Of a stretch of DNA of 64,000 nucleotides, positions 1 through 64,000 are shown piece by piece. Origin of the DNA: Bifidobacterium breve (lineage in GTDB: Bacteria > Actinomycetota > Actinomycetes > Nanopelagicales > Nanopelagicaceae); the NCBI GenBank assembly GCA_945883725.1, contig CAMCXZ010000005.1:1-64000 (forward strand), written 5' to 3'. The notes beneath the pieces are model-generated. The model searched no databases. It saw only the letters and a list, made by a program, of their open reading frames with translations, and was not told the DNA's origin. The position numbers and the translations under genes were made by a program. Within the stretch, counting starts at the first letter, position 1, and every line of letters begins with the position of its first letter.

Positions 1-483
1 GGCGATGAGCTCAAGATTTCTGTTCGCGTTATCGAAGGTAACAAGAGCCGTCTTCAGGTTTTCCAGGGAATCGTAATCCGTCGCCAAGGCGATGGCGTTC
101 GCGAAACTTTCACCATCCGCAAGGTTTCTTACGGCGTTGGTGTTGAGCGTACTTTCCCAGTACACACTCCAGTTATTGAAAAGATCGAACTAGTAAAGAA
201 GGGCGATGTACGTCGTGCCAAGCTTTACTACCTGCGCGATCTACGCGGCAAGGCTGCCAAGATTCGCGAAAAGCGCGATGGCGTTGAAGGTTACGGCGAT
301 GGAATTCTTTCAACCCCAGAACCAATTGTTGCAGCTGTTGTCGAAGCACCAGTTGAAGAGGCTGTTGTCGAAACTCCAGTTGTTGAGACTCCTGCCGTTG
401 AAGAAGCAGTAGTCCAAGCTCCAGAAGCTGTTGCTGAAGAAGTAGTTGCAGAAGCAGCTGCCGAAGATAAGCCAGCCGAATAA
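1..483 (+). CDS. rplS: 50S ribosomal protein L19, C-terminal part with acidic tail (5' end cut by window)
   Basis: The open frame runs from the first base with no start codon, so the gene begins outside the window; the ORF track shows only out-of-frame shadows here. The translation contains L19-type segments ([51 protein letters not shown]). L19 lies at the 30S-50S interface of the ribosome. After the normal end of the family, about residue 95 of the visible part, there is a tail of roughly 60 residues made mostly of Ala, Val, Glu and Pro. It is the usual upstream neighbour of lepB and rnhB. The identity is secure; the role of the tail is unknown. Confidence 0.95.
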
Positions 484-511
484 CTTTTAAAGTTAAACGC
501 GGTTTGCGCAG

Positions 512-1195
512 ATGAGACGCAAGCGGTCTTTCTTACAAGAATTTCCAGTTCTAGTTGTTGTTGCACTTGTCGTATCACTTTTTATTAAGACTTTTGTAGT
601 ACAGTTTTTCTTTATTCCATCAGGTTCGATGGAGAACACACTTCAGATTGATGATCGCGTAGCGGTTAATCGCGTTCCATTTATCTCAAATAATATAAAG
701 CGCGGCGATGTAGTTGTTTTCCGTGACCCAGATAATTGGTTGCCAGCAGCAGATGTGAGTGATTCACCTTTTATTATTGCAAAAGTTAAAACTGCGTTAG
801 TTGCCGTTGGTGTTTTGCCTAATCCAGCCAAACAGTACTTAGTTAAGCGTGTTGTGGGCGTCGCCGGTGATCGCGTAATTTGCTGCACCACTACTGGAAA
901 AATTACCGTTAACGGCCAAGAGATGGTTGAGCCTTATATTTTTGCTGGCAATGTGCCAAGTGATATGAACTTTGATGTCACTGTACCAAAGGGAAAACTA
1001 TGGGTGATGGGCGATCATCGTGGCGCAAGCGCTGATTCTCGTTTTCATCAAGATGATATAAACAAGGGTTTTGTGCCACTTAATCGAATTACTGGTCGCG
1101 TACTAGCAGTCATCTGGCCAATTAAGAATATTTCTCTGGTTCCAAATGTTGATGCGTTAAATCAGCCAGCTGATAAAACAAAAACTAAGAAATAA
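512..1195 (+). CDS. lepB: Signal peptidase I
   Basis: This 227-residue membrane serine protease removes signal peptides from exported proteins outside the membrane. A short basic N-terminus is followed by one membrane segment (about residues 11-34). The catalytic Ser39 lies in PSGSMENTL and the catalytic Lys112 in YLVKRVVGVAGD; the C-terminal family box is GDHRGASADSR. The gene starts 28 bases after rplS and ends 2 bases before rnhB, so rplS-lepB-rnhB is probably one transcript, the common actinobacterial order. Length and motifs are normal. Confidence 0.96.
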   Translation: MRRKRSFLQEFPVLVVVALVVSLFIKTFVVQFFFIPSGSMENTLQIDDRVAVNRVPFISNNIKRGDVVVFRDPDNWLPAADVSDSPFIIAKVKTALVAVGVLPNPAKQYLVKRVVGVAGDRVICCTTTGKITVNGQEMVEPYIFAGNVPSDMNFDVTVPKGKLWVMGDHRGASADSRFHQDDINKGFVPLNRITGRVLAVIWPIKNISLVPNVDALNQPADKTKTKK

Positions 1196-1197
1196 CC

Positions 1198-1803
1198 ATG
1201 AAGGTGATCGAACAGCTATTAATTGAAGCTGGTATTTCACCAATTGCCGGAGTTGATGAAGCTGGTCGTGGCGCATGTGCTGGCCCATTAGTAGTGGCCG
1301 CAGTAATCTTGAAAGATCCGTTTCATCCTGATTTAGCACCAGTGCGTGATTCCAAAGAGATAAAAGAGAATAAACGAGAAGCCCTCTTTGATTTAGTAAT
1401 GGAGCACTGCCTTGCTTACAGCATCATTGAGATTCCGGCTGCCGAAGTTGACTCACGCGGTGTGCATGCGGCAAATCTCGATGGCATGCGCAGGGCAGTT
1501 CAAGCACTTAAGGTTTCACCGGCTTATGTTTTAACTGATGGGTATGCAATTGCTGGCTTAGCGCTTCCAAACTTAGCGGTTTGGAAAGGCGATCAAGTCG
1601 TTCACACAATTAGTGCCGCCTCAATTCTGGCGAAAGTTTATCGAGATCGCATCATGCGCCACCTCGATGAGAAATACCCGGCTTATGGTTTTGCTGGGCA
1701 TAAGGGCTATATCACTGCTAGCCATAGTCAATTGTTAACTGCAAATGGACCGTGTATAGAACATCGACGCTCTTTTGCTAATGTGGCAGCGCTACTTAAA
1801 TAA
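1198..1803 (+). CDS. rnhB: Ribonuclease HII
   Basis: The 201-residue enzyme cleaves RNA in RNA-DNA hybrids and removes single ribonucleotides from DNA. The signature GVDEAGRGACAGPLVVAAV holds catalytic Asp20 and Glu21; VLTDGYA and the SILAKVYRDR segment provide the remaining conserved acidic and basic residues. It begins 2 bases after the lepB stop. In many actinobacteria yraN and a comM-type Mg-chelatase follow rnhB, but here only 75 non-coding bases separate it from dprA. Confidence 0.96.
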   Translation: MKVIEQLLIEAGISPIAGVDEAGRGACAGPLVVAAVILKDPFHPDLAPVRDSKEIKENKREALFDLVMEHCLAYSIIEIPAAEVDSRGVHAANLDGMRRAVQALKVSPAYVLTDGYAIAGLALPNLAVWKGDQVVHTISAASILAKVYRDRIMRHLDEKYPAYGFAGHKGYITASHSQLLTANGPCIEHRRSFANVAALLK

Positions 1804-1878
1804 CCACAGCTTCTTCTCGGCCACAAGGCATTACATACAAGTTAATTAAGTCGGAATCGATCCATAGCCTCTGGCGTT

Positions 1879-2766
1879 ATGAGCAATGATCTTAAAATTT
1901 TTCAATCCGATAGCGAGATTCACTCCAGGGCAAGACTATTTAGTGCCATCGAAGGTGGATCTGCCTTTTGGTCCCGCGAGATTGAAAGTAAAGGTGCAGC
2001 GCAGGTTTTAAATTGCGCCCTCGAAGGTGGCTATGACCCAATTAAATACGCACGCACAATAGAGAAGATACAAAAGAGCAATGCTGACCAACTTCTGCAG
2101 AGCGTCCATGATGCGGGTTCAGTTTTTCTTATTCCAACTGATCCAAATTGGCCACAATCTGTAAGTGAATTGGCAGCACCACCGATTGCACTCGTGATTA
2201 AGGGCGACCCCGCACTCCTTAGCCGAGATTCGTTAGCGATTGTTGGTTCAAGAAATCCAACTCAATACGGTCTGCGCATTGCGCAAGATTTTGCCGCAGG
2301 TTTTGTTGATCGGCAATGGGCAATAATTAGTGGCGGCGCTTATGGAATAGATGCCGCCGCCCATAAAGGGGCACTTATCGCTGAAGGAATAACAGTTGCA
2401 GTGATAGCAACTGGAATAGACATCAATTATCCCGCAGGACATGCACGACTATTTGCTGAGATTGCTGAACTTGGTTGTTTAGTAAGTGAAGTACCACCTG
2501 GCACATCTGCAGTTCCAGCCCGCTTCTTAGCTCGTAATCGAATTATTGCGGCACTTTCAAATGCGACGCTAGTTGTTGAAGCTGCCTTTCGAAGTGGCTC
2601 ACTTAGAACTGCTCGCGATGCGGCGGAATTAATGCGCCCAGTTATGGCGATTCCAGGACCCATTACTTCACCAGTTAGTGAAGGTTGTCATCGCTTAATT
2701 GGTGAACGAGCTGCTGAAATAGTGACTTCAGTAGCAGATGCGGTGGAATTTCTTTCGCCAATGTAA
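1879..2766 (+). CDS. dprA: DNA processing protein DprA/Smf
   Basis: DprA binds incoming single-stranded DNA during transformation and loads RecA. The 295-residue protein has the Rossmann-like DprA core: LAIVGSRNPTQYG near residue 118, IISGGAYGIDAAAHKGAL, then RFLARNRIIAALS and SLRTARDAAE. The N-terminal ~70 residues form the helical pre-domain. The end, after EGCHRLIGERAAEIV, is short and shows no clear winged-helix extension. It is followed 15 bases later by era. Whether the cell is transformable cannot be judged here, as no com genes are present in the window. Confidence 0.93.
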   Translation: MSNDLKIFQSDSEIHSRARLFSAIEGGSAFWSREIESKGAAQVLNCALEGGYDPIKYARTIEKIQKSNADQLLQSVHDAGSVFLIPTDPNWPQSVSELAAPPIALVIKGDPALLSRDSLAIVGSRNPTQYGLRIAQDFAAGFVDRQWAIISGGAYGIDAAAHKGALIAEGITVAVIATGIDINYPAGHARLFAEIAELGCLVSEVPPGTSAVPARFLARNRIIAALSNATLVVEAAFRSGSLRTARDAAELMRPVMAIPGPITSPVSEGCHRLIGERAAEIVTSVADAVEFLSPM

Positions 2767-2781
2767 TGAGATGATTAGCCA

Positions 2782-3708
2782 ATGAGCACAGAGAGTGAAT
2801 TCCGATCGGGCTTCGTCGCCATTGTTGGCCGCCCAAATACCGGAAAATCAACTCTGGTTAATGCACTCGTTGGTAGCAAAGTAGTAATTACTTCGCCACA
2901 CCCAAACACCACTCGTCATGCCATCCGCGGCATCGTTAATGAGCCAGATTTCCAAGCGATATTAGTTGATACCCCAGGCGTGCATAAGCCCAAGACTCTT
3001 TTAGGTAAGCGCTTAAACGCGGTAGTTGAAGAGAGTTTAGATTCAGTTGATGTAATCATTATCTGTTTGCCAGCCGATGAAGAATCAGGTGCTGGTGATC
3101 AATACATTATTGATGAGATTGCTAAGCACCCCCGTAGCAAAAAGATTGCCCTAGTTACTAAAACAGATTTAATCAGCAAAGCTAATCTAGCGACTCGTTT
3201 AGCGAGCATCATGGCGATGGCTAAAGGATTTACTTGGGATGAAATCGTTCCAGTCTCGGCAGCAACTCATGAACAAATTGATCTGCTAAAGAAATTAATC
3301 GGCCAACAGTTAAAGCCAGGCCCAGAGTTTTATCCAACAAATATGCGCAGCGATCAAAGCATTGAGCAGTTAATCTGCGAATTAATTCGCGAAGCTGCAC
3401 TTCGTGATGCGCGCCAAGAACTGCCGCACTCAATCGTGGTAACTATTGATGAAATATCTGAGCGTGAGAAAACCGGCAGCAGGCCTTTCTTTGATATCCA
3501 CGCCACGGTTCACGTTGAACGTGATTCACAACGGGCCATCTTGCTGGGTCATCAAGGTGCACAATTAAAAGATATTGGCATGCGTGCTCGTGCTGACATT
3601 GAGCGCGAACTCGAAGCCCGTATCTTCCTTGGTCTTCACATCAAAGTATCTAAAGAATGGCAGCGTGATTCAAAGATGCTCGATAAATTAGGCTTTGCCG
3701 AGAATTAG
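2782..3708 (+). CDS. era: GTPase Era
   Basis: Era is an essential GTPase that helps 16S rRNA maturation and 30S assembly. The 308-residue protein shows G1 GRPNTGKST (about residues 16-24), the switch I Thr in NTTRHAI, G3 DTPG, G4 TKTD and G5 VSAA. The C-terminal KH domain includes the ILLGHQGAQLKDIGMRAR segment, which binds RNA. The hexamer GATGAT lies six bases before the ATG, so a leaderless start is possible. Length is normal for the family. Confidence 0.96.
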   Translation: MSTESEFRSGFVAIVGRPNTGKSTLVNALVGSKVVITSPHPNTTRHAIRGIVNEPDFQAILVDTPGVHKPKTLLGKRLNAVVEESLDSVDVIIICLPADEESGAGDQYIIDEIAKHPRSKKIALVTKTDLISKANLATRLASIMAMAKGFTWDEIVPVSAATHEQIDLLKKLIGQQLKPGPEFYPTNMRSDQSIEQLICELIREAALRDARQELPHSIVVTIDEISEREKTGSRPFFDIHATVHVERDSQRAILLGHQGAQLKDIGMRARADIERELEARIFLGLHIKVSKEWQRDSKMLDKLGFAEN

Positions 3709-3725
3709 CAGCCGGGCCGGTTGAG

Positions 3726-3731
3726 TAGAAT
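3726..3731 (+). promoter_or_regulatory. Candidate -10 (TAGAAT) of leaderless SOUL gene
   Basis: TAGAAT is followed by exactly six bases and then the ATG, so transcription would start at or next to the start codon. There is no Shine-Dalgarno sequence in the gap. No clear -35 was seen. Confidence 0.5.
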
Positions 3732-3737
3732 TTAGAA

Positions 3738-4256
3738 ATGACACAGCGACAGGAATTCCGAGTTATCGAGACTTTTCGTGATTTTGAAATTCGTGAGTAC
3801 AAACCCTGTGTTATTGCTGAAGTAAAAGTATCGGCCGATTACTCGAGTGCATCAAGCCGAGCATTTTCCTCACTCTTTGGATACATCTCTAGTGGCAATG
3901 GTAACTCCGAAAAAATCTCTATGACCGCCCCAGTGATTTCGGCTCAAAGACCTGATGATTCTAAGACTTGGTACGTATCATTTGTGATGCCAGCCGGAAG
4001 CAAAATCGAGAATATGCCGCAGCCAAATGATTCAAAAGTTTTGCTTCGTGATTTAGATTCGGAAATTTGCGTAGCTACTTCATTCCGAGGCAAAGCATCA
4101 TCTGAACTGTCCAGGAAGATGGAGGTTCAGCTTCGCGTGGCAGCCGCCAAAGAGAACTTGATGCTTTCGAATGAAACTAGAATTTGTCGCTTTGACCCGC
4201 CCTTTAAGCCAGGGTTCTTGCAATATAACGAGATCGTAATTCCGATTTCCCGTTAA
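3738..4256 (+). CDS. SOUL family haem-binding-type protein
   Basis: This 172-residue protein matches the SOUL/HEBP family: an N-terminal EFRVIETFRDFEIREYKPCVIAEV, the SSRAFSSLFGYISSGN segment, the motif KISMTAPVI, and a C-terminal FKPGFLQYNEIVIPI. Family members bind haem or other tetrapyrroles. The substrate and role in bacteria are mostly unproved, so no function is assigned beyond the fold. There is no signal peptide, so it is probably cytoplasmic. It runs convergent to the next gene with five bases between the stops. Confidence 0.88.
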   Translation: MTQRQEFRVIETFRDFEIREYKPCVIAEVKVSADYSSASSRAFSSLFGYISSGNGNSEKISMTAPVISAQRPDDSKTWYVSFVMPAGSKIENMPQPNDSKVLLRDLDSEICVATSFRGKASSELSRKMEVQLRVAAAKENLMLSNETRICRFDPPFKPGFLQYNEIVIPISR

Positions 4257-4261
4257 ATAAT

Positions 4262-5134
4262 TTAAGCAGTTACTGAGGGCTTACGGCTAGCCAAGAACGA
4301 ACCGATCATCACTAACGGCAAGCCAATCATGATTCCGATTGTAAGTGGCTCAGAGAGAATCAACACACCCAAGACCACAGCGACTGCGGTATTAATGTAA
4401 GTAACAATTGAAGATCGGGCTGGCCCAATTTCTTTCAAAACAATGAAGAATGAGATGAAAGCAAGTGCTGTACTAAATATGCCGAGGGCGATAAGCGAAA
4501 TAGCTGATTCTGCGTCGACAGAGCTTGGTGCCGGGAACTGCATAACCATAATTGGAGCGTAAGCAATAGCTGTGATACCCATAGCGAAGCCATTTATTGC
4601 TATGCCAGATACATCGGGCAATTTTTGGGTGATCCTCTGTACCGCATATGCGTAACTGATCGCTGCTACGAGAATCATGGCGATTGAAAGCGGATCAGAA
4701 GTTCCTAGGATACTTTCATATCCAACCAGTCCAACCAGTCCAACAAATCCGACAAAGAGACCAAACATTCGTCTGCTATGCCAAACTGTTTTATCACCAT
4801 TAATTGATGCAAATATTGTTGACCAAATTGGAACTGTTGCGATTAATAATCCAGCTAATCCGCTGCTGATCTTCTTTTCAGCATTAGTGATAAGAATCCA
4901 AGGAATCATCATTTCGAAGATGGCATAGGGAAGAACATATCGCCAGCCACGAATGGCATCCATTAATACCTTCTGATGCAGCGCAATCGGAATCAAAATT
5001 GCAGCGCCGATTAGAACTCGACCACAAACGATCACAGCAGGTGGAATATCTTCAACTGCTACTTTCATTAAGAGGTAAGGAATTCCCCAAAAAAACCCGG
5101 ATATTGCGAAGTGGAAAAGCGCGCGACGGGACAT
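4262..5134 (-). CDS. EamA/DMT family transporter
   Basis: The 290-residue protein has about ten hydrophobic helices arranged as two EamA repeats (roughly residues 5-135 and 150-285), the drug/metabolite transporter pattern. Recognisable stretches are FFWGIPYLLMKVAVEDIPP in the first repeat and GPARSSIVTYINTAVAVVLG near the second. It acts in the cytoplasmic membrane; the substrate cannot be read from sequence. An AAAGGA ribosome site precedes the ATG. It lies 22 bases downstream of glgA on the same strand, with no obvious functional link. Confidence 0.85.
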   Translation of the reverse strand: MSRRALFHFAISGFFWGIPYLLMKVAVEDIPPAVIVCGRVLIGAAILIPIALHQKVLMDAIRGWRYVLPYAIFEMMIPWILITNAEKKISSGLAGLLIATVPIWSTIFASINGDKTVWHSRRMFGLFVGFVGLVGLVGYESILGTSDPLSIAMILVAAISYAYAVQRITQKLPDVSGIAINGFAMGITAIAYAPIMVMQFPAPSSVDAESAISLIALGIFSTALAFISFFIVLKEIGPARSSIVTYINTAVAVVLGVLILSEPLTIGIMIGLPLVMIGSFLASRKPSVTA

Positions 5135-5156
5135 GTTTTCCTTTAGTTAATCAGAG

Positions 5157-6320
5157 CTATTTGATGAGCGATTGATAGAGCGCAAGAGTAGCGCGCGCAA
5201 CCGCGGGCCAGCCAAATTCGGCAGCTGCACGCTTGCGACCTGCCTCACCATATTGCTTTAGAAGTGCTGGATCTTTCATTAATTCAATAATCGCAGTCGA
5301 TAAATCACTTTCAAGTGTTGCACCATCGCCGGCGTAATTTACAAGTTTGCCTGTGCTGCCATCTGCAACTACTTCTGGAATTCCACCAACTCGAGTTGCC
5401 AGCACTGCTGTCTCGCAAGCCATAGCTTCGAGATTAACTATGCCCAATGGCTCATAGATAGAAGGGCAAATAAAGAGATCTGCCGAAGTTAATAGCGCGC
5501 AAAGTTTTTCATGTGGCAACATATCGGGGATCCAAATTACATTTGGTCGAGTTTTCTGCAGTTCTTCAATTAAAGCTTTAACTTCGTTGCCAATCGTTTC
5601 TTCATCAGGGCTGCCTGCTGCCAGAACTAAGCCATATTCAGCTGGCACTTTCTGCCAGGCTCGTAATAAGTGCGCTAATCCTTTTTGGCGAGTAATTCGA
5701 CCGACGAATATTGCGTATCGGCCAGTAATTCCTAGTTCTGTTAACAGTGCAGGGTCAGCAGTTGGTTTAAAGCGATCAACATCTACGCCATTGCGAATCG
5801 TGACCACTTTAGTTGGATCAACGCTTGGATAAGCGACTAGAACATCTGCGCGCATACCATCGCTAACCGCAATGATCGCATCGGCAGATTCGTAAGCGCT
5901 TTTTTCAGCCCACGACGAAATCTGATAGCCGCCACCTAGTTGATCAGCTTTCCAAGGACGTAGCGGCTCTAGCGAGTGAGCCGTAATTACGTGGGGGATG
6001 CCGTGAAGCATTGAACCGAAGTGACCAGCCATGTTGGCATACCAAGTGTGGCTGTGAATTACATTAACGTTTTGTAAATTATTTGCAATGTCTAAATCTG
6101 TTGCGATCGCTTGAACCGCTGGGTTAGCGTCTGCAAAAGAGGCCGGCGTTGAATAACCAATCGCACCATCATCGCGAACGCCACCGAAGCAATGAACATC
6201 TACTGAAACGCCATCAAGGTTGCGTAGCGCTTCGGTTAACTGCACAGCATGAACGCCAGCACCACCATAAACCTGTGGTGGCCACTCTTTAGTTACAAGT
6301 CCAACTCTGGTCGTTTTCAC
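5157..6320 (-). CDS. glgA: Glycogen synthase / maltose-1-phosphate synthase, GT4 (actinobacterial GlgA/GlgM type)
   Basis: The 387-residue GT-B glycosyltransferase uses ADP-glucose. The N-terminus has TKEWPPQVYGGAGVH, and the C-terminal donor domain has the E-x7-E motif in EPLGIVNLEAMA, after FVGRITRQKGL. It belongs to the actinobacterial GlgA family; the mycobacterial member in the same divergent position next to glgC (GlgM) makes maltose-1-phosphate, so either product is possible here. The start is GTG. The hexamer TACCCT lies six bases upstream, giving a likely leaderless transcript that shares its promoter spacer with glgC. Confidence 0.9.
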   Translation of the reverse strand: MKTTRVGLVTKEWPPQVYGGAGVHAVQLTEALRNLDGVSVDVHCFGGVRDDGAIGYSTPASFADANPAVQAIATDLDIANNLQNVNVIHSHTWYANMAGHFGSMLHGIPHVITAHSLEPLRPWKADQLGGGYQISSWAEKSAYESADAIIAVSDGMRADVLVAYPSVDPTKVVTIRNGVDVDRFKPTADPALLTELGITGRYAIFVGRITRQKGLAHLLRAWQKVPAEYGLVLAAGSPDEETIGNEVKALIEELQKTRPNVIWIPDMLPHEKLCALLTSADLFICPSIYEPLGIVNLEAMACETAVLATRVGGIPEVVADGSTGKLVNYAGDGATLESDLSTAIIELMKDPALLKQYGEAGRKRAAAEFGWPAVARATLALYQSLIK

Positions 6321-6342
6321 TTGGTAAGGGTATCGTTAGGAC
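6321..6342. promoter_or_regulatory. Overlapping bidirectional -10 elements between glgA and glgC
   Basis: The whole spacer between the two start codons is 22 bases. On the plus strand TATCGT (6331-6336) lies six bases before the glgC ATG. On the minus strand TACCCT (6327-6332) lies six bases before the glgA GTG. The two hexamers share the TA at 6331-6332. Both genes would be leaderless, and the -35 regions would lie inside the opposite genes. Confidence 0.6.
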
Positions 6343-7566
6343 ATGGCGCGCTTTGAACAACCACTCGGCATCGTCCTTGCGGGCGGCGAAGGTAAGCGTT
6401 TAATGCCGTTAACTGCAGATCGAGCAAAGCCCGCGGTTCCATTTGGTGGTTCATATCGCCTCGTAGATTTCGTTCTTTCAAATTTAGTAAATGCTGAGAT
6501 GCGCAAGATTGCGGTTTTAACTCAATATAAGTCGCATTCACTCGATCGCCACATAACCACAACATGGCGCATGTCCACTTTGCTAGGAAACTACGTAACT
6601 CCAGTTCCGGCGCAGCAACGTCTGGGCCCCCGTTGGTATACCGGTAGTGCCGATGCGATTTTGCAGAACTTCAATTTAATTCATGATGAGAATCCAAAGC
6701 ACATTGTGGTCTTCGGTGCTGATCACGTTTATCGTATGGACTCTAGCCAAATGTTTGATTTCCATTTGAGCACTGGTGCTGGTGTAACTGTTGCTGCCAT
6801 TCGCATGAAGCGCTCTGAAGCACATGACTTTGGCGTAATCGAATTAGCCGAAGATGGCGTAACCATTAAAGCTTTCCACGAGAAGCCAAGTGATCCACCT
6901 GCAATGCCAGGGCACCCAGATCTCTGTTTGGTTTCAATGGGTAACTACATTTTCAAGCGCGATGTAATGGAAGAAGCGCTAATTCTTGATTCTGAAGATC
7001 TGGAAAGTCGCCATGACTTAGGCGCAAATATCATTCCAATGATGACTGCTAATGGGGTCGCAAAGGTTTATGACTTTGCGACAAATAATGTGCCTGGTGA
7101 GACTGAGCGCGATAAAGGATATTGGCGCGATGTAGGTTCAATAGATGCCTATTACGATGCACATATGGATTTAGTTTCCATTCACCCAATTTTTAATCTC
7201 TATAACCGTGAATGGCCGCTACTCACCAATCCACCATCACTGCCACCAGCTAAGTTCAGTGAAGGTGGCCTGGCGCAAGATTCAATTGTTGGCGCCGGTT
7301 CAATTATTGTTGGCGGTCATGTAAATCGCTCGGTTGCTTCATACGATGTATTAGTTGAAAAAGGCGCATTCGTTGACGGTTCAGTTTTGATGCCAAATGT
7401 TCGAATTGGTGATCGCGCCGTAATTCGAAATGCAATCTTAGATAAGAGCGTAATTGTTGATCCGGGTGCTCAAATTGGCGTTGATCTTGATCGCGATCGC
7501 GAGCGTTTTACATTATCGCCAGGCGGAATTGTCGTTGTTGGTAAAGGCGTGCGGGTTACCGTTTAA
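6343..7566 (+). CDS. glgC: Glucose-1-phosphate adenylyltransferase
   Basis: GlgC makes ADP-glucose from ATP and glucose-1-phosphate, the donor for the divergent glgA product. The 407-residue protein has the nucleotidyltransferase N-terminus [28 protein letters not shown] and the [10 protein letters not shown] metal/nucleotide segment. The substrate lobe has GVIELAEDG and FHEKPSDPP. The C-terminal ~120 residues form a left-handed beta-helix ([30 protein letters not shown]). Length is normal. The pairing with glgA points to glycogen or alpha-glucan storage. Confidence 0.95.
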
Positions 7567-7797
7567 TTCCAGGCTGCTTGGCACGGCCACTACGCACTAA
7601 CTCGCCGGTAACTGCGTTTCGGATATCCAATTTCACAAATTAAGTCGAAGAATCTGCGCCAACAACTAGTTTTTGTTCGCCTTGGCTCGCGGGGCAAGGC
7701 TAGACTGTGATCGTCAACGTTGACCATATGAATATTTAGATTTCTCAACTTAAATCTTTAGCGAATCTAATTGACAGCGATATTGGAGTTTACGAAA

Positions 7798-8823
7798 ATG
7801 CGTATTGGAATCCTCACCGGCGGCGGCGACTGCCCAGGCTTAAATGCAGTGATTCGTGGAGTAGTTCAAAAGGGCATCAAAGAATATGGTCACGAGTTCG
7901 TAGGTTTTCGCGATGGCTGGAAAGGCCCACTAGAGGGTTTGACTATGCCGTTAACGCTTGAGAACACTCGCGATATCTTGCCTTTGGGCGGAACCATTCT
8001 TGGTTCTTCACGCACTAACCCATTTAAAATTGATAATGGCGTTGAGCGCATCAAAGAGAACCTGGCTGCCGCCGGCATTGATGCCTTGATCGCAATCGGC
8101 GGCGAAGACACACTCGGTGTGGCAACCAAGCTTGATGCCCTTGGCGTAAAAGTAATTGGTGTGCCAAAGACCATTGATAACGATCTGAACAACACGGACT
8201 ACACATTTGGTTTTGATACTTCAGTAAACATCGCAGTCGAAGCAATCGATCGCTTGCACACAACAGCACAATCACATCACCGTGCTTTGGTTGTTGAAGT
8301 AATGGGTCGTCATGCGGGCTGGATCGCACTCCATTCAGGTATGGCAAGTAGCGCGGCTTGTGTATTGATTCCAGAAGTTAAGTTCTCACTCGACAAAGTT
8401 TGTGCATATGTAAATTCTTGCTTCGAAAAGGGACAAGCCCCGATCATTGTTATTGCTGAAGGTGCGATTCCGCAAGATGGCGATATGGTTATCAAGGATC
8501 AAACGCTTGATGCTTTCGGTCACGTAAAGCTTTCTGGAATCGGTGAATGGTTGGCTCAAGCTGTTGAGGCCAAGACTGGTCACGAATCTCGCACCGTAGT
8601 TCTTGGCCATGTTCAACGTGGCGGAACTCCAAGTGCATTCGATCGCGTATTGGCTACTCGTTTTGGCTTGATGGCAATAACGGCTGCAAGCGAAGGCGAC
8701 TGGGGCAAGATGGTTGCACTCCACGGAACATCGATTGCTCGAGTCCCGTTGGCATCAGCAACTGACAAGCTTAAGACCGTTGATCCTTCACTCTACGCAG
8801 AGGCCGAGGTTTTCTTCGGATAA
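7798..8823 (+). CDS. pfp: 6-phosphofructokinase, residues typical of pyrophosphate-dependent enzymes
   Basis: This family phosphorylates fructose-6-phosphate in glycolysis. The ATG at 7798 is preferred to the upstream TTG at 7771 because GGAG lies nine bases before it and the product then starts MRIGILTGGGDCPGLN; the length is 341 residues. Two positions decide the phosphate donor: GGEDT puts Asp at position 104 and PKTIDND puts Lys at position 124. Asp/Lys is the pyrophosphate-using combination, while ATP enzymes have Gly at both. The PPi-type reaction is reversible, which would fit glycogen cycling with the adjacent glgC. Donor use is inferred, not shown. Confidence 0.88.
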   Translation: MRIGILTGGGDCPGLNAVIRGVVQKGIKEYGHEFVGFRDGWKGPLEGLTMPLTLENTRDILPLGGTILGSSRTNPFKIDNGVERIKENLAAAGIDALIAIGGEDTLGVATKLDALGVKVIGVPKTIDNDLNNTDYTFGFDTSVNIAVEAIDRLHTTAQSHHRALVVEVMGRHAGWIALHSGMASSAACVLIPEVKFSLDKVCAYVNSCFEKGQAPIIVIAEGAIPQDGDMVIKDQTLDAFGHVKLSGIGEWLAQAVEAKTGHESRTVVLGHVQRGGTPSAFDRVLATRFGLMAITAASEGDWGKMVALHGTSIARVPLASATDKLKTVDPSLYAEAEVFFG

Positions 8824-8851
8824 TTGGTCAACACCAATAACCAAGATTGCC

Positions 8852-8857
8852 TATTCT
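8852..8857 (+). promoter_or_regulatory. Candidate -10 (TATTCT) of leaderless DAHP synthase gene
   Basis: TATTCT is followed by six bases and the ATG. No ribosome site fits in the gap, so the transcript is probably leaderless. Confidence 0.5.
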
Positions 8858-8863
8858 TAAGCC

Positions 8864-10210
8864 ATGACTTCTTCCCTGGATAATCTATTCACACCTGGTC
8901 TCGTTGCGGCCCAACAACCGCAATGGCCAGGTGGCTTAGATGGCGAGCCGGTAACTAAGGCTGTTAATCAGTTAAAAGCTTTTCCGCCGCTAGTTTTCGC
9001 GGGTGAATGCGATAACTTAAAAGCCAAGATTGCTTTAGCTGCTGAAGGAAAAGCTTTCTGGTTACAAGGTGGCGACTGCGCCGAAACTTTTGTCGCAGCA
9101 ACTGCAGATTCAATTCGTAATCGCATCAAGACAATCTTGCAGATGGCAGCAGTTCTGCAGTATTACTCAAGTTTGCCAGTTGTAAAAGTCGGACGTATGG
9201 CGGGGCAATTTGCTAAGCCACGATCTAACGACAATGAAACTCGGGGAGATGTAACGCTGCCGGCCTACCGAGGGGATGCGGTAAATGATCTTGAGTTCAC
9301 CCTCGAATCTCGTACGCCAAACCCAGATCGCTTAGTTCGGGTATACAACACCTCGTCTGCAACCTTGAACTTAGTTCGCGCATTTACCCAAGGCGGCTTT
9401 GCCGATCTACGCCAAGTGCACGAATGGAATAAAGGTTTTATTCGCGACAGTTCAGTAGGCGAGCGTTACGAAGCAATGGCTCAAGAAATTGGTCGCGCGC
9501 TGGCGTTTATGACTTCTGCCGGTGTTAACCCCGAAGAATTTAAGACGGTTGATTTCTACTCAAGCCACGAAGCTTTAATTCTGGAATACGAAAAAGCCTT
9601 AACTCGTATCGATTCACGTACTGATCTTCCATACGATGTTTCAGCCCACTTCCTATGGATAGGTGAGCGCACACGCCAGCTAGATGGTGCACATATTGAT
9701 TTCGCATCTAAAATTCGCAATCCAATCGGCGTAAAGCTGGGACCAAAGTCCACAGTTGAAGATGCGCTAACTTTGATCGATCGCTTAGATCCAGATCGTG
9801 AACCAGGCCGCTTAACATTTATTACCCGCATGGGTGCAGGCAAGATTCGCGAAGTATTGCCAGCACTTGTCGATGGCGTAACAAAGTCAGGGGCTAAAGT
9901 TCTTTGGGTCTGCGATCCAATGCACGGCAATACTTACGAAGCACCAAGTGGTTATAAGACACGTAAATTCGATGACGTACTTGATGAAGTTAAAGGCTTC
10001 TTCCAGGTACATAAATCGCTGGGCACGCATCCAGGCGGCATTCACATCGAGCTGACCGGCGACGACGTCACTGAGTGCGTAGGCGGCGGCGAGCAGATTT
10101 CACACGAAGATCTAGCCTCCCGCTATGAGAGCGCCTGCGATCCACGCCTAAATCATTCGCAATCACTTGAGTTAGCATTTTTAGTAGCGGAGATGTTGCG
10201 CGACCGTTAA
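8864..10210 (+). CDS. aroG: 3-deoxy-7-phosphoheptulonate synthase, class II
   Basis: This 448-residue enzyme condenses phosphoenolpyruvate and erythrose-4-phosphate, the first step of the shikimate pathway. Class II (plant/mycobacterial type) markers are WLQGGDCAETF, KVGRMAGQFAKPRS, LPAYRGDAVN, the KLGPKSTVEDAL stretch and WVCDPMHGNTYE. In mycobacteria this gene sits close to pknL and idsA; here those genes are 3-10 kb away, so the neighbourhood is loosely kept. Length is normal. Confidence 0.95.
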   Translation: MTSSLDNLFTPGLVAAQQPQWPGGLDGEPVTKAVNQLKAFPPLVFAGECDNLKAKIALAAEGKAFWLQGGDCAETFVAATADSIRNRIKTILQMAAVLQYYSSLPVVKVGRMAGQFAKPRSNDNETRGDVTLPAYRGDAVNDLEFTLESRTPNPDRLVRVYNTSSATLNLVRAFTQGGFADLRQVHEWNKGFIRDSSVGERYEAMAQEIGRALAFMTSAGVNPEEFKTVDFYSSHEALILEYEKALTRIDSRTDLPYDVSAHFLWIGERTRQLDGAHIDFASKIRNPIGVKLGPKSTVEDALTLIDRLDPDREPGRLTFITRMGAGKIREVLPALVDGVTKSGAKVLWVCDPMHGNTYEAPSGYKTRKFDDVLDEVKGFFQVHKSLGTHPGGIHIELTGDDVTECVGGGEQISHEDLASRYESACDPRLNHSQSLELAFLVAEMLRDR

Positions 10211-10213
10211 GTT
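10208..10213 (+). promoter_or_regulatory. Candidate -10 (TAAGTT) of leaderless ogt
   Basis: TAAGTT overlaps the upstream stop codon and lies six bases before the ogt GTG. No Shine-Dalgarno sequence is visible. Confidence 0.4.
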
Positions 10214-10219
10214 TCACCT

Positions 10220-10714
10220 GTGACGCTTTTAATTACCACCAGCAAGACCCCGATCGGCAATCTAAATCTAATTGCTGACGAGCACGTCTTGCTCGGAGCC
10301 AATCTCTCAAGTATATTTGCGCTTAAGAGTGGTCTTGACGTTTCTGACCAGAGCCGTGAAATTAAAGTTGTAAAAAGTATTCCAATTATTAGTGACTTGA
10401 TTGCTGATTATTTCGATGGCGACATCTCTGCGATCAATGGCATCTCAGTCAGACAGCCTGGTGCGACATTTTCACAAGCAGCTTGGAAAGCAATGCGTAA
10501 AGTAAAAGCGGGGGCAGTCATAACTTATTCTGATTTAGCAGACCGTGCTGGTTCAGCAGCTGCAGTAAGAGCAGCCGGAACAGCATGTGCGAAAAATGCG
10601 ATTATGTTAGTTGTGCCTTGTCATCGCATTGTTAAAAGTGGTGGAGCTCTAGGAAACTATGCCTATGGTGTTAACAAAAAAGAATGGCTATTAGGCCACG
10701 AGGGCGCGCTTTAA
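10220..10714 (+). CDS. ogt: Methylated-DNA--protein-cysteine methyltransferase
   Basis: The protein repairs O6-alkylguanine by moving the alkyl group to its own cysteine. The 164 residues contain the active-site box VVPCHRIV with Cys134, the helix-turn-helix with RAAGTACAKN (arginine finger near residue 117), and ITYSDLADRAG. The first ~80 residues are the variable N-terminal domain. The start is GTG, nine bases after the DAHP synthase stop. Its 3' end overlaps the convergent threonine aldolase gene by 24 bases. Confidence 0.93.
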   Translation: MTLLITTSKTPIGNLNLIADEHVLLGANLSSIFALKSGLDVSDQSREIKVVKSIPIISDLIADYFDGDISAINGISVRQPGATFSQAAWKAMRKVKAGAVITYSDLADRAGSAAAVRAAGTACAKNAIMLVVPCHRIVKSGGALGNYAYGVNKKEWLLGHEGAL

Positions 10715-11725
10715 AACTTCGATTGCATACGCTGTGCCTGCATCATCAATATCTAAATGTGTAACCAGGCGCGCATACTTTGGCCCAAGGGCTCCGATAA
10801 GCAATCCTTCAGCCTTGCAACGAGTAGCGAGTTCAGCAGCGGTAATACTTAATTCGGCCAGATCAAGACCAACGATATTTGTCTGCACAGTTAGCGGATC
10901 AATTACTGACGGAACGACTGCATTTAACGCAACTGCAATCTCTTTAGCGCGGCGATGATCTTCGGCTAGTGGAGCAATATTGTGATCGAGTGCGTAATGA
11001 CCAGCAGCTGCGAGCAAACCAACTTGGCGCATTCCAGCCCCGTAACGCTTACGCCATACTCGAGCTTTCGTGACACGATCTTTAGTTGAAAGCATTACCG
11101 AACCGATTGGCGCACCTAATCCCTTAGATAAACAGATGCTAATAGTGTCGAAATACTTTCCATATTCTAGGAATGAGACTCCGCTAGCAACGTGGGCATT
11201 CCAGATCCGAGCGCCATCTAAATGCAGCGCTAAACCAAGCTTTTGGGCACCTGCATGAAGAGCAGCAATCTCAGAAATAGGCTGAACCGTGCCACCACCA
11301 AAGTTATGAGTATTTTCAACCGCTATCGCAGTTGTTGAAACTAAGTATGGGCCAGAATCTGGGCGAGCAATTTCAAGGGCATCTGCCGCATTCAACAAAC
11401 CATTGACGGCTGGCCAAGTACGAGTGGTGATCCCAGAGAAAACTGCCGCAGCCCCAAGTTCAGCGCGAACGATATGAGAATTAGTTTCAGCTAAAAGTTC
11501 TTCACCTGGCGCAACTAACATGCGAATGGCTAATTGATTAGCTAATGAACCAGTTGGCGTAAATACGCCCGCTTCTTTGCCAAACATGGCAGCAACGCGT
11601 TCTTCAAGTGAGTTAACAGTTGGATCATCGCCATAAACATCATCGCCAACCGGCGCACTCGCAATTGCCTCTCGCATTGCAGCCGATGGGGCAGTGACGG
11701 TATCTGAACGAAGGTCAACTCTCAT
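10691..11725 (-). CDS. ltaE: Low-specificity threonine aldolase
   Basis: This PLP enzyme splits threonine into glycine and acetaldehyde. The 344-residue protein starts with the family signature MRVDLRSDTVTAPSAAMREA and has DDVYGDDPTV, the VENTHNFGGGTVQP segment, LHLDGARIWNAHVASG, and the PLP lysine in SICLSKGLGAPIGS. All key regions are present and the length is normal. It is separated from the downstream-transcribed ogt only by overlapping 3' ends. Confidence 0.94.
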   Translation of the reverse strand: MRVDLRSDTVTAPSAAMREAIASAPVGDDVYGDDPTVNSLEERVAAMFGKEAGVFTPTGSLANQLAIRMLVAPGEELLAETNSHIVRAELGAAAVFSGITTRTWPAVNGLLNAADALEIARPDSGPYLVSTTAIAVENTHNFGGGTVQPISEIAALHAGAQKLGLALHLDGARIWNAHVASGVSFLEYGKYFDTISICLSKGLGAPIGSVMLSTKDRVTKARVWRKRYGAGMRQVGLLAAAGHYALDHNIAPLAEDHRRAKEIAVALNAVVPSVIDPLTVQTNIVGLDLAELSITAAELATRCKAEGLLIGALGPKYARLVTHLDIDDAGTAYAIEVLKRALVA

Positions 11726-11737
11726 GCGTTAAGTCTC

Positions 11738-12598
11738 TCACGCTTCTTTGAGAACAATTAAGTACATAGCAGCTACAACTAAAATCCCACCGAGTGCAGC
11801 CTGCAGCGTTAATCGCTCACCTGCGAAGATGATGGCGAAGAAAGCCGCAAAGACAACTTCCATAGTCAGGATCACGGCAACTTTGGTTGCCGACATATGT
11901 GCCTGTGACCAAGTCTGGACAATAAAGGCAATTGCTGTGGCAAATACAGCTGTGAATACAACAACTGCCCAAACTCCAGAATCAGGTGGGGCTGAATAAC
12001 CTTCAAACGCTGAAGCTACTCCGGTCATAGCGGCACACATTGTCAATTGAGTAATTGTCATGGCATAAACATCGCGACCAGCCGACCATTTACTTAACGC
12101 TGTAATGTGAGCCGCAAATGCAATAGCGCTAAAGAAAACCATTAGCTCGCCAAAGCCAATAGACCAACCCTTTAGCGAAAGTAAGGCGAGTCCAACTGTC
12201 GCCATAAAAACGTAGAACCAAGTATTTTTGCTAACTCGTTCTTTGAAAATGAGGCCGGCAAATAGCGGTGTAAGCACAACGTATAAACCAGTTACAAAGC
12301 CAGTAATTGCAGCGCCAGTATTGGCTAAACCTACGGTCTGGAAAATATATCCACCGCCAAGCAAGAAGCCCGCCGCCAGCCCGCGAAGCAAAAGATCCTT
12401 AGTGAGTAATTTCAAAACTTGAGGGCGAATTAAAATCATCACCAGGACCGCCATCAAAAATCTGGTGAAAAGGAAGTTATTAACGCTCTGACGTTCAATT
12501 GCTGGTTTCATGACGACGAAAGCCAATCCCCAAGCCGCCGAGACCAGCAGAAGAGCGAACGGTGCCAGTTTCAATTGCAGGTTATGACGCGCGTTCAT
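11738..12598 (-). CDS. EamA/DMT family transporter
   Basis: The 286-residue protein has about ten membrane helices in two EamA repeats. The first holds LVSAAWGLAFVVMKPAI, and the second ends GERLTLQAALGGILVVAAMYLIV. It is distinct from the EamA gene at 4262-5134. The start overlaps the nfo stop by four bases (ATGA), so it is translated with nfo, but there is no known functional link. The transported compound is unknown. Confidence 0.86.
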   Translation of the reverse strand: MNARHNLQLKLAPFALLLVSAAWGLAFVVMKPAIERQSVNNFLFTRFLMAVLVMILIRPQVLKLLTKDLLLRGLAAGFLLGGGYIFQTVGLANTGAAITGFVTGLYVVLTPLFAGLIFKERVSKNTWFYVFMATVGLALLSLKGWSIGFGELMVFFSAIAFAAHITALSKWSAGRDVYAMTITQLTMCAAMTGVASAFEGYSAPPDSGVWAVVVFTAVFATAIAFIVQTWSQAHMSATKVAVILTMEVVFAAFFAIIFAGERLTLQAALGGILVVAAMYLIVLKEA

Positions 12599-13461
12599 CC
12601 ACGCATCTTCTTTAGCATCGCAATCTCTTTGCCATGTTTAGGTTCCATTCCCGGAGTTTCCAGAACCATCGGCACATTTTTCATAACGGGGTGATCAAGC
12701 ATCTCTTGGAAAGCTGCCAAACCAATATGACCTTCGCCGATATTTTGGTGGCGATCTTTTAGTGCGCCACAAACATCCATTGAGTCATTAGCGTGGACAA
12801 GTTGGAAACGTTCTGCGCCTGCGATCTCGATTAAGAGATCGATAGTCTCAGTCATGCCGCCTTTTTTAGCGATGTCATGGCCAGCTGCAAATACGTGGCA
12901 AGTGTCCAGACAAATGCCGACCTTTGGGTGATATTCCAAAGCTTTTAAATAATTAGTTAGATCATCTAATTTCTTAACCAGTGATTGACCCTGTCCGGCA
13001 GTTGGCTCAAGTAGAAGCATTGGTGCATCATCACCCAAAGCATTTAGCACCGGCATCATGCCTTCGTGAATCTGTTTCCAGGCATTCTCGACATTATTAA
13101 CATCGACAGCTGAACCAGTATGAATAACAACGCCAAGTGCGCCAATTTCAGCGCCGCGCTTTAAAGAGTAGGCAGTTGAGGCAACTGAATTTTCATATGT
13201 TCCGACGGTAGGTGAACCTAAGTTAATCAAGAATGGGGCGTGAACGTAGGTGAGAATGTCTAGCGCCGCAGCTTTGCTACGGAATTCTTCATCAGCTACT
13301 GGGTTGGCCTCTGGCATTGCCCAACCTCGTGGGTTAGATGCGAAAACTTGAATAACTTCAGCGCCAGTTAGTTCGGCATAAGCGATTGAACGCTTGGCCA
13401 TTCCACCGGAAGTTGGGGTGTGAGCGCCAAGCCTTGGACCTTTTATCTTCGCTTTAGACAT
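12595..13461 (-). CDS. nfo: Deoxyribonuclease IV (AP endonuclease)
   Basis: Endonuclease IV cuts DNA at abasic sites in base excision repair using three zinc ions. The 288-residue TIM barrel shows GAHTPTSGG at the N-terminus, YVHAPFLINLGSP, GVVIHTGS, LLLEPTAGQG, GICLDTCHVFAAGHD, VHANDSMDVCGALKDRHQNIGEG and VLETPG, which together carry the metal-binding His, Glu and Asp residues. A -10-like TAGGCT six bases upstream suggests it has its own leaderless promoter inside the 3' end of the kinase gene. Confidence 0.96.
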   Translation of the reverse strand: MSKAKIKGPRLGAHTPTSGGMAKRSIAYAELTGAEVIQVFASNPRGWAMPEANPVADEEFRSKAAALDILTYVHAPFLINLGSPTVGTYENSVASTAYSLKRGAEIGALGVVIHTGSAVDVNNVENAWKQIHEGMMPVLNALGDDAPMLLLEPTAGQGQSLVKKLDDLTNYLKALEYHPKVGICLDTCHVFAAGHDIAKKGGMTETIDLLIEIAGAERFQLVHANDSMDVCGALKDRHQNIGEGHIGLAAFQEMLDHPVMKNVPMVLETPGMEPKHGKEIAMLKKMRG

Positions 13462-13465
13462 TTGG

Positions 13466-15394
13466 CTAGCCTACTGTGATGGTCACAGTGCTGCCACGTT
13501 TGACCTTGGCGCCCTCTTTCGGTGAAACATTAATAACCTTTTTTGTCTTATTGGCACCAAGAGTTTTAACTTTAACCACCAAATCAAGATCCTTGAGAAT
13601 CTGAGTCGCTTTAGCTTGCGTCTGACCGATGATTCCCTTGGTCGGGATAGTAATAAATGCCGAACCCTTAGAAACTAACAACTCGATCTTGGCACCTTTA
13701 GGAATGTCGCCACCAGCCGGGCTCTGTGAAATCACGCCACCGGGAATAATTTTTTCATCAAAGGCATATGTGACCGTAACATCAAAGCCGGCATCAGTTA
13801 ATTCAGTAAGTGCTTCTTCGCCAATTTTTCCAACGTAGGTATCCACCGCGAGAGTTTCAATTCCTTTACTGACAACTAAATTAATTGTGGCATCACGACG
13901 CACTTTCTTACCTGGCGCAGGGTCTGCCGAAATTACAAAACCTTTGGGAATTTCGGAGTTGAAGACTTCAGTGATAGTGCCAGTGGTTAACGGGAATTTA
14001 GCGATGGCATTTACTGCGGCCTCTGGCGTTAAGCCAACTAGTTGTGGGACTAAGTATCGCTCTGGACCTTTAGAGACGGTTAATTTAACGGTGCCATTTG
14101 TATCAATTTTCTTTCCACCAACTGGATCCTGAGAGAGAATTAATCCCTCCGGCATCTCTTCGCTGTAAACACGTTCGGCAACTTCGCTTTTAAGCCCAAG
14201 CGGCGTTAGAAGCGAGTTCGCCTTATCTACTGATGCTCTAATCACTGAAGGCACGCTAACTTTTGCGCCTGGCCCAAGAATGATCCACCAACCGGCAACG
14301 CCAACGCTTACCGCTAGCGTCATAGCGATGATGCGATTACGACGAACTCGCTTGCTTACGCGGCGTCGTTCTTCGGCGCGATCCTTTTTGGTTGATCCAG
14401 TGTTCTCGGTCATGGGGGCAACTATCTCGGTTGCTTGCACTGATTTAGCAGCTTCGGCACGCTTAGTAGCACGAGATTTATCTCGCACTTCTTCTCGAAT
14501 CGGGGCAACTGGTAGATCTAATTGAAGACTCATTTGCTTACGTTTCGGATCAATTTCATCACGCACTCGATTTAGTTCCGAAAGAAATTCGCCGGCATCG
14601 CGTGGTCGATCATCTGGGTTCGTACTTGTAGCTTTGGCAACCAGGTTTTCAAGTGCTTCGGGCACGCCTTTTACTTTGCTACTTAACAATGGAATTCTCT
14701 CGTTTACATGCATATACGCAATTTGAATTGGAGTATCGGCAGCGAACGGCTTTTCACCTGTGATCATTTCAAATAGCACAATAGCTGCGGCATAAACATC
14801 ACTTCGTGAATCTGCGATACCTCGTTGAACTTGTTCAGGTGATAGATAAGAAACGCTACCGAGAATTACGCTGGATTCAGCCGTCATAGTGGTGCCCAAC
14901 ATATTTCCACGGGCTAAGCCAAAGTCGGCAATTTTTACCCGACCTTCTTTTGAGATTAAAATATTTTCAGGCTTGATGTCACGATGAATAATGCCAATAT
15001 TGTGCGCAGCAGCTAGTGCACTTAAAACCGGATCAATAAAAGAAAGCGCATCATCGACTGTGAGTTTGCCTCGTTCAAAAATGTAATCACGAAGCGTGTG
15101 GCCTTCAACTAGTTCCATCACAATGAAAACTGCCGGAACTCCACTTTGATTCCAACCTTGATCTTGTACTGCAACAATATTTGGATGCGACAGCGACGCG
15201 GCAGCTTTTGCTTCGCGAATAAAGCGACCAACGAAATCTTCATCCTGGGCTAGATGTGGATGCATGATCTTGACTGCAACTTTGCGATCTAGCCGAGTAT
15301 CGATAGCGCTATAAATTGTGGCCATGCCGCCGGTGGCAAGCAGCGCCGTTAACTGGTAACGGTCATCAATTAATTCGCCAGTTAGATCAGACAC
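13466..15394 (-). CDS. pknL: Serine/threonine protein kinase with four PASTA domains (PknL-like)
   Basis: This 642-residue membrane kinase has a cytoplasmic catalytic domain (residues ~12-275) with the glycine loop ATGGMATIY, Lys42 in VAVKIM, HRDIKPEN (Asp139) and DFG (157-159). A charged linker and one membrane helix (~354-372) follow. About 270 residues outside the membrane then form four PASTA repeats, which bind peptidoglycan fragments in this family. PknL is chosen because the gene lies near class II DAHP synthase, idsA and metF, as pknL does in mycobacteria. The start is GTG with TAAGAT six bases before it. Confidence 0.92.
   Translation of the reverse strand: MSDLTGELIDDRYQLTALLATGGMATIYSAIDTRLDRKVAVKIMHPHLAQDEDFVGRFIREAKAAASLSHPNIVAVQDQGWNQSGVPAVFIVMELVEGHTLRDYIFERGKLTVDDALSFIDPVLSALAAAHNIGIIHRDIKPENILISKEGRVKIADFGLARGNMLGTTMTAESSVILGSVSYLSPEQVQRGIADSRSDVYAAAIVLFEMITGEKPFAADTPIQIAYMHVNERIPLLSSKVKGVPEALENLVAKATSTNPDDRPRDAGEFLSELNRVRDEIDPKRKQMSLQLDLPVAPIREEVRDKSRATKRAEAAKSVQATEIVAPMTENTGSTKKDRAEERRRVSKRVRRNRIIAMTLAVSVGVAGWWIILGPGAKVSVPSVIRASVDKANSLLTPLGLKSEVAERVYSEEMPEGLILSQDPVGGKKIDTNGTVKLTVSKGPERYLVPQLVGLTPEAAVNAIAKFPLTTGTITEVFNSEIPKGFVISADPAPGKKVRRDATINLVVSKGIETLAVDTYVGKIGEEALTELTDAGFDVTVTYAFDEKIIPGGVISQSPAGGDIPKGAKIELLVSKGSAFITIPTKGIIGQTQAKATQILKDLDLVVKVKTLGANKTKKVINVSPKEGAKVKRGSTVTITVG
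13468..13473 (-). promoter_or_regulatory. Candidate -10 (TAGGCT) of leaderless nfo
   Basis: On the minus strand TAGGCT is six bases before the nfo ATG, beside the pknL stop codon. A perfect inverted repeat, ACTGTGA-TGG-TCACAGT (13473-13489), abuts it upstream. Confidence 0.45.
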
Positions 15395-15400
15395 AGCTAA

Positions 15401-15406
15401 ATCTTA
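15401..15406 (-). promoter_or_regulatory. Candidate -10 (TAAGAT) of leaderless pknL
   Basis: On the minus strand TAAGAT is followed by six bases and the GTG start of the kinase gene. It lies in the short gap after the P-loop kinase gene, so pknL need not rely on the riboswitch transcript. Confidence 0.5.
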
Positions 15407-15412
15407 GGCTAG

Positions 15413-15955
15413 CTATTGCGTAGAGAGGATGAAATCCGCTCTTTCGCGAGTTAAGTCGCGTGCAAAATATTCACTTTCCATCTTCTGCCACTTGACCATC
15501 TCGCCACGAATCTCTTCACCATCTCGCTCTAAAACCCTAGCTAATCCAATACTTTGATCAATATCTAGCCAAATTGAAGTTGTTAAATCCGCTTGAAGTA
15601 GCTGATTAGAGCTACCGACTCCTTCAATGATTAGTAGTTGTGCGGCCTTAATCTCTCGCGTACCAGAAAAAGATGCGGTGGCCCAGTCATAGATGGCTAG
15701 GTCTGTTGCCTTGCCAGAGCTTTGAGCCGCAATTAATTGGGCAATTCGCTGAAATAGATCTTGCGATAGCGCGTCATCCCAACCGTTGTATAACTCATCA
15801 AGATGTATAACTTCAATATCGTAAGTTCCGCCAAATGCTCGCGCGATCTCATCGGCTAACGTGCTCTTTCCGGAACCTGCCGGGCCATCAATTGCTAGGA
15901 CTAGAGGTTTAGCTGATTCGTTAAATAGGTCGCGGAGCGCTTCGTTGATCTGCAT
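15413..15955 (-). CDS. P-loop small-molecule kinase (uridine-kinase-like), in a TPP riboswitch operon
   Basis: The 180-residue protein has a Walker A motif GPAGSGKST, a HLDELYNGWDD substrate-lid segment, an IIEGVGSS strand, and RDGEEIRGEMVKW with TRERADFIL near the end, like uridine/nucleoside kinases. The ATG at 15955 is chosen over the TTG at 15982 because GGAGG (15963-15967) lies seven bases before it. It overlaps the 3' end of the PnuC-family gene by 35 bases, so both are probably co-translated and under the same TPP riboswitch. The substrate is unknown; a thiamine-related kinase is a reasonable guess from context only. Confidence 0.75.
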   Translation of the reverse strand: MQINEALRDLFNESAKPLVLAIDGPAGSGKSTLADEIARAFGGTYDIEVIHLDELYNGWDDALSQDLFQRIAQLIAAQSSGKATDLAIYDWATASFSGTREIKAAQLLIIEGVGSSNQLLQADLTTSIWLDIDQSIGLARVLERDGEEIRGEMVKWQKMESEYFARDLTRERADFILSTQ

Positions 15956-16511
15956 ACCAACGCCTCCAACCTTGAAGTGCAATCATTGTGAATATTGCGT
16001 ATAGGAATGAAGTGAAATAATAACCTTGATTGAAATAGAGCGCGGTGCCAGCTATATCTACAACTATCCAGATTACCCAACTCTCATATTTTTCTAAGAC
16101 CATTAAAATTTGTGCAATTAGTGAGCCCACAAAGAGAAATGAATCAACAACTGTTGCAGACGCGCCAATTCTAGAAAGAAAGGGCGCCAGAACTAACCAC
16201 AAGCCGAGTATCCATAGAACTGAATAAATGCGGCTCCGGTTGCCAAGTTTGCCAGGCTTAGCACCTGATGGTGCCCAACCTTTCCAGCCACTAAATGCTG
16301 CGGCAATAAATACAAATTGAAGAGCAGCGCTAGCAATTAAGTTAGCTTGATAGAAGAAGATCGCATACAGCGCACTGCTAATTGCCCAAAATGGCCAGGT
16401 TATGCGTTTGCCGGTTGTGCCTAACCAGACTCCGGTTAAGGAAGTAAGCGCTGCGACAAATTCGAGGACAGATACTTCGTAACCCCAGGCGGTAAATAAA
16501 ATGTATGACAC
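15921..16511 (-). CDS. pnuT: PnuC-family vitamin transporter, probably for thiamine (PnuT-like)
   Basis: PnuC-type carriers pass non-phosphorylated vitamins across the membrane, and kinases then trap them. The protein (about 196 residues) has 6-7 hydrophobic helices and family stretches TGVWLGTTGKRITWPFW, SALYAIFFYQ, WIVVDIAGTALYFNQGYYFTSFLYAIF and ALQGWRRW. GTG at 16511 is favoured because GGGG lies six bases before it; a TTG at 16523 (200 residues) is possible. A TPP riboswitch directly upstream makes thiamine the best substrate guess, rather than nicotinamide riboside. Confidence 0.85.
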   Translation of the reverse strand: MSYILFTAWGYEVSVLEFVAALTSLTGVWLGTTGKRITWPFWAISSALYAIFFYQANLIASAALQFVFIAAAFSGWKGWAPSGAKPGKLGNRSRIYSVLWILGLWLVLAPFLSRIGASATVVDSFLFVGSLIAQILMVLEKYESWVIWIVVDIAGTALYFNQGYYFTSFLYAIFTMIALQGWRRWYADQRSAPRPI

Positions 16512-16521
16512 GTTAAACCCC

Positions 16522-16614
16522 AATTCCAGGTCCGCATTACCGGACCGGTCAAGCGGTCGATCTGTGAATTACAGATCCTCTCAGCCAATTCCTTTAGGCT
16601 CCCGCACCGCAAAC
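16522..16614 (-). promoter_or_regulatory. TPP riboswitch (THI element) before the PnuC-family gene
   Basis: Read on the minus strand the conserved THI parts occur in order: GCGGTGCGGG, then GGCTGAGAGG (CTGAGA at 16579-16584), an ATCTG/CAGAT hairpin, GACCGCTTGACC, and GGTAATGCGG (16532-16541). These match the pyrimidine- and pyrophosphate-sensing arms of the TPP aptamer. The outer stem would end next to the GGGG ribosome site, so control of translation start is likely. Confidence 0.88.
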
Positions 16615-16618
16615 TATA
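16613..16618 (-). promoter_or_regulatory. Candidate -10 (TATAGT) for the TPP riboswitch transcript
   Basis: TATAGT on the minus strand lies just before the 5' side of the aptamer, the expected place for its promoter. No clear -35 was seen. Confidence 0.45.
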
Positions 16619-16663
16619 GCGATTTAGTAAGAAATTCGCGCTGCTTTACGAGAGAATTAGCTC

Positions 16664-16996
16664 GTGGAGAAATACGGTTATTTGGCGATGTTAGCTTTCA
16701 CCCTTTGTGGATCCATCTGGCTAGAAGTATTTTTGAAGGTTGGCGTAATTCGCAGGTTTAAGCGAGTGATTTTGAGCATTTTACCGACCGCTATCTTTTT
16801 TCTAATTTGGGATGCCTACGCAATTAACCGTGGCCATTGGTATTTTGATAAGAATCAGATCCTCGGAATTTTTGGCCCCTTCGGCATTCCGCTCGAGGAG
16901 TTCATGTTCTTCTTAATTGTGCCGCTAGCTGCGCTATTAACAATTGAAGCTGTGCGGACTGTTAAAAAACATTGGGAAGTAGGGGATGAGTCATGA
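16664..16996 (+). CDS. crtYc: Lycopene cyclase subunit, CrtYc type
   Basis: This 110-residue membrane protein is one half of the heterodimeric lycopene cyclase found in actinobacteria. It has three hydrophobic helices and the family signature PLEEFMFFLIVP, with the WDAYAINRGHWYF segment before it. The start is GTG. It overlaps crtYd by four bases. The pair closes the ends of lycopene to form beta- or other rings; ring type cannot be told from sequence. The gene diverges from the TPP-riboswitch operon. Confidence 0.9.
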   Translation: MEKYGYLAMLAFTLCGSIWLEVFLKVGVIRRFKRVILSILPTAIFFLIWDAYAINRGHWYFDKNQILGIFGPFGIPLEEFMFFLIVPLAALLTIEAVRTVKKHWEVGDES

Positions 16997-17295
16997 CCTA
17001 CACCCAAATCGCACTGATGGCGGTTTTTATCGCATCTTTCCTTGACCTAGAAGTGCTTCAGACGAAGTTGCTTAAGCGAAAAGTTTTCTGGACTTCTTAT
17101 GCAATTATTTTGCCGTTTCAGTTGCTGACTAATTGGTGGCTAACTTCTAGAGAGATTGTCATGTATAGCGAAGATACAATTTTAGGATTACGTATTGCAT
17201 CCGCACCGCTAGAAGATTTATTCTTTGGCTTTGCGTTAATTCTTTCGGTAATGGCAACCTGGGTTTATCTTGGCCGTAAAGCAAATAAAAACTAA
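16993..17295 (+). CDS. crtYd: Lycopene cyclase subunit, CrtYd type
   Basis: The 100-residue partner of the upstream cyclase subunit has three helices and the matching signature PLEDLFFGFALIL. The ATG overlaps the crtYc stop (ATGA), which suggests coupled translation and equal amounts. Its 3' end overlaps the convergent crtB stop by four bases. Both subunits are needed for activity in characterised members of the family. Confidence 0.9.
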   Translation: MTYTQIALMAVFIASFLDLEVLQTKLLKRKVFWTSYAIILPFQLLTNWWLTSREIVMYSEDTILGLRIASAPLEDLFFGFALILSVMATWVYLGRKANKN

Positions 17296-18191
17296 CGAGC
17301 TGCAATCGCCTTTACGTAAGCTTTGCCGGCGACTCGCATCCGTCGCCCGGTAGAAGTCTTTGCTCGCTTATTGAAAATGTCATAACCAATTGCTTCAACT
17401 TCATCAACAATGCCGCAATAGAGTTCACTAGCTGCTTCGATACAAGGTCGACTGGATCGCTCTAGCTGCAGAATCCCTGGCGCCGCCTCTCGCTGTAGTT
17501 GGCGCACTCGCTCGATTTGAAACTTCAAGGCTGCCGTAATTTGTGGGGTTAACTTTCGCGCTTCTAACATTTCGCGATCGACTCCAAATTGAGCTAACTC
17601 ATCTTGTGGTAGATAAACCCGGCCGCGATCTAAATCTTCGCCTACATCGCGAATGAAATTAGCTAACTGAAAAGCAACACCCAATTTTTCAGCTGGCTCA
17701 TAAGCAGCTGGGCTTAAAGCCCCCAAAATAGGAACCATTTCGAGGCCGATTACAGCGGCTGAGCCATATACATATTCCATCAAAGCTTCATAATTGGCAT
17801 ATTCGGTAATAGTTAAATCCATGGTCATTGAATGCAAAAATGCTACAAAATGTTCGTGCGGGATAGCGAAGCGATTAACCGTATCAATTAATGCTCGACC
17901 AACTTGATCATTGGAATCGCCATTCTTTAGCCCCGATAGAACACCATCGCCCCAAGTTTTAAGCTCTGCTGCTTTTTCGGCATCGGATAAAGTTGAAGCT
18001 AAGTCATCAACAATTTCATCGGCATATCTAGCAAACCCATAAAGAGCATGCACAAAAGGCCGCTTTGCTTTCGGCAAAAGCAGAGTTGCTAAGTAATAAG
18101 TCTTGCCATGTAGCGCATTAAGCCGTTTGCATTCTTCATAAGATGCCCGTAACTGCGGGTCAGTTATTCCGGCAGCAGTTAATTCATCCAT
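17292..18191 (-). CDS. crtB: Phytoene synthase
   Basis: CrtB joins two geranylgeranyl diphosphates to make phytoene. The 299-residue protein has both Asp-rich motifs, DEIVDD (about residue 57) and DVGEDLDRGRVYLP, plus YVYGSAAVIGLEM and QLANFIRD. It overlaps crtI by one base, so crtI-crtB are translated in series and probably share a transcript with idsA. Length and motifs are normal. Confidence 0.95.
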   Translation of the reverse strand: MDELTAAGITDPQLRASYEECKRLNALHGKTYYLATLLLPKAKRPFVHALYGFARYADEIVDDLASTLSDAEKAAELKTWGDGVLSGLKNGDSNDQVGRALIDTVNRFAIPHEHFVAFLHSMTMDLTITEYANYEALMEYVYGSAAVIGLEMVPILGALSPAAYEPAEKLGVAFQLANFIRDVGEDLDRGRVYLPQDELAQFGVDREMLEARKLTPQITAALKFQIERVRQLQREAAPGILQLERSSRPCIEAASELYCGIVDEVEAIGYDIFNKRAKTSTGRRMRVAGKAYVKAIAAR

Positions 18192-19675
18192 TAATTAACT
18201 GGGCCCACAATTCGTTCAGCTGCTAAGCGACCAGAGATCAAAACCATTGGCACGCCAACACCTGGTTGAGTTCCAGAACCGGTGAAAACTACATTCTCAA
18301 AACCTTTAGCCAGGTTACTTGGGCGAAACGGTCCAGTTTGGAAGAAAGTATGCGCACTCGCAAATGGTGCACCTGCTTCCATTCCCATCGCTTCCCATTC
18401 CAAAGGCGTTGTTAAGTGTTCAACTTCAATGGCATCGCCAAAACCGTCATAGCCACGTTCTTCAAGAGTGGCAATCATTTGATCACGGTAAGGCTTTGAC
18501 TCTTTGCGCCAATCAATATCGGCAGTTAAGTTTGGAGTTGGGAAAAGTACGTAGTAACTCTGCTTACCAGCCGGAGCTAAATCTGGATCATCATGAGTCG
18601 GCACGGTGACAAGCACACTCGGGTCACTCATTAACTGCTTCTTATTGATTAGCTCATCAAAGACGCCATCCCAAGATTTACCAAAGTGAATATTGTGATG
18701 TGCGATGTGATCATATTTCTTGCTAGATCCGATCAGCATGGTTGCGCACGATGGTGAGTAGCGCAGGCGCTTTACTGAACGCGGGGTCTTGCCCAATAGA
18801 TCTCGCCAAGCCACAGGTAGATCAGGGTTTAGAACTACGGCATCGCAGGTAATTCGCTCACCTTTATCGGTGATTACCGCCTTTGCGCGGCCATTCTCAA
18901 AATCAATCTTGGTAACAGTGGTGCTGTATTTGATTTCAACACCATGTTTTTGCGCGGCTGCTGCAAGTGCGACAGGAACTGCATGCATTCCGCCCTTAGG
19001 GAAGAAGACGCCATTTACTGAATCCATATAAGCGATGACCGCGTAAATTGCTAGCGCTTGCTGCGGGCTAACACCGGCATACATGGCCTGGAATGAGTAA
19101 ACCTTCTGCAAGCGAGGGTCTTTTAGATATTGATTAACTTTTGGTTGCAACTTTCTAAAGCCACCGAGTGCTACCAAGCGTGCCAAGTTAGGAGTCAATA
19201 AGTTAAGCGGTGAATCAATGTTGCGATCAATAAAGTCATTCATCTCGTACTTATATAACTTTGTTACGAATTCAACATATCGGCGATAGCCAGCTGCTTC
19301 GGCAGAGCTAACCGTGCGAGCAATTTCAGCTTCCATCTCTTGGGTGTTTGCGTGAACATCTATTTGCGAACCGTCGTCATAGAAGGCGCGATAAAGCGGC
19401 TTCAATGGCATTAAGTCGACCCAGTCTTTGAGTTCTTCGCCAACTGAATTAAAGGCATCGTTAATCAATGAGGGCATGGTTAGCACACTTGGCCCAGTAT
19501 CAAATGAGTAGCCATCGCGCTGTAGTAGACCGCTACGACCACCAGGCACAGACTCACGTTCAATGATTGTTACTTTGCGGCCAGCACCTGCCAGTCGAAG
19601 CGCTGCACTAAGACCGGCATAACCGGCGCCAACTACAACTACATGATCACTAGGACCCTTAATCTGCTTAACCAT
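18191..19675 (-). CDS. crtI: Phytoene desaturase
   Basis: CrtI turns phytoene into lycopene by stepwise desaturation using FAD. The 494-residue flavoprotein has the N-terminal dinucleotide motif VVVGAGYAGLSAALRLA, ERESVPGGRSG, DTGPSVLTMP, and the C-terminal GSGTQPGVGVPMVLISGRLAAERI. It is seven bases downstream of idsA and followed by crtB, so the three core genes form one operon. A second, more distant desaturase-like gene lies at 22272-23777. Confidence 0.95.
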   Translation of the reverse strand: MVKQIKGPSDHVVVVGAGYAGLSAALRLAGAGRKVTIIERESVPGGRSGLLQRDGYSFDTGPSVLTMPSLINDAFNSVGEELKDWVDLMPLKPLYRAFYDDGSQIDVHANTQEMEAEIARTVSSAEAAGYRRYVEFVTKLYKYEMNDFIDRNIDSPLNLLTPNLARLVALGGFRKLQPKVNQYLKDPRLQKVYSFQAMYAGVSPQQALAIYAVIAYMDSVNGVFFPKGGMHAVPVALAAAAQKHGVEIKYSTTVTKIDFENGRAKAVITDKGERITCDAVVLNPDLPVAWRDLLGKTPRSVKRLRYSPSCATMLIGSSKKYDHIAHHNIHFGKSWDGVFDELINKKQLMSDPSVLVTVPTHDDPDLAPAGKQSYYVLFPTPNLTADIDWRKESKPYRDQMIATLEERGYDGFGDAIEVEHLTTPLEWEAMGMEAGAPFASAHTFFQTGPFRPSNLAKGFENVVFTGSGTQPGVGVPMVLISGRLAAERIVGPVN

Positions 19676-19682
19676 TATTTAT

Positions 19683-20780
19683 TCACATATTTCTTTTGGT
19701 CGCGATGATTGCCATCTCGGTTAACAATTCTCTAGCTTGGGGCACTATTTCATCACGATTTAGGGCTTCTAGCGCGGTGGAAGTTAATTCTTCAATTAGA
19801 TCCTCTACGTGCATGGCAGCGCCAGTCTCAGAAATGATCTCTTGTAGGCGTGCGATAGCGCTTTCGGAGATATCGTGATTTCCGAATTCTTTGAGAAATT
19901 CAGCTTCTGCCCGTCCAGAGATGCGATCGTGGGTCATTGCCATCAATACGGTGCGCTTTCCTTCGCGCAAATCATCACCGGCTGGCTTGCCCGTAACTTT
20001 AGGATCTCCAAAAACGCCAAGTAAGTCATCGCGCAATTGAAAAGCTTCACCAAGGGGTAATCCAAATTCGGAATAAATAGAAATAATGTGCGCGCGCTTA
20101 GCTGCATCAGGAATAGCGATGGCAGCGCCTAGATGAAGTGGGCGCTCGATTGTGTATTTAGCAGATTTATAGCGGGCAATGTTTAGCGCTTGAGCAACGC
20201 TTTGAGTGCCGCGAGCTTGCTCGAATACATCGAGGTATTGGCCGGCAATTAATTCAACTCGCATTTCATCATGCACGCTAAGGGCGGCTAAGAGAGATTC
20301 GCTTTTTATTCCAGAACTGTTCAACATTTGATCTGACCAGATAAGTGCTAGATCACCAATTAAGACTGATGCTGATAAACCAAATTGAGTTGCCTTGCCT
20401 TGATACTTTTCAGCTGAGTGCATGGATTCAAATAATTTATGAATCGCTGGTTCGCCACGACGGGTATCTGAGGCATCCATCAAGTCATCGTGAACTAGCG
20501 CGCAAGCTTGCAGTAATTCCAAACTAGCAAAAGCACGAATCTCATCATCACTTAATTGAGAACCAGCACCCATCGCGCCAACTGCTGCGAAGAGGGGTCT
20601 AAATCGTTTTCCGCCATTAATCACAAAGGCAGTCAAACTTGTGGCCGCTGGCTTTAACTCTGGCGCGATTGCGGTGAAGTAATCACTTTGAGTTGATAGG
20701 AAATCCTGGAGTTGCGCCTCGACTTGCTCGCGCAAAGATTTAAGTTGCTCATGCGGTAGAGCAGATGCCTCAGGTTTCAC
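19683..20780 (-). CDS. idsA: Polyprenyl (geranylgeranyl) diphosphate synthase
   Basis: The 365-residue prenyltransferase builds the C20 precursor for carotenoids. The first Asp-rich motif is DDLMDASDTRRG and the second DDLLGVFGD; GGKRFRP binds the diphosphate. It heads the idsA-crtI-crtB operon, so it acts as crtE, and it is divergent from metF as idsA2 is in mycobacteria. The start is GTG. TATCGT lies seven bases upstream on the minus strand. Confidence 0.92.
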   Translation of the reverse strand: MKPEASALPHEQLKSLREQVEAQLQDFLSTQSDYFTAIAPELKPAATSLTAFVINGGKRFRPLFAAVGAMGAGSQLSDDEIRAFASLELLQACALVHDDLMDASDTRRGEPAIHKLFESMHSAEKYQGKATQFGLSASVLIGDLALIWSDQMLNSSGIKSESLLAALSVHDEMRVELIAGQYLDVFEQARGTQSVAQALNIARYKSAKYTIERPLHLGAAIAIPDAAKRAHIISIYSEFGLPLGEAFQLRDDLLGVFGDPKVTGKPAGDDLREGKRTVLMAMTHDRISGRAEAEFLKEFGNHDISESAIARLQEIISETGAAMHVEDLIEELTSTALEALNRDEIVPQARELLTEMAIIATKRNM

Positions 20781-20803
20781 GCGCGTAACGATACGCTGAC
20801 CTA
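20781..20803. promoter_or_regulatory. Overlapping bidirectional -10 elements between idsA and metF
   Basis: The spacer between the two GTG codons is 23 bases. Plus strand: TACGCT (20792-20797), six bases before metF. Minus strand: TATCGT (20788-20793), seven bases before idsA. They share the TA at 20792-20793, the same layout as at glgA/glgC. Confidence 0.58.
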
Positions 20804-21658
20804 GTGGCTATTCGTGCGACCAAATACTCTTTTGAGTTCTTTCCGCCTAAAGATCAGGCTGGCGAAGATCGCCTTTGGGCTGCCATGTCAGCGCTTGAAC
20901 CGATCGCCCCAGATTTCATTTCGGTTACATATGGTGCCGGGGGGTCAACCCGTGATCGCACAATTCGCATAACGTCACAGATCACCGAACGAACCTCAAT
21001 TCCAACAGTTGCCCATCTAACTTGCGTTGGTTCAACGCGGGGCGAACTAATCGAAATTCTGCAGAAATATAAGGAAGCTGGCATTCATAGCATTCTTGCG
21101 TTGCGCGGTGACCCAACTGGCGGGCCAAGCGCGCCTTGGGTGCCAACAGTTGGTGGATTCAATCATGCCGATCAATTAGTTGAACTAGCAATGGAAGTTG
21201 GCGGCTTTGAAGTTGGGGTTGCGGCATTTCCTGATGGCCACCCGGCATCAAATGGAGATTTAGCAAAAGATGTCGATGTGCTAATTCGCAAAGAATCTCT
21301 GGGTGCTACTTTTGCGACCACCCAATTCTTCTTTGAAGCACAAAGTTATCAAAGACTAGTTGAAGCACTTGCTGCCAAAGGATCTAGCTTGCCAATTATC
21401 CCGGGCATCTTGCCGGTCACCAATGTTAAGCAATTGGTGCGCATGTCTGAACTAAGCGGAACTCCGATCCCAACAAATATTTTAGAAAAATTCTCGGCTA
21501 TCGAAGATGATCAAGAGGCAGTCCAAAAACTAGGTATTGAGATCGCTACGCAGCTCTGCGAACAATTACTCGAATTAGGTGTACCCGGTCTGCATTTCTA
21601 CACGATGAACACTTCATCTGCCACGCTTGAGATTTATCGAAAGTTGGTCAACAAATGA
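20804..21658 (+). CDS. metF: 5,10-methylenetetrahydrofolate reductase
   Basis: MetF makes 5-methyltetrahydrofolate for methionine synthesis. The 284-residue TIM barrel has SFEFFPPKDQAGEDRLW, FISVTYGAGGSTRD, HLTCVGSTRGEL, ILALRGDPTGG, and the ATFATTQFFFEAQSY segment. The start is GTG, probably leaderless. Its stop overlaps the start of the next gene by four bases (ATGA). The divergent pairing with idsA is shared with mycobacteria. Confidence 0.95.
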   Translation: MAIRATKYSFEFFPPKDQAGEDRLWAAMSALEPIAPDFISVTYGAGGSTRDRTIRITSQITERTSIPTVAHLTCVGSTRGELIEILQKYKEAGIHSILALRGDPTGGPSAPWVPTVGGFNHADQLVELAMEVGGFEVGVAAFPDGHPASNGDLAKDVDVLIRKESLGATFATTQFFFEAQSYQRLVEALAAKGSSLPIIPGILPVTNVKQLVRMSELSGTPIPTNILEKFSAIEDDQEAVQKLGIEIATQLCEQLLELGVPGLHFYTMNTSSATLEIYRKLVNK

Positions 21659-22275
21659 TTAGTAAAAAAGATTTCTATAAGCGTTGGAGTGAATTACATG
21701 GAAATGCCAAAATATCGGGCATCGTGCATGCTTGGCTGGCCATCTCGTATCGGTTTGCGTTAATTGCAACCCTGCTTCGCATTTCCCCAAATGTTTTAAC
21801 GCTGCTGGGATTGATTTCAGCAATTGGTACCGCGCTAATTCCACAGTCTTATTGGGCTATCGCTTTAGTTGTGTTATCGCTTCTCTTTGATGGCATTGAT
21901 GGCAGCGTGGCGATTTTCCAACGTCGCGAAAGCGCTTGGGGAGCAATTCTTGATTCAGTTGCCGATCGCATTAGCGAAGCAGCTTGGGCATATGCGCTCT
22001 ATCAAGTCGGAATTCCGCTGGAAATAGCAGTTGGCTTATGGCTGGCAGCTTCCGTTCAGGAATATGCCCGCGCCAGATTGGCCGCTTTTGAAGTTAAAGA
22101 TTTAGGGATTGTTACTTTCGCTGAGCGCCCGATGCGAGCTAGCCTGTTGTTTATTATTTTGATTGCTTGGCAGTTAGATATTCCTGGCCTTGCGGCAATT
22201 GCTGGCGCTTTCTTAGTGATGCAAATTATTGGCGCACTACAAGTAATGCGCTTTGGTTACAAACAACTTCGCTAA
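21655..22275 (+). CDS. CDP-alcohol phosphatidyltransferase family membrane protein
   Basis: The 206-residue protein has about six membrane helices and the CDP-alcohol motif in the form DGIDGSVAIF...G...D...D (LLFDGIDGSVAIFQRRESAWGAILDSVADR region). The usual AR after DGxx is AI here; the four aspartates and the glycines are kept. It joins an alcohol to a CDP-lipid head in this family; the substrate is not known. It is translationally coupled to metF and convergent with the desaturase gene, with a four-base overlap of 3' ends. Confidence 0.82.
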   Translation: MISKKDFYKRWSELHGNAKISGIVHAWLAISYRFALIATLLRISPNVLTLLGLISAIGTALIPQSYWAIALVVLSLLFDGIDGSVAIFQRRESAWGAILDSVADRISEAAWAYALYQVGIPLEIAVGLWLAASVQEYARARLAAFEVKDLGIVTFAERPMRASLLFIILIAWQLDIPGLAAIAGAFLVMQIIGALQVMRFGYKQLR

Positions 22276-23777
22276 CGCGCACGCCCAATAGCATTTGCCA
22301 CAATTTCGGCACTGATTCCAACTAACGGCAATCCGCCACCTGGGTGAGTTGATCCGCCAACACAAAATAGATTCTTAATTGGTGAACGATTCTTAGTCCG
22401 CAAGAAGGCAGCGGATGCGCTGTTACTCGAAGTTCCATAAATCGAACCACCAGGTGCCATTACCGATTCTTGTAAATCAAGGGGAGTGCGAATTTCTAAG
22501 ACATCTAAACGTTCGCGAATCTTGATGCCGTGGGCTTCGATTTGATCGATAATCGAATTGGCATATTTATGTTTGAAATTCTCATCGCGCCAATCAAAGC
22601 CATCTTGGCCACTTTCGTCATGTCGCGGAGCATTTACTAATACGAACCAACTTTCATGCCCAGGATCTTTAACCATCAGTGGATCATCGGGGGCGCAAAT
22701 GTAGATGGTGGGATTTTCCACTGGTTTCTTTTGCGTGAAGACCGCTTCAAACTCGGCGTCGTAATCTGCCGGAAAAAGAATTGTGTGATGGTTTAGTTTC
22801 TCAGGCGATTCAGATGGACGCAAACCGAGTAACAGCGAGAAACCGGCCAGGGACTTTTGAGTTTTTGCTAAGTTCTTACGTTCACCCCTAGCTCGTTTTT
22901 CAGTAGAGCTAATTAGCTGATGATAAGTAAGGCTGGCATCGCTATTTGAAACAATGAAATCGGCTGCAATTTCGGTGCCATTAGCTAAGGCGATTCCGGT
23001 AGCGACGCCGTTAGCAGTTTGTATTTTGGCGACCGGTGAATTCAAATGAATCTTTACGCCTAGATCTAAACACCGTTTTTCAATCGCCAAAGATAGCTGG
23101 CCCACTCCGCCGGCTAAATGCCACGCACCGAAAGCTTCTTCAACGAAGGCAATGCTGAGCAATACGGCCGGCGCTTTACGTGGATCTGAGCCGCTATAGG
23201 TGGCATAGCGATCAACGATGTAACGAAGCCGTTGATCGGTTAATTTCTCGGTTGCTATCTCGCGTAGTGACTTAAATGGTGCTATCACAAGTAGATCGCG
23301 CAACAAGGTCACTCGTTTGAAGAGGGCAGCCACCGAAGTCAGTTCAGATTCAATAAAGGGTTCGCGCGAGACATCCCACATTGCCTCGGCACGCTTCATG
23401 ATTTGATCCCACTCAGCAGCGGCTTCACTTCCAAATGACGCTGTGATCGCTTGCAGAGTTTGGTAGCGCGAAAGGTTGGCAAACTTAACGCTTGAACCAT
23501 CGGCAAAGCGATAGTCAAAAGCTGGATCAACTGGAATCTGAGTTAAGACTTCTTCCATAATCGAACCAGTCTTTAGAAAGAAGTCTCGGTAAACCGCAGG
23601 CAGCGTTAGTAGCGATGGTCCAGTATCAAAGGCATAGCGGCCAATCCATTCGGTGCGACATTTTCCACCGACGAAGTTTGCCGCTTCAAAGATTTCAACT
23701 TGATGACCAGCTTTAGCAATTCGAGCTGCGGCGCTCATGCCACCAATACCGGCGCCAATGACAACTACTTTGCTCAT
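22272..23777 (-). CDS. Second carotenoid desaturase/oxidase (CrtI/CrtD/CrtO family)
   Basis: This 501-residue FAD protein resembles CrtI but is clearly distinct from it: VVVIGAGIGGMSAAARIAKAG at the start, FVGGKCRTEW, FDTGPSLLTLP, and GGSTHPGGGLPLVGISAEIV at the end. The ATG at 23777 is used; it overlaps the upstream glycosyltransferase stop as ATGA, and the 14 extra residues in the ORF track do not look like family sequence. Its place beside cruF- and crtA-like genes suggests a 1-hydroxycarotenoid 3,4-desaturase or ketolase. The exact reaction is uncertain. Confidence 0.85.
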   Translation of the reverse strand: MSKVVVIGAGIGGMSAAARIAKAGHQVEIFEAANFVGGKCRTEWIGRYAFDTGPSLLTLPAVYRDFFLKTGSIMEEVLTQIPVDPAFDYRFADGSSVKFANLSRYQTLQAITASFGSEAAAEWDQIMKRAEAMWDVSREPFIESELTSVAALFKRVTLLRDLLVIAPFKSLREIATEKLTDQRLRYIVDRYATYSGSDPRKAPAVLLSIAFVEEAFGAWHLAGGVGQLSLAIEKRCLDLGVKIHLNSPVAKIQTANGVATGIALANGTEIAADFIVSNSDASLTYHQLISSTEKRARGERKNLAKTQKSLAGFSLLLGLRPSESPEKLNHHTILFPADYDAEFEAVFTQKKPVENPTIYICAPDDPLMVKDPGHESWFVLVNAPRHDESGQDGFDWRDENFKHKYANSIIDQIEAHGIKIRERLDVLEIRTPLDLQESVMAPGGSIYGTSSNSASAAFLRTKNRSPIKNLFCVGGSTHPGGGLPLVGISAEIVANAIGRAR

Positions 23778-24847
23778 AGTGTGCGCCCCTTCCATTGAAC
23801 TTTTCCGCGGGCATTCCATGAGTAAATTATTAAGTAAATTAAAATTAAGGCTGAAATCGGATGTAAGAAGGAATCAAGAAAGCGACCACGAGATACGCGA
23901 GCAGCGATGATGCGCGAAATAATTACAAATTCCAATGCGTAGAAGCCTGCCGTAAAACCAGCGATAGCGCCAAGCAAGGGAAGAATTCCAGTTAGAAATA
24001 AGAAAGCAATCGCAACGAAGGATCCAAATCTTGATCCGAACGCAGCCCAAAGTGATTTACCGTAGCCAGCTTTAACTTCAGCCCACGAGTTATACATGTG
24101 ACAAGTTGCGATTTGTGAACCATCTGCGACACAGCCTTTGAATCCATTTCGCAATAAGGTGCGAGCAAGTTCCATGTCATCTAAGACAGCTGTTTTTGAC
24201 GCCGAATATCCAGAAACGGCAGAAAGTGAGCTCTCGCGCACAGCAAAGAATTGCCCATTAGCTACCGCAAGTGCTGGCCTGCCTGATTTTTCGGCTATCC
24301 GAAGTGGCACTGTCGATAGCCAAGACCATTGAAGTAGCGGTTGAATCATTCGCTCGCCAAAAGATTTTGCGATCTGTTTTGGATACGGTGAGACGAAATC
24401 TAGCTTTTGCTCAATTAGTAAATTTATAGTTGCGCAAATTGCTTTAGGAGCCAAGCGCACATCAGCATCAATATTTACGATGTAGTCAGCTTTGGCTTTA
24501 GAGCGTAATTGTTCGAGTGCCCAAGGCTTTCCGAGCCAGCCTTCAGGTAGTTGCTGGCCACTTGTGATGGTAAATCTCTGGTCACCTGAAACTTCTTGCT
24601 TCAAGAGCTCAAGAGTTTCATCTTCGGAATTATCATCTAAAAAATAAAATTTAAGGTCAGAGATACCAGTTTGAGCTTTAAGCGAATCAACCAAATCCAC
24701 AATGTTGGTAGCCTCATTGCGAACTGGCAGTAGGACGGCAACGGATGCCGATAAGTCTCGACCGTTACGGGGGATACGAATTGATTGGGCATTAATAAAA
24801 GTCAGCAAGAACATTGCCAACGTTAGAACTAGAGAGACAGTCAGCAT
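23774..24847 (-). CDS. Family 2 glycosyltransferase, CruG-like
   Basis: The 357-residue protein starts with a membrane helix and has a GT-A catalytic domain: VLLPVRNEATNIVDLV, FLDDNSEDETL, the metal-binding VNIDADVRLA, and DDMELARTLLRNG. Two to three further helices lie near the C-terminus. It is next to the CruF-like gene, the order known for carotenoid hydration plus glycosylation, so sugar addition to a hydroxylated carotenoid is the likely job. A different acceptor is possible. Confidence 0.82.
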   Translation of the reverse strand: MLTVSLVLTLAMFLLTFINAQSIRIPRNGRDLSASVAVLLPVRNEATNIVDLVDSLKAQTGISDLKFYFLDDNSEDETLELLKQEVSGDQRFTITSGQQLPEGWLGKPWALEQLRSKAKADYIVNIDADVRLAPKAICATINLLIEQKLDFVSPYPKQIAKSFGERMIQPLLQWSWLSTVPLRIAEKSGRPALAVANGQFFAVRESSLSAVSGYSASKTAVLDDMELARTLLRNGFKGCVADGSQIATCHMYNSWAEVKAGYGKSLWAAFGSRFGSFVAIAFLFLTGILPLLGAIAGFTAGFYALEFVIISRIIAARVSRGRFLDSFLHPISALILIYLIIYSWNARGKVQWKGRTL

Positions 24848-24856
24848 ATTAAATAT

Positions 24857-25657
24857 TTATGGACGACCGAGCCAGCGAGCGAAAAAGTATGGCGCTAGCG
24901 CCAAGGTGTAGAAGAAGCCACCAAATAACGCAACACCTGGACGATCAAAGAAGAAGAGATTTGAAACAATTCCACCAAACAAACTCCAGGCCAAGAAAAC
25001 ATCAGATGCCAGAAGTGAGGAACCATACTTACGTTGTTCTCTAGGTAAGGAAAAATTGAGAATAGCCATTAACGTGATTCCGGCTAATAACCAGCCGAAC
25101 ATATTTGATAGCGGAATATCTGGTTGAAACGGAACATGCGAGCCAGTAACGTCCCATTTCCAACGACCAGCGCCAACCATCTGTGGATCTAAAAACAAAT
25201 CCCATGCCATGAGCGCAAAGCCACCGTAGAGAAATGTCCATCTTTTTGTCATCCGTCTTGCAACGATCAGTAACGGGTGAGCCATCATCGCCCAAGCGAA
25301 CGGAACAACTATAGGAATTCCAAGGAACTGTGGGCCGAGGGATGGGTCATAAGAATATGTTCCAAACGGCCAACCAGTATTTTCGCCAATAAGTTCAATT
25401 AAATATGCAAATGGCAAAGTGATTAACAAATAGCGGCCGGTGTATTTCCAGCCATAAGCGAGTCGGGCATGCACGAACATTGCAGCAGCGCCAAAATAAA
25501 CAGTTGCGATGGTAACTACTCGTAGTGCCTCACCAGAGAGCAACGGGTAAGACATTTGTAAGAATAGTGCTGCCACCATGGTGCCGACCTGGAGACCATT
25601 TGCAAACGGTGATACGCCTCGGCGCCGACGGCGAGGTGTGTAGTTGCGAATGGACAT
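24857..25657 (-). CDS. cruF: Carotenoid hydratase-type membrane protein (CruF family)
   Basis: The 266-residue protein has about seven hydrophobic helices and CruF-family stretches: YLIELIGENTGWPFGTYSYDPSLGPQFLGIPIVVPFAW, GFALMAWDLFLDPQMV, and WLLAGITLMAIL. Family members add water to the psi-end of carotenoids to make a 1'-hydroxy group. It lies nine bases upstream of the CruG-like gene on the same strand and so probably supplies the hydroxyl that CruG glycosylates. Confidence 0.85.
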   Translation of the reverse strand: MSIRNYTPRRRRRGVSPFANGLQVGTMVAALFLQMSYPLLSGEALRVVTIATVYFGAAAMFVHARLAYGWKYTGRYLLITLPFAYLIELIGENTGWPFGTYSYDPSLGPQFLGIPIVVPFAWAMMAHPLLIVARRMTKRWTFLYGGFALMAWDLFLDPQMVGAGRWKWDVTGSHVPFQPDIPLSNMFGWLLAGITLMAILNFSLPREQRKYGSSLLASDVFLAWSLFGGIVSNLFFFDRPGVALFGGFFYTLALAPYFFARWLGRP

Positions 25658-25684
25658 GTGCCTAGTCTGCCCTATTTAGGCAAG

Positions 25685-26347
25685 TTAAATCGTGCCCCGG
25701 ATCTCGCGCACGGCGAATCGGGCAAAAAGCTCTTCGGCATACCAATCGAATTCAGCAGTTTGGGCAATAGCCTTTTGATGCGCAGCGCCCTTGTAAGCAA
25801 AATCTTTGATTGCCTGCATTGACTCCCAGAGTGAGAAAGTTCCTTGTAATCCAATTGGTGCCTCACCAATACCGATTGTTGAAATCAAGCCAGGACTGGA
25901 ATGCAAACTCGCAGTTACCGGTGGCACTGATTTAAAGAATCGCAGCGTTTGGCTGGCTTTGATGCGAGCACGAGTAATGGCGACTACTTGACCTTCAAAA
26001 TTATCTGGCGCGCTTGTTTCGAATGGTTTTTGCTTAGACCACATTCCAGTCGCTGCAATTGGATCAAGGACAACTCGAAATTCAGAGACTGATTTACTGC
26101 GCCATGCTCGGATTGTTGATGAACTATCTAGCGCTGCTAATTGGTTTTCTGGGATTACCACCAGACAACCCCAGCGAGTTGGGTCGGCGTCCCTTGGCGT
26201 GAAAGTTTCACCTTTCCCACAACCTAACATTTTGGCGAATGTCACACCATTACTTCGTCGCAGCATTGTGCGATCGATCGCCATTCGAAAAAGCGCAAAA
26301 AGCAAATGCTTGCGATTGATCTTCCAGAAGTAAATGACGGTAATCAC
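25685..26347 (-). CDS. crtA: Spheroidene monooxygenase-type carotenoid oxygenase (CrtA family)
   Basis: The 220-residue protein matches CrtA: an N-terminal FRMAIDRTMLRRSNGVTFAKMLGCGKGETF, WGCLVVIP, IGIGEAPIGLQGTFSLWESM and the C-terminal WYAEELFARFAVREI. CrtA enzymes add a keto group at C-2 of psi-end carotenoids and contain haem. The GTG start overlaps the alpha/beta hydrolase stop by four bases. It extends the carotenoid cluster beyond hydration and glycosylation. Confidence 0.86.
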   Translation of the reverse strand: MITVIYFWKINRKHLLFALFRMAIDRTMLRRSNGVTFAKMLGCGKGETFTPRDADPTRWGCLVVIPENQLAALDSSSTIRAWRSKSVSEFRVVLDPIAATGMWSKQKPFETSAPDNFEGQVVAITRARIKASQTLRFFKSVPPVTASLHSSPGLISTIGIGEAPIGLQGTFSLWESMQAIKDFAYKGAAHQKAIAQTAEFDWYAEELFARFAVREIRGTI

Positions 26348-27132
26348 TTAGCCAACTTTGCGATTTCTGCTACTACACGATCTGGGTAATCCCACATAGG
26401 CGCGTGTCCACAACTTTCCCAATTTATCCAGGTGGCATGTTTTGGGGCTAAAGATTTTTCTTGACATGAACTAGCTGGCAAAGTTTTATCGCTATCGCCA
26501 AAGACAATAGTGATTGGCACAGTTGACGAAACCTGCTCGTCGAAGCGCTTTTTTAACATCGCATCCCATGCTGGAAAATAACCGGTTGAATTAGCAAGTG
26601 CCAAAGTGGCATCTAAACAAAGTTGGTATGAATATTTTTGCCATTGCGGGCTTACATCACCGAAGCCAAGTTTGCGACCCCATTCATATTTAAGTCCAAA
26701 CGGTGAAACAACCTTCAAGCTACTCGCCAAGTTTCGCGCAATTGCGGTGCCTGGATAACGGACATTAAATGGCGCTAACCAAAGTCCAGCAGGCGCTAAA
26801 CCTAAAATGCTGGCAACGCGTTCAGGTTGAATTACCGCAAGTTCTAGCGCAGTCCAGCCGCCTAATGAATTGCCCACTAAGTGCGCCTTGCTGATGTTAA
26901 GTGAATCCATAGTTTCTAAAACATATTCGGCTAAAGATTTAGGGCTCATGTCTAAGCCAGCTGATAATTGAGTCTCGCCATGGCCAGGTAGATCAACAGC
27001 TATGACTCGGTAACTCTTTGCCAGTTCAGGAATAACTAATTGCCAAGCGGTAGCTGCTGAACCCATGCCATGAACAAGAATTAGCGGCAGGCCAGAATTA
27101 CCAGCACCATATTCTTGATAGTTAAGAATCAT
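26344..27132 (-). CDS. Alpha/beta hydrolase
   Basis: The 262-residue enzyme has the hydrolase fold: LILVHGMGSAATAW oxyanion strand, AVDLPGHGET, the nucleophile elbow GNSLGGW, an acidic residue in VFGDSDKTLP and the catalytic His in SCGHAPMWDYP. No signal peptide is seen. The substrate is unknown. Its coupling to the crtA-like gene could mean a role in carotenoid or lipid turnover, but this is only context. Confidence 0.88.
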   Translation of the reverse strand: MILNYQEYGAGNSGLPLILVHGMGSAATAWQLVIPELAKSYRVIAVDLPGHGETQLSAGLDMSPKSLAEYVLETMDSLNISKAHLVGNSLGGWTALELAVIQPERVASILGLAPAGLWLAPFNVRYPGTAIARNLASSLKVVSPFGLKYEWGRKLGFGDVSPQWQKYSYQLCLDATLALANSTGYFPAWDAMLKKRFDEQVSSTVPITIVFGDSDKTLPASSCQEKSLAPKHATWINWESCGHAPMWDYPDRVVAEIAKLAK

Positions 27133-27369
27133 TTATTCGCCAACCACCATTGGTTTAGCTGAAGTGATGGCTAAGAGTTCAGCGAAAGAAGTTGGGTAAA
27201 CCGCGTGAGGATGTCCAGCAGCAGCCCAAACAACGTCGTAATCGCTTAGCGCTTGATCAATCAGAATAGTTGCGGGAGAGACCCAGCCAATTGGGGCAAC
27301 GCCCCCTATGGCTTTTGAAACCATTGCTAATGAGGAAATTCTGTATGAGGTTCGAACTTGGTCTCTCAT
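27133..27369 (-). pseudogene. Truncated duplicate of ybaK (C-terminal fragment)
   Basis: The 78-codon frame encodes IGGVAPIGWVSP...AAGHPHAVYPT, the last ~55 residues of the YbaK/ProX domain, with no N-terminal half. About 100 bases (27207-27304) are nearly identical to the intact gene at 27779-28264 (about four differences), while the sequence on both sides is clearly diverged. The leading residues MRDQVRTSYRISS do not match the domain. It is most likely a dead fragment left by duplication or recombination; a small expressed protein cannot be excluded. Confidence 0.8.
27207..27304. repeat. Direct repeat copy A (ybaK core)
   Basis: This block starts GAGGATGTCCAGCAGCAGCC and repeats in the same orientation at 27853-27950 with about four mismatches. 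The 131-residue membrane gene lies between the copies. Confidence 0.88.
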
Positions 27370-27378
27370 CGGAAATGC

Positions 27379-27774
27379 CTACGCGGCTACTTCTGTTCTT
27401 TTTGTGTCGGATTTCAAAATTTGATAAAAAGCAAATGTAATGATTAATGCGGGAATAACGTTCCAACGCTCATTAGCGCTTCGAGATGCTGCATTAGCAA
27501 GAATCCCCAAGGCTCCGAGAATTACAAAAGCTTTAACTATCCATTTTGGCTTAACTGCTAGGCCGTAGGAGGAGCGAGTAAAAATCACTACCTGATAAGC
27601 AATTAGGGCAAAATTTAAAATGTAAACAATTCTGAGGTAAGTGGGAAAGACCTCAAATTGACCACCAGCTGCGCGATCAAGTGCGTAAGAAGCACCCAAC
27701 ATGACACCGCCAACTAAATATAGGTTCCAAGCAAAAGAAGCAAAAACTGCGGTTACAAAAGTTTTGTTCCTCAT
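27379..27774 (-). CDS. Hypothetical four-helix membrane protein
   Basis: I do not recognise this 131-residue protein. It has four hydrophobic segments (about residues 7-30, 45-66, 80-97 and 104-121) and a polar C-terminus. Its ATG is five bases downstream of the ybaK stop, so the two genes are probably co-transcribed. It lies between the intact ybaK and the ybaK fragment, so it may have been part of the duplicated unit or kept between recombining copies. Confidence 0.7.
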   Translation of the reverse strand: MRNKTFVTAVFASFAWNLYLVGGVMLGASYALDRAAGGQFEVFPTYLRIVYILNFALIAYQVVIFTRSSYGLAVKPKWIVKAFVILGALGILANAASRSANERWNVIPALIITFAFYQILKSDTKRTEVAA

Positions 27775-27778
27775 TTAA

Positions 27779-28264
27779 CTAGTCTCCTACAATCATTGAT
27801 TGCGCACCAGTGCATTGAATCAATTCGTCATACGTTGTTGGATACACCGCATGAGGATGTCCAGCAGCAGCCCAAACAACGTCATAATCATTTAACGCTT
27901 GATCAATCAGAATAGTTGCGGGGGAGACCCAGCCAATTGGGGCAACGCCGCCAATGGAAAAGCCGGATTGCTCTTTCACGTATTCAGCATCAACTCGACC
28001 AAGCTTTTCGATTCCTAAATTACTTGCTACTAAATCGGTATCAACACGATGACGGCCACTTGTAATAACTAAAAGCGGTGAGCCATCAGGCAGTTTAAAG
28101 ATTAGCGATGATGCGATTTGGCCAACTTCGATACCCAGAGCTGCTGCGGCTTCAGCGGCAGTTCTTGCGCTATCGGATAAAACTTTAATCTGGCCAGCAC
28201 AGCCATGTTCTAACAGCGCGGCAATTACGCGCTTTACTGCGGCTTTCTCTAGTACGCCATCCAT
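27779..28264 (-). CDS. ybaK: YbaK/prolyl-tRNA deacylase-domain protein
   Basis: The 161-residue protein contains the aminoacyl-tRNA editing fold: IASSLIFKLPDGSPLLVITSGRHRVD, the LGRVDAEYVKEQSGFSIGGVAPIGW core with the conserved glycines, and AAGHPHAVYPTTYDEL. Members of this family hydrolyse mischarged tRNAs such as Cys- or Ala-tRNAPro. The TATTTT hexamer six bases upstream suggests a leaderless start. A truncated second copy lies at 27133-27369. Confidence 0.92.
   Translation of the reverse strand: MDGVLEKAAVKRVIAALLEHGCAGQIKVLSDSARTAAEAAAALGIEVGQIASSLIFKLPDGSPLLVITSGRHRVDTDLVASNLGIEKLGRVDAEYVKEQSGFSIGGVAPIGWVSPATILIDQALNDYDVVWAAAGHPHAVYPTTYDELIQCTGAQSMIVGD
27853..27950. repeat. Direct repeat copy B (inside intact ybaK)
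   Basis: This is the partner of 27207-27304; it encodes the VAPIGWVSP to GHPHA part of the domain. Confidence 0.88.
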
Positions 28265-28270
28265 GGATAC

Positions 28271-28276
28271 AAAATA
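28271..28276 (-). promoter_or_regulatory. Candidate -10 (TATTTT) of leaderless ybaK
   Basis: On the minus strand TATTTT is six bases before the ybaK ATG and no ribosome site fits between. Confidence 0.45.
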
Positions 28277-28282
28277 CCTGCT

Positions 28283-29029
28283 TTAGAAGACCCACGCATT
28301 TAATAGCGTGATAACTGAGATAGTAAAGAGCAAAATAGCAAAGGCACGTTTAAGGATATTTGGCGAAACATGGGCACTTTTGCCTGAGGCTATTTGAGCC
28401 ACAATTACCGCGGAGATTGCCATTGTTATTGGAGTTGCCCAATTAACTTCAGACCAAATTTTATAATGGCCCAAGAAAGAGATAGTTGAATTAAGTACAA
28501 TAATTAAAAGTGCAGTGCCAGCGGCTTTATTTTGAGGCACTTGGAAGAAGAGAACAAGAATTGGGATTGCTAAAAAGCCGCCACCAATTCCAAATAATCC
28601 AGTTATTGAACCAATAACCAGCGAAACCAATACCAGCACCCATGTCGGCATTTTTCGTTCTGGTCCTGAAGTAAAGGGTTTTATCAACATGGATATTCCA
28701 GCGACTAAAAGAACTAGCGAGAAGCCGGTCAAAATGAAACGCTCGCTAAGCCGATACGCAATGAGTGATATTGAGATATTGGTAGTTAGGCCGAGTAGAC
28801 AAATAATTAGTGCTTCTTTAACCAACACATCTTTACTTTTGAATTTTGGAACTAGCCCTGATGCCGCGGCAAGTAATACAACAGCGAGAGCGGCAGTTGT
28901 GGCTTGGCTGGCCGAGAAATCAAAACCGTAAATCAGAATTGGAACTGAAAGCATCGCACCGCCAGCACCAATGAAACCCAAGACCGAACCAATTAAAGCG
29001 CCGGCGATTAGCCCCTCGATGATTAACAC
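28283..29029 (-). CDS. Sulfite exporter TauE/SafE (TSUP) family transporter
   Basis: The 248-residue membrane protein has about eight helices in two repeats. Each repeat carries the family glycine motif: GSVLGFIGAGGAMLSVPILI near the N-terminus and GSITGLFGIGGGFLAIPILV in the middle. These carriers move sulfite, sulfonates or other small anions; the substrate is not evident. The start is a GTG with a weak ribosome site. A 20-bp stem hairpin lies just upstream, between this gene and doxX. Confidence 0.9.
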   Translation of the reverse strand: MLIIEGLIAGALIGSVLGFIGAGGAMLSVPILIYGFDFSASQATTAALAVVLLAAASGLVPKFKSKDVLVKEALIICLLGLTTNISISLIAYRLSERFILTGFSLVLLVAGISMLIKPFTSGPERKMPTWVLVLVSLVIGSITGLFGIGGGFLAIPILVLFFQVPQNKAAGTALLIIVLNSTISFLGHYKIWSEVNWATPITMAISAVIVAQIASGKSAHVSPNILKRAFAILLFTISVITLLNAWVF

Positions 29030-29042
29030 TGGTAGATAATGA

Positions 29043-29087
29043 CAGAACGCCCCCGGAAATATGCGAGATATCTCCGAGGGCGTTCTG
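29043..29087 (-). terminator. Strong hairpin after doxX (terminator-like, no T run)
   Basis: The arms CAGAACGCCC... and ...GGGCGTTCTG form a stem of about 20 bp with two mismatches and a five-base loop. It starts 17 bases past the doxX stop. No T run follows on either strand, so factor-independent termination is plausible but not certain. Confidence 0.5.
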
Positions 29088-29104
29088 GTTACTGCTGTGA
29101 TTAT

Positions 29105-29518
29105 TTATAGGCTAAAGAATGCAGAGGTAATGCTTGGACCAAAATCAGTACCTGTTGCTACAAGTGCGAAGATGACTAGGGCAGCGCCAGTAAGAGATAG
29201 ATCTTTGAAGAAGCCAATGCTTTCGTTCTGCTTGGCCGTCGCATCAGTTTCTTTCCAGAACGCATGCATTAGGACAGCTGCTGGAATTAGGAAGGCAGCG
29301 ATTAGCAGTGCGCCTAGGTCGGCATAAATACCAAGGGCGATGTAAAGACCACCAATGAGGATCATGAGACCGGAAACGATCACGCTTAGCTTGGCTGCTG
29401 GAACCTTCTTGTATTTGGCATAGCCAGTCATTGCCTCAAGCTTGGTGAGGTGTGCGATACCTGAATTGATGAAGATCAGCGCGAAAAGTACGCGGCCGAT
29501 TACTAGTACTACGTCCAT
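29105..29518 (-). CDS. DoxX family membrane protein
   Basis: The 137-residue protein has four hydrophobic helices and the DoxX pattern: LVIGRVLFALIFINSGIAHLTKLEAMTGYAKYKKVPAAKL, then IGGLYIALGIYADLGALLIAAFL and AFWKETD. The ATG at 29518 is chosen because AGGAG lies just upstream; the extra 18 residues in the ORF track are not family-like. DoxX proteins are linked to redox and thiol stress in some bacteria, but no precise role can be given here. Confidence 0.87.
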   Translation of the reverse strand: MDVVLVIGRVLFALIFINSGIAHLTKLEAMTGYAKYKKVPAAKLSVIVSGLMILIGGLYIALGIYADLGALLIAAFLIPAAVLMHAFWKETDATAKQNESIGFFKDLSLTGAALVIFALVATGTDFGPSITSAFFSL

Positions 29519-29654
29519 GGGACTCCTTTTATTTGGCTTGAATGTGTTACTTACTTGGCTAGAGTAGAGCAAAAGTAGTTGAAAGTTAAACTATTTTGGG
29601 GCATGTTGCGCCTCGATAAGGGCCACTTGCGCCTGTCGGTAGTGGGCGGTACTT

Positions 29655-29672
29655 TTCGAACATCTGTTCGAA
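29655..29672. promoter_or_regulatory. LexA/SOS box
   Basis: TTCGAACATCTGTTCGAA is an 18-base palindrome apart from its centre. It matches the actinobacterial and Bacillus SOS operator (CGAACNNNNGTTCG) fully. It lies 31 bases before the first gene of the dnaE2-dinB cassette, so LexA very likely controls that operon. Confidence 0.9.
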
Positions 29673-29703
29673 TATCCACAGGAAAACCAGGAGCACCAGC
29701 AAA

Positions 29704-29994
29704 ATGTCAGCCAATACCGCACCTATCGTCGTTGCCGGCCCAGAAGTCATGACCGATGGCGCAGCAACCCCAATTGAATTTACCTATCGTGGTCGACGCT
29801 TTCGAATTCACGCAGTGCTTACTAGATGGTGCGAAGCGGGCGGCTGGTGGAACCGAATTAGCGATGGCATCTATCGCCCCGATGATCAAGCTCGCGCACT
29901 TTGGCGCGTTGAAGCAGCACCGCTTGGCGCGTTAACTACCTTCGAACTCGAACGCGATGAGATCTCGGGTCAATGGATTATTCGTAGCGTTTAG
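29704..29994 (+). CDS. Small DUF6504-type protein of the dnaE2 cassette
   Basis: The 96-residue protein contains PIEFTYRGRRFRIHAVLTRWCEAGGWWNRI and RALWRVEA, with FELERDEISGQWIIRSV at the end. I recognise it as the small family (DUF6504) often found before error-prone polymerase genes in actinobacteria; its function is not known. It is the first gene behind the SOS box and lies 14 bases before dnaE2, so it is very likely part of the damage response. GGAG in the leader fits a normal ribosome site. Confidence 0.78.
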   Translation: MSANTAPIVVAGPEVMTDGAATPIEFTYRGRRFRIHAVLTRWCEAGGWWNRISDGIYRPDDQARALWRVEAAPLGALTTFELERDEISGQWIIRSV

Positions 29995-30008
29995 CTGCGC
30001 TTAACTTT

Positions 30009-33000
30009 ATGAGCTTTATTCACCTACATGTTGCTAGCGCGTACTCACTTAAGTACGGCACAACGCAACCTGCCGATTTAGTTGCTCGCGCCCGCGAATT
30101 TAATATGCCGGCGCTAGCAGTGACTGATCGCGATGGTTTGGCCGGTGCAATTCGTTTTGCGCAAAGTTGTGTAGCCGAAGGAATCGCACCAATCATTGGC
30201 GTTGATCTAGCAATTAAATTACCTGGCGTTACGGATAAGAAATTACCGCGGTTAACACTATTGGCAAATGGCGATGGTGGTTGGCGATCGCTCTGTCGTT
30301 TCATGACGAGTTTGAATTTAAACGCAACTGATCGCAACCCAGTAATTACCTTAGATCTGCTCGAACGATTTAGTGAATACAGTTTAGGTTTACAAGTTTT
30401 ACATGGTCCCGAATCACCAGTTAGTTATGCCATTGCCGATAAGCGACCTGATTTAGCAATTGAAGTTTTTAATAAAACCCGCGATCTATTTGGCGACCAT
30501 GCCATTGAAATTGTTTCGCATTTAGTTGCTGGCAGTGGCCCACGATCAACGCCACATGCTGCGCGTTCGTTAATCTTTGCGCGTGATCACGATCTAGATG
30601 CTGTGCTTAGCAACGCAGTGCGCATGCGCGATCGTGAAGATGGCCCAATTGCTGACATTCTCGATGCGGCTAGACAGTTAGTGCCGCTGCATCCACGCCA
30701 TGTTGAACGGCGCAATGCCGAAGCATTTCTAAAATCAACTGATGCGATGGCAGCACTTGCTTCTGAAATCGCGCTAGCTGCCGGCGAGCGAACTCCGCGC
30801 TATTTACTAAAGACCACTCGCAAGTGGGCTGAACGCGCGCTGTTATCGCCAACTCGCGATATTGGCTTAGGTGGAATTCATTTACCTGAAGCGCACGTGG
30901 TTGGCGCCACTAACCAGCAAGAGATGCGCACTTTATTGCGTAGCCGTTGCGAATCAGGGCTTAACTGGCGATATCGCGACAGCGCCACAATTGCTAAAGC
31001 TAAGCAACGACTAGATGACGAGCTTGCAACTGTGGCAACGCTTGGTTACGAGTCATATTTTTTAACTGTTGCCGACATAACTGATATGGCGCGCGAACGT
31101 TCGATTCGCGTGGCAGCTCGTGGTTCAGGTGCTGGCTCATTGATTTGTCATCTACTTGGTATCTCAGGGGTTGAACCAATGACCCATGGTTTATTGATGG
31201 AACGTTTTTGCTCACCGCTTCGTCGCGCGTTGCCAGATATTGATATCGATGTTGAATCCGATCGACGACTTGAAATTTATGATTTAGTTTTCAAACGTTA
31301 TGGCGATAGCGATTGGAGTAAGCCTGGCAATACTTCGCGGTGCGCAACTGTGGCAATGGTTGATACCTATCGAGCTCGCCATGCGATTCGTGATACTGGC
31401 GCTGCTATGGGAATGTCGCTGGGCGAGATTGATCTAATTGCCAAGTCCTTGCCACATGTGCGGGCACGCCATATTTCACAGGCTTTAGCTAACCTGCCCG
31501 AATTAAAGAATTTAAATTTATCAGCGCCTCTTACCGCTATGACAATCTCGTTAGCTGAACGCCTCGATGGCTTACCGCGCCACTTAGCGATGCATCCGTG
31601 CGCCGTGGTCTTATCCGATGGCGGTTTATTAGATCGAGCGCCGTTAACATTAAATGCCGGTGGCTATCCGATGGTCGAATTTGATAAAGATGATGTCGAA
31701 GCAGTGGGCTTACTGAAGTTAGATATCTTGGGCGTGCGTATGCAATCGAGTATTTCATTTGCGTTATCGGAAATTGAACGCACTGAAGCTAAAAGTATTG
31801 ATATCGATGCAGTCGCACTAGATGATGCGAAAACTTTTGAACTAATTAAATCAACTAAGACTCTTGGCTTATTTCAAATTGAGAGCCCGGGGCAGCGCGA
31901 GCTAGTTGGCAAACTCGAACCAAATACTTTCAACGATTTAATTATCGAAATTTCACTCTTTCGCCCGGGGCCAGTAAAGAGCGACATGATCACACCATTT
32001 CTAAAAGCGCGGCATGGTTGGTCGCCAGCAAAATTAATTCATCCTCGGCTGCACGATATTTTGGCTGAAACCGAAGGCGTGGTGGTCTTTCACGAACAGG
32101 TAATCCGCATCATTGCCGAAATGACTGGGGTCTCATTGGCCCAAGCTGATGAGAAACGGCGCGCACTCGGCGATCGCGATGGACAGCAAGAAGTCTGCGA
32201 CTGGTTCTTTCCGGCTGCTACCGAAGCTGGTTTTGAGCTGCCGGTAATTAGTGAAGTGTGGGAAGTTCTGCGCGCTTTTGCCTCCTTTGGTTTCTGTAAA
32301 GCACATGCGGCAGCTTTTGCGCTGCCCACTTATCAATCAGCATGGTTGAAAACTCATTACCCAGCAGCATTTCTAGCTGGCGTTTTAACCCATGACCCAG
32401 GCATGTATCCGAAACGGTTAATTCTCGATGAGGTGCGCCAATTAGGTTTAACGATTGCCCCGCTTGATATTAATTACTCTGATCGGGTTTATCGGGTTGA
32501 AGATAATGGCAGTGCAATTCGTATTTCACTATCAACAGTTGGCGGCATTAGTGACCGCGAAATCGAAAGCATTATTGCAGCCCGACCATATGTTGATCTA
32601 GCAGATTTCTTCCGTCGCTCAGGGGCGGCAATGCCAACTATCGAATCGCTAATTCTTACTGGGGCTTTTGATGCGATACATAACTTAGATAGCACTGAAC
32701 TTAATCGCCGTGATTTGTTGCTGCACTTAAGTGATCTGCGACAAGGACCAGTACAAGCAATCTCTGGGTCGCAATTAACTTTTGGTTTTGCACCCCCTGC
32801 GCTAATTCCAAGTGGGTTACCCGAACTACGCGAGAGTGAGAAAGTGCAACACGAAGTAGAGCGACTTGGCATGGATGTCACGCACCACATGATCGAGTTC
32901 TATGGCGAATTCCTAAACGCAATTGGCGCAGTTCGTTCATCTGAACTTTTAAAGCAGCGTTCGCGAACTTCGATTCTGGTTGCTGGTGTAAAAGTCATGT

Positions 33001-33272
33001 TGCAAACACCACCAGTTCGATCAGGCAAACGAGTAATTTTCTTAACGTTAGATGATGGCTACGGTTGTAGCGATGCGACCTTCTTCCCAGATGCCCAAAC
33101 TGATTACGCTGGCACGCTTTATAACTCGCAATTGTTATTAGTGCGGGGCGAAGTTCGCCGCACTGGCGCTAGGGGAGTATCGCTACGCGCTGATGCAGCT
33201 TGGTCTTTACCTGATCTTTACGCCCAATGGTTAGCAAATAAAGCAGATACATCTAATAAGGTGGCGATATGA
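30009..33272 (+). CDS. dnaE2: Error-prone DNA polymerase III alpha subunit DnaE2
   Basis: The 1087-residue C-family polymerase takes part in damage-induced mutagenesis. It has an N-terminal PHP domain, the palm with ARGSGAGSLICHLLG and the catalytic PDIDIDVESDRRLEIYD, LGLFQIESPGQRELV, then the FGFCKAHAAAFALPTYQSAWLKTHYPAAF fingers and an OB-fold near the end. It is shorter than DnaE1 (1166) as usual. In the PHP domain the usual H-x-H reads HVA (HLHVASAYS), so one metal-binding His is missing. It overlaps dinB by four bases and stands behind an SOS box. Confidence 0.94.
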   Translation: MSFIHLHVASAYSLKYGTTQPADLVARAREFNMPALAVTDRDGLAGAIRFAQSCVAEGIAPIIGVDLAIKLPGVTDKKLPRLTLLANGDGGWRSLCRFMTSLNLNATDRNPVITLDLLERFSEYSLGLQVLHGPESPVSYAIADKRPDLAIEVFNKTRDLFGDHAIEIVSHLVAGSGPRSTPHAARSLIFARDHDLDAVLSNAVRMRDREDGPIADILDAARQLVPLHPRHVERRNAEAFLKSTDAMAALASEIALAAGERTPRYLLKTTRKWAERALLSPTRDIGLGGIHLPEAHVVGATNQQEMRTLLRSRCESGLNWRYRDSATIAKAKQRLDDELATVATLGYESYFLTVADITDMARERSIRVAARGSGAGSLICHLLGISGVEPMTHGLLMERFCSPLRRALPDIDIDVESDRRLEIYDLVFKRYGDSDWSKPGNTSRCATVAMVDTYRARHAIRDTGAAMGMSLGEIDLIAKSLPHVRARHISQALANLPELKNLNLSAPLTAMTISLAERLDGLPRHLAMHPCAVVLSDGGLLDRAPLTLNAGGYPMVEFDKDDVEAVGLLKLDILGVRMQSSISFALSEIERTEAKSIDIDAVALDDAKTFELIKSTKTLGLFQIESPGQRELVGKLEPNTFNDLIIEISLFRPGPVKSDMITPFLKARHGWSPAKLIHPRLHDILAETEGVVVFHEQVIRIIAEMTGVSLAQADEKRRALGDRDGQQEVCDWFFPAATEAGFELPVISEVWEVLRAFASFGFCKAHAAAFALPTYQSAWLKTHYPAAFLAGVLTHDPGMYPKRLILDEVRQLGLTIAPLDINYSDRVYRVEDNGSAIRISLSTVGGISDREIESIIAARPYVDLADFFRRSGAAMPTIESLILTGAFDAIHNLDSTELNRRDLLLHLSDLRQGPVQAISGSQLTFGFAPPALIPSGLPELRESEKVQHEVERLGMDVTHHMIEFYGEFLNAIGAVRSSELLKQRSRTSILVAGVKVMLQTPPVRSGKRVIFLTLDDGYGCSDATFFPDAQTDYAGTLYNSQLLLVRGEVRRTGARGVSLRADAAWSLPDLYAQWLANKADTSNKVAI

Positions 33273-34489
33273 GCACGGAACCAACTGAGGGAACCGCAAC
33301 GATTCTCCATGTTGATATGGATGCTTTCTATGCATCTGTTGCAGAGCGCGATGACCCTTCATTGCGCGGTAAAGCAGTAGTAGTTGGGGCAGGCGCGCGT
33401 GGTGTGGTGCTGTCAGCAAATTACGCTGCACGAAAATATGGAATCAGGGCTGCAATGCCAGTTGGTCGGGCAAAGCGAATGGCGCCGCATGCAATTTTCG
33501 TAACTCCAGATCATCAGCGGTATTCCGAAGTCTCGGCAAAAGTAATGGAAATATTTGATTCATTTACGCCGCTAGTCGAACCAATTTCACTTGATGAAGC
33601 TTTTCTTGATGTAACAGGTGCTCGTAAATTACTTGGCACTGGCCGCGAAATTGCCGTTGAAATCAGACGACAAGTTGAAGCTAGTGAAGGTATAACTTGT
33701 TCGGTCGGCATTGCGCCTTCAAAGTTCATTGCCAAGTTAGCATCTGGTCATTGCAAGCCAAATGGCATTCTCGAAATTCCAGCTGATCGAATTCTAAACT
33801 TTCTACATCCCTTGCCAGTTAATGCAATTTGGGGAGTTGGGCCAAAGACTGCTGAAACTCTAGAACGGTTAGGTTTGCGCACGGTTGCCGATATTGCCAA
33901 TTTGCCTCGCGCGACTTTAATTAGAGCACTTGGTCAAGCAAGTGGTGCTTCACTATATGAGCTAGCTTGGGGCCGCGACTACCGCGATGTAACACCGAAT
34001 GAACCAGATAAAAGTATTTCAGCAGCTGAAACTTTTGCCCAAGATCTAGATGACCCCGAAGAAATTTTGCGCGAGTTCTTACGACTTACTGAAAAAGCTG
34101 CTGCTCGACTACGTGAAAATGGTTACTACGCAAAAACAATTTCAATCAAAGTTCGCTTTGCTGATTTCTCAACTATCTCGCGTTCAAAAACGTTGCCACT
34201 TCCGATTGACAGCACTCACGATATTTATGAAAATGCTAAATCACTTTACTTAGCTTTAAACCTTGATCGGGCTCGCTTGCGCCTAGTTGGTATCTCGCTC
34301 GATAATTTAAGCGAGGCTGCCCCAGAGCAATTGCTGCTCGGAGCCCGCGAACGAGGCTGGCGAGAGGCAGATTCGGCTATCGATCGGGCCAAATTACGCT
34401 TCGGCGGCGGTAGCGTGCGGCCAGGGCGGCTAATTAAGAAATCCTCAGCAGATCCCAAGGAGCCAGAGGGCGAAAAAAGTAGCGAGTAA
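33269..34489 (+). CDS. dinB: DNA polymerase IV (Y family)
   Basis: The 406-residue Y-family polymerase bypasses damaged bases. Catalytic acids are intact: HVDMDAFYASV near the start and SLDEAFLDV in the palm. The helix-hairpin-helix reads IWGVGPKTAETLERLGL, followed by the little-finger domain and a beta-clamp-type QLLLG near the C-terminus. In most dnaE2 operons the partner is the inactive ImuB; here the partner keeps its active site, so it is called dinB. A pair of ATGA-overlapping genes suggests equal expression with dnaE2. Confidence 0.93.
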   Translation: MSTEPTEGTATILHVDMDAFYASVAERDDPSLRGKAVVVGAGARGVVLSANYAARKYGIRAAMPVGRAKRMAPHAIFVTPDHQRYSEVSAKVMEIFDSFTPLVEPISLDEAFLDVTGARKLLGTGREIAVEIRRQVEASEGITCSVGIAPSKFIAKLASGHCKPNGILEIPADRILNFLHPLPVNAIWGVGPKTAETLERLGLRTVADIANLPRATLIRALGQASGASLYELAWGRDYRDVTPNEPDKSISAAETFAQDLDDPEEILREFLRLTEKAAARLRENGYYAKTISIKVRFADFSTISRSKTLPLPIDSTHDIYENAKSLYLALNLDRARLRLVGISLDNLSEAAPEQLLLGARERGWREADSAIDRAKLRFGGGSVRPGRLIKKSSADPKEPEGEKSSE

Positions 34490-34502
34490 CGCGCACATGT
34501 TC

Positions 34503-34508
34503 TATTGT
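34503..34508 (+). promoter_or_regulatory. Candidate -10 (TATTGT) of leaderless DUF3040 gene
   Basis: TATTGT is six bases before the ATG at 34515, which argues for this start rather than the earlier one in the ORF track. Confidence 0.45.
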
Positions 34509-34514
34509 GGCCTT

Positions 34515-34886
34515 ATGCCACTTTCCGAGCGTGAAGAGAAGCTACTGGCCCAGATGGAAAAGGCCATGTTGGCCGATGACCCACGTCTAGTTTCAGCTTT
34601 AACTGGCGCACCTACAAAATCTAGTCGTCGCAATTTAGGTCTGGCAGTGGTCTTATTTTTCGCAGGTTTTGGCGCAGTATTCGGTGGCGTATTTAGCAAG
34701 ATCTATCCAATTAGTTGGGTTGGATTTTTGATTTGTTTAACTGGTTTATCGATTCTGGCTGCCGGGCTTAAGGGCAAAGTTGAAGCAATTGCCAATGGCC
34801 AGCGCCCAACAAAACCAGCTAAAAAGGGCTTTAAAGAGCGTATGGACAATCGCTGGGATGATCGCGGTCGCGACTCGATGGAGTAA
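34515..34886 (+). CDS. DUF3040 family membrane protein
   Basis: The 123-residue protein starts MPLSEREEKLLAQMEKAMLADDPRLVSAL, the typical DUF3040 opening, and then has two membrane helices (about residues 44-62 and 68-86) and a basic tail. The family is common in actinobacteria just before mraZ, as here; its function is unknown. The start at 34515 fits the family and the upstream -10 hexamer. An intrinsic terminator follows the stop. Confidence 0.88.
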   Translation: MPLSEREEKLLAQMEKAMLADDPRLVSALTGAPTKSSRRNLGLAVVLFFAGFGAVFGGVFSKIYPISWVGFLICLTGLSILAAGLKGKVEAIANGQRPTKPAKKGFKERMDNRWDDRGRDSME

Positions 34887-34911
34887 TTTTTAGCTAGATC
34901 TAGATTCACCT

Positions 34912-34938
34912 AAGGCCCCCGCTCGGGGGCCTTTTTTT
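34912..34938 (+). terminator. Intrinsic terminator after DUF3040 gene
   Basis: AAGGCCCCC-GCTC-GGGGGCCTT followed by a run of T residues is a classic rho-independent terminator. It separates the DUF3040 gene from the mraZ promoter. Confidence 0.93.
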
Positions 34939-34970
34939 ATGCCTGAAACAAGTGGAGGGATCTGCCCATA

Positions 34971-35040
34971 AAAAGGGGGGATTAGGGAAATAAGTGGCGA
35001 AAGGTGGTTGTAAATGGAGGAAAAGGGAGTAAAGTGGGGA
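34971..35040. promoter_or_regulatory. MraZ operator: seven decamer-spaced GGG/TGG repeats
   Basis: TGG occurs at 34995, 35005, 35015 and 35035, and GGG at 34975, 34985 and 35025, all exactly ten bases apart, usually after two to four A or G residues. MraZ operators are direct TGGG-type repeats with a 10-bp period, normally three or four. The block ends about 36 bases before the mraZ ATG, as expected for autoregulation. Confidence 0.82.
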
Positions 35041-35075
35041 ACTAGAGCATTCAAACCTTGGGGAAGGGGGAGCTC

Positions 35076-35507
35076 ATGTTTCTCGGCACTCACGAGCCTC
35101 GCCTTGATGAAAAGGGCCGCTTAATCCTTCCTGCCAAGTTCCGTGAAGATCTTTCGGCCGGCCTAGTAATTACTAAAGGCCAAGAGCGTTGTCTTTATGT
35201 ATTTCCATCAGCTGAATTTGCAACTCTTACTGAACAACTTCGTCAAGCGCCAGTAACTGTTAAAGGTGCACGTGACTACATGCGTGTGATGTTTGCTGGC
35301 GCACACGATGAAATTCCTGATCGTCAAGGTCGCATAACTATTCCGCAAGCACTTCGTACATATGCCGGACTCGATCGCGATTGCGTTGTTATCGGTGCAA
35401 ATACTCGTGTCGAGATTTGGGATTCAACTTCTTGGAATCAATACCTAAGCGATCGCGAAAAGGGATTCGCTGAAGTTTCCGAGGAGGTGTTCCCAGGTCT
35501 CTTTTGA
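35076..35507 (+). CDS. mraZ: Transcriptional regulator MraZ
   Basis: MraZ binds the promoter of the division and cell wall cluster. The 143-residue protein begins [24 protein letters not shown] and has two SpoVT/AbrB-type repeats, the second around [19 protein letters not shown]. The ATG at 35076 follows a strong GGGGGAG ribosome site and fits the family; the ORF-track start six codons earlier is not needed. It begins the ~17 kb dcw cluster. Confidence 0.95.
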
Positions 35508-35515
35508 TCTAACCA

Positions 35516-35612
35516 CTATCTCTTTTGGCCACCGCCGACCCTACGAAAACGGCGCCCCTTCCCCGGTGCCGTTTATGAAACTCCGTCGGCCGGCGGTGAC
35601 CAGAAGAGATAG
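35516..35612 (+). ncRNA. Long hairpin before rsmH, candidate mraW-type leader RNA
   Basis: An outer stem pairs CTATCTCTT with AAGAGATAG and CACCGCCG with CGGCGGTG. Inside, AAACGGCGCC pairs with GGTGCCGTTT around a pyrimidine loop. The structure fills most of the 177-base mraZ-rsmH gap. A conserved mraW RNA motif is known before actinobacterial mraW genes; this element has the right place, but its match to that motif is not tested. Confidence 0.65.
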
Positions 35613-35684
35613 CGATAACGAAAAACAGAACATGGAGCACAAGCAGTAAAGAAGTAAAGCAGTAATCAACGAGAGGGGGAGAAG

Positions 35685-36629
35685 TTGCTAGAACACATTT
35701 CAGTAATGCGCGATACCTGCGTTGAACTTCTAACCCCCGCAATTAATAAATCAGAAACTCCAGTTGTTGTCGATGCAACTCTTGGTCTTGGCGGACATAG
35801 CGAAGCGCTACTTGAATCAAATCCAAATCTAGTTTTAATTGGAATCGATCGTGATCTCGATGCGATTGTTAAAGCAAAGAATCGTTTAGCAAAATTTGAA
35901 AACCGCGCAAAACTAAATCACGCAATCTTTGATGAAATTACCGAAGTAGTAAATAGCTTTGGTTATAGCAAGGTTGACGGAATTCTTTTTGATCTAGGTG
36001 TTTCATCAATGCAGCTTGATCAGAGAGATCGTGGATTTTCTTATTCCCAAGATGCCCCCCTTGATATGCGCATGGATCGATCAACGGGAATAACAGCTAG
36101 CGAAATCATTAACACGTACGCACCTGGTGAATTAGTACGAATTCTGCGCACCTACGGTGAGGAAAAATTCGCAACCCGGATAGTTGAAAACATTGTTAAA
36201 GAGCGAGCTAAAGCGCCACTTAATTCGACCGCCCAGCTTGCTACCTTGGTTAAAGAGAGCATTCCAGCGGCTACTCGTCGCACAGGCGGTAATCCAGCCA
36301 AGCGCACATTCCAAGCACTTCGCATTGAAACCAATGATGAACTGGGCGCAGTTAATCGCGCAATTCCACAAGCACTTGAATTGCTTAAAGTCGGTGGCCG
36401 TCTAGTGGTGATGTCATTCCAGTCACTGGAAGACCGCATCGTAAAAGAGATTTTTACTCAGGCCACAACTTCGGGCACACCACGTGACCTACCAATTGAT
36501 CTTCCTGAATTCGCTGCGAAATTTGCTCTGGTAGTTCGCGGATCGGTTCTACCAAGTGAAGCAGAGATTGCCGCGAACTCGCGTGCGCAATCTGTTCGTC
36601 TACGTGCAATAGAACGGTTGGCCGCATAA
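35685..36629 (+). CDS. rsmH: 16S rRNA m4C1402 methyltransferase RsmH
   Basis: The 314-residue SAM enzyme methylates 16S rRNA. It has HISVMRDTCVELL, VVVDATLGLGGHSEALL, IGIDRD, the DGILFDLGVSSMQLDQRDRGFSYSQDAPLDMRMD signature and RTFQALRIETNDELGA. The TTG start is favoured because GAGAGGGGGAG precedes it and HISV fits the family N-terminus. Its stop overlaps the next ATG by one base. Confidence 0.95.
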   Translation: MLEHISVMRDTCVELLTPAINKSETPVVVDATLGLGGHSEALLESNPNLVLIGIDRDLDAIVKAKNRLAKFENRAKLNHAIFDEITEVVNSFGYSKVDGILFDLGVSSMQLDQRDRGFSYSQDAPLDMRMDRSTGITASEIINTYAPGELVRILRTYGEEKFATRIVENIVKERAKAPLNSTAQLATLVKESIPAATRRTGGNPAKRTFQALRIETNDELGAVNRAIPQALELLKVGGRLVVMSFQSLEDRIVKEIFTQATTSGTPRDLPIDLPEFAAKFALVVRGSVLPSEAEIAANSRAQSVRLRAIERLAA

Positions 36630-37048
36630 TGGCAATTACAGCGCTAGCTCCAGCAATTAATCGATCAAAGAATAAAGTGATTGAGCGGTCTTCTGAAGTC
36701 GCTCTTCGACTGGTTCCTAAGATCGACATGGACAAGCGAGCCGACCAAAAAGTTTTTATTCTCTTTCTAACCGGCATTGGCGTACTTGGCTTAGTTTCAC
36801 TTCTCTTTATAAATACTTTGCTTGCTCAAGACGCGTTCAAGCTTTCAAAGCTACAGCTTGAGGCCCGGTTACTCACTGATCAGCGAGAAGCCTATATTCG
36901 TCAGTTAGATCGAATCTCATCACCGATGGCACTTGCTGCCGCAGCAACAGAAATGGGTATGAGGCCATCTGCAACTCCGACATTTTTAAATCTTGACGAA
37001 CTTCAAGTTCCTAAGGCTGAAGCAGTTGCTGGAGGATCAATTGGGTAA
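36629..37048 (+). CDS. ftsL: FtsL-like cell division membrane protein
   Basis: The 139-residue bitopic protein has a basic cytoplasmic part (about 1-50), one membrane helix (about 48-68, VFILFLTGIGVLGLVSLLFI) and an external coiled-coil region (LQLEARLLTDQREAYIRQLD), as FtsL does. Sequence similarity in this family is low; the call rests on topology and on its place between rsmH and ftsI. The stop overlaps the ftsI start. Confidence 0.8.
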   Translation: MAITALAPAINRSKNKVIERSSEVALRLVPKIDMDKRADQKVFILFLTGIGVLGLVSLLFINTLLAQDAFKLSKLQLEARLLTDQREAYIRQLDRISSPMALAAAATEMGMRPSATPTFLNLDELQVPKAEAVAGGSIG

Positions 37049-38867
37049 TTTTCTACTTGTTCGTAAGCGCATTCAAGTTTTAATTGCGCTTACTTTAATC
37101 TTTATGGCGATATTCGTCGCAAAGGTTATTTGGGTGCAGGTAATAACTGCTAACTCAATTAGAACTTGGGCGGTTAATGAAATGGAGAACGTGGCAACGC
37201 TACAAGCGCCTCGTGGCACTTTTACCGATGTAAATGGCGTTGCGTTGGCAAAGAGCGTAAATGCCATAAATATTGTGGTTGATCAGAGCGCGATTTCCAA
37301 CCCAGCTTTTACTGCCAAATTTACTTCTCCTATTTTGGGAATGCCGGTTTCCGAACTTCAAAAACTATATACCGGTGAATTAAAGTGGAAATTGATTTAT
37401 CGCAATGCCAAGCCAGCAGTCTGGAGTGCGTTAAAGAAAGCGATTGCTGAACATAACAGCGCGCTAGAACCGAAAGAATTTGATCAACGCATCACTGCTT
37501 TCTATCCAGAGCGTGCCTACATCCGAGAGTATCCATCTGGCTCTTTAGTAGCTTCACTTATCGGCTTTGTTAATCAAGAAGGTAAGGGCGCAACTGGTTT
37601 GGAATCGAGCATGAACTCGATTATCACCGGAACTAACGGCAAGTACTCATATGCCAATGGTTATGGCGCAGAAATTCCTGGGTCACAATCCGAGATCATC
37701 GCAGCTAAAGCTGGAACTTCGATTAGATTAACGATTGATCGCGATATTCAGTGGGTTGCCTCAAAAGCTATCGCCGAGGCAGTCAAGTCAGCAAATGCAA
37801 GTAGCGGAACTGTAATTGTGATGGATCCAAAGACCGGTGCAATTTTGGCTCATGCGACAGCGCCTACTTTTAATTTAAACAATCGCGACAGTGTTTCACT
37901 CGCTGCGATGCGAAACCCTTCAGTTCAAGATGTTTACGAGCCAGGATCAACCGGAAAAATCATGACTGTTGCCGCCGCTCTGGAAGAGAACAAAGTAACT
38001 CCAACAACAGTATTCACAGTTCCTGATTCTATTAATCGTGGTGGTTCCAAGTTCAGCGATCACAAAAATCATGCTGATTGGCGACTAACAACTTCAGGCA
38101 TTCTGGCAGTGTCTAGCAACACTGGCACCATTATGATCGGTGAGAAATTATCAAATAATCAATTACACGATTACTTGAGTAAATTTGGTATCGGAGAAAG
38201 TACAGGTTCTGGATTACCTGGTGAGTCAAGAGGAATTCTTCGTCCAGTTTCTGATTGGTCAGGAACTTCCGCGCCGACTATTGCTTTCGGCCAGGGGTAT
38301 TCGGTGACCGCGATGCAGGCAACTAGCGTATTTGCCACTATTGCAAATAATGGCGTTCGCGTTTCACCAACTGTGATTGCTGGAACAAATGAAGCAAATG
38401 GAAATTTCACACCTGCAAAACCCCGCACAACCGTGCGAGTAGTCAGCGCCGAAACTGCCACCAAAGTGCGCATCATGATGGAGAGCGTGGTTTCTGCAAA
38501 CGGAACAGCGCCATCTGCCGCTATTCCTGGGTATCGAGTCGCTGGCAAAACTGCAACCGCTAACCGTTATAACGATATTTGTGGCTGCTATAGCGGCTTC
38601 ACAGCTTCGTTCATTGGCTTTGCACCTTCTGATGCACCTAGATATGTAGTTTCAGTAACCATCCAAGATCCCAAAGGAATGCACTGGGGCGGATACCTAG
38701 GTGGGCCAGTATTTAAGAAAGTAATGTCATTTGTTCTTGAGTCAAAGCACATTGCGCCAACTGGAACGAAAATAGTGCCAGTAGCTCTTGATGAAAAACA
38801 ATTAAAGAAAGCAATAGCTAAGGCTAAAGCACAAGAAAAAATTAACTCGGCAAGCGGCGGACTCTAG
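37041..38867 (+). CDS. ftsI: Septal penicillin-binding protein (peptidoglycan transpeptidase)
   Basis: FtsI cross-links septal peptidoglycan. The TTG at 37041 is chosen because GGAGGA lies at 37031-37036, giving 608 residues; the ORF-track start 48 bases earlier lacks this site. There is one N-terminal helix, a PBP dimer region, and a transpeptidase domain with SxxK in EPGSTGKIMT and SxN in SSNTG. The third motif reads GKTATAN, whereas KTGT is usual, so Gly has become Ala. A CGCY insert typical of actinobacteria follows. Confidence 0.93.
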   Translation: MGNFLLVRKRIQVLIALTLIFMAIFVAKVIWVQVITANSIRTWAVNEMENVATLQAPRGTFTDVNGVALAKSVNAINIVVDQSAISNPAFTAKFTSPILGMPVSELQKLYTGELKWKLIYRNAKPAVWSALKKAIAEHNSALEPKEFDQRITAFYPERAYIREYPSGSLVASLIGFVNQEGKGATGLESSMNSIITGTNGKYSYANGYGAEIPGSQSEIIAAKAGTSIRLTIDRDIQWVASKAIAEAVKSANASSGTVIVMDPKTGAILAHATAPTFNLNNRDSVSLAAMRNPSVQDVYEPGSTGKIMTVAAALEENKVTPTTVFTVPDSINRGGSKFSDHKNHADWRLTTSGILAVSSNTGTIMIGEKLSNNQLHDYLSKFGIGESTGSGLPGESRGILRPVSDWSGTSAPTIAFGQGYSVTAMQATSVFATIANNGVRVSPTVIAGTNEANGNFTPAKPRTTVRVVSAETATKVRIMMESVVSANGTAPSAAIPGYRVAGKTATANRYNDICGCYSGFTASFIGFAPSDAPRYVVSVTIQDPKGMHWGGYLGGPVFKKVMSFVLESKHIAPTGTKIVPVALDEKQLKKAIAKAKAQEKINSASGGL

Positions 38868-38868
38868 A

Positions 38869-40362
38869 ATGTTGCGACCTCACGATCCCATTCCTGGACG
38901 AACTCTTCGTGCGGTTGCTGAACTTACTTCAGCTTTTTCAAAGAATCCAGATTTAGAAAGTATTTCGATTACTGGGATATCTATCGATTCACATCAAATT
39001 GAAGCCGGTGATTTATTTGTCGCAGTTGCTGGCACAAAAGTTCATGGGGCAACTTATGCTGGTAATGCAAAATTAAATGGTGCTGTTGCAGTTCTAACTG
39101 ATGAAGTTGGTGCTGGCATAATTAGCGATCTACCAGTTTTAGTAGTTACAAACCCTCGGGCAGCAGCAGGAGTGATTGCAGCCTGGCTACATAAAGAACC
39201 GATGCGCGACATGTTTAGCGTCGGAGTAACTGGCACGAATGGCAAAACCACTGTAACGACATTGATGTATCAGATAGCAATGGCCGCTAGCCGGCAGAGT
39301 GGATTAGTCGGAACTGTTGAAACCCGAATCGGTGATGAAGTCATTGAAGCGCTTCGCACCACTCCTGAAGCCCCTGAACTACAGTTTTTAGCTGCGGTAA
39401 TGCGTGAGCGGCACATGCGCAATCTATTTATGGAAGTTTCCAGCCACGCAATTTCGCTAAATCGAATTGGTGGCTCACATTTTGATATTGCGGCTTTTAC
39501 TAATCTGTCCCAAGATCACTTGGATTTCCATGCCGACATGGATTCCTACTTTGCCGCAAAAGCTGGGCTCTTTAGCCATAAATATGCCGATACTGCCTAT
39601 ATAAATATTGATTCCCCATGGGCAGCGAGACTTTTGGAAATTCAAGAATTGCCAGTAGTCCGAATTTCACGTCAGGAAAAGTCAGCAGATTGGTATTTTG
39701 ATCACATCGAAATTGGAGTTCGCAGCACCGCAATCGCAATTAGAGGTTCTGGTGGAATTTTGATTGAGACTTCTACTAAATTGGTAGGAGATTTCAATTT
39801 AGATAATCTACTAATGGCGATAGCAATTTGCGTTGCCAGCGGCATTGATCCAATCGACATCGCAGCTATTACGCCATCGTTAACTGGCGCTGAAGGCCGA
39901 CTTGAAAAAGTTGATCTAGGCCAGTCATTTAGCGCCCTAGTTGATTATGCACACTCACCAGATTCAGTTGCAAGTGTCTTGGAGACTTTAAGGAAAAGTA
40001 CCGTTGGGAAAGTTATCGCAGTTCTAGGTTGCGGTGGTGACCGAGACAAAAGTAAGCGACCACTAATGGGCGCTGCTCTATTAGCCGGATCTGACTTAGC
40101 GATTTTTACCAGTGATAATCCGCGAAGTGAAGATCCAGCTCAAATCATAAAAGAGATGGTTTCTGGTTTAACTCTGCCTGGTACTAGTGAAGTTGAACCT
40201 GATCGAAAACGAGCAATTGAAATTGCGGTGGCCGCAGCAAAACCTGGTGATGTAGTTGTGATTCTAGGAAAAGGACATGAATCAGGCCAAGAGATTGCCG
40301 GCGTCAAACATAACTTTGATGATCGTTTAGTTCTTGCCGCCGCGATAGAGGCGACCCCATGA
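38869..40362 (+). CDS. murE: UDP-MurNAc-L-Ala-D-Glu ligase (meso-DAP adding)
   Basis: MurE adds the third residue of the peptidoglycan stem peptide. The 497-residue ligase has the ATP loop GVTGTNGKTTVTTL, SSHAISLNRIGG, FTNLSQDHLDFH, and the C-terminal DNPRSEDP box. DNPR is the motif for meso-diaminopimelate, so cross-links of that type are expected. The ATG is one base after the ftsI stop. Confidence 0.95.
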   Translation: MLRPHDPIPGRTLRAVAELTSAFSKNPDLESISITGISIDSHQIEAGDLFVAVAGTKVHGATYAGNAKLNGAVAVLTDEVGAGIISDLPVLVVTNPRAAAGVIAAWLHKEPMRDMFSVGVTGTNGKTTVTTLMYQIAMAASRQSGLVGTVETRIGDEVIEALRTTPEAPELQFLAAVMRERHMRNLFMEVSSHAISLNRIGGSHFDIAAFTNLSQDHLDFHADMDSYFAAKAGLFSHKYADTAYINIDSPWAARLLEIQELPVVRISRQEKSADWYFDHIEIGVRSTAIAIRGSGGILIETSTKLVGDFNLDNLLMAIAICVASGIDPIDIAAITPSLTGAEGRLEKVDLGQSFSALVDYAHSPDSVASVLETLRKSTVGKVIAVLGCGGDRDKSKRPLMGAALLAGSDLAIFTSDNPRSEDPAQIIKEMVSGLTLPGTSEVEPDRKRAIEIAVAAAKPGDVVVILGKGHESGQEIAGVKHNFDDRLVLAAAIEATP

Positions 40363-41750
40363 TCAAATTATCAGCTCGTGAAATCTCACTCATTGTTAAT
40401 GGCTCACTTCATGGTGATGAAAACATTATGGTGACACAGACACCGGTATTTGATTCGCGCAAAGCTATAGCGGGCTCACTCTTTCTGGCTCTAATTGGTG
40501 AGAATACCGATGGCCATAGTTTCTGTTCTGATGCGTTCGCAAACGGTGCAGTATTGGCACTTACCACTCAGGTAGTTGATCAACCTTGTGTGGTCGTATC
40601 TGATGTCATGCAGGCAGTGGCTGACTTAGCCAAATTTGCTCGAGTGCAGTTAGAGAATTTAACGGTCATTGGAATCACTGGATCGCAGGGCAAAACCACC
40701 ACTAAAGATCTGCTCAACTACATACTTTCTTCAGTTGGTGAGACAGTTGCGCCGATTGGTTCATTTAATAATGAGTTAGGTGTTCCGCTTACGATATTAG
40801 AGTGCAATGAGCAAACTAAGTACTGCATCGTCGAAATGGGTGCTCGTCATATTGGTGATATTTCGGTACTTTGCGAAATTGCTAAACCTAAAATTGGCGC
40901 AGTTCTAAAAGTTGGCAATGCACACATTGGTGAATTTGGTTCTCGCGAAGCAATTGCGCACGCTAAATCAGAATTAATTTCTTCACTAGTTAGCGGTGGC
41001 ACAGCTGTTCTTGGAACTTACGATCAATTTACACCTGCCATGAAAGTTGGCGATGGGGTAGCAGTGCTTACTTTTGGCGAGCGAAGTGATTGCAGTGTGC
41101 GGGCTGCAGATGTTGAGATACGCGAAGGACGTCCGCACTTTGATTTAGTTACCAAATCTGGACGCGCAGCTGTTGGAATGCGACTAGTTGGACTACATCA
41201 AATTCCGAATGCTTTGGCTGCAGCAGCGATCTCAAGCGCGCTGGGATTATCGGTTGATCAAATAGCTGGAGCTCTATCAATGGCTGAACTGGCTAGCAAA
41301 TGGCGAATGGAAATTTTTGAATTAGATGGTCGATTGATGATTAATGATTCATATAACGCTAATCCTGAATCAATGGCAGCTGCGCTACGAACATTAGCTT
41401 TGTTTGCCCAAGAACGCGGCGGATCATCTTGGGCAGTGTTAGGAAAGATGCATGAACTAGGACCATCTGAAAACGATGACCATGCCGCTATTGGAAAATT
41501 GGTTAGCGATTTGGCAATCGATCATCTTCTTACAGTTTCCATGCCTGCCTATGGCGAGGGCGTTCCAAGTAATAGTGAGACTAAGGTGCACGCACAAAAT
41601 GATAAGAACTCAGTTGTCGAATTGTTAAATCAGATGCAATCCGGTGATGTGTTGCTGGTGAAAGCATCGCGAGCCGAACACTTCGAAGAAATAGCCCAAG
41701 AATTAGCAGCGAACTGGCAAACTGAGTCAGGAAAGAAGGATGACGAATAA
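40359..41750 (+). CDS. murF: UDP-MurNAc-tripeptide D-Ala-D-Ala ligase
   Basis: MurF attaches D-Ala-D-Ala to complete the pentapeptide. The 463-residue ligase has DSRKAIAGSLFLAL in domain 1, the ATP loop GITGSQGKTTTKDLL, VEMGARHIGDI, LIGNAHIGEFGS-type residues (VGNAHIGEFGS) and MINDSYNANPESM. It overlaps murE by four bases and abuts mraY. Confidence 0.95.
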   Translation: MIKLSAREISLIVNGSLHGDENIMVTQTPVFDSRKAIAGSLFLALIGENTDGHSFCSDAFANGAVLALTTQVVDQPCVVVSDVMQAVADLAKFARVQLENLTVIGITGSQGKTTTKDLLNYILSSVGETVAPIGSFNNELGVPLTILECNEQTKYCIVEMGARHIGDISVLCEIAKPKIGAVLKVGNAHIGEFGSREAIAHAKSELISSLVSGGTAVLGTYDQFTPAMKVGDGVAVLTFGERSDCSVRAADVEIREGRPHFDLVTKSGRAAVGMRLVGLHQIPNALAAAAISSALGLSVDQIAGALSMAELASKWRMEIFELDGRLMINDSYNANPESMAAALRTLALFAQERGGSSWAVLGKMHELGPSENDDHAAIGKLVSDLAIDHLLTVSMPAYGEGVPSNSETKVHAQNDKNSVVELLNQMQSGDVLLVKASRAEHFEEIAQELAANWQTESGKKDDE

Positions 41751-42821
41751 ATGAGACAGATACTTATCTCGGGTGCAGTTGCGCTCTTCTTCGCTTTATT
41801 CGGCACCCCGGCGTTAATTAGATTGTTAGCCAAGCGCGGATATGGTCAAATCATTCGAGATGACGGACCTAGCTCACACCACACTAAACGTGGCACTCCA
41901 ACTATGGGTGGCTTAATTATTATTTTCGCAGCGATTGCGGGATATTTGCTAAGTCATGGAATAACACAGACGGCTATGACGGCTTCGGCGCTCTTGGTAA
42001 TTGCCTTAGTAGTCGGACTTGGCTTTGTTGGATTCTTAGATGACTGGCTAAAAGTTTCTCGAGAAAAATCTTTGGGCCTTAAGGGCCGGTATAAAATTGT
42101 TGGGCAAGTATTAATTGCAGCGACCTTTGGATATTTCGGAATTCAATTTGCTGATAACGAAGGTCTAACGCCAATCTCATTGAATTTATCAGCGGTTCGT
42201 GACACCAGTATCGTGCTCGGTGGCGTGCTAGTTGTAATTTGGATTGCGTTAATGGTAACTGCCACTAGTAATGGCGTGAATTTAACTGATGGTCTTGATG
42301 GCTTAGCAACCGGTGCTTCGGTGATGACTTTCTTAGCTTTCATCTTGATCGGAATTTGGGAGTTTGGTCAAAGTTGTGAGATCGCTGCAGATGTTGCAAG
42401 CGGCTGCTATTCAGTTCGTGACCCACTGGACTTAGCGGTATTGGCAGCTGCTCTTGCTGGCGCATGCACCGGATTTCTTTGGTGGAATGCTTCGCCCGCA
42501 AAAATATTTATGGGAGATACCGGATCGTTGGCTCTCGGTGGCGCGCTAGCAGGCTTAGCCAGCACCTTAAGAGTTCAACTTCTATTGATACCGCTAGGTG
42601 GACTATTCGTAATCATTACGATGTCGGTAATTATTCAGACGTTGTATTTCAAAGCAACTGGTGGAAAAAGAATCTTTAGAATGGCGCCACTGCACCATCA
42701 CTTTGAATTAAAGGGCTGGGGCGAAGTAACTATTGTTTTGCGTTTCTGGATCATCGCAGGATTGTGCGTAGCCCTTGGTTTGGGCCTCTTCTACGCCCAA
42801 TGGTTAAGCCTCGAGAGCTAA
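41751..42821 (+). CDS. mraY: Phospho-N-acetylmuramoyl-pentapeptide transferase
   Basis: MraY makes lipid I from UDP-MurNAc-pentapeptide and undecaprenyl phosphate in the membrane. The 356-residue protein has about ten helices and all family boxes: [61 protein letters not shown] and [11 protein letters not shown]. The ATG directly follows the murF stop. Confidence 0.97.
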
Positions 42822-42824
42822 AAA

Positions 42825-44258
42825 ATGTCTATTACTCCAACATTGACAACACTGGGCGGCGTAACGCTCGCTCATGCAAGAGTGTTGGTACTTGGTGGCG
42901 GAGTTACTGGTCGATCTGTTGCTCAAGTTCTAAGCAACATGGGTGCTGAGATTTCTGTTTATGATGAAAGTCAGAGCAGTGAATTTGATTTTCATCGGGT
43001 AACACTTAACGAGGTGTCAAATATCAACTGGGCAGCTGCCGTTGTTTCACCAGGTTGGCGGCCTAGTCATCCAATTATTGCCGATCTTCGAAATCGCGAA
43101 ATTCAATTACTAAATGAAATTGATCTGGCTTGGGAAATTAAGCAACAGGTAGCACCGGGGCAGAAGTGGTTAGCAGTAACCGGTACTAACGGTAAAACTT
43201 CAACCGTAGAACTAACCGAAGCTATTCTTAAAGCTGCCGGTGTAAACGCTTTCGCTTGTGGCAATGTCGGAACTCCGGTAATTGATGCCGTCACCTCTGA
43301 TCAAAGATATGAGTATTTAATTCTAGAACTTTCCTCATTCCAGCTGCATTGGGCTGAATCAGCCGAATTTGTGGCCGGTTCAATCCTAAATATTGCACTA
43401 GATCATATTGATTGGCATGGCTCTTTGGCCGAGTACGCCAAAGCAAAATTAGATTTGTTGAGTCGCTCAGTAACTGTGATCCTAAATGGCGATGATGCAT
43501 TAGTTGTTGAAGGAAGTGCGCACTGGCAAGGACGAAAAGTTTTCTACACCCTGCAGACCCCTAAGCCAGGTGAGATCGGGTTAGTTGAAGATCTCTTGGT
43601 TGATCGAGCTTTTGTGGTAGATCCTATGGAAGCTGCCATGTTTTGCGAGTTGAGTGAAGTGCAACCAACTGCGCCACATTCAGTTGCAAATGCGTTAGCG
43701 GCTGCCGGATTAGCGCGAGCAATTGGAATCGACCATGAAGTAATTCGTGGGGCAATTAAGAAATTTAGACCAGGACGACATCGCATTGAATTAGTTTTAG
43801 AGCAGAACGGAGTTCGCTGGATTGATGATTCCAAAGCAACTAACCCACATGCGGCCCAGGCATCTCTAATGTCACAGCTCAGCGTGGTCTGGATTGCTGG
43901 GGGGCTGGCTAAAGGCGCCGAGATGGGTGACTTAATTGCGCAAGTGGGATCACGATTGCGCGGGGCTGTGTTGATAGGCACCGATCGAGAATTAATCGCC
44001 CATGAACTAGAGAACAAATATCCAAAGGTGGCTCTAGTTCGCGTAGATCCAAAACCTGGTCATGATCGAAGCAGTGCCGATAACGAATTTATGAATCAGA
44101 TAGTCACCGAGGCAAAACTTCTAGCTCAAAATGGGGACGCCGTACTACTAGCGCCAGCATGTGCGTCGATGGACCAATTCGTTTCATATGGCGATCGCGG
44201 CGATCGTTTTGCTAAATCAGTTCGAGAAATAGTGGGTAATAATGACAACGCAAGTTAA
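42825..44258 (+). CDS. murD: UDP-MurNAc-L-alanine D-glutamate ligase
   Basis: MurD adds D-Glu to UDP-MurNAc-L-Ala. The 477-residue ligase has VLGGGVTGRSVAQVL, SPGWRPSHP, the ATP loop AVTGTNGKTSTVEL, ELSSFQLHW, NIALDHIDWHG and WIDDSKATNPHAA, with LAPACASMDQFVSYGDRGD near the end. It starts three bases after mraY and overlaps ftsW by 17 bases. Confidence 0.95.
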   Translation: MSITPTLTTLGGVTLAHARVLVLGGGVTGRSVAQVLSNMGAEISVYDESQSSEFDFHRVTLNEVSNINWAAAVVSPGWRPSHPIIADLRNREIQLLNEIDLAWEIKQQVAPGQKWLAVTGTNGKTSTVELTEAILKAAGVNAFACGNVGTPVIDAVTSDQRYEYLILELSSFQLHWAESAEFVAGSILNIALDHIDWHGSLAEYAKAKLDLLSRSVTVILNGDDALVVEGSAHWQGRKVFYTLQTPKPGEIGLVEDLLVDRAFVVDPMEAAMFCELSEVQPTAPHSVANALAAAGLARAIGIDHEVIRGAIKKFRPGRHRIELVLEQNGVRWIDDSKATNPHAAQASLMSQLSVVWIAGGLAKGAEMGDLIAQVGSRLRGAVLIGTDRELIAHELENKYPKVALVRVDPKPGHDRSSADNEFMNQIVTEAKLLAQNGDAVLLAPACASMDQFVSYGDRGDRFAKSVREIVGNNDNAS

Positions 44259-45414
44259 GCGCAGCAAGTTACTTCAGCCATTTAATACTTTTGCGCTCTT
44301 TGCCATCTGCGTAACAGCTTTAAGTATCTTAGGTTTGGTAATGGTTTTCTCGGCCTCGACTATTTACTCAACCAAAGTAAATGGCAATACTTACGGAACA
44401 TTTGTAAGGCAGCTGGTATTTCTAATATTAGCGCTACCTATTGGCTGGGTAGCCGCAAAGTTACGACTTAATTTATGGCGGGCAATCGGTCGTGTTTCGC
44501 TATTGGTTTCCATTGGTATGTTAGCCGTGTTATTGATTCCAGGAATTGGTCATGCTGTTAATGGCAACCGAAATTGGATTGGGATCGGACCTTTTGTGGT
44601 TCAGCCTTCTGAGTTCGCTAAATTCTTAATGATTCTTTGGGCTGCAACAATGTTGGCACAGTATGAAAATGCCGGAGTTGTGCGAACAAATGTATTGAAA
44701 TTAATTGTCCCTGGATATTTCGGTGTTTTAATCTTTGTTTTAGCCGGAAAAGATTTAGGAACTGCCGCCGTTATTGGCGCGACTATGGCTGGGTTGCTTT
44801 TTATTTCTGGAATCCCACTTCGACTCTTTGCCACAGTTTCTGCAGTAGGTATGGCTGGAATAAGTGTTCTAATTCTTACTTCCCCATATCGAGCAGCTCG
44901 ATTCCTGGTTGTATTTAATCCCTTCGCTGAAGGTGACTACAAGAATTTTGGTTGGCAACCAGCACATAGTTTGATGGGTCTGGCAACTGGTGGACTATTA
45001 GGCGTTGGCCTCGGAGCTAGTCGGCAAAAATGGGGTTATTTAGCTGAAGCTCATACAGATTTTATCTTCTCGGTAATTGGTGAAGAACTAGGGCTACTTG
45101 GAACCATAGCGACAATATTGCTTTTCTGCGGTTTGATATTTGCCATTTTCCGGATTGCAATGCGCGCAAGTGATCCGATGGTGAGATTTACATGTGCGGG
45201 TATTGGAGTTTGGATCTCAATTCAATGTTTCTTTAACATTGGATCAGCAATTAGTTTGGTTCCAGTAGTCGGAGTTACCTTGCCATTGATCTCATACGGT
45301 GGCTCATCGCTGATTTCTACCTATTTGGCGCTGGGCTTTGTGTTAGGCGCAGCACTTCGTGATCCAGAAGTTGCTCGCGGAATCCGAGAATTCCGAAAGT
45401 CGAATTCAAAATGA
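44242..45414 (+). CDS. ftsW: Septal peptidoglycan glycosyltransferase FtsW (SEDS)
   Basis: FtsW polymerises glycan strands at the septum together with FtsI. The 390-residue SEDS protein has about ten helices, MVFSAS near the start, GNRNWIGIGPFVVQPSEFAKFLMI, the AHTDFIFSVIGEELGLLG loop and the C-terminal LPLISYGGSSLIS. It overlaps murD by 17 bases and murG by four. Confidence 0.96.
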   Translation: MTTQVKRSKLLQPFNTFALFAICVTALSILGLVMVFSASTIYSTKVNGNTYGTFVRQLVFLILALPIGWVAAKLRLNLWRAIGRVSLLVSIGMLAVLLIPGIGHAVNGNRNWIGIGPFVVQPSEFAKFLMILWAATMLAQYENAGVVRTNVLKLIVPGYFGVLIFVLAGKDLGTAAVIGATMAGLLFISGIPLRLFATVSAVGMAGISVLILTSPYRAARFLVVFNPFAEGDYKNFGWQPAHSLMGLATGGLLGVGLGASRQKWGYLAEAHTDFIFSVIGEELGLLGTIATILLFCGLIFAIFRIAMRASDPMVRFTCAGIGVWISIQCFFNIGSAISLVPVVGVTLPLISYGGSSLISTYLALGFVLGAALRDPEVARGIREFRKSNSK

Positions 45415-46481
45415 AGATAGTCCTAGCAGGGGCGGGTACTGCTGGTCATATCGAACCAGCTTTAGCTGTAGCCGATGCCTGGAAAAAAGAATTCCCAACA
45501 AGTAAGTTTGAGTTCGTTGGAACTGCGGCAGGCTTAGAGAACGTTTTAGTTACTGGTGCTGGATATAAACTGAGCACAATTGCCAAAGTTACTCTGCCGC
45601 GATCGCTTTCACCAGCTGGATTGTTAGCACCACTTCGTTTTGGGCAAGCACTTTCTAAATCAATCCAGATAGTAAATGGTGCTGACTGCGTAATTGGTTT
45701 TGGCGGATATGTATCAGCTCCGATTTACTTAGCCGCCGCCTTACGTAGAATTCCATTTGTAATACATGAAGCAAATGCGATACCTGGCTGGGCGAATAAA
45801 TTTGGTGCATTTTTGGGTGGGGCAATAGCGGTCGGCAAACCAGTTAAGGCTGGAAAATTTAAAAGCGCCGAAGTTGTTGGGTTGCCGCTTAAGTCAGCGA
45901 TAAGTGCTGCCTTTGATGGCGCTAAGAGTAATTGGCCTGCTGCCCGCAACGCAGCCAAATCTAAACTCGAAATCAAATCTGGCAAACCCTTGCTTTTAAT
46001 TATGGGTGGATCACAAGGTTCCGCTGCGATCAATTCAGTTGTTGCCAGCTCGCTTTCGAATTTACTTAACGACTTTGAGGTTATTCACTCAGTTGGCGGC
46101 AAGAATGAGCTGCCGTTAGCAAGTGCTGGATATCAGCCGGTTTCCTATATCGAGGATATGGCTACAGCTTACTTGGCTGCCGACTTAGTTATCGGTCGTA
46201 GTGGTGCGATTACTTGCGCTGAAATCAATGCTTTGGGTAAATATGCGATCTTTATTCCACTAGCCATTGGTAATGGCGAGCAAGCGCGCAATGCTGACTT
46301 TCTCATTGAACAAGGTCGTGCGGTACTAGTGTCACAAAGTGAATTCAGCGCGCAGTGGCTGATGAAAAATATCTCTCGCGCGCTGGCGAAATCCCATGAA
46401 TTTATGGCTGGAAACGAAAGTGATCGCGCCGCTGTCGCAAATATTGTTAACTTAATGCGCCGTCATGCCAGAATTGGTTAA
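45411..46481 (+). CDS. murG: UDP-GlcNAc:lipid I N-acetylglucosaminyltransferase
   Basis: MurG turns lipid I into lipid II on the inner face of the membrane. The 356-residue GT28 enzyme has the N-terminal GAGTAGHIEPALAVAD glycine loop, GFGGYVSAPIYLAA, IHEANAIPGWAN, LLIMGGSQGSAAINSVV and RSGAITCAEINALG. The ATG overlaps the ftsW stop (ATGA) and the gene abuts murC. Confidence 0.96.
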   Translation: MKIVLAGAGTAGHIEPALAVADAWKKEFPTSKFEFVGTAAGLENVLVTGAGYKLSTIAKVTLPRSLSPAGLLAPLRFGQALSKSIQIVNGADCVIGFGGYVSAPIYLAAALRRIPFVIHEANAIPGWANKFGAFLGGAIAVGKPVKAGKFKSAEVVGLPLKSAISAAFDGAKSNWPAARNAAKSKLEIKSGKPLLLIMGGSQGSAAINSVVASSLSNLLNDFEVIHSVGGKNELPLASAGYQPVSYIEDMATAYLAADLVIGRSGAITCAEINALGKYAIFIPLAIGNGEQARNADFLIEQGRAVLVSQSEFSAQWLMKNISRALAKSHEFMAGNESDRAAVANIVNLMRRHARIG

Positions 46482-47864
46482 ATGAAGCCGAATCTAACTT
46501 TGCCAGAGTTAATTGGTAAGCGCGTGCACTTCATCGGTATTGGCGGAGCTGGTATGAGCGGCTTAGCTCGTATTTCACTTTCACACGGAATTAAAGTTTC
46601 CGGCTCTGATGCTAAGGATTCAAATGTTGTTGATGCCCTGACCGCCCTTGGCGCAAGCGTTACTGTCGGACACCAAAGTGAGAACGTTGATGGGGCAGAT
46701 CTAGTTGTTTTCTCAACTGCCATTTCGGAGAGTAATCCAGAACGATTACGTGCTATCGAATTAGGAATTCCGCTAATTGCTCGAGCAACTGCGTTGGCAC
46801 TTCTAATGTCAGAATCCAAAAGTATAGCGGTAGCAGGAACGCATGGAAAAACTACAACTTCATCAATGCTCACCGTCGCTCTTCAAGCAACCGGCGCTGA
46901 CCCTTCTTTTGCGATCGGCGGCACAATTACGGCGTCTGGCTCGAATGCACATCGAGGCACTGGTGAATATTTTGTGGCCGAAGCCGATGAATCCGATGGC
47001 TCCTTCATTGCGTATCACCCTTATGGCGCAATAATTACAAATATTGAATTCGATCACGTCGACTACTTTGCTGACGAGAACGCAGTTTTTGAAGTCTTTA
47101 CAGATTTTATTACAACAATAGATAGCGATGGGTTTTTGATTTACTGTAATGACGATAAAGGAGCGCGCAAGCTTGGCAGTGCTATAACAAGCACGCGCAC
47201 TTTTACTTATGGCACCTCACCAGATTCGGATTTAGTCATTGATCAAATAACTCTTTTGCCGCTTGGCTCAAGCGGTCGCGCCATCTGGCACGGAAAGGTA
47301 ATTGGCAAACTAGAGCTAAATGTTCCGGGCCACCATAATCTGATGAATGCAGCTGCCGCACTTGCAACCGGAATAGTTCTTGAACAAGCCCCGGGCGAAA
47401 TGATTGATGGCTTATCAACCTTTAAGGGAGCTGGTCGACGTTTTGAAATAAAGGGCACCATCAACGGAATTCGAGTAATTGATGACTACGGCCATCACCC
47501 AACTGAAATTGAAGTGACTTTGACCGCAGCGCGCAGGTTTGTCGGTGATGGCCGATTAATCGTAGTTTTTCAACCGCACCGATACTCGCGCACTAAAGCG
47601 TTCATTGACAATTTCGCGACCGCCTTAGATTTGGCTGATGAAGTAGTTGTGCTTGAAATTTATGCCGCTAGCGAGAAACCAATAGCTGGAATTAGCTCGG
47701 AAGCGATTGTTGAAAAAATGACCCGCGGTCAGTTCATTCCTAACTTTATAGATGCCGTGGAAACAGTTGTAAAATCTGCAAAACCTGGTGATGTAATAAT
47801 CACACTGGGTGCCGGCGATGTGAGTTCCCTAGCGCCAATCATCGTAGAAGAGCTAGCTAAGTAA
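46482..47864 (+). CDS. murC: UDP-MurNAc L-alanine ligase
   Basis: MurC adds the first residue of the stem peptide. The 460-residue enzyme has VHFIGIGGAGMSGLARI, SGSDAKDSN, VAGTHGKTTTSSML, VAEADESDGSFI, NIEFDHVDYF and the IDDYGHHPTEI box, then FQPHRYSRTK. It starts directly after the murG stop and ends at the ftsQ start. Confidence 0.96.
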   Translation: MKPNLTLPELIGKRVHFIGIGGAGMSGLARISLSHGIKVSGSDAKDSNVVDALTALGASVTVGHQSENVDGADLVVFSTAISESNPERLRAIELGIPLIARATALALLMSESKSIAVAGTHGKTTTSSMLTVALQATGADPSFAIGGTITASGSNAHRGTGEYFVAEADESDGSFIAYHPYGAIITNIEFDHVDYFADENAVFEVFTDFITTIDSDGFLIYCNDDKGARKLGSAITSTRTFTYGTSPDSDLVIDQITLLPLGSSGRAIWHGKVIGKLELNVPGHHNLMNAAAALATGIVLEQAPGEMIDGLSTFKGAGRRFEIKGTINGIRVIDDYGHHPTEIEVTLTAARRFVGDGRLIVVFQPHRYSRTKAFIDNFATALDLADEVVVLEIYAASEKPIAGISSEAIVEKMTRGQFIPNFIDAVETVVKSAKPGDVIITLGAGDVSSLAPIIVEELAK

Positions 47865-48533
47865 ATGTTCTTACGTAAACATCGATTATTCACAGTTTTG
47901 GCGATCTTGCTAACAACTGGTTTGGCTTATCTACTTGGATGGTCGAATGTTCTTACTATCAAAGAGATTAGCTACATAGGATCACCAACAAAGAGTAGCG
48001 AGGCAACAGTTAAGGCTCTGGCTAATATAGAAATCGGTGAACGACTTGCTCGAGTTGAAACGCGCAAAATTGCGGGACGGCTACAGACCTTGCCATGGAT
48101 TGAAAGTGCCGATCTATCGCGCAATTGGTTTTCTGGAAAAATCGTTGTAGCAGTCACGCCGCGAATACCGATTGCCACTTTTAACGGAGAACTGATGGAT
48201 GCGACCGGCAAAAGATTTGAGTTGCCAGGAGGCTTTAAATCAAAGCTGCCTTCAGTTTTTGCCAGAGATACCAAAAGTGGCTTAGCTGCGATCAAGTTAT
48301 TCACTAAATTGCCGACTGAATTCTCAACCCGTACTTCAGCCTTTACCGCCATCTCACCTGAAAATATTAATTTTAAAATAGTTGAAGGCAAACGCTCACT
48401 TATGGTTATCTGGGGATCTGATATTGAAATTGATCTTAAACTCAAGGTATATAGGGCTTTGGTGGCACTTCCCGAGAATTCAAAAATAAAGAAAATTGAT
48501 TTAACCGAACCTCGTTCTCCAATTGTAAAATAA
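47865..48533 (+). CDS. ftsQ: Cell division protein FtsQ
   Basis: FtsQ is a bitopic divisome protein that connects early and late division proteins. The 222 residues comprise a short cytoplasmic end, one membrane helix (about 9-27), a POTRA-type domain (KEISYIGSPTKSSEATVKALANIEIGERLARVET) and a beta domain (WIESADLSRNWFSGKIVVAVTPRIPIATF). It is short for the family. It is followed by 149 non-coding bases before ftsZ; no ftsA is present, as is normal in actinobacteria. Confidence 0.88.
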   Translation: MFLRKHRLFTVLAILLTTGLAYLLGWSNVLTIKEISYIGSPTKSSEATVKALANIEIGERLARVETRKIAGRLQTLPWIESADLSRNWFSGKIVVAVTPRIPIATFNGELMDATGKRFELPGGFKSKLPSVFARDTKSGLAAIKLFTKLPTEFSTRTSAFTAISPENINFKIVEGKRSLMVIWGSDIEIDLKLKVYRALVALPENSKIKKIDLTEPRSPIVK

Positions 48534-48587
48534 AATATTGATGTAAAAATAGTTAAAATAAAAAATAAAAAAGATGCGTGGCGGTCT

Positions 48588-48616
48588 TTGCCTACCTGAC
48601 CTACTAAGAATACTTT
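48588..48616 (+). promoter_or_regulatory. Candidate ftsZ promoter
   Basis: TTGCCT (48588-48593), a 17-base spacer and TACTTT (48611-48616) form a sigma70-like promoter in the only wide gap of the cluster. An AT-rich tract precedes it. Confidence 0.5.
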
Positions 48617-48634
48617 CGCCTATATATCAGGCAT

Positions 48635-48665
48635 AACAGTGATTCTCAACTTGAGGTTTACTGTT
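48635..48665 (+). promoter_or_regulatory. Inverted repeat in the ftsZ leader
   Basis: AACAGT...CTCAA-C-TTGAG...ACTGTT form a nested dyad that ends four bases before the AGGAGG ribosome site of ftsZ. It could be an RNA hairpin that affects translation, or a protein-binding site. Confidence 0.5.
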
Positions 48666-48682
48666 CTTTAGGAGGATAAAAA

Positions 48683-49816
48683 GTGGCTTCACCACAGAAT
48701 TATTTAGCGGTCATCAAAGTTGTTGGTATTGGTGGCGGTGGAGTTAATGCAATAAATCGCATGATCGATGTTGGTTTAAAGGGCGTCGAGTTCATTGCGA
48801 TTAATACTGATGCACAACATTTGTTAATGAGTGATGCTGATGTGAAATTAGATATTGGTCGCAAGTCAACTAAAGGTCTTGGTGCTGGCGCTGCACCGGA
48901 AAAAGGTCGCGAAGCCGCGTTAGATCACGCAGATGAAATCGAAGAAATTTTGCGCGGTGCGGATATGGTTTTCGTAACTGCTGGTGAAGGTGGCGGTACT
49001 GGCACTGGAGGCGCTCCAATTGTTGCAAAAATTGCACGCGATTTAGGTGCGTTAACAATTGGTGTTGTTACTCGTCCATTTAGCTTTGAAGGAAAGATTC
49101 GCCAATCGCAAGCTGATATCGGGATTGAAGAACTTCGCAGCGAAGTAGACACTTTAATTGTTATTCCAAATGATCGCTTGTTAGCAATTAGTGATCGCAG
49201 CATTACAGCAGTTGATGCTTTTAGATCAGCTGATCAAGTTCTGCTTTCTGGTGTTCAAGGCATTACCGAAATCATTACCCAGCCAGGTTTAATTAACTTG
49301 GACTTTGCAGATGTTAAAACTGTCATGACTGATGCTGGTTCAGCGCTAATGGGTATCGGTTCTGCTCGTGGCGAAGATCGTGCTCGTCGCGCTGCTGAAC
49401 TTGCTATCTCAAGTCCGCTTCTTGAAGCTTCAATAGATGGCGCAATGGGCGTATTGCTTTCAGTTGCGGGTGGATCGGATTTAGGTTTGTTCGAAATAAA
49501 CGAAGCGTGCGAACTTGTACAAGCCTCAGCGCATCCAGATGCGCGGATTATTTTCGGAACTACTATCGATGATGCACTAGGCGATGAAGTACGCATAACC
49601 GTTATAGCAGCTGGTTTTTCTGGGGGAGAGCCAAAGAAGGTTTCGGTTCCGGTTATAAATGCAGCTGCCCTTTCAGGCAATGCTGATCCGCTACCAACAA
49701 ATGACCCAATTTCGGTTGCACTTGATCTAGATGGCGATCGTCCATTACGTCCACGCGTAAAGTTTGAAGAGTTGGTCTCTGAGGACGATATTGATGTGCC
49801 TGACTTTATGAAGTAG
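48683..49816 (+). CDS. ftsZ: Cell division GTPase FtsZ
   Basis: FtsZ forms the division ring. The 377-residue protein starts at GTG after a strong AGGAGG and has [18 protein letters not shown], the tubulin signature [27 protein letters not shown], and [12 protein letters not shown]. The C-terminal linker is short, about 50 residues, and the last residues DIDVPDFMK form the conserved peptide that binds partners such as SepF. Confidence 0.97.
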
Positions 49817-49818
49817 AA

Positions 49819-50481
49819 ATGGAAAGTTTCTTTACTAATCGCCATGGTGGTTTTAGCCATGGCGATTACTCTTCCTGGAACTTAGCCAGTCATGTCGGCG
49901 ATGATCCAACTGATGTTGAGCGAAATCGAGAGAAGTTACGGGATCGCGTTGGCGAATTCGCAATAATGTCGCAGGTACACGGCGATAGCGTTTTTATTGT
50001 TGATCAAGTTCCGGTGCAAGCTCCCGTGGCAGATGCCCTGATTTCCGCAAACCCCGAGATAGCTTTGGTAGTAATGGTTGCTGATTGCATTCCACTTTTA
50101 TTGCGCAGTGAAAATTTAGTTGCAGCCGTTCATGTTGGCAGGGCTGGTTTAATGAATTCAATTGCCTTGAAAACTGTGGCCATGATGACCGCCCTTGGCG
50201 CAAACCAGATTATGGGAAATATCGGGCCTGCCATTTGTGGAAATTGCTATGAAGTTCCGCAAGAGTTACAAGATGAAGTTATTGCGATACATCCACTGGC
50301 AAGAAGTAAAACCAGAACTGGTACGCCAGCGCTAGATTTGCCGAAAGCGCTAATTGCGGCGCTAGCCGAAGTTGATGTGCCAGTGGGAATATCAACTGGC
50401 TGCACGTTGGAAGATGAGAATTATTTCTCCTATCGACGTAATCAGATAACTGGTCGTCAAGCTGGAGTTATAAAATTATGA
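49819..50481 (+). CDS. pgeF: Purine nucleoside-type PgeF/YfiH family protein (multicopper-like laccase domain)
   Basis: The 220-residue protein has the family features: SFFTNRHGGFSHGDYSSWNLASHVGDDP, QVHGDSVFIVD, the metal site ADCIPLLL with AAVHVGRAGL, and IGPAICGNCYEVP. Members act as purine nucleosidases or as editing enzymes that keep D-amino acids from the murein precursor. It starts two bases after the ftsZ stop and overlaps yggS by four. Confidence 0.9.
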   Translation: MESFFTNRHGGFSHGDYSSWNLASHVGDDPTDVERNREKLRDRVGEFAIMSQVHGDSVFIVDQVPVQAPVADALISANPEIALVVMVADCIPLLLRSENLVAAVHVGRAGLMNSIALKTVAMMTALGANQIMGNIGPAICGNCYEVPQELQDEVIAIHPLARSKTRTGTPALDLPKALIAALAEVDVPVGISTGCTLEDENYFSYRRNQITGRQAGVIKL

Positions 50482-51149
50482 GTAGTCGCAAAGATGAGAT
50501 AGCTCGAAATCTGCGCGAGGTTAGAGAGCGCATTAATCGTGCCGCCCAATCTGGCGATAGAGACCCGGCTGAGATTGAATTAATCATCGTCACTAAGACT
50601 TTCCCAATTTCAGATATCGAAATTCTGCGCGACTTAGGCGAATTGAATTTTGGCGAGAATAGAGATCAAGAGGCAGGCCCAAAAGCTCAAACGATCCCAG
50701 CTACCTGGCATTTTCAAGGCCAAATTCAGAGCAACAAAATTAAATCCATCTGCGAATGGGCTGATGTAATTCATTCGATCTCCAGTGAAAAAGAAATCCT
50801 TAAATTTGCCCAGAGCCCCCGTAGCCATCAAGTTTTCTTGCAGGTTTCCCTAGATGGCGAACTCGGTCGCGGGGGAGCAAGTAGGTCAGATTTGGCCCAG
50901 TTGGCTGACCTAGTAAATGAGAGTAATAACTTAGAACTTTTAGGGCTAATGGCTGTTGCCCCACTAGGTGTAGAGCCGGAAAAAGCATTTGCTGATTTGG
51001 CCCAGATAAATCAAGGGTTTAAGAGTCAATTCCCAAACTCTAAATATCTATCCGCTGGCATGAGTGGCGACTTTGAAGCAGCTATCAAGTTTGGTGCGAC
51101 ACATATTCGAGTAGGTAGTTCAATCCTCGGTTCCAGATCACCCCACTAG
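50478..51149 (+). CDS. yggS: YggS/YlmE-type PLP homeostasis protein
   Basis: The 223-residue TIM-barrel protein binds pyridoxal phosphate without a known catalytic reaction. The PLP lysine lies in LIIVTKTFP, and NFGENRDQE, WHFQGQIQSNKIK, GLMAVAP, and SAGMSGDFEAAIKFGATHIRVGSSILG are typical. It is the usual gene between pgeF and sepF in the cluster and overlaps pgeF by four bases (ATGA). Confidence 0.94.
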   Translation: MSSRKDEIARNLREVRERINRAAQSGDRDPAEIELIIVTKTFPISDIEILRDLGELNFGENRDQEAGPKAQTIPATWHFQGQIQSNKIKSICEWADVIHSISSEKEILKFAQSPRSHQVFLQVSLDGELGRGGASRSDLAQLADLVNESNNLELLGLMAVAPLGVEPEKAFADLAQINQGFKSQFPNSKYLSAGMSGDFEAAIKFGATHIRVGSSILGSRSPH

Positions 51150-51161
51150 TAACCTTGCCTT

Positions 51162-51629
51162 ATGGCATTTTCAGTTCACAAAATGGCGACCTTCTTAGGT
51201 CTAAAAGACGATCCAGAGCTAGATCAAGTTGCATTTGCGCAAGAACCTGTGCGCAGTGGAGCGGTATCAGTTCGCGAACCTCGCGGATCGGTAGTGCGAA
51301 ATGTTGCCTCACGTCCGGTAGCTGTGGCGGTTCAACCTGAGCTCTCACCTATGGATCGCATCATTACTTTGCACCCACGCACTTACAGCGAAGCGCGCAC
51401 AATTGGCGAGCAGTATCGCGAAGGCAATCCAGTAATTATGAACTTAAGCGACATGGAAGAAACAGAGCGCAAGCGTTTAGTTGACTTCGCAAGTGGTTTA
51501 GTTTTTGGATTACACGGAAGCATCGAACGTGTGACTTCAAAAGTATTCTTGCTCTCACCTGAGAATGTAAGTGTCAGTAATGACGCAAAAAACGCAGCAG
51601 CTGAAGCATCCTTTTTCAACCAGAGCTGA
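51162..51629 (+). CDS. sepF: Cell division protein SepF
   Basis: SepF anchors FtsZ to the membrane in bacteria that lack FtsA. The 155-residue protein has an N-terminal membrane-binding helix region (MAFSVHKMATFLGLKDD), a variable linker, and the conserved core ITLHPRTYSEARTIGEQYREGNPVIMNLSDMEETERKRLVDFASGLVFGLHGSIERVTSKVFLLSP. It is expected to bind the FtsZ C-terminal peptide encoded 1.4 kb upstream. Confidence 0.95.
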   Translation: MAFSVHKMATFLGLKDDPELDQVAFAQEPVRSGAVSVREPRGSVVRNVASRPVAVAVQPELSPMDRIITLHPRTYSEARTIGEQYREGNPVIMNLSDMEETERKRLVDFASGLVFGLHGSIERVTSKVFLLSPENVSVSNDAKNAAAEASFFNQS

Positions 51630-51636
51630 TTCTTAG

Positions 51637-51921
51637 ATGTTTAGTATTGGTGGCTTAATAGCCGATTTACTTCAACTCTTTTTACTCTGTTTATTCCTGC
51701 GCCTAATCTTGGATTATGTTCGAATGGCTAAGCCTGATTGGCGGCCAAGTGGCATTCTCCTGATCGTTGCAGATTTTATTTATGCCGTAACTGATAAGCC
51801 GCTTCGCTTTGTGCGTCGCTTTGTGAAACCACTTCGACTGGGTGGAATCAGCATCGATCTTTCAATGTTAATTCTCTTTATTGTAATTTCGCGGGTCGCC
51901 CCGCTTCTGCGCTCGTTTTAA
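51637..51921 (+). CDS. yggT: YggT family membrane protein
   Basis: The 94-residue protein has two hydrophobic segments and the family core LRLILDYVRMAKPDWRPSG with DKPLRFVRRFVKPLRLGGISIDLS. The family is linked to cell division or osmotic response, but its role is unclear. It is the last gene of the cluster; divIVA, which often follows, is not here. Its stop abuts the convergent ileS stop. Confidence 0.9.
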   Translation: MFSIGGLIADLLQLFLLCLFLRLILDYVRMAKPDWRPSGILLIVADFIYAVTDKPLRFVRRFVKPLRLGGISIDLSMLILFIVISRVAPLLRSF

Positions 51922-54900
51922 CTAAACCTGTTTAACTAACTTAACTGTTAAGCCAAGTTCGTTTTCACCAAGATCAAGTGCTTGCTCTGCCTGCATTTGA
52001 GTTGCTAGTACTTCACCTTGGATATGTGACAAGTCTGCAGCGATAGCATCCAGCACATCGTTATTGGCGTTGTAAGTGACGTTAATTCGATCTGAGATAT
52101 CAAAACCATTAGTTTTTCGAGCGTCTTGAATAAAGCGAATAACTTCGCGTACCAGGCCTGCGCTAATTAGGGCTGGACTTAAGGCTAAGTCAAGAGCAAC
52201 GCTCTCACCATCATGGCTAGCTACATTCCAACCGCTCTTAGGGGTTTCAGTAACTACCAAATCATCGAGAGTAATTTCCCACTCGCTAACCTGAGTCGAA
52301 CTATTTGAACGCAAAGTTGTGACTAATTCTGCGGGGTTCTGCGCTGAGATTGCTTTAGCAATATCTTGTACAGCGCCTCCAAATTTTGTACCCAGAGTAC
52401 GGAAGTTGGCCTTGATAGAGATATCAACTAATTCGCCATCAGCGCTAGCAATATCTTCCAGATCAATCACATTTAACTCTTCGGCAATTTGCTCTTTCAT
52501 AGCAACGGGTAGCGCTGCCCAGCCTTTAGCTGAAATCAGAGCACGTTGCAGCGGTTGACGAATTTTCACGCCACTTTCGGCGCGAGCTGCGCGTCCTAGT
52601 TCAACTATGCGTTTAGTTAAAGCAACTTGGGCCGAAAGCGTTGCATCAATCTGACTTCGATTAGCAACCGGGAAATTAGTTAGGTGAACTGAGCTACTCG
52701 CATTTGCATCAACTGGACGCACAAGTACTTGCCAAACTTCCTCAGTAATAAATGGCACCATTGGTGACATTAATTGGGTCAGAACTACTAGTGATTCATG
52801 CAGAGTTGCCATGGCGGCTACATCGCCATCCCAGAATCGGCGTCTGGATCGACGAACGTACCAATTAGAAAGGTCATCGATAAATGCTGCTAGTGCTTTA
52901 CCGGCACGTTGTGAATCGAAATCGCTAAGTGCTTCATCAACTTCAATTATTAGTGACTGTAATTCGCTATTGATCCAGCGATCCATAAGTGGGCGGGTGT
53001 CCATTGCCGGAGCTTGTGATAACTCAAAATTTGCTGCTTGCGCATACAAAGCATGGAAAGAAACGGTATTCCAATAGGTTAATAGTGTTTTGCGAATAAC
53101 TTCAGTAATTGCCTCGTGCCCAACACGACGAGCAGACCATGGCGAACCAGCGGCCAACATGTACCAACGAATCGCATCGGCGCCATGTTGTTCCATCAGC
53201 GCCATTGGTTCTAAAACATTGCCTAAGTGCTTACTCATCTTGCGGCCATCTTTATCAAGAATGTGACCAAGGCAGAGAACAGTTTTGTAAGAAGATTGAT
53301 CGAAGACAAGGGTTCCGATAGTCATTAACGTGTAGAACCAGCCGCGAGTTTGATCAATTGCTTCGCAGATGAAGTCAGCTGGGTAGGCAGCGGCGAATTT
53401 CTCTTTGGAACCCTCTTTGTGTGGGTAACCAAATTGGGCAAATGGCATTGCACCTGAGTCATACCAGCAGTCAATAACTTCTGGGGTGCGAGTCATTGGC
53501 TCTTTACACTCTGCGCAGTTAAATAAAATGTCATCAACAAATGGACGATGGGGATCTAGGTTGGAAAGTTCTTGCCCAGCTAGTTCACCGAGTTCGGCTA
53601 ACGAGCCAACACAAACTTCATGTTTATTCTCGCAACGCCAAATAGGTAGTGGCGTACCCCAGAAACGATTTCGGCTTAGCGCCCAGTCAATATTGTTATT
53701 TAACCAATCTCCGTATCGACCGGTCTTAATTGTTTCTGGATGCCAGTCAGTTTTTTCATTCTCGCGAATGAGCGCATCCTTGATCGAAGTCGTGCGGATA
53801 TACCAAGAAGGTTGTGCGTAATAAATTAGAGCTGTGTGACAGCGCCAGCAATGTGGGTACGAGTGTTCGTATTGCACATGCTTATATAGAACACCAAGAG
53901 ATTTGAGCTCTTTAACTAACGGTTTGTCAGCATCTTTAAAGAAGAGACCGCCAACTAATTTAACTTCAGGTAAAAACTTGCCATCAGGTGCAATTGGATT
54001 AACAACTGGCAAGCCGTATGAGCGACAGACCGCTAAGTCATCAGCGCCAAATGCGGGGGATTGATGTACTAAACCTGTGCCATCTTCTGTCGTTACGTAA
54101 GTAGCTAGAACAACGAAGTGGGCATCTGGAATCTCTACGAAATCAAAGGGGCGTTGGTATTTGGTATGTTCAAGTGCGCTACCTGGCATGCTCTGCAATA
54201 TTTCAACTTCACCTTTGAGGGCTGAAATTAGATTCTCGGCAACTATTAGAACTTCACTACTAGAAACTTCATCCAGCACTGTTGTTACTTTGGCAACTAC
54301 ATAAGTCACTTCTGGATGTACGGCGATAGCGGTGTTTGAAACTAAAGTCCAAGGGGTGGTTGTCCACACTAACAGCGCTGCGCCTAGCTCTTGCAGGGGG
54401 CCGCTAGTAACTGGGAAACGCACGAATACCGATGGATCAGTAACAGTTTCATAGCCTTGCGCTAATTCGTGATCTGATAAACCAGTTCCACAGCGAGGGC
54501 AATATGGTGCAACGCGATGATCTTGTACGAGTAAACCTTTTTGCCAAATCTCTTTTAAGCTCCACCAAACACTCTCGACATATTGTGGCGACATAGTCCA
54601 ATAAGCTTCTTCGAAATCAACCCAGAAGCCCATGCGATTAGTCATGTCGGTAAATGCACCAACGTGTCGCTGCACTGATTCGCGACACTTATCGTTAAAG
54701 GCTGCAATTCCAAATTTTTCAATATCGCCTTTGCCGGCAAAACCAAGTTCTTTTTCAACCGCAATCTCAACCGGCAAACCATGGCAATCCCAACCGGCAT
54801 TGCGAATAACTTGCTTGCCTTTCATAGTATGAAAGCGCGGGAACACATCTTTAAATACGCGGGCTTCAATATGGTGAGTACCAGGTAAACCATTGGCTGT

Positions 54901-55047
54901 TGGTGGGCCTTCATAGAAAGTCCAAGTATCTGCGCCATCACGATTACTAACGGATTCTTCGAAAACCGAATTTTCTTTCCAGAAAGTCAGGATGGAACGC
55001 TCCATGGCAGGCAGATCAATAGCTGCTGGGATTGCGCGAAATGTCAT
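51922..55047 (-). CDS. ileS: Isoleucyl-tRNA synthetase (type with long C-terminal domain)
   Basis: The enzyme charges tRNA-Ile. The 1041-residue class I synthetase has the HIGH-like PPTANGLPGTHHIEARVFKDVFPRF, the PVEIAVEKELG editing-region start, WYDSGAMPFAQFGYP, and KMSKS as DGRKMSKHLGN. The PGTHH form and the length match the eukaryote-like class of bacterial IleRS, which is less sensitive to mupirocin in other species. A T-box leader precedes the ATG, so expression should rise when tRNA-Ile is uncharged. Confidence 0.96.
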   Translation of the reverse strand: MTFRAIPAAIDLPAMERSILTFWKENSVFEESVSNRDGADTWTFYEGPPTANGLPGTHHIEARVFKDVFPRFHTMKGKQVIRNAGWDCHGLPVEIAVEKELGFAGKGDIEKFGIAAFNDKCRESVQRHVGAFTDMTNRMGFWVDFEEAYWTMSPQYVESVWWSLKEIWQKGLLVQDHRVAPYCPRCGTGLSDHELAQGYETVTDPSVFVRFPVTSGPLQELGAALLVWTTTPWTLVSNTAIAVHPEVTYVVAKVTTVLDEVSSSEVLIVAENLISALKGEVEILQSMPGSALEHTKYQRPFDFVEIPDAHFVVLATYVTTEDGTGLVHQSPAFGADDLAVCRSYGLPVVNPIAPDGKFLPEVKLVGGLFFKDADKPLVKELKSLGVLYKHVQYEHSYPHCWRCHTALIYYAQPSWYIRTTSIKDALIRENEKTDWHPETIKTGRYGDWLNNNIDWALSRNRFWGTPLPIWRCENKHEVCVGSLAELGELAGQELSNLDPHRPFVDDILFNCAECKEPMTRTPEVIDCWYDSGAMPFAQFGYPHKEGSKEKFAAAYPADFICEAIDQTRGWFYTLMTIGTLVFDQSSYKTVLCLGHILDKDGRKMSKHLGNVLEPMALMEQHGADAIRWYMLAAGSPWSARRVGHEAITEVIRKTLLTYWNTVSFHALYAQAANFELSQAPAMDTRPLMDRWINSELQSLIIEVDEALSDFDSQRAGKALAAFIDDLSNWYVRRSRRRFWDGDVAAMATLHESLVVLTQLMSPMVPFITEEVWQVLVRPVDANASSSVHLTNFPVANRSQIDATLSAQVALTKRIVELGRAARAESGVKIRQPLQRALISAKGWAALPVAMKEQIAEELNVIDLEDIASADGELVDISIKANFRTLGTKFGGAVQDIAKAISAQNPAELVTTLRSNSSTQVSEWEITLDDLVVTETPKSGWNVASHDGESVALDLALSPALISAGLVREVIRFIQDARKTNGFDISDRINVTYNANNDVLDAIAADLSHIQGEVLATQMQAEQALDLGENELGLTVKLVKQV

Positions 55048-55240
55048 TTACTACTCCATCTTCATAACTTTCGAAAATGGAGGGACGGGTTTCGCAACTT
55101 AGCGATCACCGCGGTACCACCCGCCTTATCTATCGCTAAGCCTGACTAGTCAGAAAAAGCAGTAGATCACTTATTTACTAGCGTTCAGATTCCAGTTCTA
55201 CTGCGGCAGCTGCCGCCTCTTCTGGAACGCTCTCAGGTGA
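55048..55240 (-). promoter_or_regulatory. Translational T-box riboswitch of ileS with short Stem I
   Basis: On the minus strand the T-box core GGGTGGTACCGCG lies at 55110-55122 and its UGGU can pair with an ACCA tRNA end. A short Stem I (55180-55231) carries ATC (Ile codon) at 55188-55190 on the 3' side of its internal loop. Downstream CTCCAT pairs with ATGGAG, hiding the ribosome site; ACCCGTC can instead pair with GGCGGGT next to the T-box. No terminator T run exists, so control is of translation. Confidence 0.88.
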
Positions 55241-55272
55241 TGGCCTGGTCATTGCGCTTTGAACCTGCGGGA

Positions 55273-55278
55273 ATTCTA
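55273..55278 (-). promoter_or_regulatory. Candidate -10 (TAGAAT) for the ileS T-box transcript
   Basis: TAGAAT on the minus strand lies about 40 bases before Stem I. On the plus strand TATTCC (55277-55282) overlaps it by the same TA, so the region may also serve the divergent dksA-type gene. Confidence 0.45.
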
Positions 55279-55375
55279 TTCCAAGCAATGGCTGGCAACC
55301 AAAATTCGGCCTACTTTGAATAAGGCGCGGTGGCGCGAGTGGCATTTAGCGCTTATTGGGCATAAGGTGCCCCGC

Positions 55376-56194
55376 GTGCCTACCAAAAAAAGTGCTAAAC
55401 CCGCTGCGAAGAAATCCCCTGCCAAAAAGGCAGCCCCAGCGAAGAAAGCCGTAGCGAAGAAGGCTCCGGCCAAGAAGGCAGCCCCTGCCAAGAAAGCGGT
55501 AGCGAAAAAAGCGCCGGCTAAGAAAGCTGCGCCAGTTAAAAAGGCCAAGACCAGTGTTGCCCGCCCAGCTGCAACTAAGCCAGCTTCTAGCAAAACAATT
55601 GGCAAACCATTTCCAGCTAAAGCCGGATCTAAAACCACAATTAGCGTTGATGAAAAATCACAAACGGTAAGTGTTAATACTGTTGTAATCGCGCCAGTTG
55701 AAGTTGTGGTTGAAGAACGTCGCCTAGTAATGCCACCACCACCGCGCCCTAATAAGAGTAGTAAAAAGATTGCACCTCTTAAGCCATTGAAAGCTGCGCC
55801 ATCACCATTAGTTGCTGCCGAAAATGAAGGAGCATGGACTGCTGCTGAACTTAAAGCAATCCGGGCCGAGATTTCAAAAGAACTTCTGCGTTTGAAAGAT
55901 GAGTTAGCAAAAGTTGAACTTGAGATGGATGATCTGATTCATTCTTCATCTGAAGGCGCTGGCGACGATCAGGCCGATGCGGGTACTAAAACTTTCGAGC
56001 GCGAACATGAAATGTCACTTGTAATTAATGCGCGCGACATGGTTCTACAAACCGAACGTGCTCTCGAGCGAATTGATACCAAGAGTTATGGCCTTTGCGA
56101 AGAATGTGGCAACACAATTGGTAAAGCCCGCTTACAAGTTTTCCCACGCGCAACGCTCTGCATGATCTGCAAAGCTAAGGAAGAACGGCGCTAA
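55376..56194 (+). CDS. DksA/TraR-type zinc finger protein with Lys/Ala-rich N-terminal tail
   Basis: The C-terminal ~110 residues form a coiled coil followed by a DksA zinc finger (CEECGNTIGKARLQVFPRATLCMICK), which acts at the RNA polymerase secondary channel in this family. The first ~70 residues are a histone H1-like tail of KKAPAKK-type repeats that should bind DNA or RNA. The GTG at 55376 (272 residues) is preferred over the TTG at 55259 because the earlier part does not look coding and would cover the ileS leader promoter. It is two bases before lspA. Confidence 0.85.
   Translation: MPTKKSAKPAAKKSPAKKAAPAKKAVAKKAPAKKAAPAKKAVAKKAPAKKAAPVKKAKTSVARPAATKPASSKTIGKPFPAKAGSKTTISVDEKSQTVSVNTVVIAPVEVVVEERRLVMPPPPRPNKSSKKIAPLKPLKAAPSPLVAAENEGAWTAAELKAIRAEISKELLRLKDELAKVELEMDDLIHSSSEGAGDDQADAGTKTFEREHEMSLVINARDMVLQTERALERIDTKSYGLCEECGNTIGKARLQVFPRATLCMICKAKEERR
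55430..55525 (+). repeat. Two 48-bp tandem repeats coding AAPAKKAVAKKAPAKK
   Basis: Two in-frame units (55430-55477 and 55478-55525) encode the same 16 residues. They differ at many third positions, so the protein repeat is under selection or is old. Confidence 0.85.
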
Positions 56195-56195
56195 C

Positions 56196-56663
56196 GTGCG
56201 CCGCCTCTATCTAGTTGCGGCACTTACATGGGGGCTGGACTTATCCTCCAAGATTTGGGCAGTAAATAATCTTTCTGCGCGTAATCCAGTCGAAATTCTA
56301 GGATCATTTTTCCAATTAACTTTAGTTCGAAACCCTGGGGCAGCTTTTAGTTTCGCAACTGGGGCAACAATTGTGTTCACCTTCATCTCTATTGCAGCCG
56401 TCATCGCAATTGTTTATTACAGCAGTAAAATAACCTCGATAGGTTGGGCAACCACCCTTGGCTTAGTTCTCGGTGGCGTTCTAGGTAACTTAACTGATCG
56501 ACTTTTTCGAAGCCCAGGCTTTCTTAAAGGCGAAGTTATTGATTGGCTCGAGTTAACCCGATGGCCAGTATTTAATTTGGCCGATAGCGCGATCGTAGTT
56601 GCTGCGTTCCTAGCAATAGTTTTAACCATTAGAAATGTTGGGCCAGTAGATGTCGCAAAATAA
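56196..56663 (+). CDS. lspA: Lipoprotein signal peptidase
   Basis: LspA cleaves signal peptides of lipoproteins after lipid attachment. The 155-residue protein has four membrane helices and the family boxes LVRNPGAAFSFATG, GNLTDRLFRSPGFLKGEVIDWLEL and FNLADSAI, with the two catalytic aspartates in the last two. The start is GTG. It overlaps rluD by 14 bases. Confidence 0.95.
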   Translation: MRRLYLVAALTWGLDLSSKIWAVNNLSARNPVEILGSFFQLTLVRNPGAAFSFATGATIVFTFISIAAVIAIVYYSSKITSIGWATTLGLVLGGVLGNLTDRLFRSPGFLKGEVIDWLELTRWPVFNLADSAIVVAAFLAIVLTIRNVGPVDVAK

Positions 56664-57603
56664 AGGCAATCGTGAATTGCGGACTTTGGCTGTTCCTGAA
56701 GGTGTAGCTGGCGAACGAATCGATAGCGCGCTAACTCGCGTATTGGGTCTATCTCGAACTGCAGTTGTGCGACTCCTAGAAGATGGCGATATCACAACCG
56801 ATGGTCGCGCACTTCTAAAATCAGAACGAGTTGAAGCCGGCCAAATAATTGAAGTCTTATTGCCAGCACCGCTAAATCCTGATCCAATTCCATTGACCCC
56901 AATTGAAGGTCTAACCGTTGTTTATGACGATGATGCAATTGTGGTTATTGATAAACCAGTTGGTTGCGCGGCACATCCAAGTCCAGGTTGGACTGGCCCA
57001 ACTGTTGTCGGTGCGCTAACTGCGGCCGGTTACACAATTACTACAACTGGTCCAGCAGAACGTGCTGGCATTGTTCATCGCCTTGACGTCGGAACATCTG
57101 GATTAATGGTGGTGGCAAAATCTGATCAGGCTTATCACGTATTAAAGGATGCCTTTCGTGATCGCACTGTTGAAAAAATTTATCACGCACTCATTCAAGG
57201 ACATATTGATCCTTCTAGTGGCACGATTGATGCACCGATTGATCGTCACCCAAAAGAGGATCATAGATTTGGCGTAGTAGCTAACGGCAAAATCAGTATT
57301 ACTCACTATGAAGTAATTGAATATTATCGATCTGTTTCCCTAGTTCAAGTAGAACTTGAGACTGGCCGCACACATCAGATTAGAGTTCACTTCTCTGCCC
57401 TCCATCACCCACTTGTTGGCGATACAACTTATGGCGCAGATCCAGTATTAGCCAAAAGCTTAGGCATGGCGCGACCTTGGCTCCATGCCTTAGAACTACG
57501 CTTTGCCCACCCGATTACTGGGGCACCAATGTCGTTTAAGGCACCTTATCCAAGTGACCTGCAAACATCATTGGGGCTGCTCAGCGATGCGGTTCTTCCA
57601 TAA
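56650..57603 (+). CDS. rluD: 23S rRNA pseudouridine synthase, RluD family
   Basis: RluD isomerises uridines in helix 69 of 23S rRNA. The 317-residue protein has an N-terminal S4 RNA-binding domain (ERIDSALTRVLGLSRTAVVRLLEDGDI), DKPVGCAAHPSPGW, the catalytic Asp in GIVHRLDVGTSGLMVVAK, and ELETGRTHQIRVH. The lspA-rluD order is common in actinobacteria. Confidence 0.94.
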   Translation: MSQNKGNRELRTLAVPEGVAGERIDSALTRVLGLSRTAVVRLLEDGDITTDGRALLKSERVEAGQIIEVLLPAPLNPDPIPLTPIEGLTVVYDDDAIVVIDKPVGCAAHPSPGWTGPTVVGALTAAGYTITTTGPAERAGIVHRLDVGTSGLMVVAKSDQAYHVLKDAFRDRTVEKIYHALIQGHIDPSSGTIDAPIDRHPKEDHRFGVVANGKISITHYEVIEYYRSVSLVQVELETGRTHQIRVHFSALHHPLVGDTTYGADPVLAKSLGMARPWLHALELRFAHPITGAPMSFKAPYPSDLQTSLGLLSDAVLP

Positions 57604-57637
57604 TTATCGGCCTTTCGGAAAGTAGATCTCTAACTAA

Positions 57638-60600
57638 ATGTCTGACTCATTCGTTCACTTACACGTACATACCGAGTATTCGATGCTCGATGGTGCGGCA
57701 CGCGTTGGCGAATTAGTTCAAGCAGCAGCCCAGCTAGAAATGCCGGCGATCGCAATGACCGATCACGGAAATGTTTTCGGCGCTTTTGACTTCTATAAGC
57801 AGGCAACTAAGGCCGGCATTAAACCAATCATTGGTATTGAAGCCTACGTTGCTCCCGAATCTAGATTTAATAAGAGCCGAGTTAAGTGGGCCGATGGCGG
57901 CGAAGACGATGTCTCGGGCGGTGGTTCTTATACCCATATGACGATGGTGGCTGAAAACAACGTCGGGCTAGCAAATCTTTTCCGGTTATCTTCGCTGGCA
58001 TCACTGGAAGGCTTTTACTACAAACCGCGAATGGATCGTGAGTTACTTTCTAAATACGCGGAGGGAATTATTGCAACGACTGGTTGCCCAGGTGGCGAGA
58101 TTCAGACTCGTCTACGTATGGGTGCTTACAAAGAAGCGTTGCGTGCGGCAAGTGATTACCGCGATATTTTCGGTGCCAATAATTTTTATCTCGAATTAAT
58201 GGATCATGGAATTGAAATTGAAACTCGAGTTAAAGCCGATCTCTTAAAGTTAGCTAAAGATCTTAAGTTGCCGTTACTAGCAACTAATGATCTGCACTAC
58301 ACCGCTAAAGCTGATGCTAAATCACACGAAGCTTTGTTATGTGTGCAGTCAGGTTCGACGCTGGCTGATCCAAAACGATTTAAATTCGATAATGATGAAT
58401 TTTATTTAAAGACGCCAGCCGAAATGCGCGAACTTTTTAAAGAGTTGCCTGAAGCCTGCGATAACACGCTGCTGATTGCCTCACGCTGCGATGTGAAATT
58501 ACGCGAAAATGAAAATTTAATGCCAGTGTTCCCAGTACCTGCTGGTGAAACTGAAGTAACTTGGCTGGTTAAAGAGTCGCAAGCCGGTTTACTTCGCCGA
58601 CTAAATGGCGAAGTACCTGCCGCGTATTCCGAACGTTTAAATTACGAACTTGAAGTCATGAACAAGATGGGTTTTCCTGGCTACTTCCTTGTGGTTGCCG
58701 ACTTAGTTTCACATGCGCAAAGCCAAGGTATTCGAGTTGGCCCTGGACGTGGTTCTGCAGCCGGCTCTTTAGTTGCCTACGCCTTAGGTATTACTGGGCT
58801 TGACCCAATTGAACATGGGCTGTTGTTCGAGCGATTCCTAAATCCAGAACGTATCTCGATGCCTGATATCGATTTGGACTTCGATGAACGTCGTCGCAGC
58901 GAGATGATCCGTTATGCCACAACTAAATACGGCGAAGATCGCGTTGCTCAGATTATTACTTATGGCACAATCAAGTCTAAACAAGCAATTAAGGACTCAA
59001 CTCGAGTACTTGGTTATCCATATGCAATAGGCGAGCGTTTAACTAAAGCTCTGCCTCCGGCTGTGATGGGTAAAGATATTTCATTAGGCGGTGTCTTTAA
59101 TCCGCAAGATGACCGTTATGGAGAAGCTAGTGAATTCCGCCAACTCTATGACACTGATCCGGATAGCAAAGTAGTTGTAGATACTGCTCGTGGTCTGGAA
59201 GGACTTAAGCGACAGTGGGGTGTTCATGCTGCTGGTGTGATTCTCTCAGCCCAACCACTACTTGATGTAATTCCAATTCATCGTCGCGAAGCTGACGGTG
59301 CGATAATTACACAATTCGATATGGGCGCTTGCGAAGCTACTGGATTATTAAAGATGGACTTCTTAGGACTTCGAAATCTTTCAGTTCTAGATGATTGCTT
59401 GCTTAATATCAAAGCTAACCGCGGCGAAGATGTTGTACTCGAAACTTTAAAACTCGATGATAAAAAAACTTATGAGCTCCTTGCTCGCGGCGACACCCTG
59501 GGTGTGTTTCAACTCGATGGTGGGCCAATGCGCGCACTACTTAAAAGCTTGGCACCAGATTCATTTGCAGATATTTCAGCGGTAATTGCGTTATATCGTC
59601 CGGGCCCAATGGGTGAAAATGCGCACAACAACTACGCCGATCGTAAGAATAAACGTAAGCCAGTTGAACCAATTCATGCCGAACTCGAAAAACCACTCGA
59701 AGAAATTCTGGGCGACACCTACGGTCTGATTGTCTATCAAGAACAAGTAATGGCGATTGCCCAGAAAGTTGCGGGCTTCTCACTTGGTCGCGCAGATCTT
59801 TTGCGAAAGGCTATGGGTAAAAAGAATCGTGACGTGCTAGATAAAGAATATGTTCACTTCGAAAGTGGCATGCGTGGAAACGGTTTCTCAGCAGCGGCGA
59901 TTAATCGTCTTTGGGATGTGCTAATTCCGTTCTCCGATTACGCGTTCAACCGTGCGCATAGCGCTGGTTACGGCATGGTCTCGTACTGGACCGGGTATTT
60001 AAAAGCTAATTACCCAGCCGAATACATGGCAGCGCTTCTAACAAGTGTTCGTGATGACAAAGATAAATCTGCCCTTTATTTATCTGAATGTCGCCGCATG
60101 GGTAGCAAAGTACTTCCGCCAGATGTTAATGAATCTGATGCCGAGTACACCCCGCGCGGAATCGATATCCGTTTTGGTTTAGCTGCAATTCGCAATGTTG
60201 GCGAAGGTGTCGTTGCATCGATTAAAGCAGCGCGCGAAGCTAAGGGCCGCTTTACTTCATTTGGTGATTTCTTAGCCAAGGTTGATGCGCAAGTCTGTAA
60301 CAAGAAGACAATTGAGTCTTTGATTAAAGCTGGCGCTTTTGACTCTCTCGGTGACTCCCGTAAAGGTCTAATGAGTATTCATCTCGAGGCTATTGATTCG
60401 GTAATTGAAAGTAAGCGGGCCGAAGCGATTGGCCAATTTGATTTATTTGGTGGCGACAACACAACTTCAGTTGCAACCATGGAAGTAGAAGTACCAACTG
60501 GCGAATGGGAGAAAGCGCTGCTCTTGAGCTATGAGCGCGAGATGTTAGGTCTCTATGTTTCTGATCATCCACTTCTTGGCGTTGAACATATTCTGCGTGC

Positions 60601-61138
60601 AAGTGTTTCAAAATCAATTTCTGAGTTAATCGATGAAGGCGGAGATCACGAGCAGATTGTGACCATCGGCGGCTTGATCACTGGCATCACTCGCAAAATT
60701 ACTAAAACTGGTTCGAACTGGGCTGTGGTAAATATTGAAGATTTAGAAGGCGCTCTCGAAGTTTTATTCTTCTCAAATACTTACAATCAATACGCCCTTA
60801 CATTAACGACCGACCGAGTTGCACTCATTCGTGGCCGAGTAGATCGACGCGAGGACAAGCTTCGCTTTACTGCCCTTGAGGTAACTTTTCCGGATATTTC
60901 GCAAGGGCCAGCTGGTCCATTGGTTATCTCGATGCCAGTTGCCCAATGCACACCACCGATCGTTGATCGGTTGAAAGAGATCTTGCGAACTCATCCCGGA
61001 AAACGCGAAGTCCATCTGCAGTTAGAAGAACCCGCTGGCAACACAGTGATGAAGCTCGAATTTAAGGTCACATCTTCGCCAAGTTTGAGCGCTGATCTCA
61101 AAGCGATCCTTGGGGCTAATTGTCTGCAGAACGTATAG
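57638..61138 (+). CDS. dnaE: DNA polymerase III alpha subunit (replicative)
   Basis: This is the replicative C-family polymerase, 1166 residues. Its PHP domain keeps HVHTEYS, unlike the DnaE2 in this window. The palm has GPGRGSAAGSLVAYALG and PDIDLDFDERRRSEMIRY; later parts are GVFQLDGGPMRALLK, RPGPM, FNRAHSAGYGMVSYWTGYLKANYPAEYMAALL and the OB-fold IVTIGGLITGI. The Shine-Dalgarno-like CGGAAAG precedes the ATG. Confidence 0.96.
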   Translation: MSDSFVHLHVHTEYSMLDGAARVGELVQAAAQLEMPAIAMTDHGNVFGAFDFYKQATKAGIKPIIGIEAYVAPESRFNKSRVKWADGGEDDVSGGGSYTHMTMVAENNVGLANLFRLSSLASLEGFYYKPRMDRELLSKYAEGIIATTGCPGGEIQTRLRMGAYKEALRAASDYRDIFGANNFYLELMDHGIEIETRVKADLLKLAKDLKLPLLATNDLHYTAKADAKSHEALLCVQSGSTLADPKRFKFDNDEFYLKTPAEMRELFKELPEACDNTLLIASRCDVKLRENENLMPVFPVPAGETEVTWLVKESQAGLLRRLNGEVPAAYSERLNYELEVMNKMGFPGYFLVVADLVSHAQSQGIRVGPGRGSAAGSLVAYALGITGLDPIEHGLLFERFLNPERISMPDIDLDFDERRRSEMIRYATTKYGEDRVAQIITYGTIKSKQAIKDSTRVLGYPYAIGERLTKALPPAVMGKDISLGGVFNPQDDRYGEASEFRQLYDTDPDSKVVVDTARGLEGLKRQWGVHAAGVILSAQPLLDVIPIHRREADGAIITQFDMGACEATGLLKMDFLGLRNLSVLDDCLLNIKANRGEDVVLETLKLDDKKTYELLARGDTLGVFQLDGGPMRALLKSLAPDSFADISAVIALYRPGPMGENAHNNYADRKNKRKPVEPIHAELEKPLEEILGDTYGLIVYQEQVMAIAQKVAGFSLGRADLLRKAMGKKNRDVLDKEYVHFESGMRGNGFSAAAINRLWDVLIPFSDYAFNRAHSAGYGMVSYWTGYLKANYPAEYMAALLTSVRDDKDKSALYLSECRRMGSKVLPPDVNESDAEYTPRGIDIRFGLAAIRNVGEGVVASIKAAREAKGRFTSFGDFLAKVDAQVCNKKTIESLIKAGAFDSLGDSRKGLMSIHLEAIDSVIESKRAEAIGQFDLFGGDNTTSVATMEVEVPTGEWEKALLLSYEREMLGLYVSDHPLLGVEHILRASVSKSISELIDEGGDHEQIVTIGGLITGITRKITKTGSNWAVVNIEDLEGALEVLFFSNTYNQYALTLTTDRVALIRGRVDRREDKLRFTALEVTFPDISQGPAGPLVISMPVAQCTPPIVDRLKEILRTHPGKREVHLQLEEPAGNTVMKLEFKVTSSPSLSADLKAILGANCLQNV

Positions 61139-61148
61139 CTCTTAGAAG

Positions 61149-61154
61149 TAGAAT
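61149..61154 (+). promoter_or_regulatory. Candidate -10 (TAGAAT) of the his operon
   Basis: TAGAAT is six bases before the hisD GTG, so the his transcript is probably leaderless at hisD. An attenuator leader peptide is not possible with this layout. Confidence 0.5.
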
Positions 61155-61160
61155 AGGGGA

Positions 61161-62468
61161 GTGATTCGAACCCTCGATCTGCGTGGTCGCACTTTAAGTA
61201 AAGCGGAAATCAACCGCGAGATTCCGCGCGCTCGGTTAGATGTCGAAACCGCGATTATTGCGATTGCGCCGATTCTGAAGCGCGTTAAAACCGGCTCTGA
61301 AGAAACCCTGCGTGAGTTAGCTCAAGAATTCGATGGCGTGAAACCAGCCCAGATTCGAGTTCCACAGACTTCCCTTGATCAAGCTCTAGCCGAATTAGAT
61401 CCAGCAATTCGCACAGCTCTCGAGCTTTCGATATCGCGAATCCGTAAAGTTCACGAAGACCAAGTGCGCAGCGTTAAGACCGTACAAGTTGTTGATGGCG
61501 GAACCGTAACTGAGAAATGGATTCCAGTAGATCGCGTTGGGTTATATGTTCCGGGTGGTCGCGCGGTTTATCCAAGTAGCGTCATGATGAATGTAGTTCC
61601 GGCCCAGATTGCAAAAGTTTCCAGTATCGCCGTTGCATCGCCGCCACAAAGTGAATTTGGTGGCTTACCGCACCCAACTATTTTGGCGACTTGCGCGTTA
61701 CTTGGAATATCTGAAGTTTATGCCGTTGGTGGCGCACAGGCGATAGCGCTATTTGCTTACGGAATCGATGACTTCTGCGAAAAATGTGACTTAGTAACTG
61801 GCCCTGGAAATATTTATGTTGCCGCTGCTAAGCGCGCGCTTCGTGGCGTGATTGGCATTGACTCTGAAGCCGGCCCAACTGAAATCGCAATTCTGGCCGA
61901 TGAAAGTGCTTTTGCAAGTGATGTTGCGGCAGATTTGATTAGCCAAGCTGAGCACGACCCAATCGCAGCTGCGGTACTGGTTACAACTTCATGTGAACTA
62001 GCAACTGCTGTTCAAGCAGAGCTAAAGGTTCGTGTGGCTGCGACCAAACATAGCGATCGAATCACGACGGCGCTTTCTGGTATCCAGTCGGCAATTGTTT
62101 TAGTCGATTCAATTTCGCAAGGTCTAGATGTGGTTAACGCATACGCGGCCGAACATTTAGAGATTCAAACTAAAAATGCAGCAAGTGATGCCGAACTAAT
62201 TCGCAATGCTGGCGCTGTTTTCATTGGTCGATTCACGCCAGTCTCATTAGGTGACTACGCAGCTGGCTCTAACCATGTTCTGCCAACTGGCGGCTGCGCT
62301 TGTCATTCCAGCGGTTTATCAGTCCAAACGTTCCTACGTGGCTTGCACTTTGTTTCATACGATCAAAAGTCCTTCCTTGATTTAGTGCCAACTGTTGTGA
62401 CACTTGCTAACTCTGAAGATTTACCGGCGCATGGCGAAGCAATGACCGCGCGCCTGGAGCAACTGTGA
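61161..62468 (+). CDS. hisD: Histidinol dehydrogenase
   Basis: HisD oxidises histidinol to histidine, the last two steps of the pathway. The 435-residue enzyme has [76 protein letters not shown] and the C-terminal [16 protein letters not shown]. The start is GTG. It overlaps hisC by four bases and leads the hisDCB run. Confidence 0.96.
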
Positions 62469-63577
62469 GTAATTCAAATAATTGGCCAACTTGGTTGCCA
62501 CTTCGCGAACCACTTAAACCATTGTCGCCATATGGTGCGCCACAAGTTGCGGCAAGTGCTCAGCTAAATACCAATGAGAATCCGTTTGCACCATCTGCAG
62601 CGCTAGTTGCGGCAATTACAAAACGGGTCGGCGAAGTTAGCGCAACTCTTAATCGTTATCCAGATCGTGAGGCGATCGCATTACGTGCTGGGTTGGCGAA
62701 ATACATAAGCGCCCAAACTGGAGTCGCTTTTGATCTGTCTAATCTCTGGGCCGCAAATGGCAGCAACGAAATTATCCAATCTATTTTTCTAGCATTTGGT
62801 CGCGAAAGCGCGCTTGGCTTTACGCCTTCCTATTCAATGCATCCGCTAATAGCCAAAGTAACTTCAGTTGATTGGTTAGATGGAAAGCGTCGCGAAGATC
62901 ATTCACTTGATGTTGCCGCAGCCGTTGAGCAGGTACTTGCTACTAAGCCAACTCTTACCTTTATTACAACTCCAAATAATCCGACTGGTTCAGTAGTCAA
63001 AATTGCCGAAATTATTGAACTAGCTAAAGCCACGGCTTCGGTTGGCGGTTTGCTGGTAGTCGATGAGGCATACGCCGAATTCTCAAGCGAAACTTCTGCA
63101 GTTACCTTAATTGCGCAATATCCGAGCGTGATTGTTATTCGCACCATGAGTAAAGCATTTGCTTTTGCCGGCGCTCGATTAGGTTATCTAATTGCAGATC
63201 CAGCAGTCATTCAAGCTCTCCAACTGGTTCGCTTGCCGTATCACTTAAGTGCAATCACCCAAGCAGTTGCTGAAGTCGCACTTTCTTTTTCAGATGAACT
63301 CTTATCTGGTGTTGATACGTTAATTGCCCAGCGCGGGGTCGTGCAGGCTGGATTAACAAAGTTAGGTTTAACGATCACGCCAAGTGCGGCCAACTTCTTG
63401 CTCTTTGGTGGCTTTAACCAACCAGCAGATCAGATCTGGCAGAAGTTGCTAGATCGCGGCATCTTGATTCGAGATGTGGGATTATTAGGTCAACTTCGTG
63501 TAACCATCGGCACCGCCGCCGAAAATCAAGCATTTTTGTCAGCCCTATCGCAAGTTCTAGCAGAAGGAGATAAGTAG
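62465..63577 (+). CDS. hisC: Histidinol-phosphate aminotransferase
   Basis: HisC transfers an amino group to imidazole acetol phosphate. The 370-residue PLP enzyme has [50 protein letters not shown] and the PLP lysine in [16 protein letters not shown]. The GTG start overlaps the hisD stop (GTGA). A few residues would discriminate aromatic from histidinol substrates, but the position in the his operon decides the call. Confidence 0.95.
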
Positions 63578-64000
63578 ATGAGAACTGCCCGAGTCGAACG
63601 AAAGACTAAGGAATCTCATGTCCTCGTCGAATTGAATTTAGATGGCGATGGTTCAATCAACGTTGACACTGGTGTGCCATTTTTTGATCACATGCTCTCG
63701 CAACTAGGAAAGCACTCTGGCTTTAATTTAACGGTTAAAACTACTGGCGATGTTGATGTTGATTCACACCACACAGTTGAAGATACCTCACTTGCTTTCG
63801 GCCAAGCACTTCGTGAAGCATTGGGCGATAAAGCAGGCATCCGTCGCTTCGGTGATGCCATGGTTCCACTCGATGAAGTATTAGTTCAAGCAGCTGTTGA
63901 CCTTTCTGGTCGACCATATTTAGTACATCGTCAACCAGAGATCGTTGAGCTAATCGGTACTTTCGACACCACTCTCGGAAAACATATTTGGGAATCAATT
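63578..64000 (+). CDS. hisB: Imidazoleglycerol-phosphate dehydratase (3' end cut by window)
   Basis: The frame starts at ATG directly after the hisC stop, behind AGGAGAT, and runs 141 codons to the end of the window. HisB removes water from imidazoleglycerol phosphate using manganese. Visible motifs are GVPFFDHMLSQLGKHSGF and the metal site DSHHTVEDTSLAFGQALREALG, with DEVLVQAAVDLSGRPYLV after it. It is missing from the ORF track because the frame stays open. About 60 residues remain outside. Confidence 0.95.
   Translation, partial: MRTARVERKTKESHVLVELNLDGDGSINVDTGVPFFDHMLSQLGKHSGFNLTVKTTGDVDVDSHHTVEDTSLAFGQALREALGDKAGIRRFGDAMVPLDEVLVQAAVDLSGRPYLVHRQPEIVELIGTFDTTLGKHIWESI

Follow-up and report, generated by a model that had tools for sequence, protein, structure and literature searches.

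Organization of the idsA/metF intergenic region

The window analysed here is a 64,000-nucleotide stretch of DNA (positions 1 to 64,000 of contig CAMCXZ010000005.1) from a 1.34 Mb genome in 61 contigs that is 46% GC and ~86% complete, and which we take to be that of a freshwater acI-type actinobacterium (Nanopelagicaceae). A gene for an idsA-type polyprenyl diphosphate synthase (PF00348; 19683–20780, minus strand) heads a minus-strand carotenoid cluster and is transcribed divergently from metF (methylenetetrahydrofolate reductase; TIGR00676, PF02219; 20804–21658, plus strand), which is followed at its 3′ end by a plus-strand CDP-alcohol phosphatidyltransferase gene (21655–22275). The idsA GTG begins at 20780 and the metF GTG at 20804, and the 23 bp between the two start codons (20781–20803) read gcgcgtaACGATACGCTgaccta and contain both −10 elements. 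On the minus strand the hexamer TATCGT (20788–20793, read from 20793 to 20788) is followed by seven bases and then the idsA start codon, and on the plus strand TACGCT (20792–20797) is followed by six bases and then the metF start codon. The two hexamers form a single core, ACGATACGCT, in which they overlap by a TA dinucleotide (20792–20793) that occupies positions −12/−11 of each −10. Direct reading of the spacer thus bears out the initial annotation in its length, its two hexamers with a common TA, and the gaps of 7 and 6 bases to the GTG codons.

Leaderless genes are common in this genome. Using a codon-based gene caller that is blind to promoters (1297 genes, 93% coding in this call), TANNNT is found 6 bases ahead of the start codon in 15.8% of genes and 7 bases ahead in 5.3%, as compared with ~1.2% elsewhere. 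In the genome-wide profile upstream of starts, the hexamer is followed by a T, the bases ahead of the start codon are C-rich, and there is no −35 motif. This signature, TANNNT-N6/7-start, is present ahead of both idsA and metF, with gaps inside the ~6–8 bases that characterize leaderless genes. Both idsA and metF are therefore predicted to be leaderless, with RNA starts at 20780 and 20804, respectively. The predicted starts are 23–24 bp apart and the two −10 elements overlap on opposed strands, as in described shared −10 promoters, for which spacings of 18, 10 or 23 bp between starts are preferred.

Conservation of the spacer in the family

Ten genera of the family contributed 60 idsA/metF loci, with 57 distinct sequences, to the comparison. 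None of these sequences departs from the A, T, A and T of ANNNTANNNT, which include the shared TA, or varies at three neighbouring letters, and the commonest core is ACGGTACCCT. The proteins have diverged considerably, with ~48–59% identity to the window's IdsA and ~59–77% to its MetF in nearly all of the loci, and the start codons alternate between GTG and ATG despite the invariant core. Wherever both genes are leaderless the spacer is 22–25 bp, with gaps of 6–7 bases on the idsA side and 6–8 on the metF side. At three loci in one genus (g25) the metF start has moved to a distant position behind a purine-rich, Shine-Dalgarno-like leader, and the ACGGTACCCT core is kept. In an eleventh genus (g31), idsA was not found adjoining metF in either of two genomes (L239 and L240). 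In our reading this conservation is the strongest evidence for a putative shared promoter.

We note that two metagenome-assembled genomes (MAGs) titled Bifidobacterium breve have idsA/metF loci belonging to other groups. The spacer and proteins of one (L149; CAMBGS010000031.1) resemble those of the window's genus and the idsA/metF locus of the other (L157; CAMBQX010000052.1) falls outside it; both titles look wrong.

Loci that have lost metF

In eight relatives metF is missing beside idsA, and both −10 elements are kept in all eight. The losses are of three kinds. At three loci (L101, L102 and L106) metF has been removed and a leader to the next gene is present. At four others (L118, L120, L122 and L124) metF is internally deleted and its start codon has changed from GTG to GTT; three of these (L120, L122 and L124) retain a C-terminal metF remnant (FYTMNT or FYTINT) ahead of the next gene. 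The third kind is represented by L123 (G017), in which an in-frame deletion of metF has joined its GTG and initial codons to the CDP-alcohol phosphatidyltransferase gene, with the junction ~34 bases past the start of the promoter core. The internal deletions suggest that the methionine pathway has been lost in part of the genus. The core persists at these loci and now reads the next gene. Taken as natural experiments, they suggest that the plus-side −10 is still needed after the loss of metF, for the CDP-alcohol phosphatidyltransferase gene that inherits it.

Shared-TA spacers elsewhere in the genome

The genome contains 152 divergent gene pairs, most of which have longer spacers than the shared-TA type. 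Seven spacers are 20–25 bp as called, and five of them have the centred motif; shuffling the spacers 200,000 times gave two at most, so the enrichment that had been proposed as a check on the initial annotation is present. When near-equal start sites are allowed there are seven matches, as compared with none for seven decoy cores. These are counted as six distinct spacers, as those on contigs C57 and C59 are near-copies. The remaining pairs, besides idsA/metF and the glg pair described below, are a gene for PIP synthase with the gene next to it, alpha/beta hydrolase and aldehyde dehydrogenase, kynureninase and an ABC-F protein, and leuC-like and IclR genes. The 18-bp geometry, TANNNTA, occurs in three spacers of 17–18 bp and in none for four decoys; these are between carboxyltransferase and biotin ligase genes (C1:7639–7656), HhH-GPD (Nth-like) and Crp-type regulator genes (C26:6079–6096), and PMT and TP_methylase (RsmI-like) genes (C22:14446–14462). 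In the first 800 kb of a genome of another genus (G066) there are three spacers of the 23-bp type and one of the 18-bp type, and none with decoys. A count of CAY-N-core-N-RTG over the genome independent of gene calls was uninformative; the coding genome is TA-poor and chance matches dominate.

C57 and C59 are small contigs with a near-identical leuC-like/IclR region. Because they hold these near-identical copies, the assembly, which has a contamination value of 3.2, probably mixes strains.

The glgA/glgC spacer (6321–6342; 22 bp) was said in the initial annotation to have the same layout, and this is correct. Its core, AGGGTATCGT (6327–6336), contains TACCCT on the minus strand and TATCGT on the plus strand, with gaps of six bases to each start codon, and the identities of glgA and glgC are supported by protein families. 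Among 13 genomes checked, the fused spacer is found only in that of the window; glgC retains its own leaderless −10 in the family, and the spacer and the glgA side vary. As the layout is not conserved, we do not use it as independent family-wide support.

A spacer of 22–24 bp between two leaderless genes forces them to share the TA, and the fair measure is therefore whether this length is over-used. Among spacers of 13 to 61 bp in which both genes are leaderless, 9 of 49 are 22–24 bp where ~3 are expected (P ~0.003, two genomes pooled; P ~0.02 for the window's genome alone), with the reservations that the two genomes have one homologous pair in common and that the start choice was the shortest option. 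In the window's own genome, spacers of this length are thus only mildly over-used beyond the expectation for two leaderless genes. The shared-TA spacer is a real but minority layout: the proposal of a general promoter type holds for its recurrence (six distinct spacers of the 23-bp type and three of the 18-bp type) but not for its generality, as it accounts for only ~6 of the 152 divergent pairs.

Evolution of the fused layout

Elsewhere in the Actinomycetes idsA and metF are usually divergent, and at most of the loci examined each gene has its own TANNNT-N6–8-start. The spacers outside of the family are mostly at least 31 bp, and often 60–150 bp. A departure from this is the Aeromicrobium group (13 loci, one of them named and the others placed by search and tree), in which all 13 have fused spacers of 23–24 bp with the core ACGATACCGT or ACGATATCGT; loci related to this group mostly have two leaderless promoters 62–86 bp apart. 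A Nocardioidaceae MAG (L167) also has a fused spacer, of 24 bp. The MetF tree requires three changes for the fused form. A single clade of the window's family and Aeromicrobium is not rejected by MetF alone (p-AU 0.071), a tree too weak to do so, and idsA and metF were therefore used together for the topology test, which rejects it (p-AU 0.0005). Because the combined trees reject one clade, at least two origins of the fused 22–25 bp layout of idsA/metF are supported, with a possible third that depends on the one MAG (L167). The simplest direction of change, and a probable one, is that a longer spacer carrying two separate leaderless promoters shrank to give the fused layout.

A probable shared leaderless promoter and its alternatives

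The anatomy of the spacer, the leaderless signature, the conservation, the survival of the core where metF is gone and its recurrence in Aeromicrobium all support the shared-TA bidirectional promoter of the initial annotation, and we think it very probable that the spacer acts as a bidirectional promoter on one shared −10 with both mRNAs leaderless. RNA polymerase with the housekeeping sigma factor would engage ACGATACGCT in either orientation; in the rightward orientation TACGCT would melt and RNA would start at the metF GTG (20804), and in the leftward orientation TATCGT would melt and RNA would start at the idsA GTG (20780). Both mRNAs, being leaderless, would lack a 5′ UTR and neither promoter would have a −35, so that two transcription units would have their entire core regulatory region within the 23 bp. 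As the −12/−11 pair is common to both promoters, only one polymerase could be accommodated at a time and mutation of the TA would be expected to harm both genes. From the DNA sequences we infer where the RNAs start, that both directions are active, that polymerases exclude one another, and how the spacer arose.

Given the palindromic GGTACC and the conservation that reaches beyond ANNNTANNNT, the core could instead be an operator at which a regulator controls both genes. However, the additional conserved positions agree with the leaderless consensus of the whole genome (a T following the hexamer and C-rich sequence ahead of the start), the Aeromicrobium cores have other letters at NNN in the same frame, and the gaps are fixed at 6–8 bases to both start codons, which an operator would not need. 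We consider this reading very improbable and have rejected it. An equally improbable alternative is that the region is active in one direction only with the opposite TANNNT present by chance. With just three bases specified TANNNT is a weak motif, but all 57 sequences have the same outer letter in each element (A in the minus −10, T in the plus −10), and the metF side outlasts metF itself, serving the next gene.

A more substantial alternative, which we rate at about evens, is that both leaderless promoters work but are ordinary ones that came to overlap as the genome shrank, with the sharing itself functionless and unselected. The forced sharing of the TA at spacers of 22–24 bp given two leaderless genes, the small genome with its high coding density, and the appearance and disappearance of the glg overlap among relatives are all consistent with this. 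However, it concerns only selection and leaves the mechanism intact, and the persistence of the layout over ten genera, its recurrence in Aeromicrobium, whose genomes (3–4 Mb) are not shrunken, and the excess of 22–24 bp spacers all hint at a favoured geometry. Whichever applies, idsA/metF in all likelihood has a real, well conserved, bidirectional and leaderless promoter. A bolder proposal is that pairs of leaderless promoters in the Actinomycetes have been fused onto one −10 repeatedly and under selection, the fusion being kept after gene loss since polymerase competition sets the balance or noise of the two units; we regard this as doubtful.

The suggestion that the promoter links the supply of carotenoid precursors to one-carbon metabolism is not supported. 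The gene neighbourhood is old in the Actinomycetes and has mostly two separate promoters, and several relatives have lost metF yet kept idsA and the promoter. A shared −10 would moreover predict exclusion between polymerases and therefore not co-activation, leaving a metabolic tie unsupported; in E. coli, bidirectional promoters show little competition at basal activity, and strong activation of one side represses the other (PMC12825309).

Bidirectional −10 promoters and their 23-bp class are known, and the interest here is in convergence and deep conservation and not in a new mechanism. The spacer would be a near-minimal regulatory region for two genes, with one −10 serving both, leaderless, in 22–25 bp. 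The ancestral-like (two-promoter), fused, leadered and metF-deleted forms are all present in living relatives, which makes them a natural series in which to study the origin of bidirectional promoters and any selection for polymerase competition. In the open-licence literature we found no description of shared −10 promoters between two leaderless genes in this group, and no papers on leaderless genes in the Nanopelagicales or on Rv2172c/Rv2173.

Comparison with known promoters

The idsA/metF spacer is similar to the leaderless promoters of Mycobacterium tuberculosis, where TANNNT elements without a −35 and many leaderless mRNAs have been mapped (PMC3898074), in having TANNNT sited for RNA to start at an ATG or GTG and no −35; it differs in that two such promoters overlap with a common TA. 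It shares with the idsA/metF loci of other Actinomycetes the gene pair, its orientation and the leaderless signatures, but those have two complete −10 elements where the window has one common element. The closest likeness is to the shared −10 bidirectional promoters described by the Warman/Grainger group (PMC10268837, PMC12825309), which also have divergent transcription from one symmetric −10 and in which 23-bp spacing is a common class. At idsA/metF the predicted starts are 24 bp apart, or 23 bp in relatives whose spacers are 22 bp, in agreement with that class (PMC12825309), and the 18-bp class of the same study is also present in this genome, as TANNNTA. In contrast to those promoters, the products at idsA/metF are both predicted to be leaderless mRNAs, the promoter would make up the entire spacer between two protein-coding units, and it is conserved family-wide.
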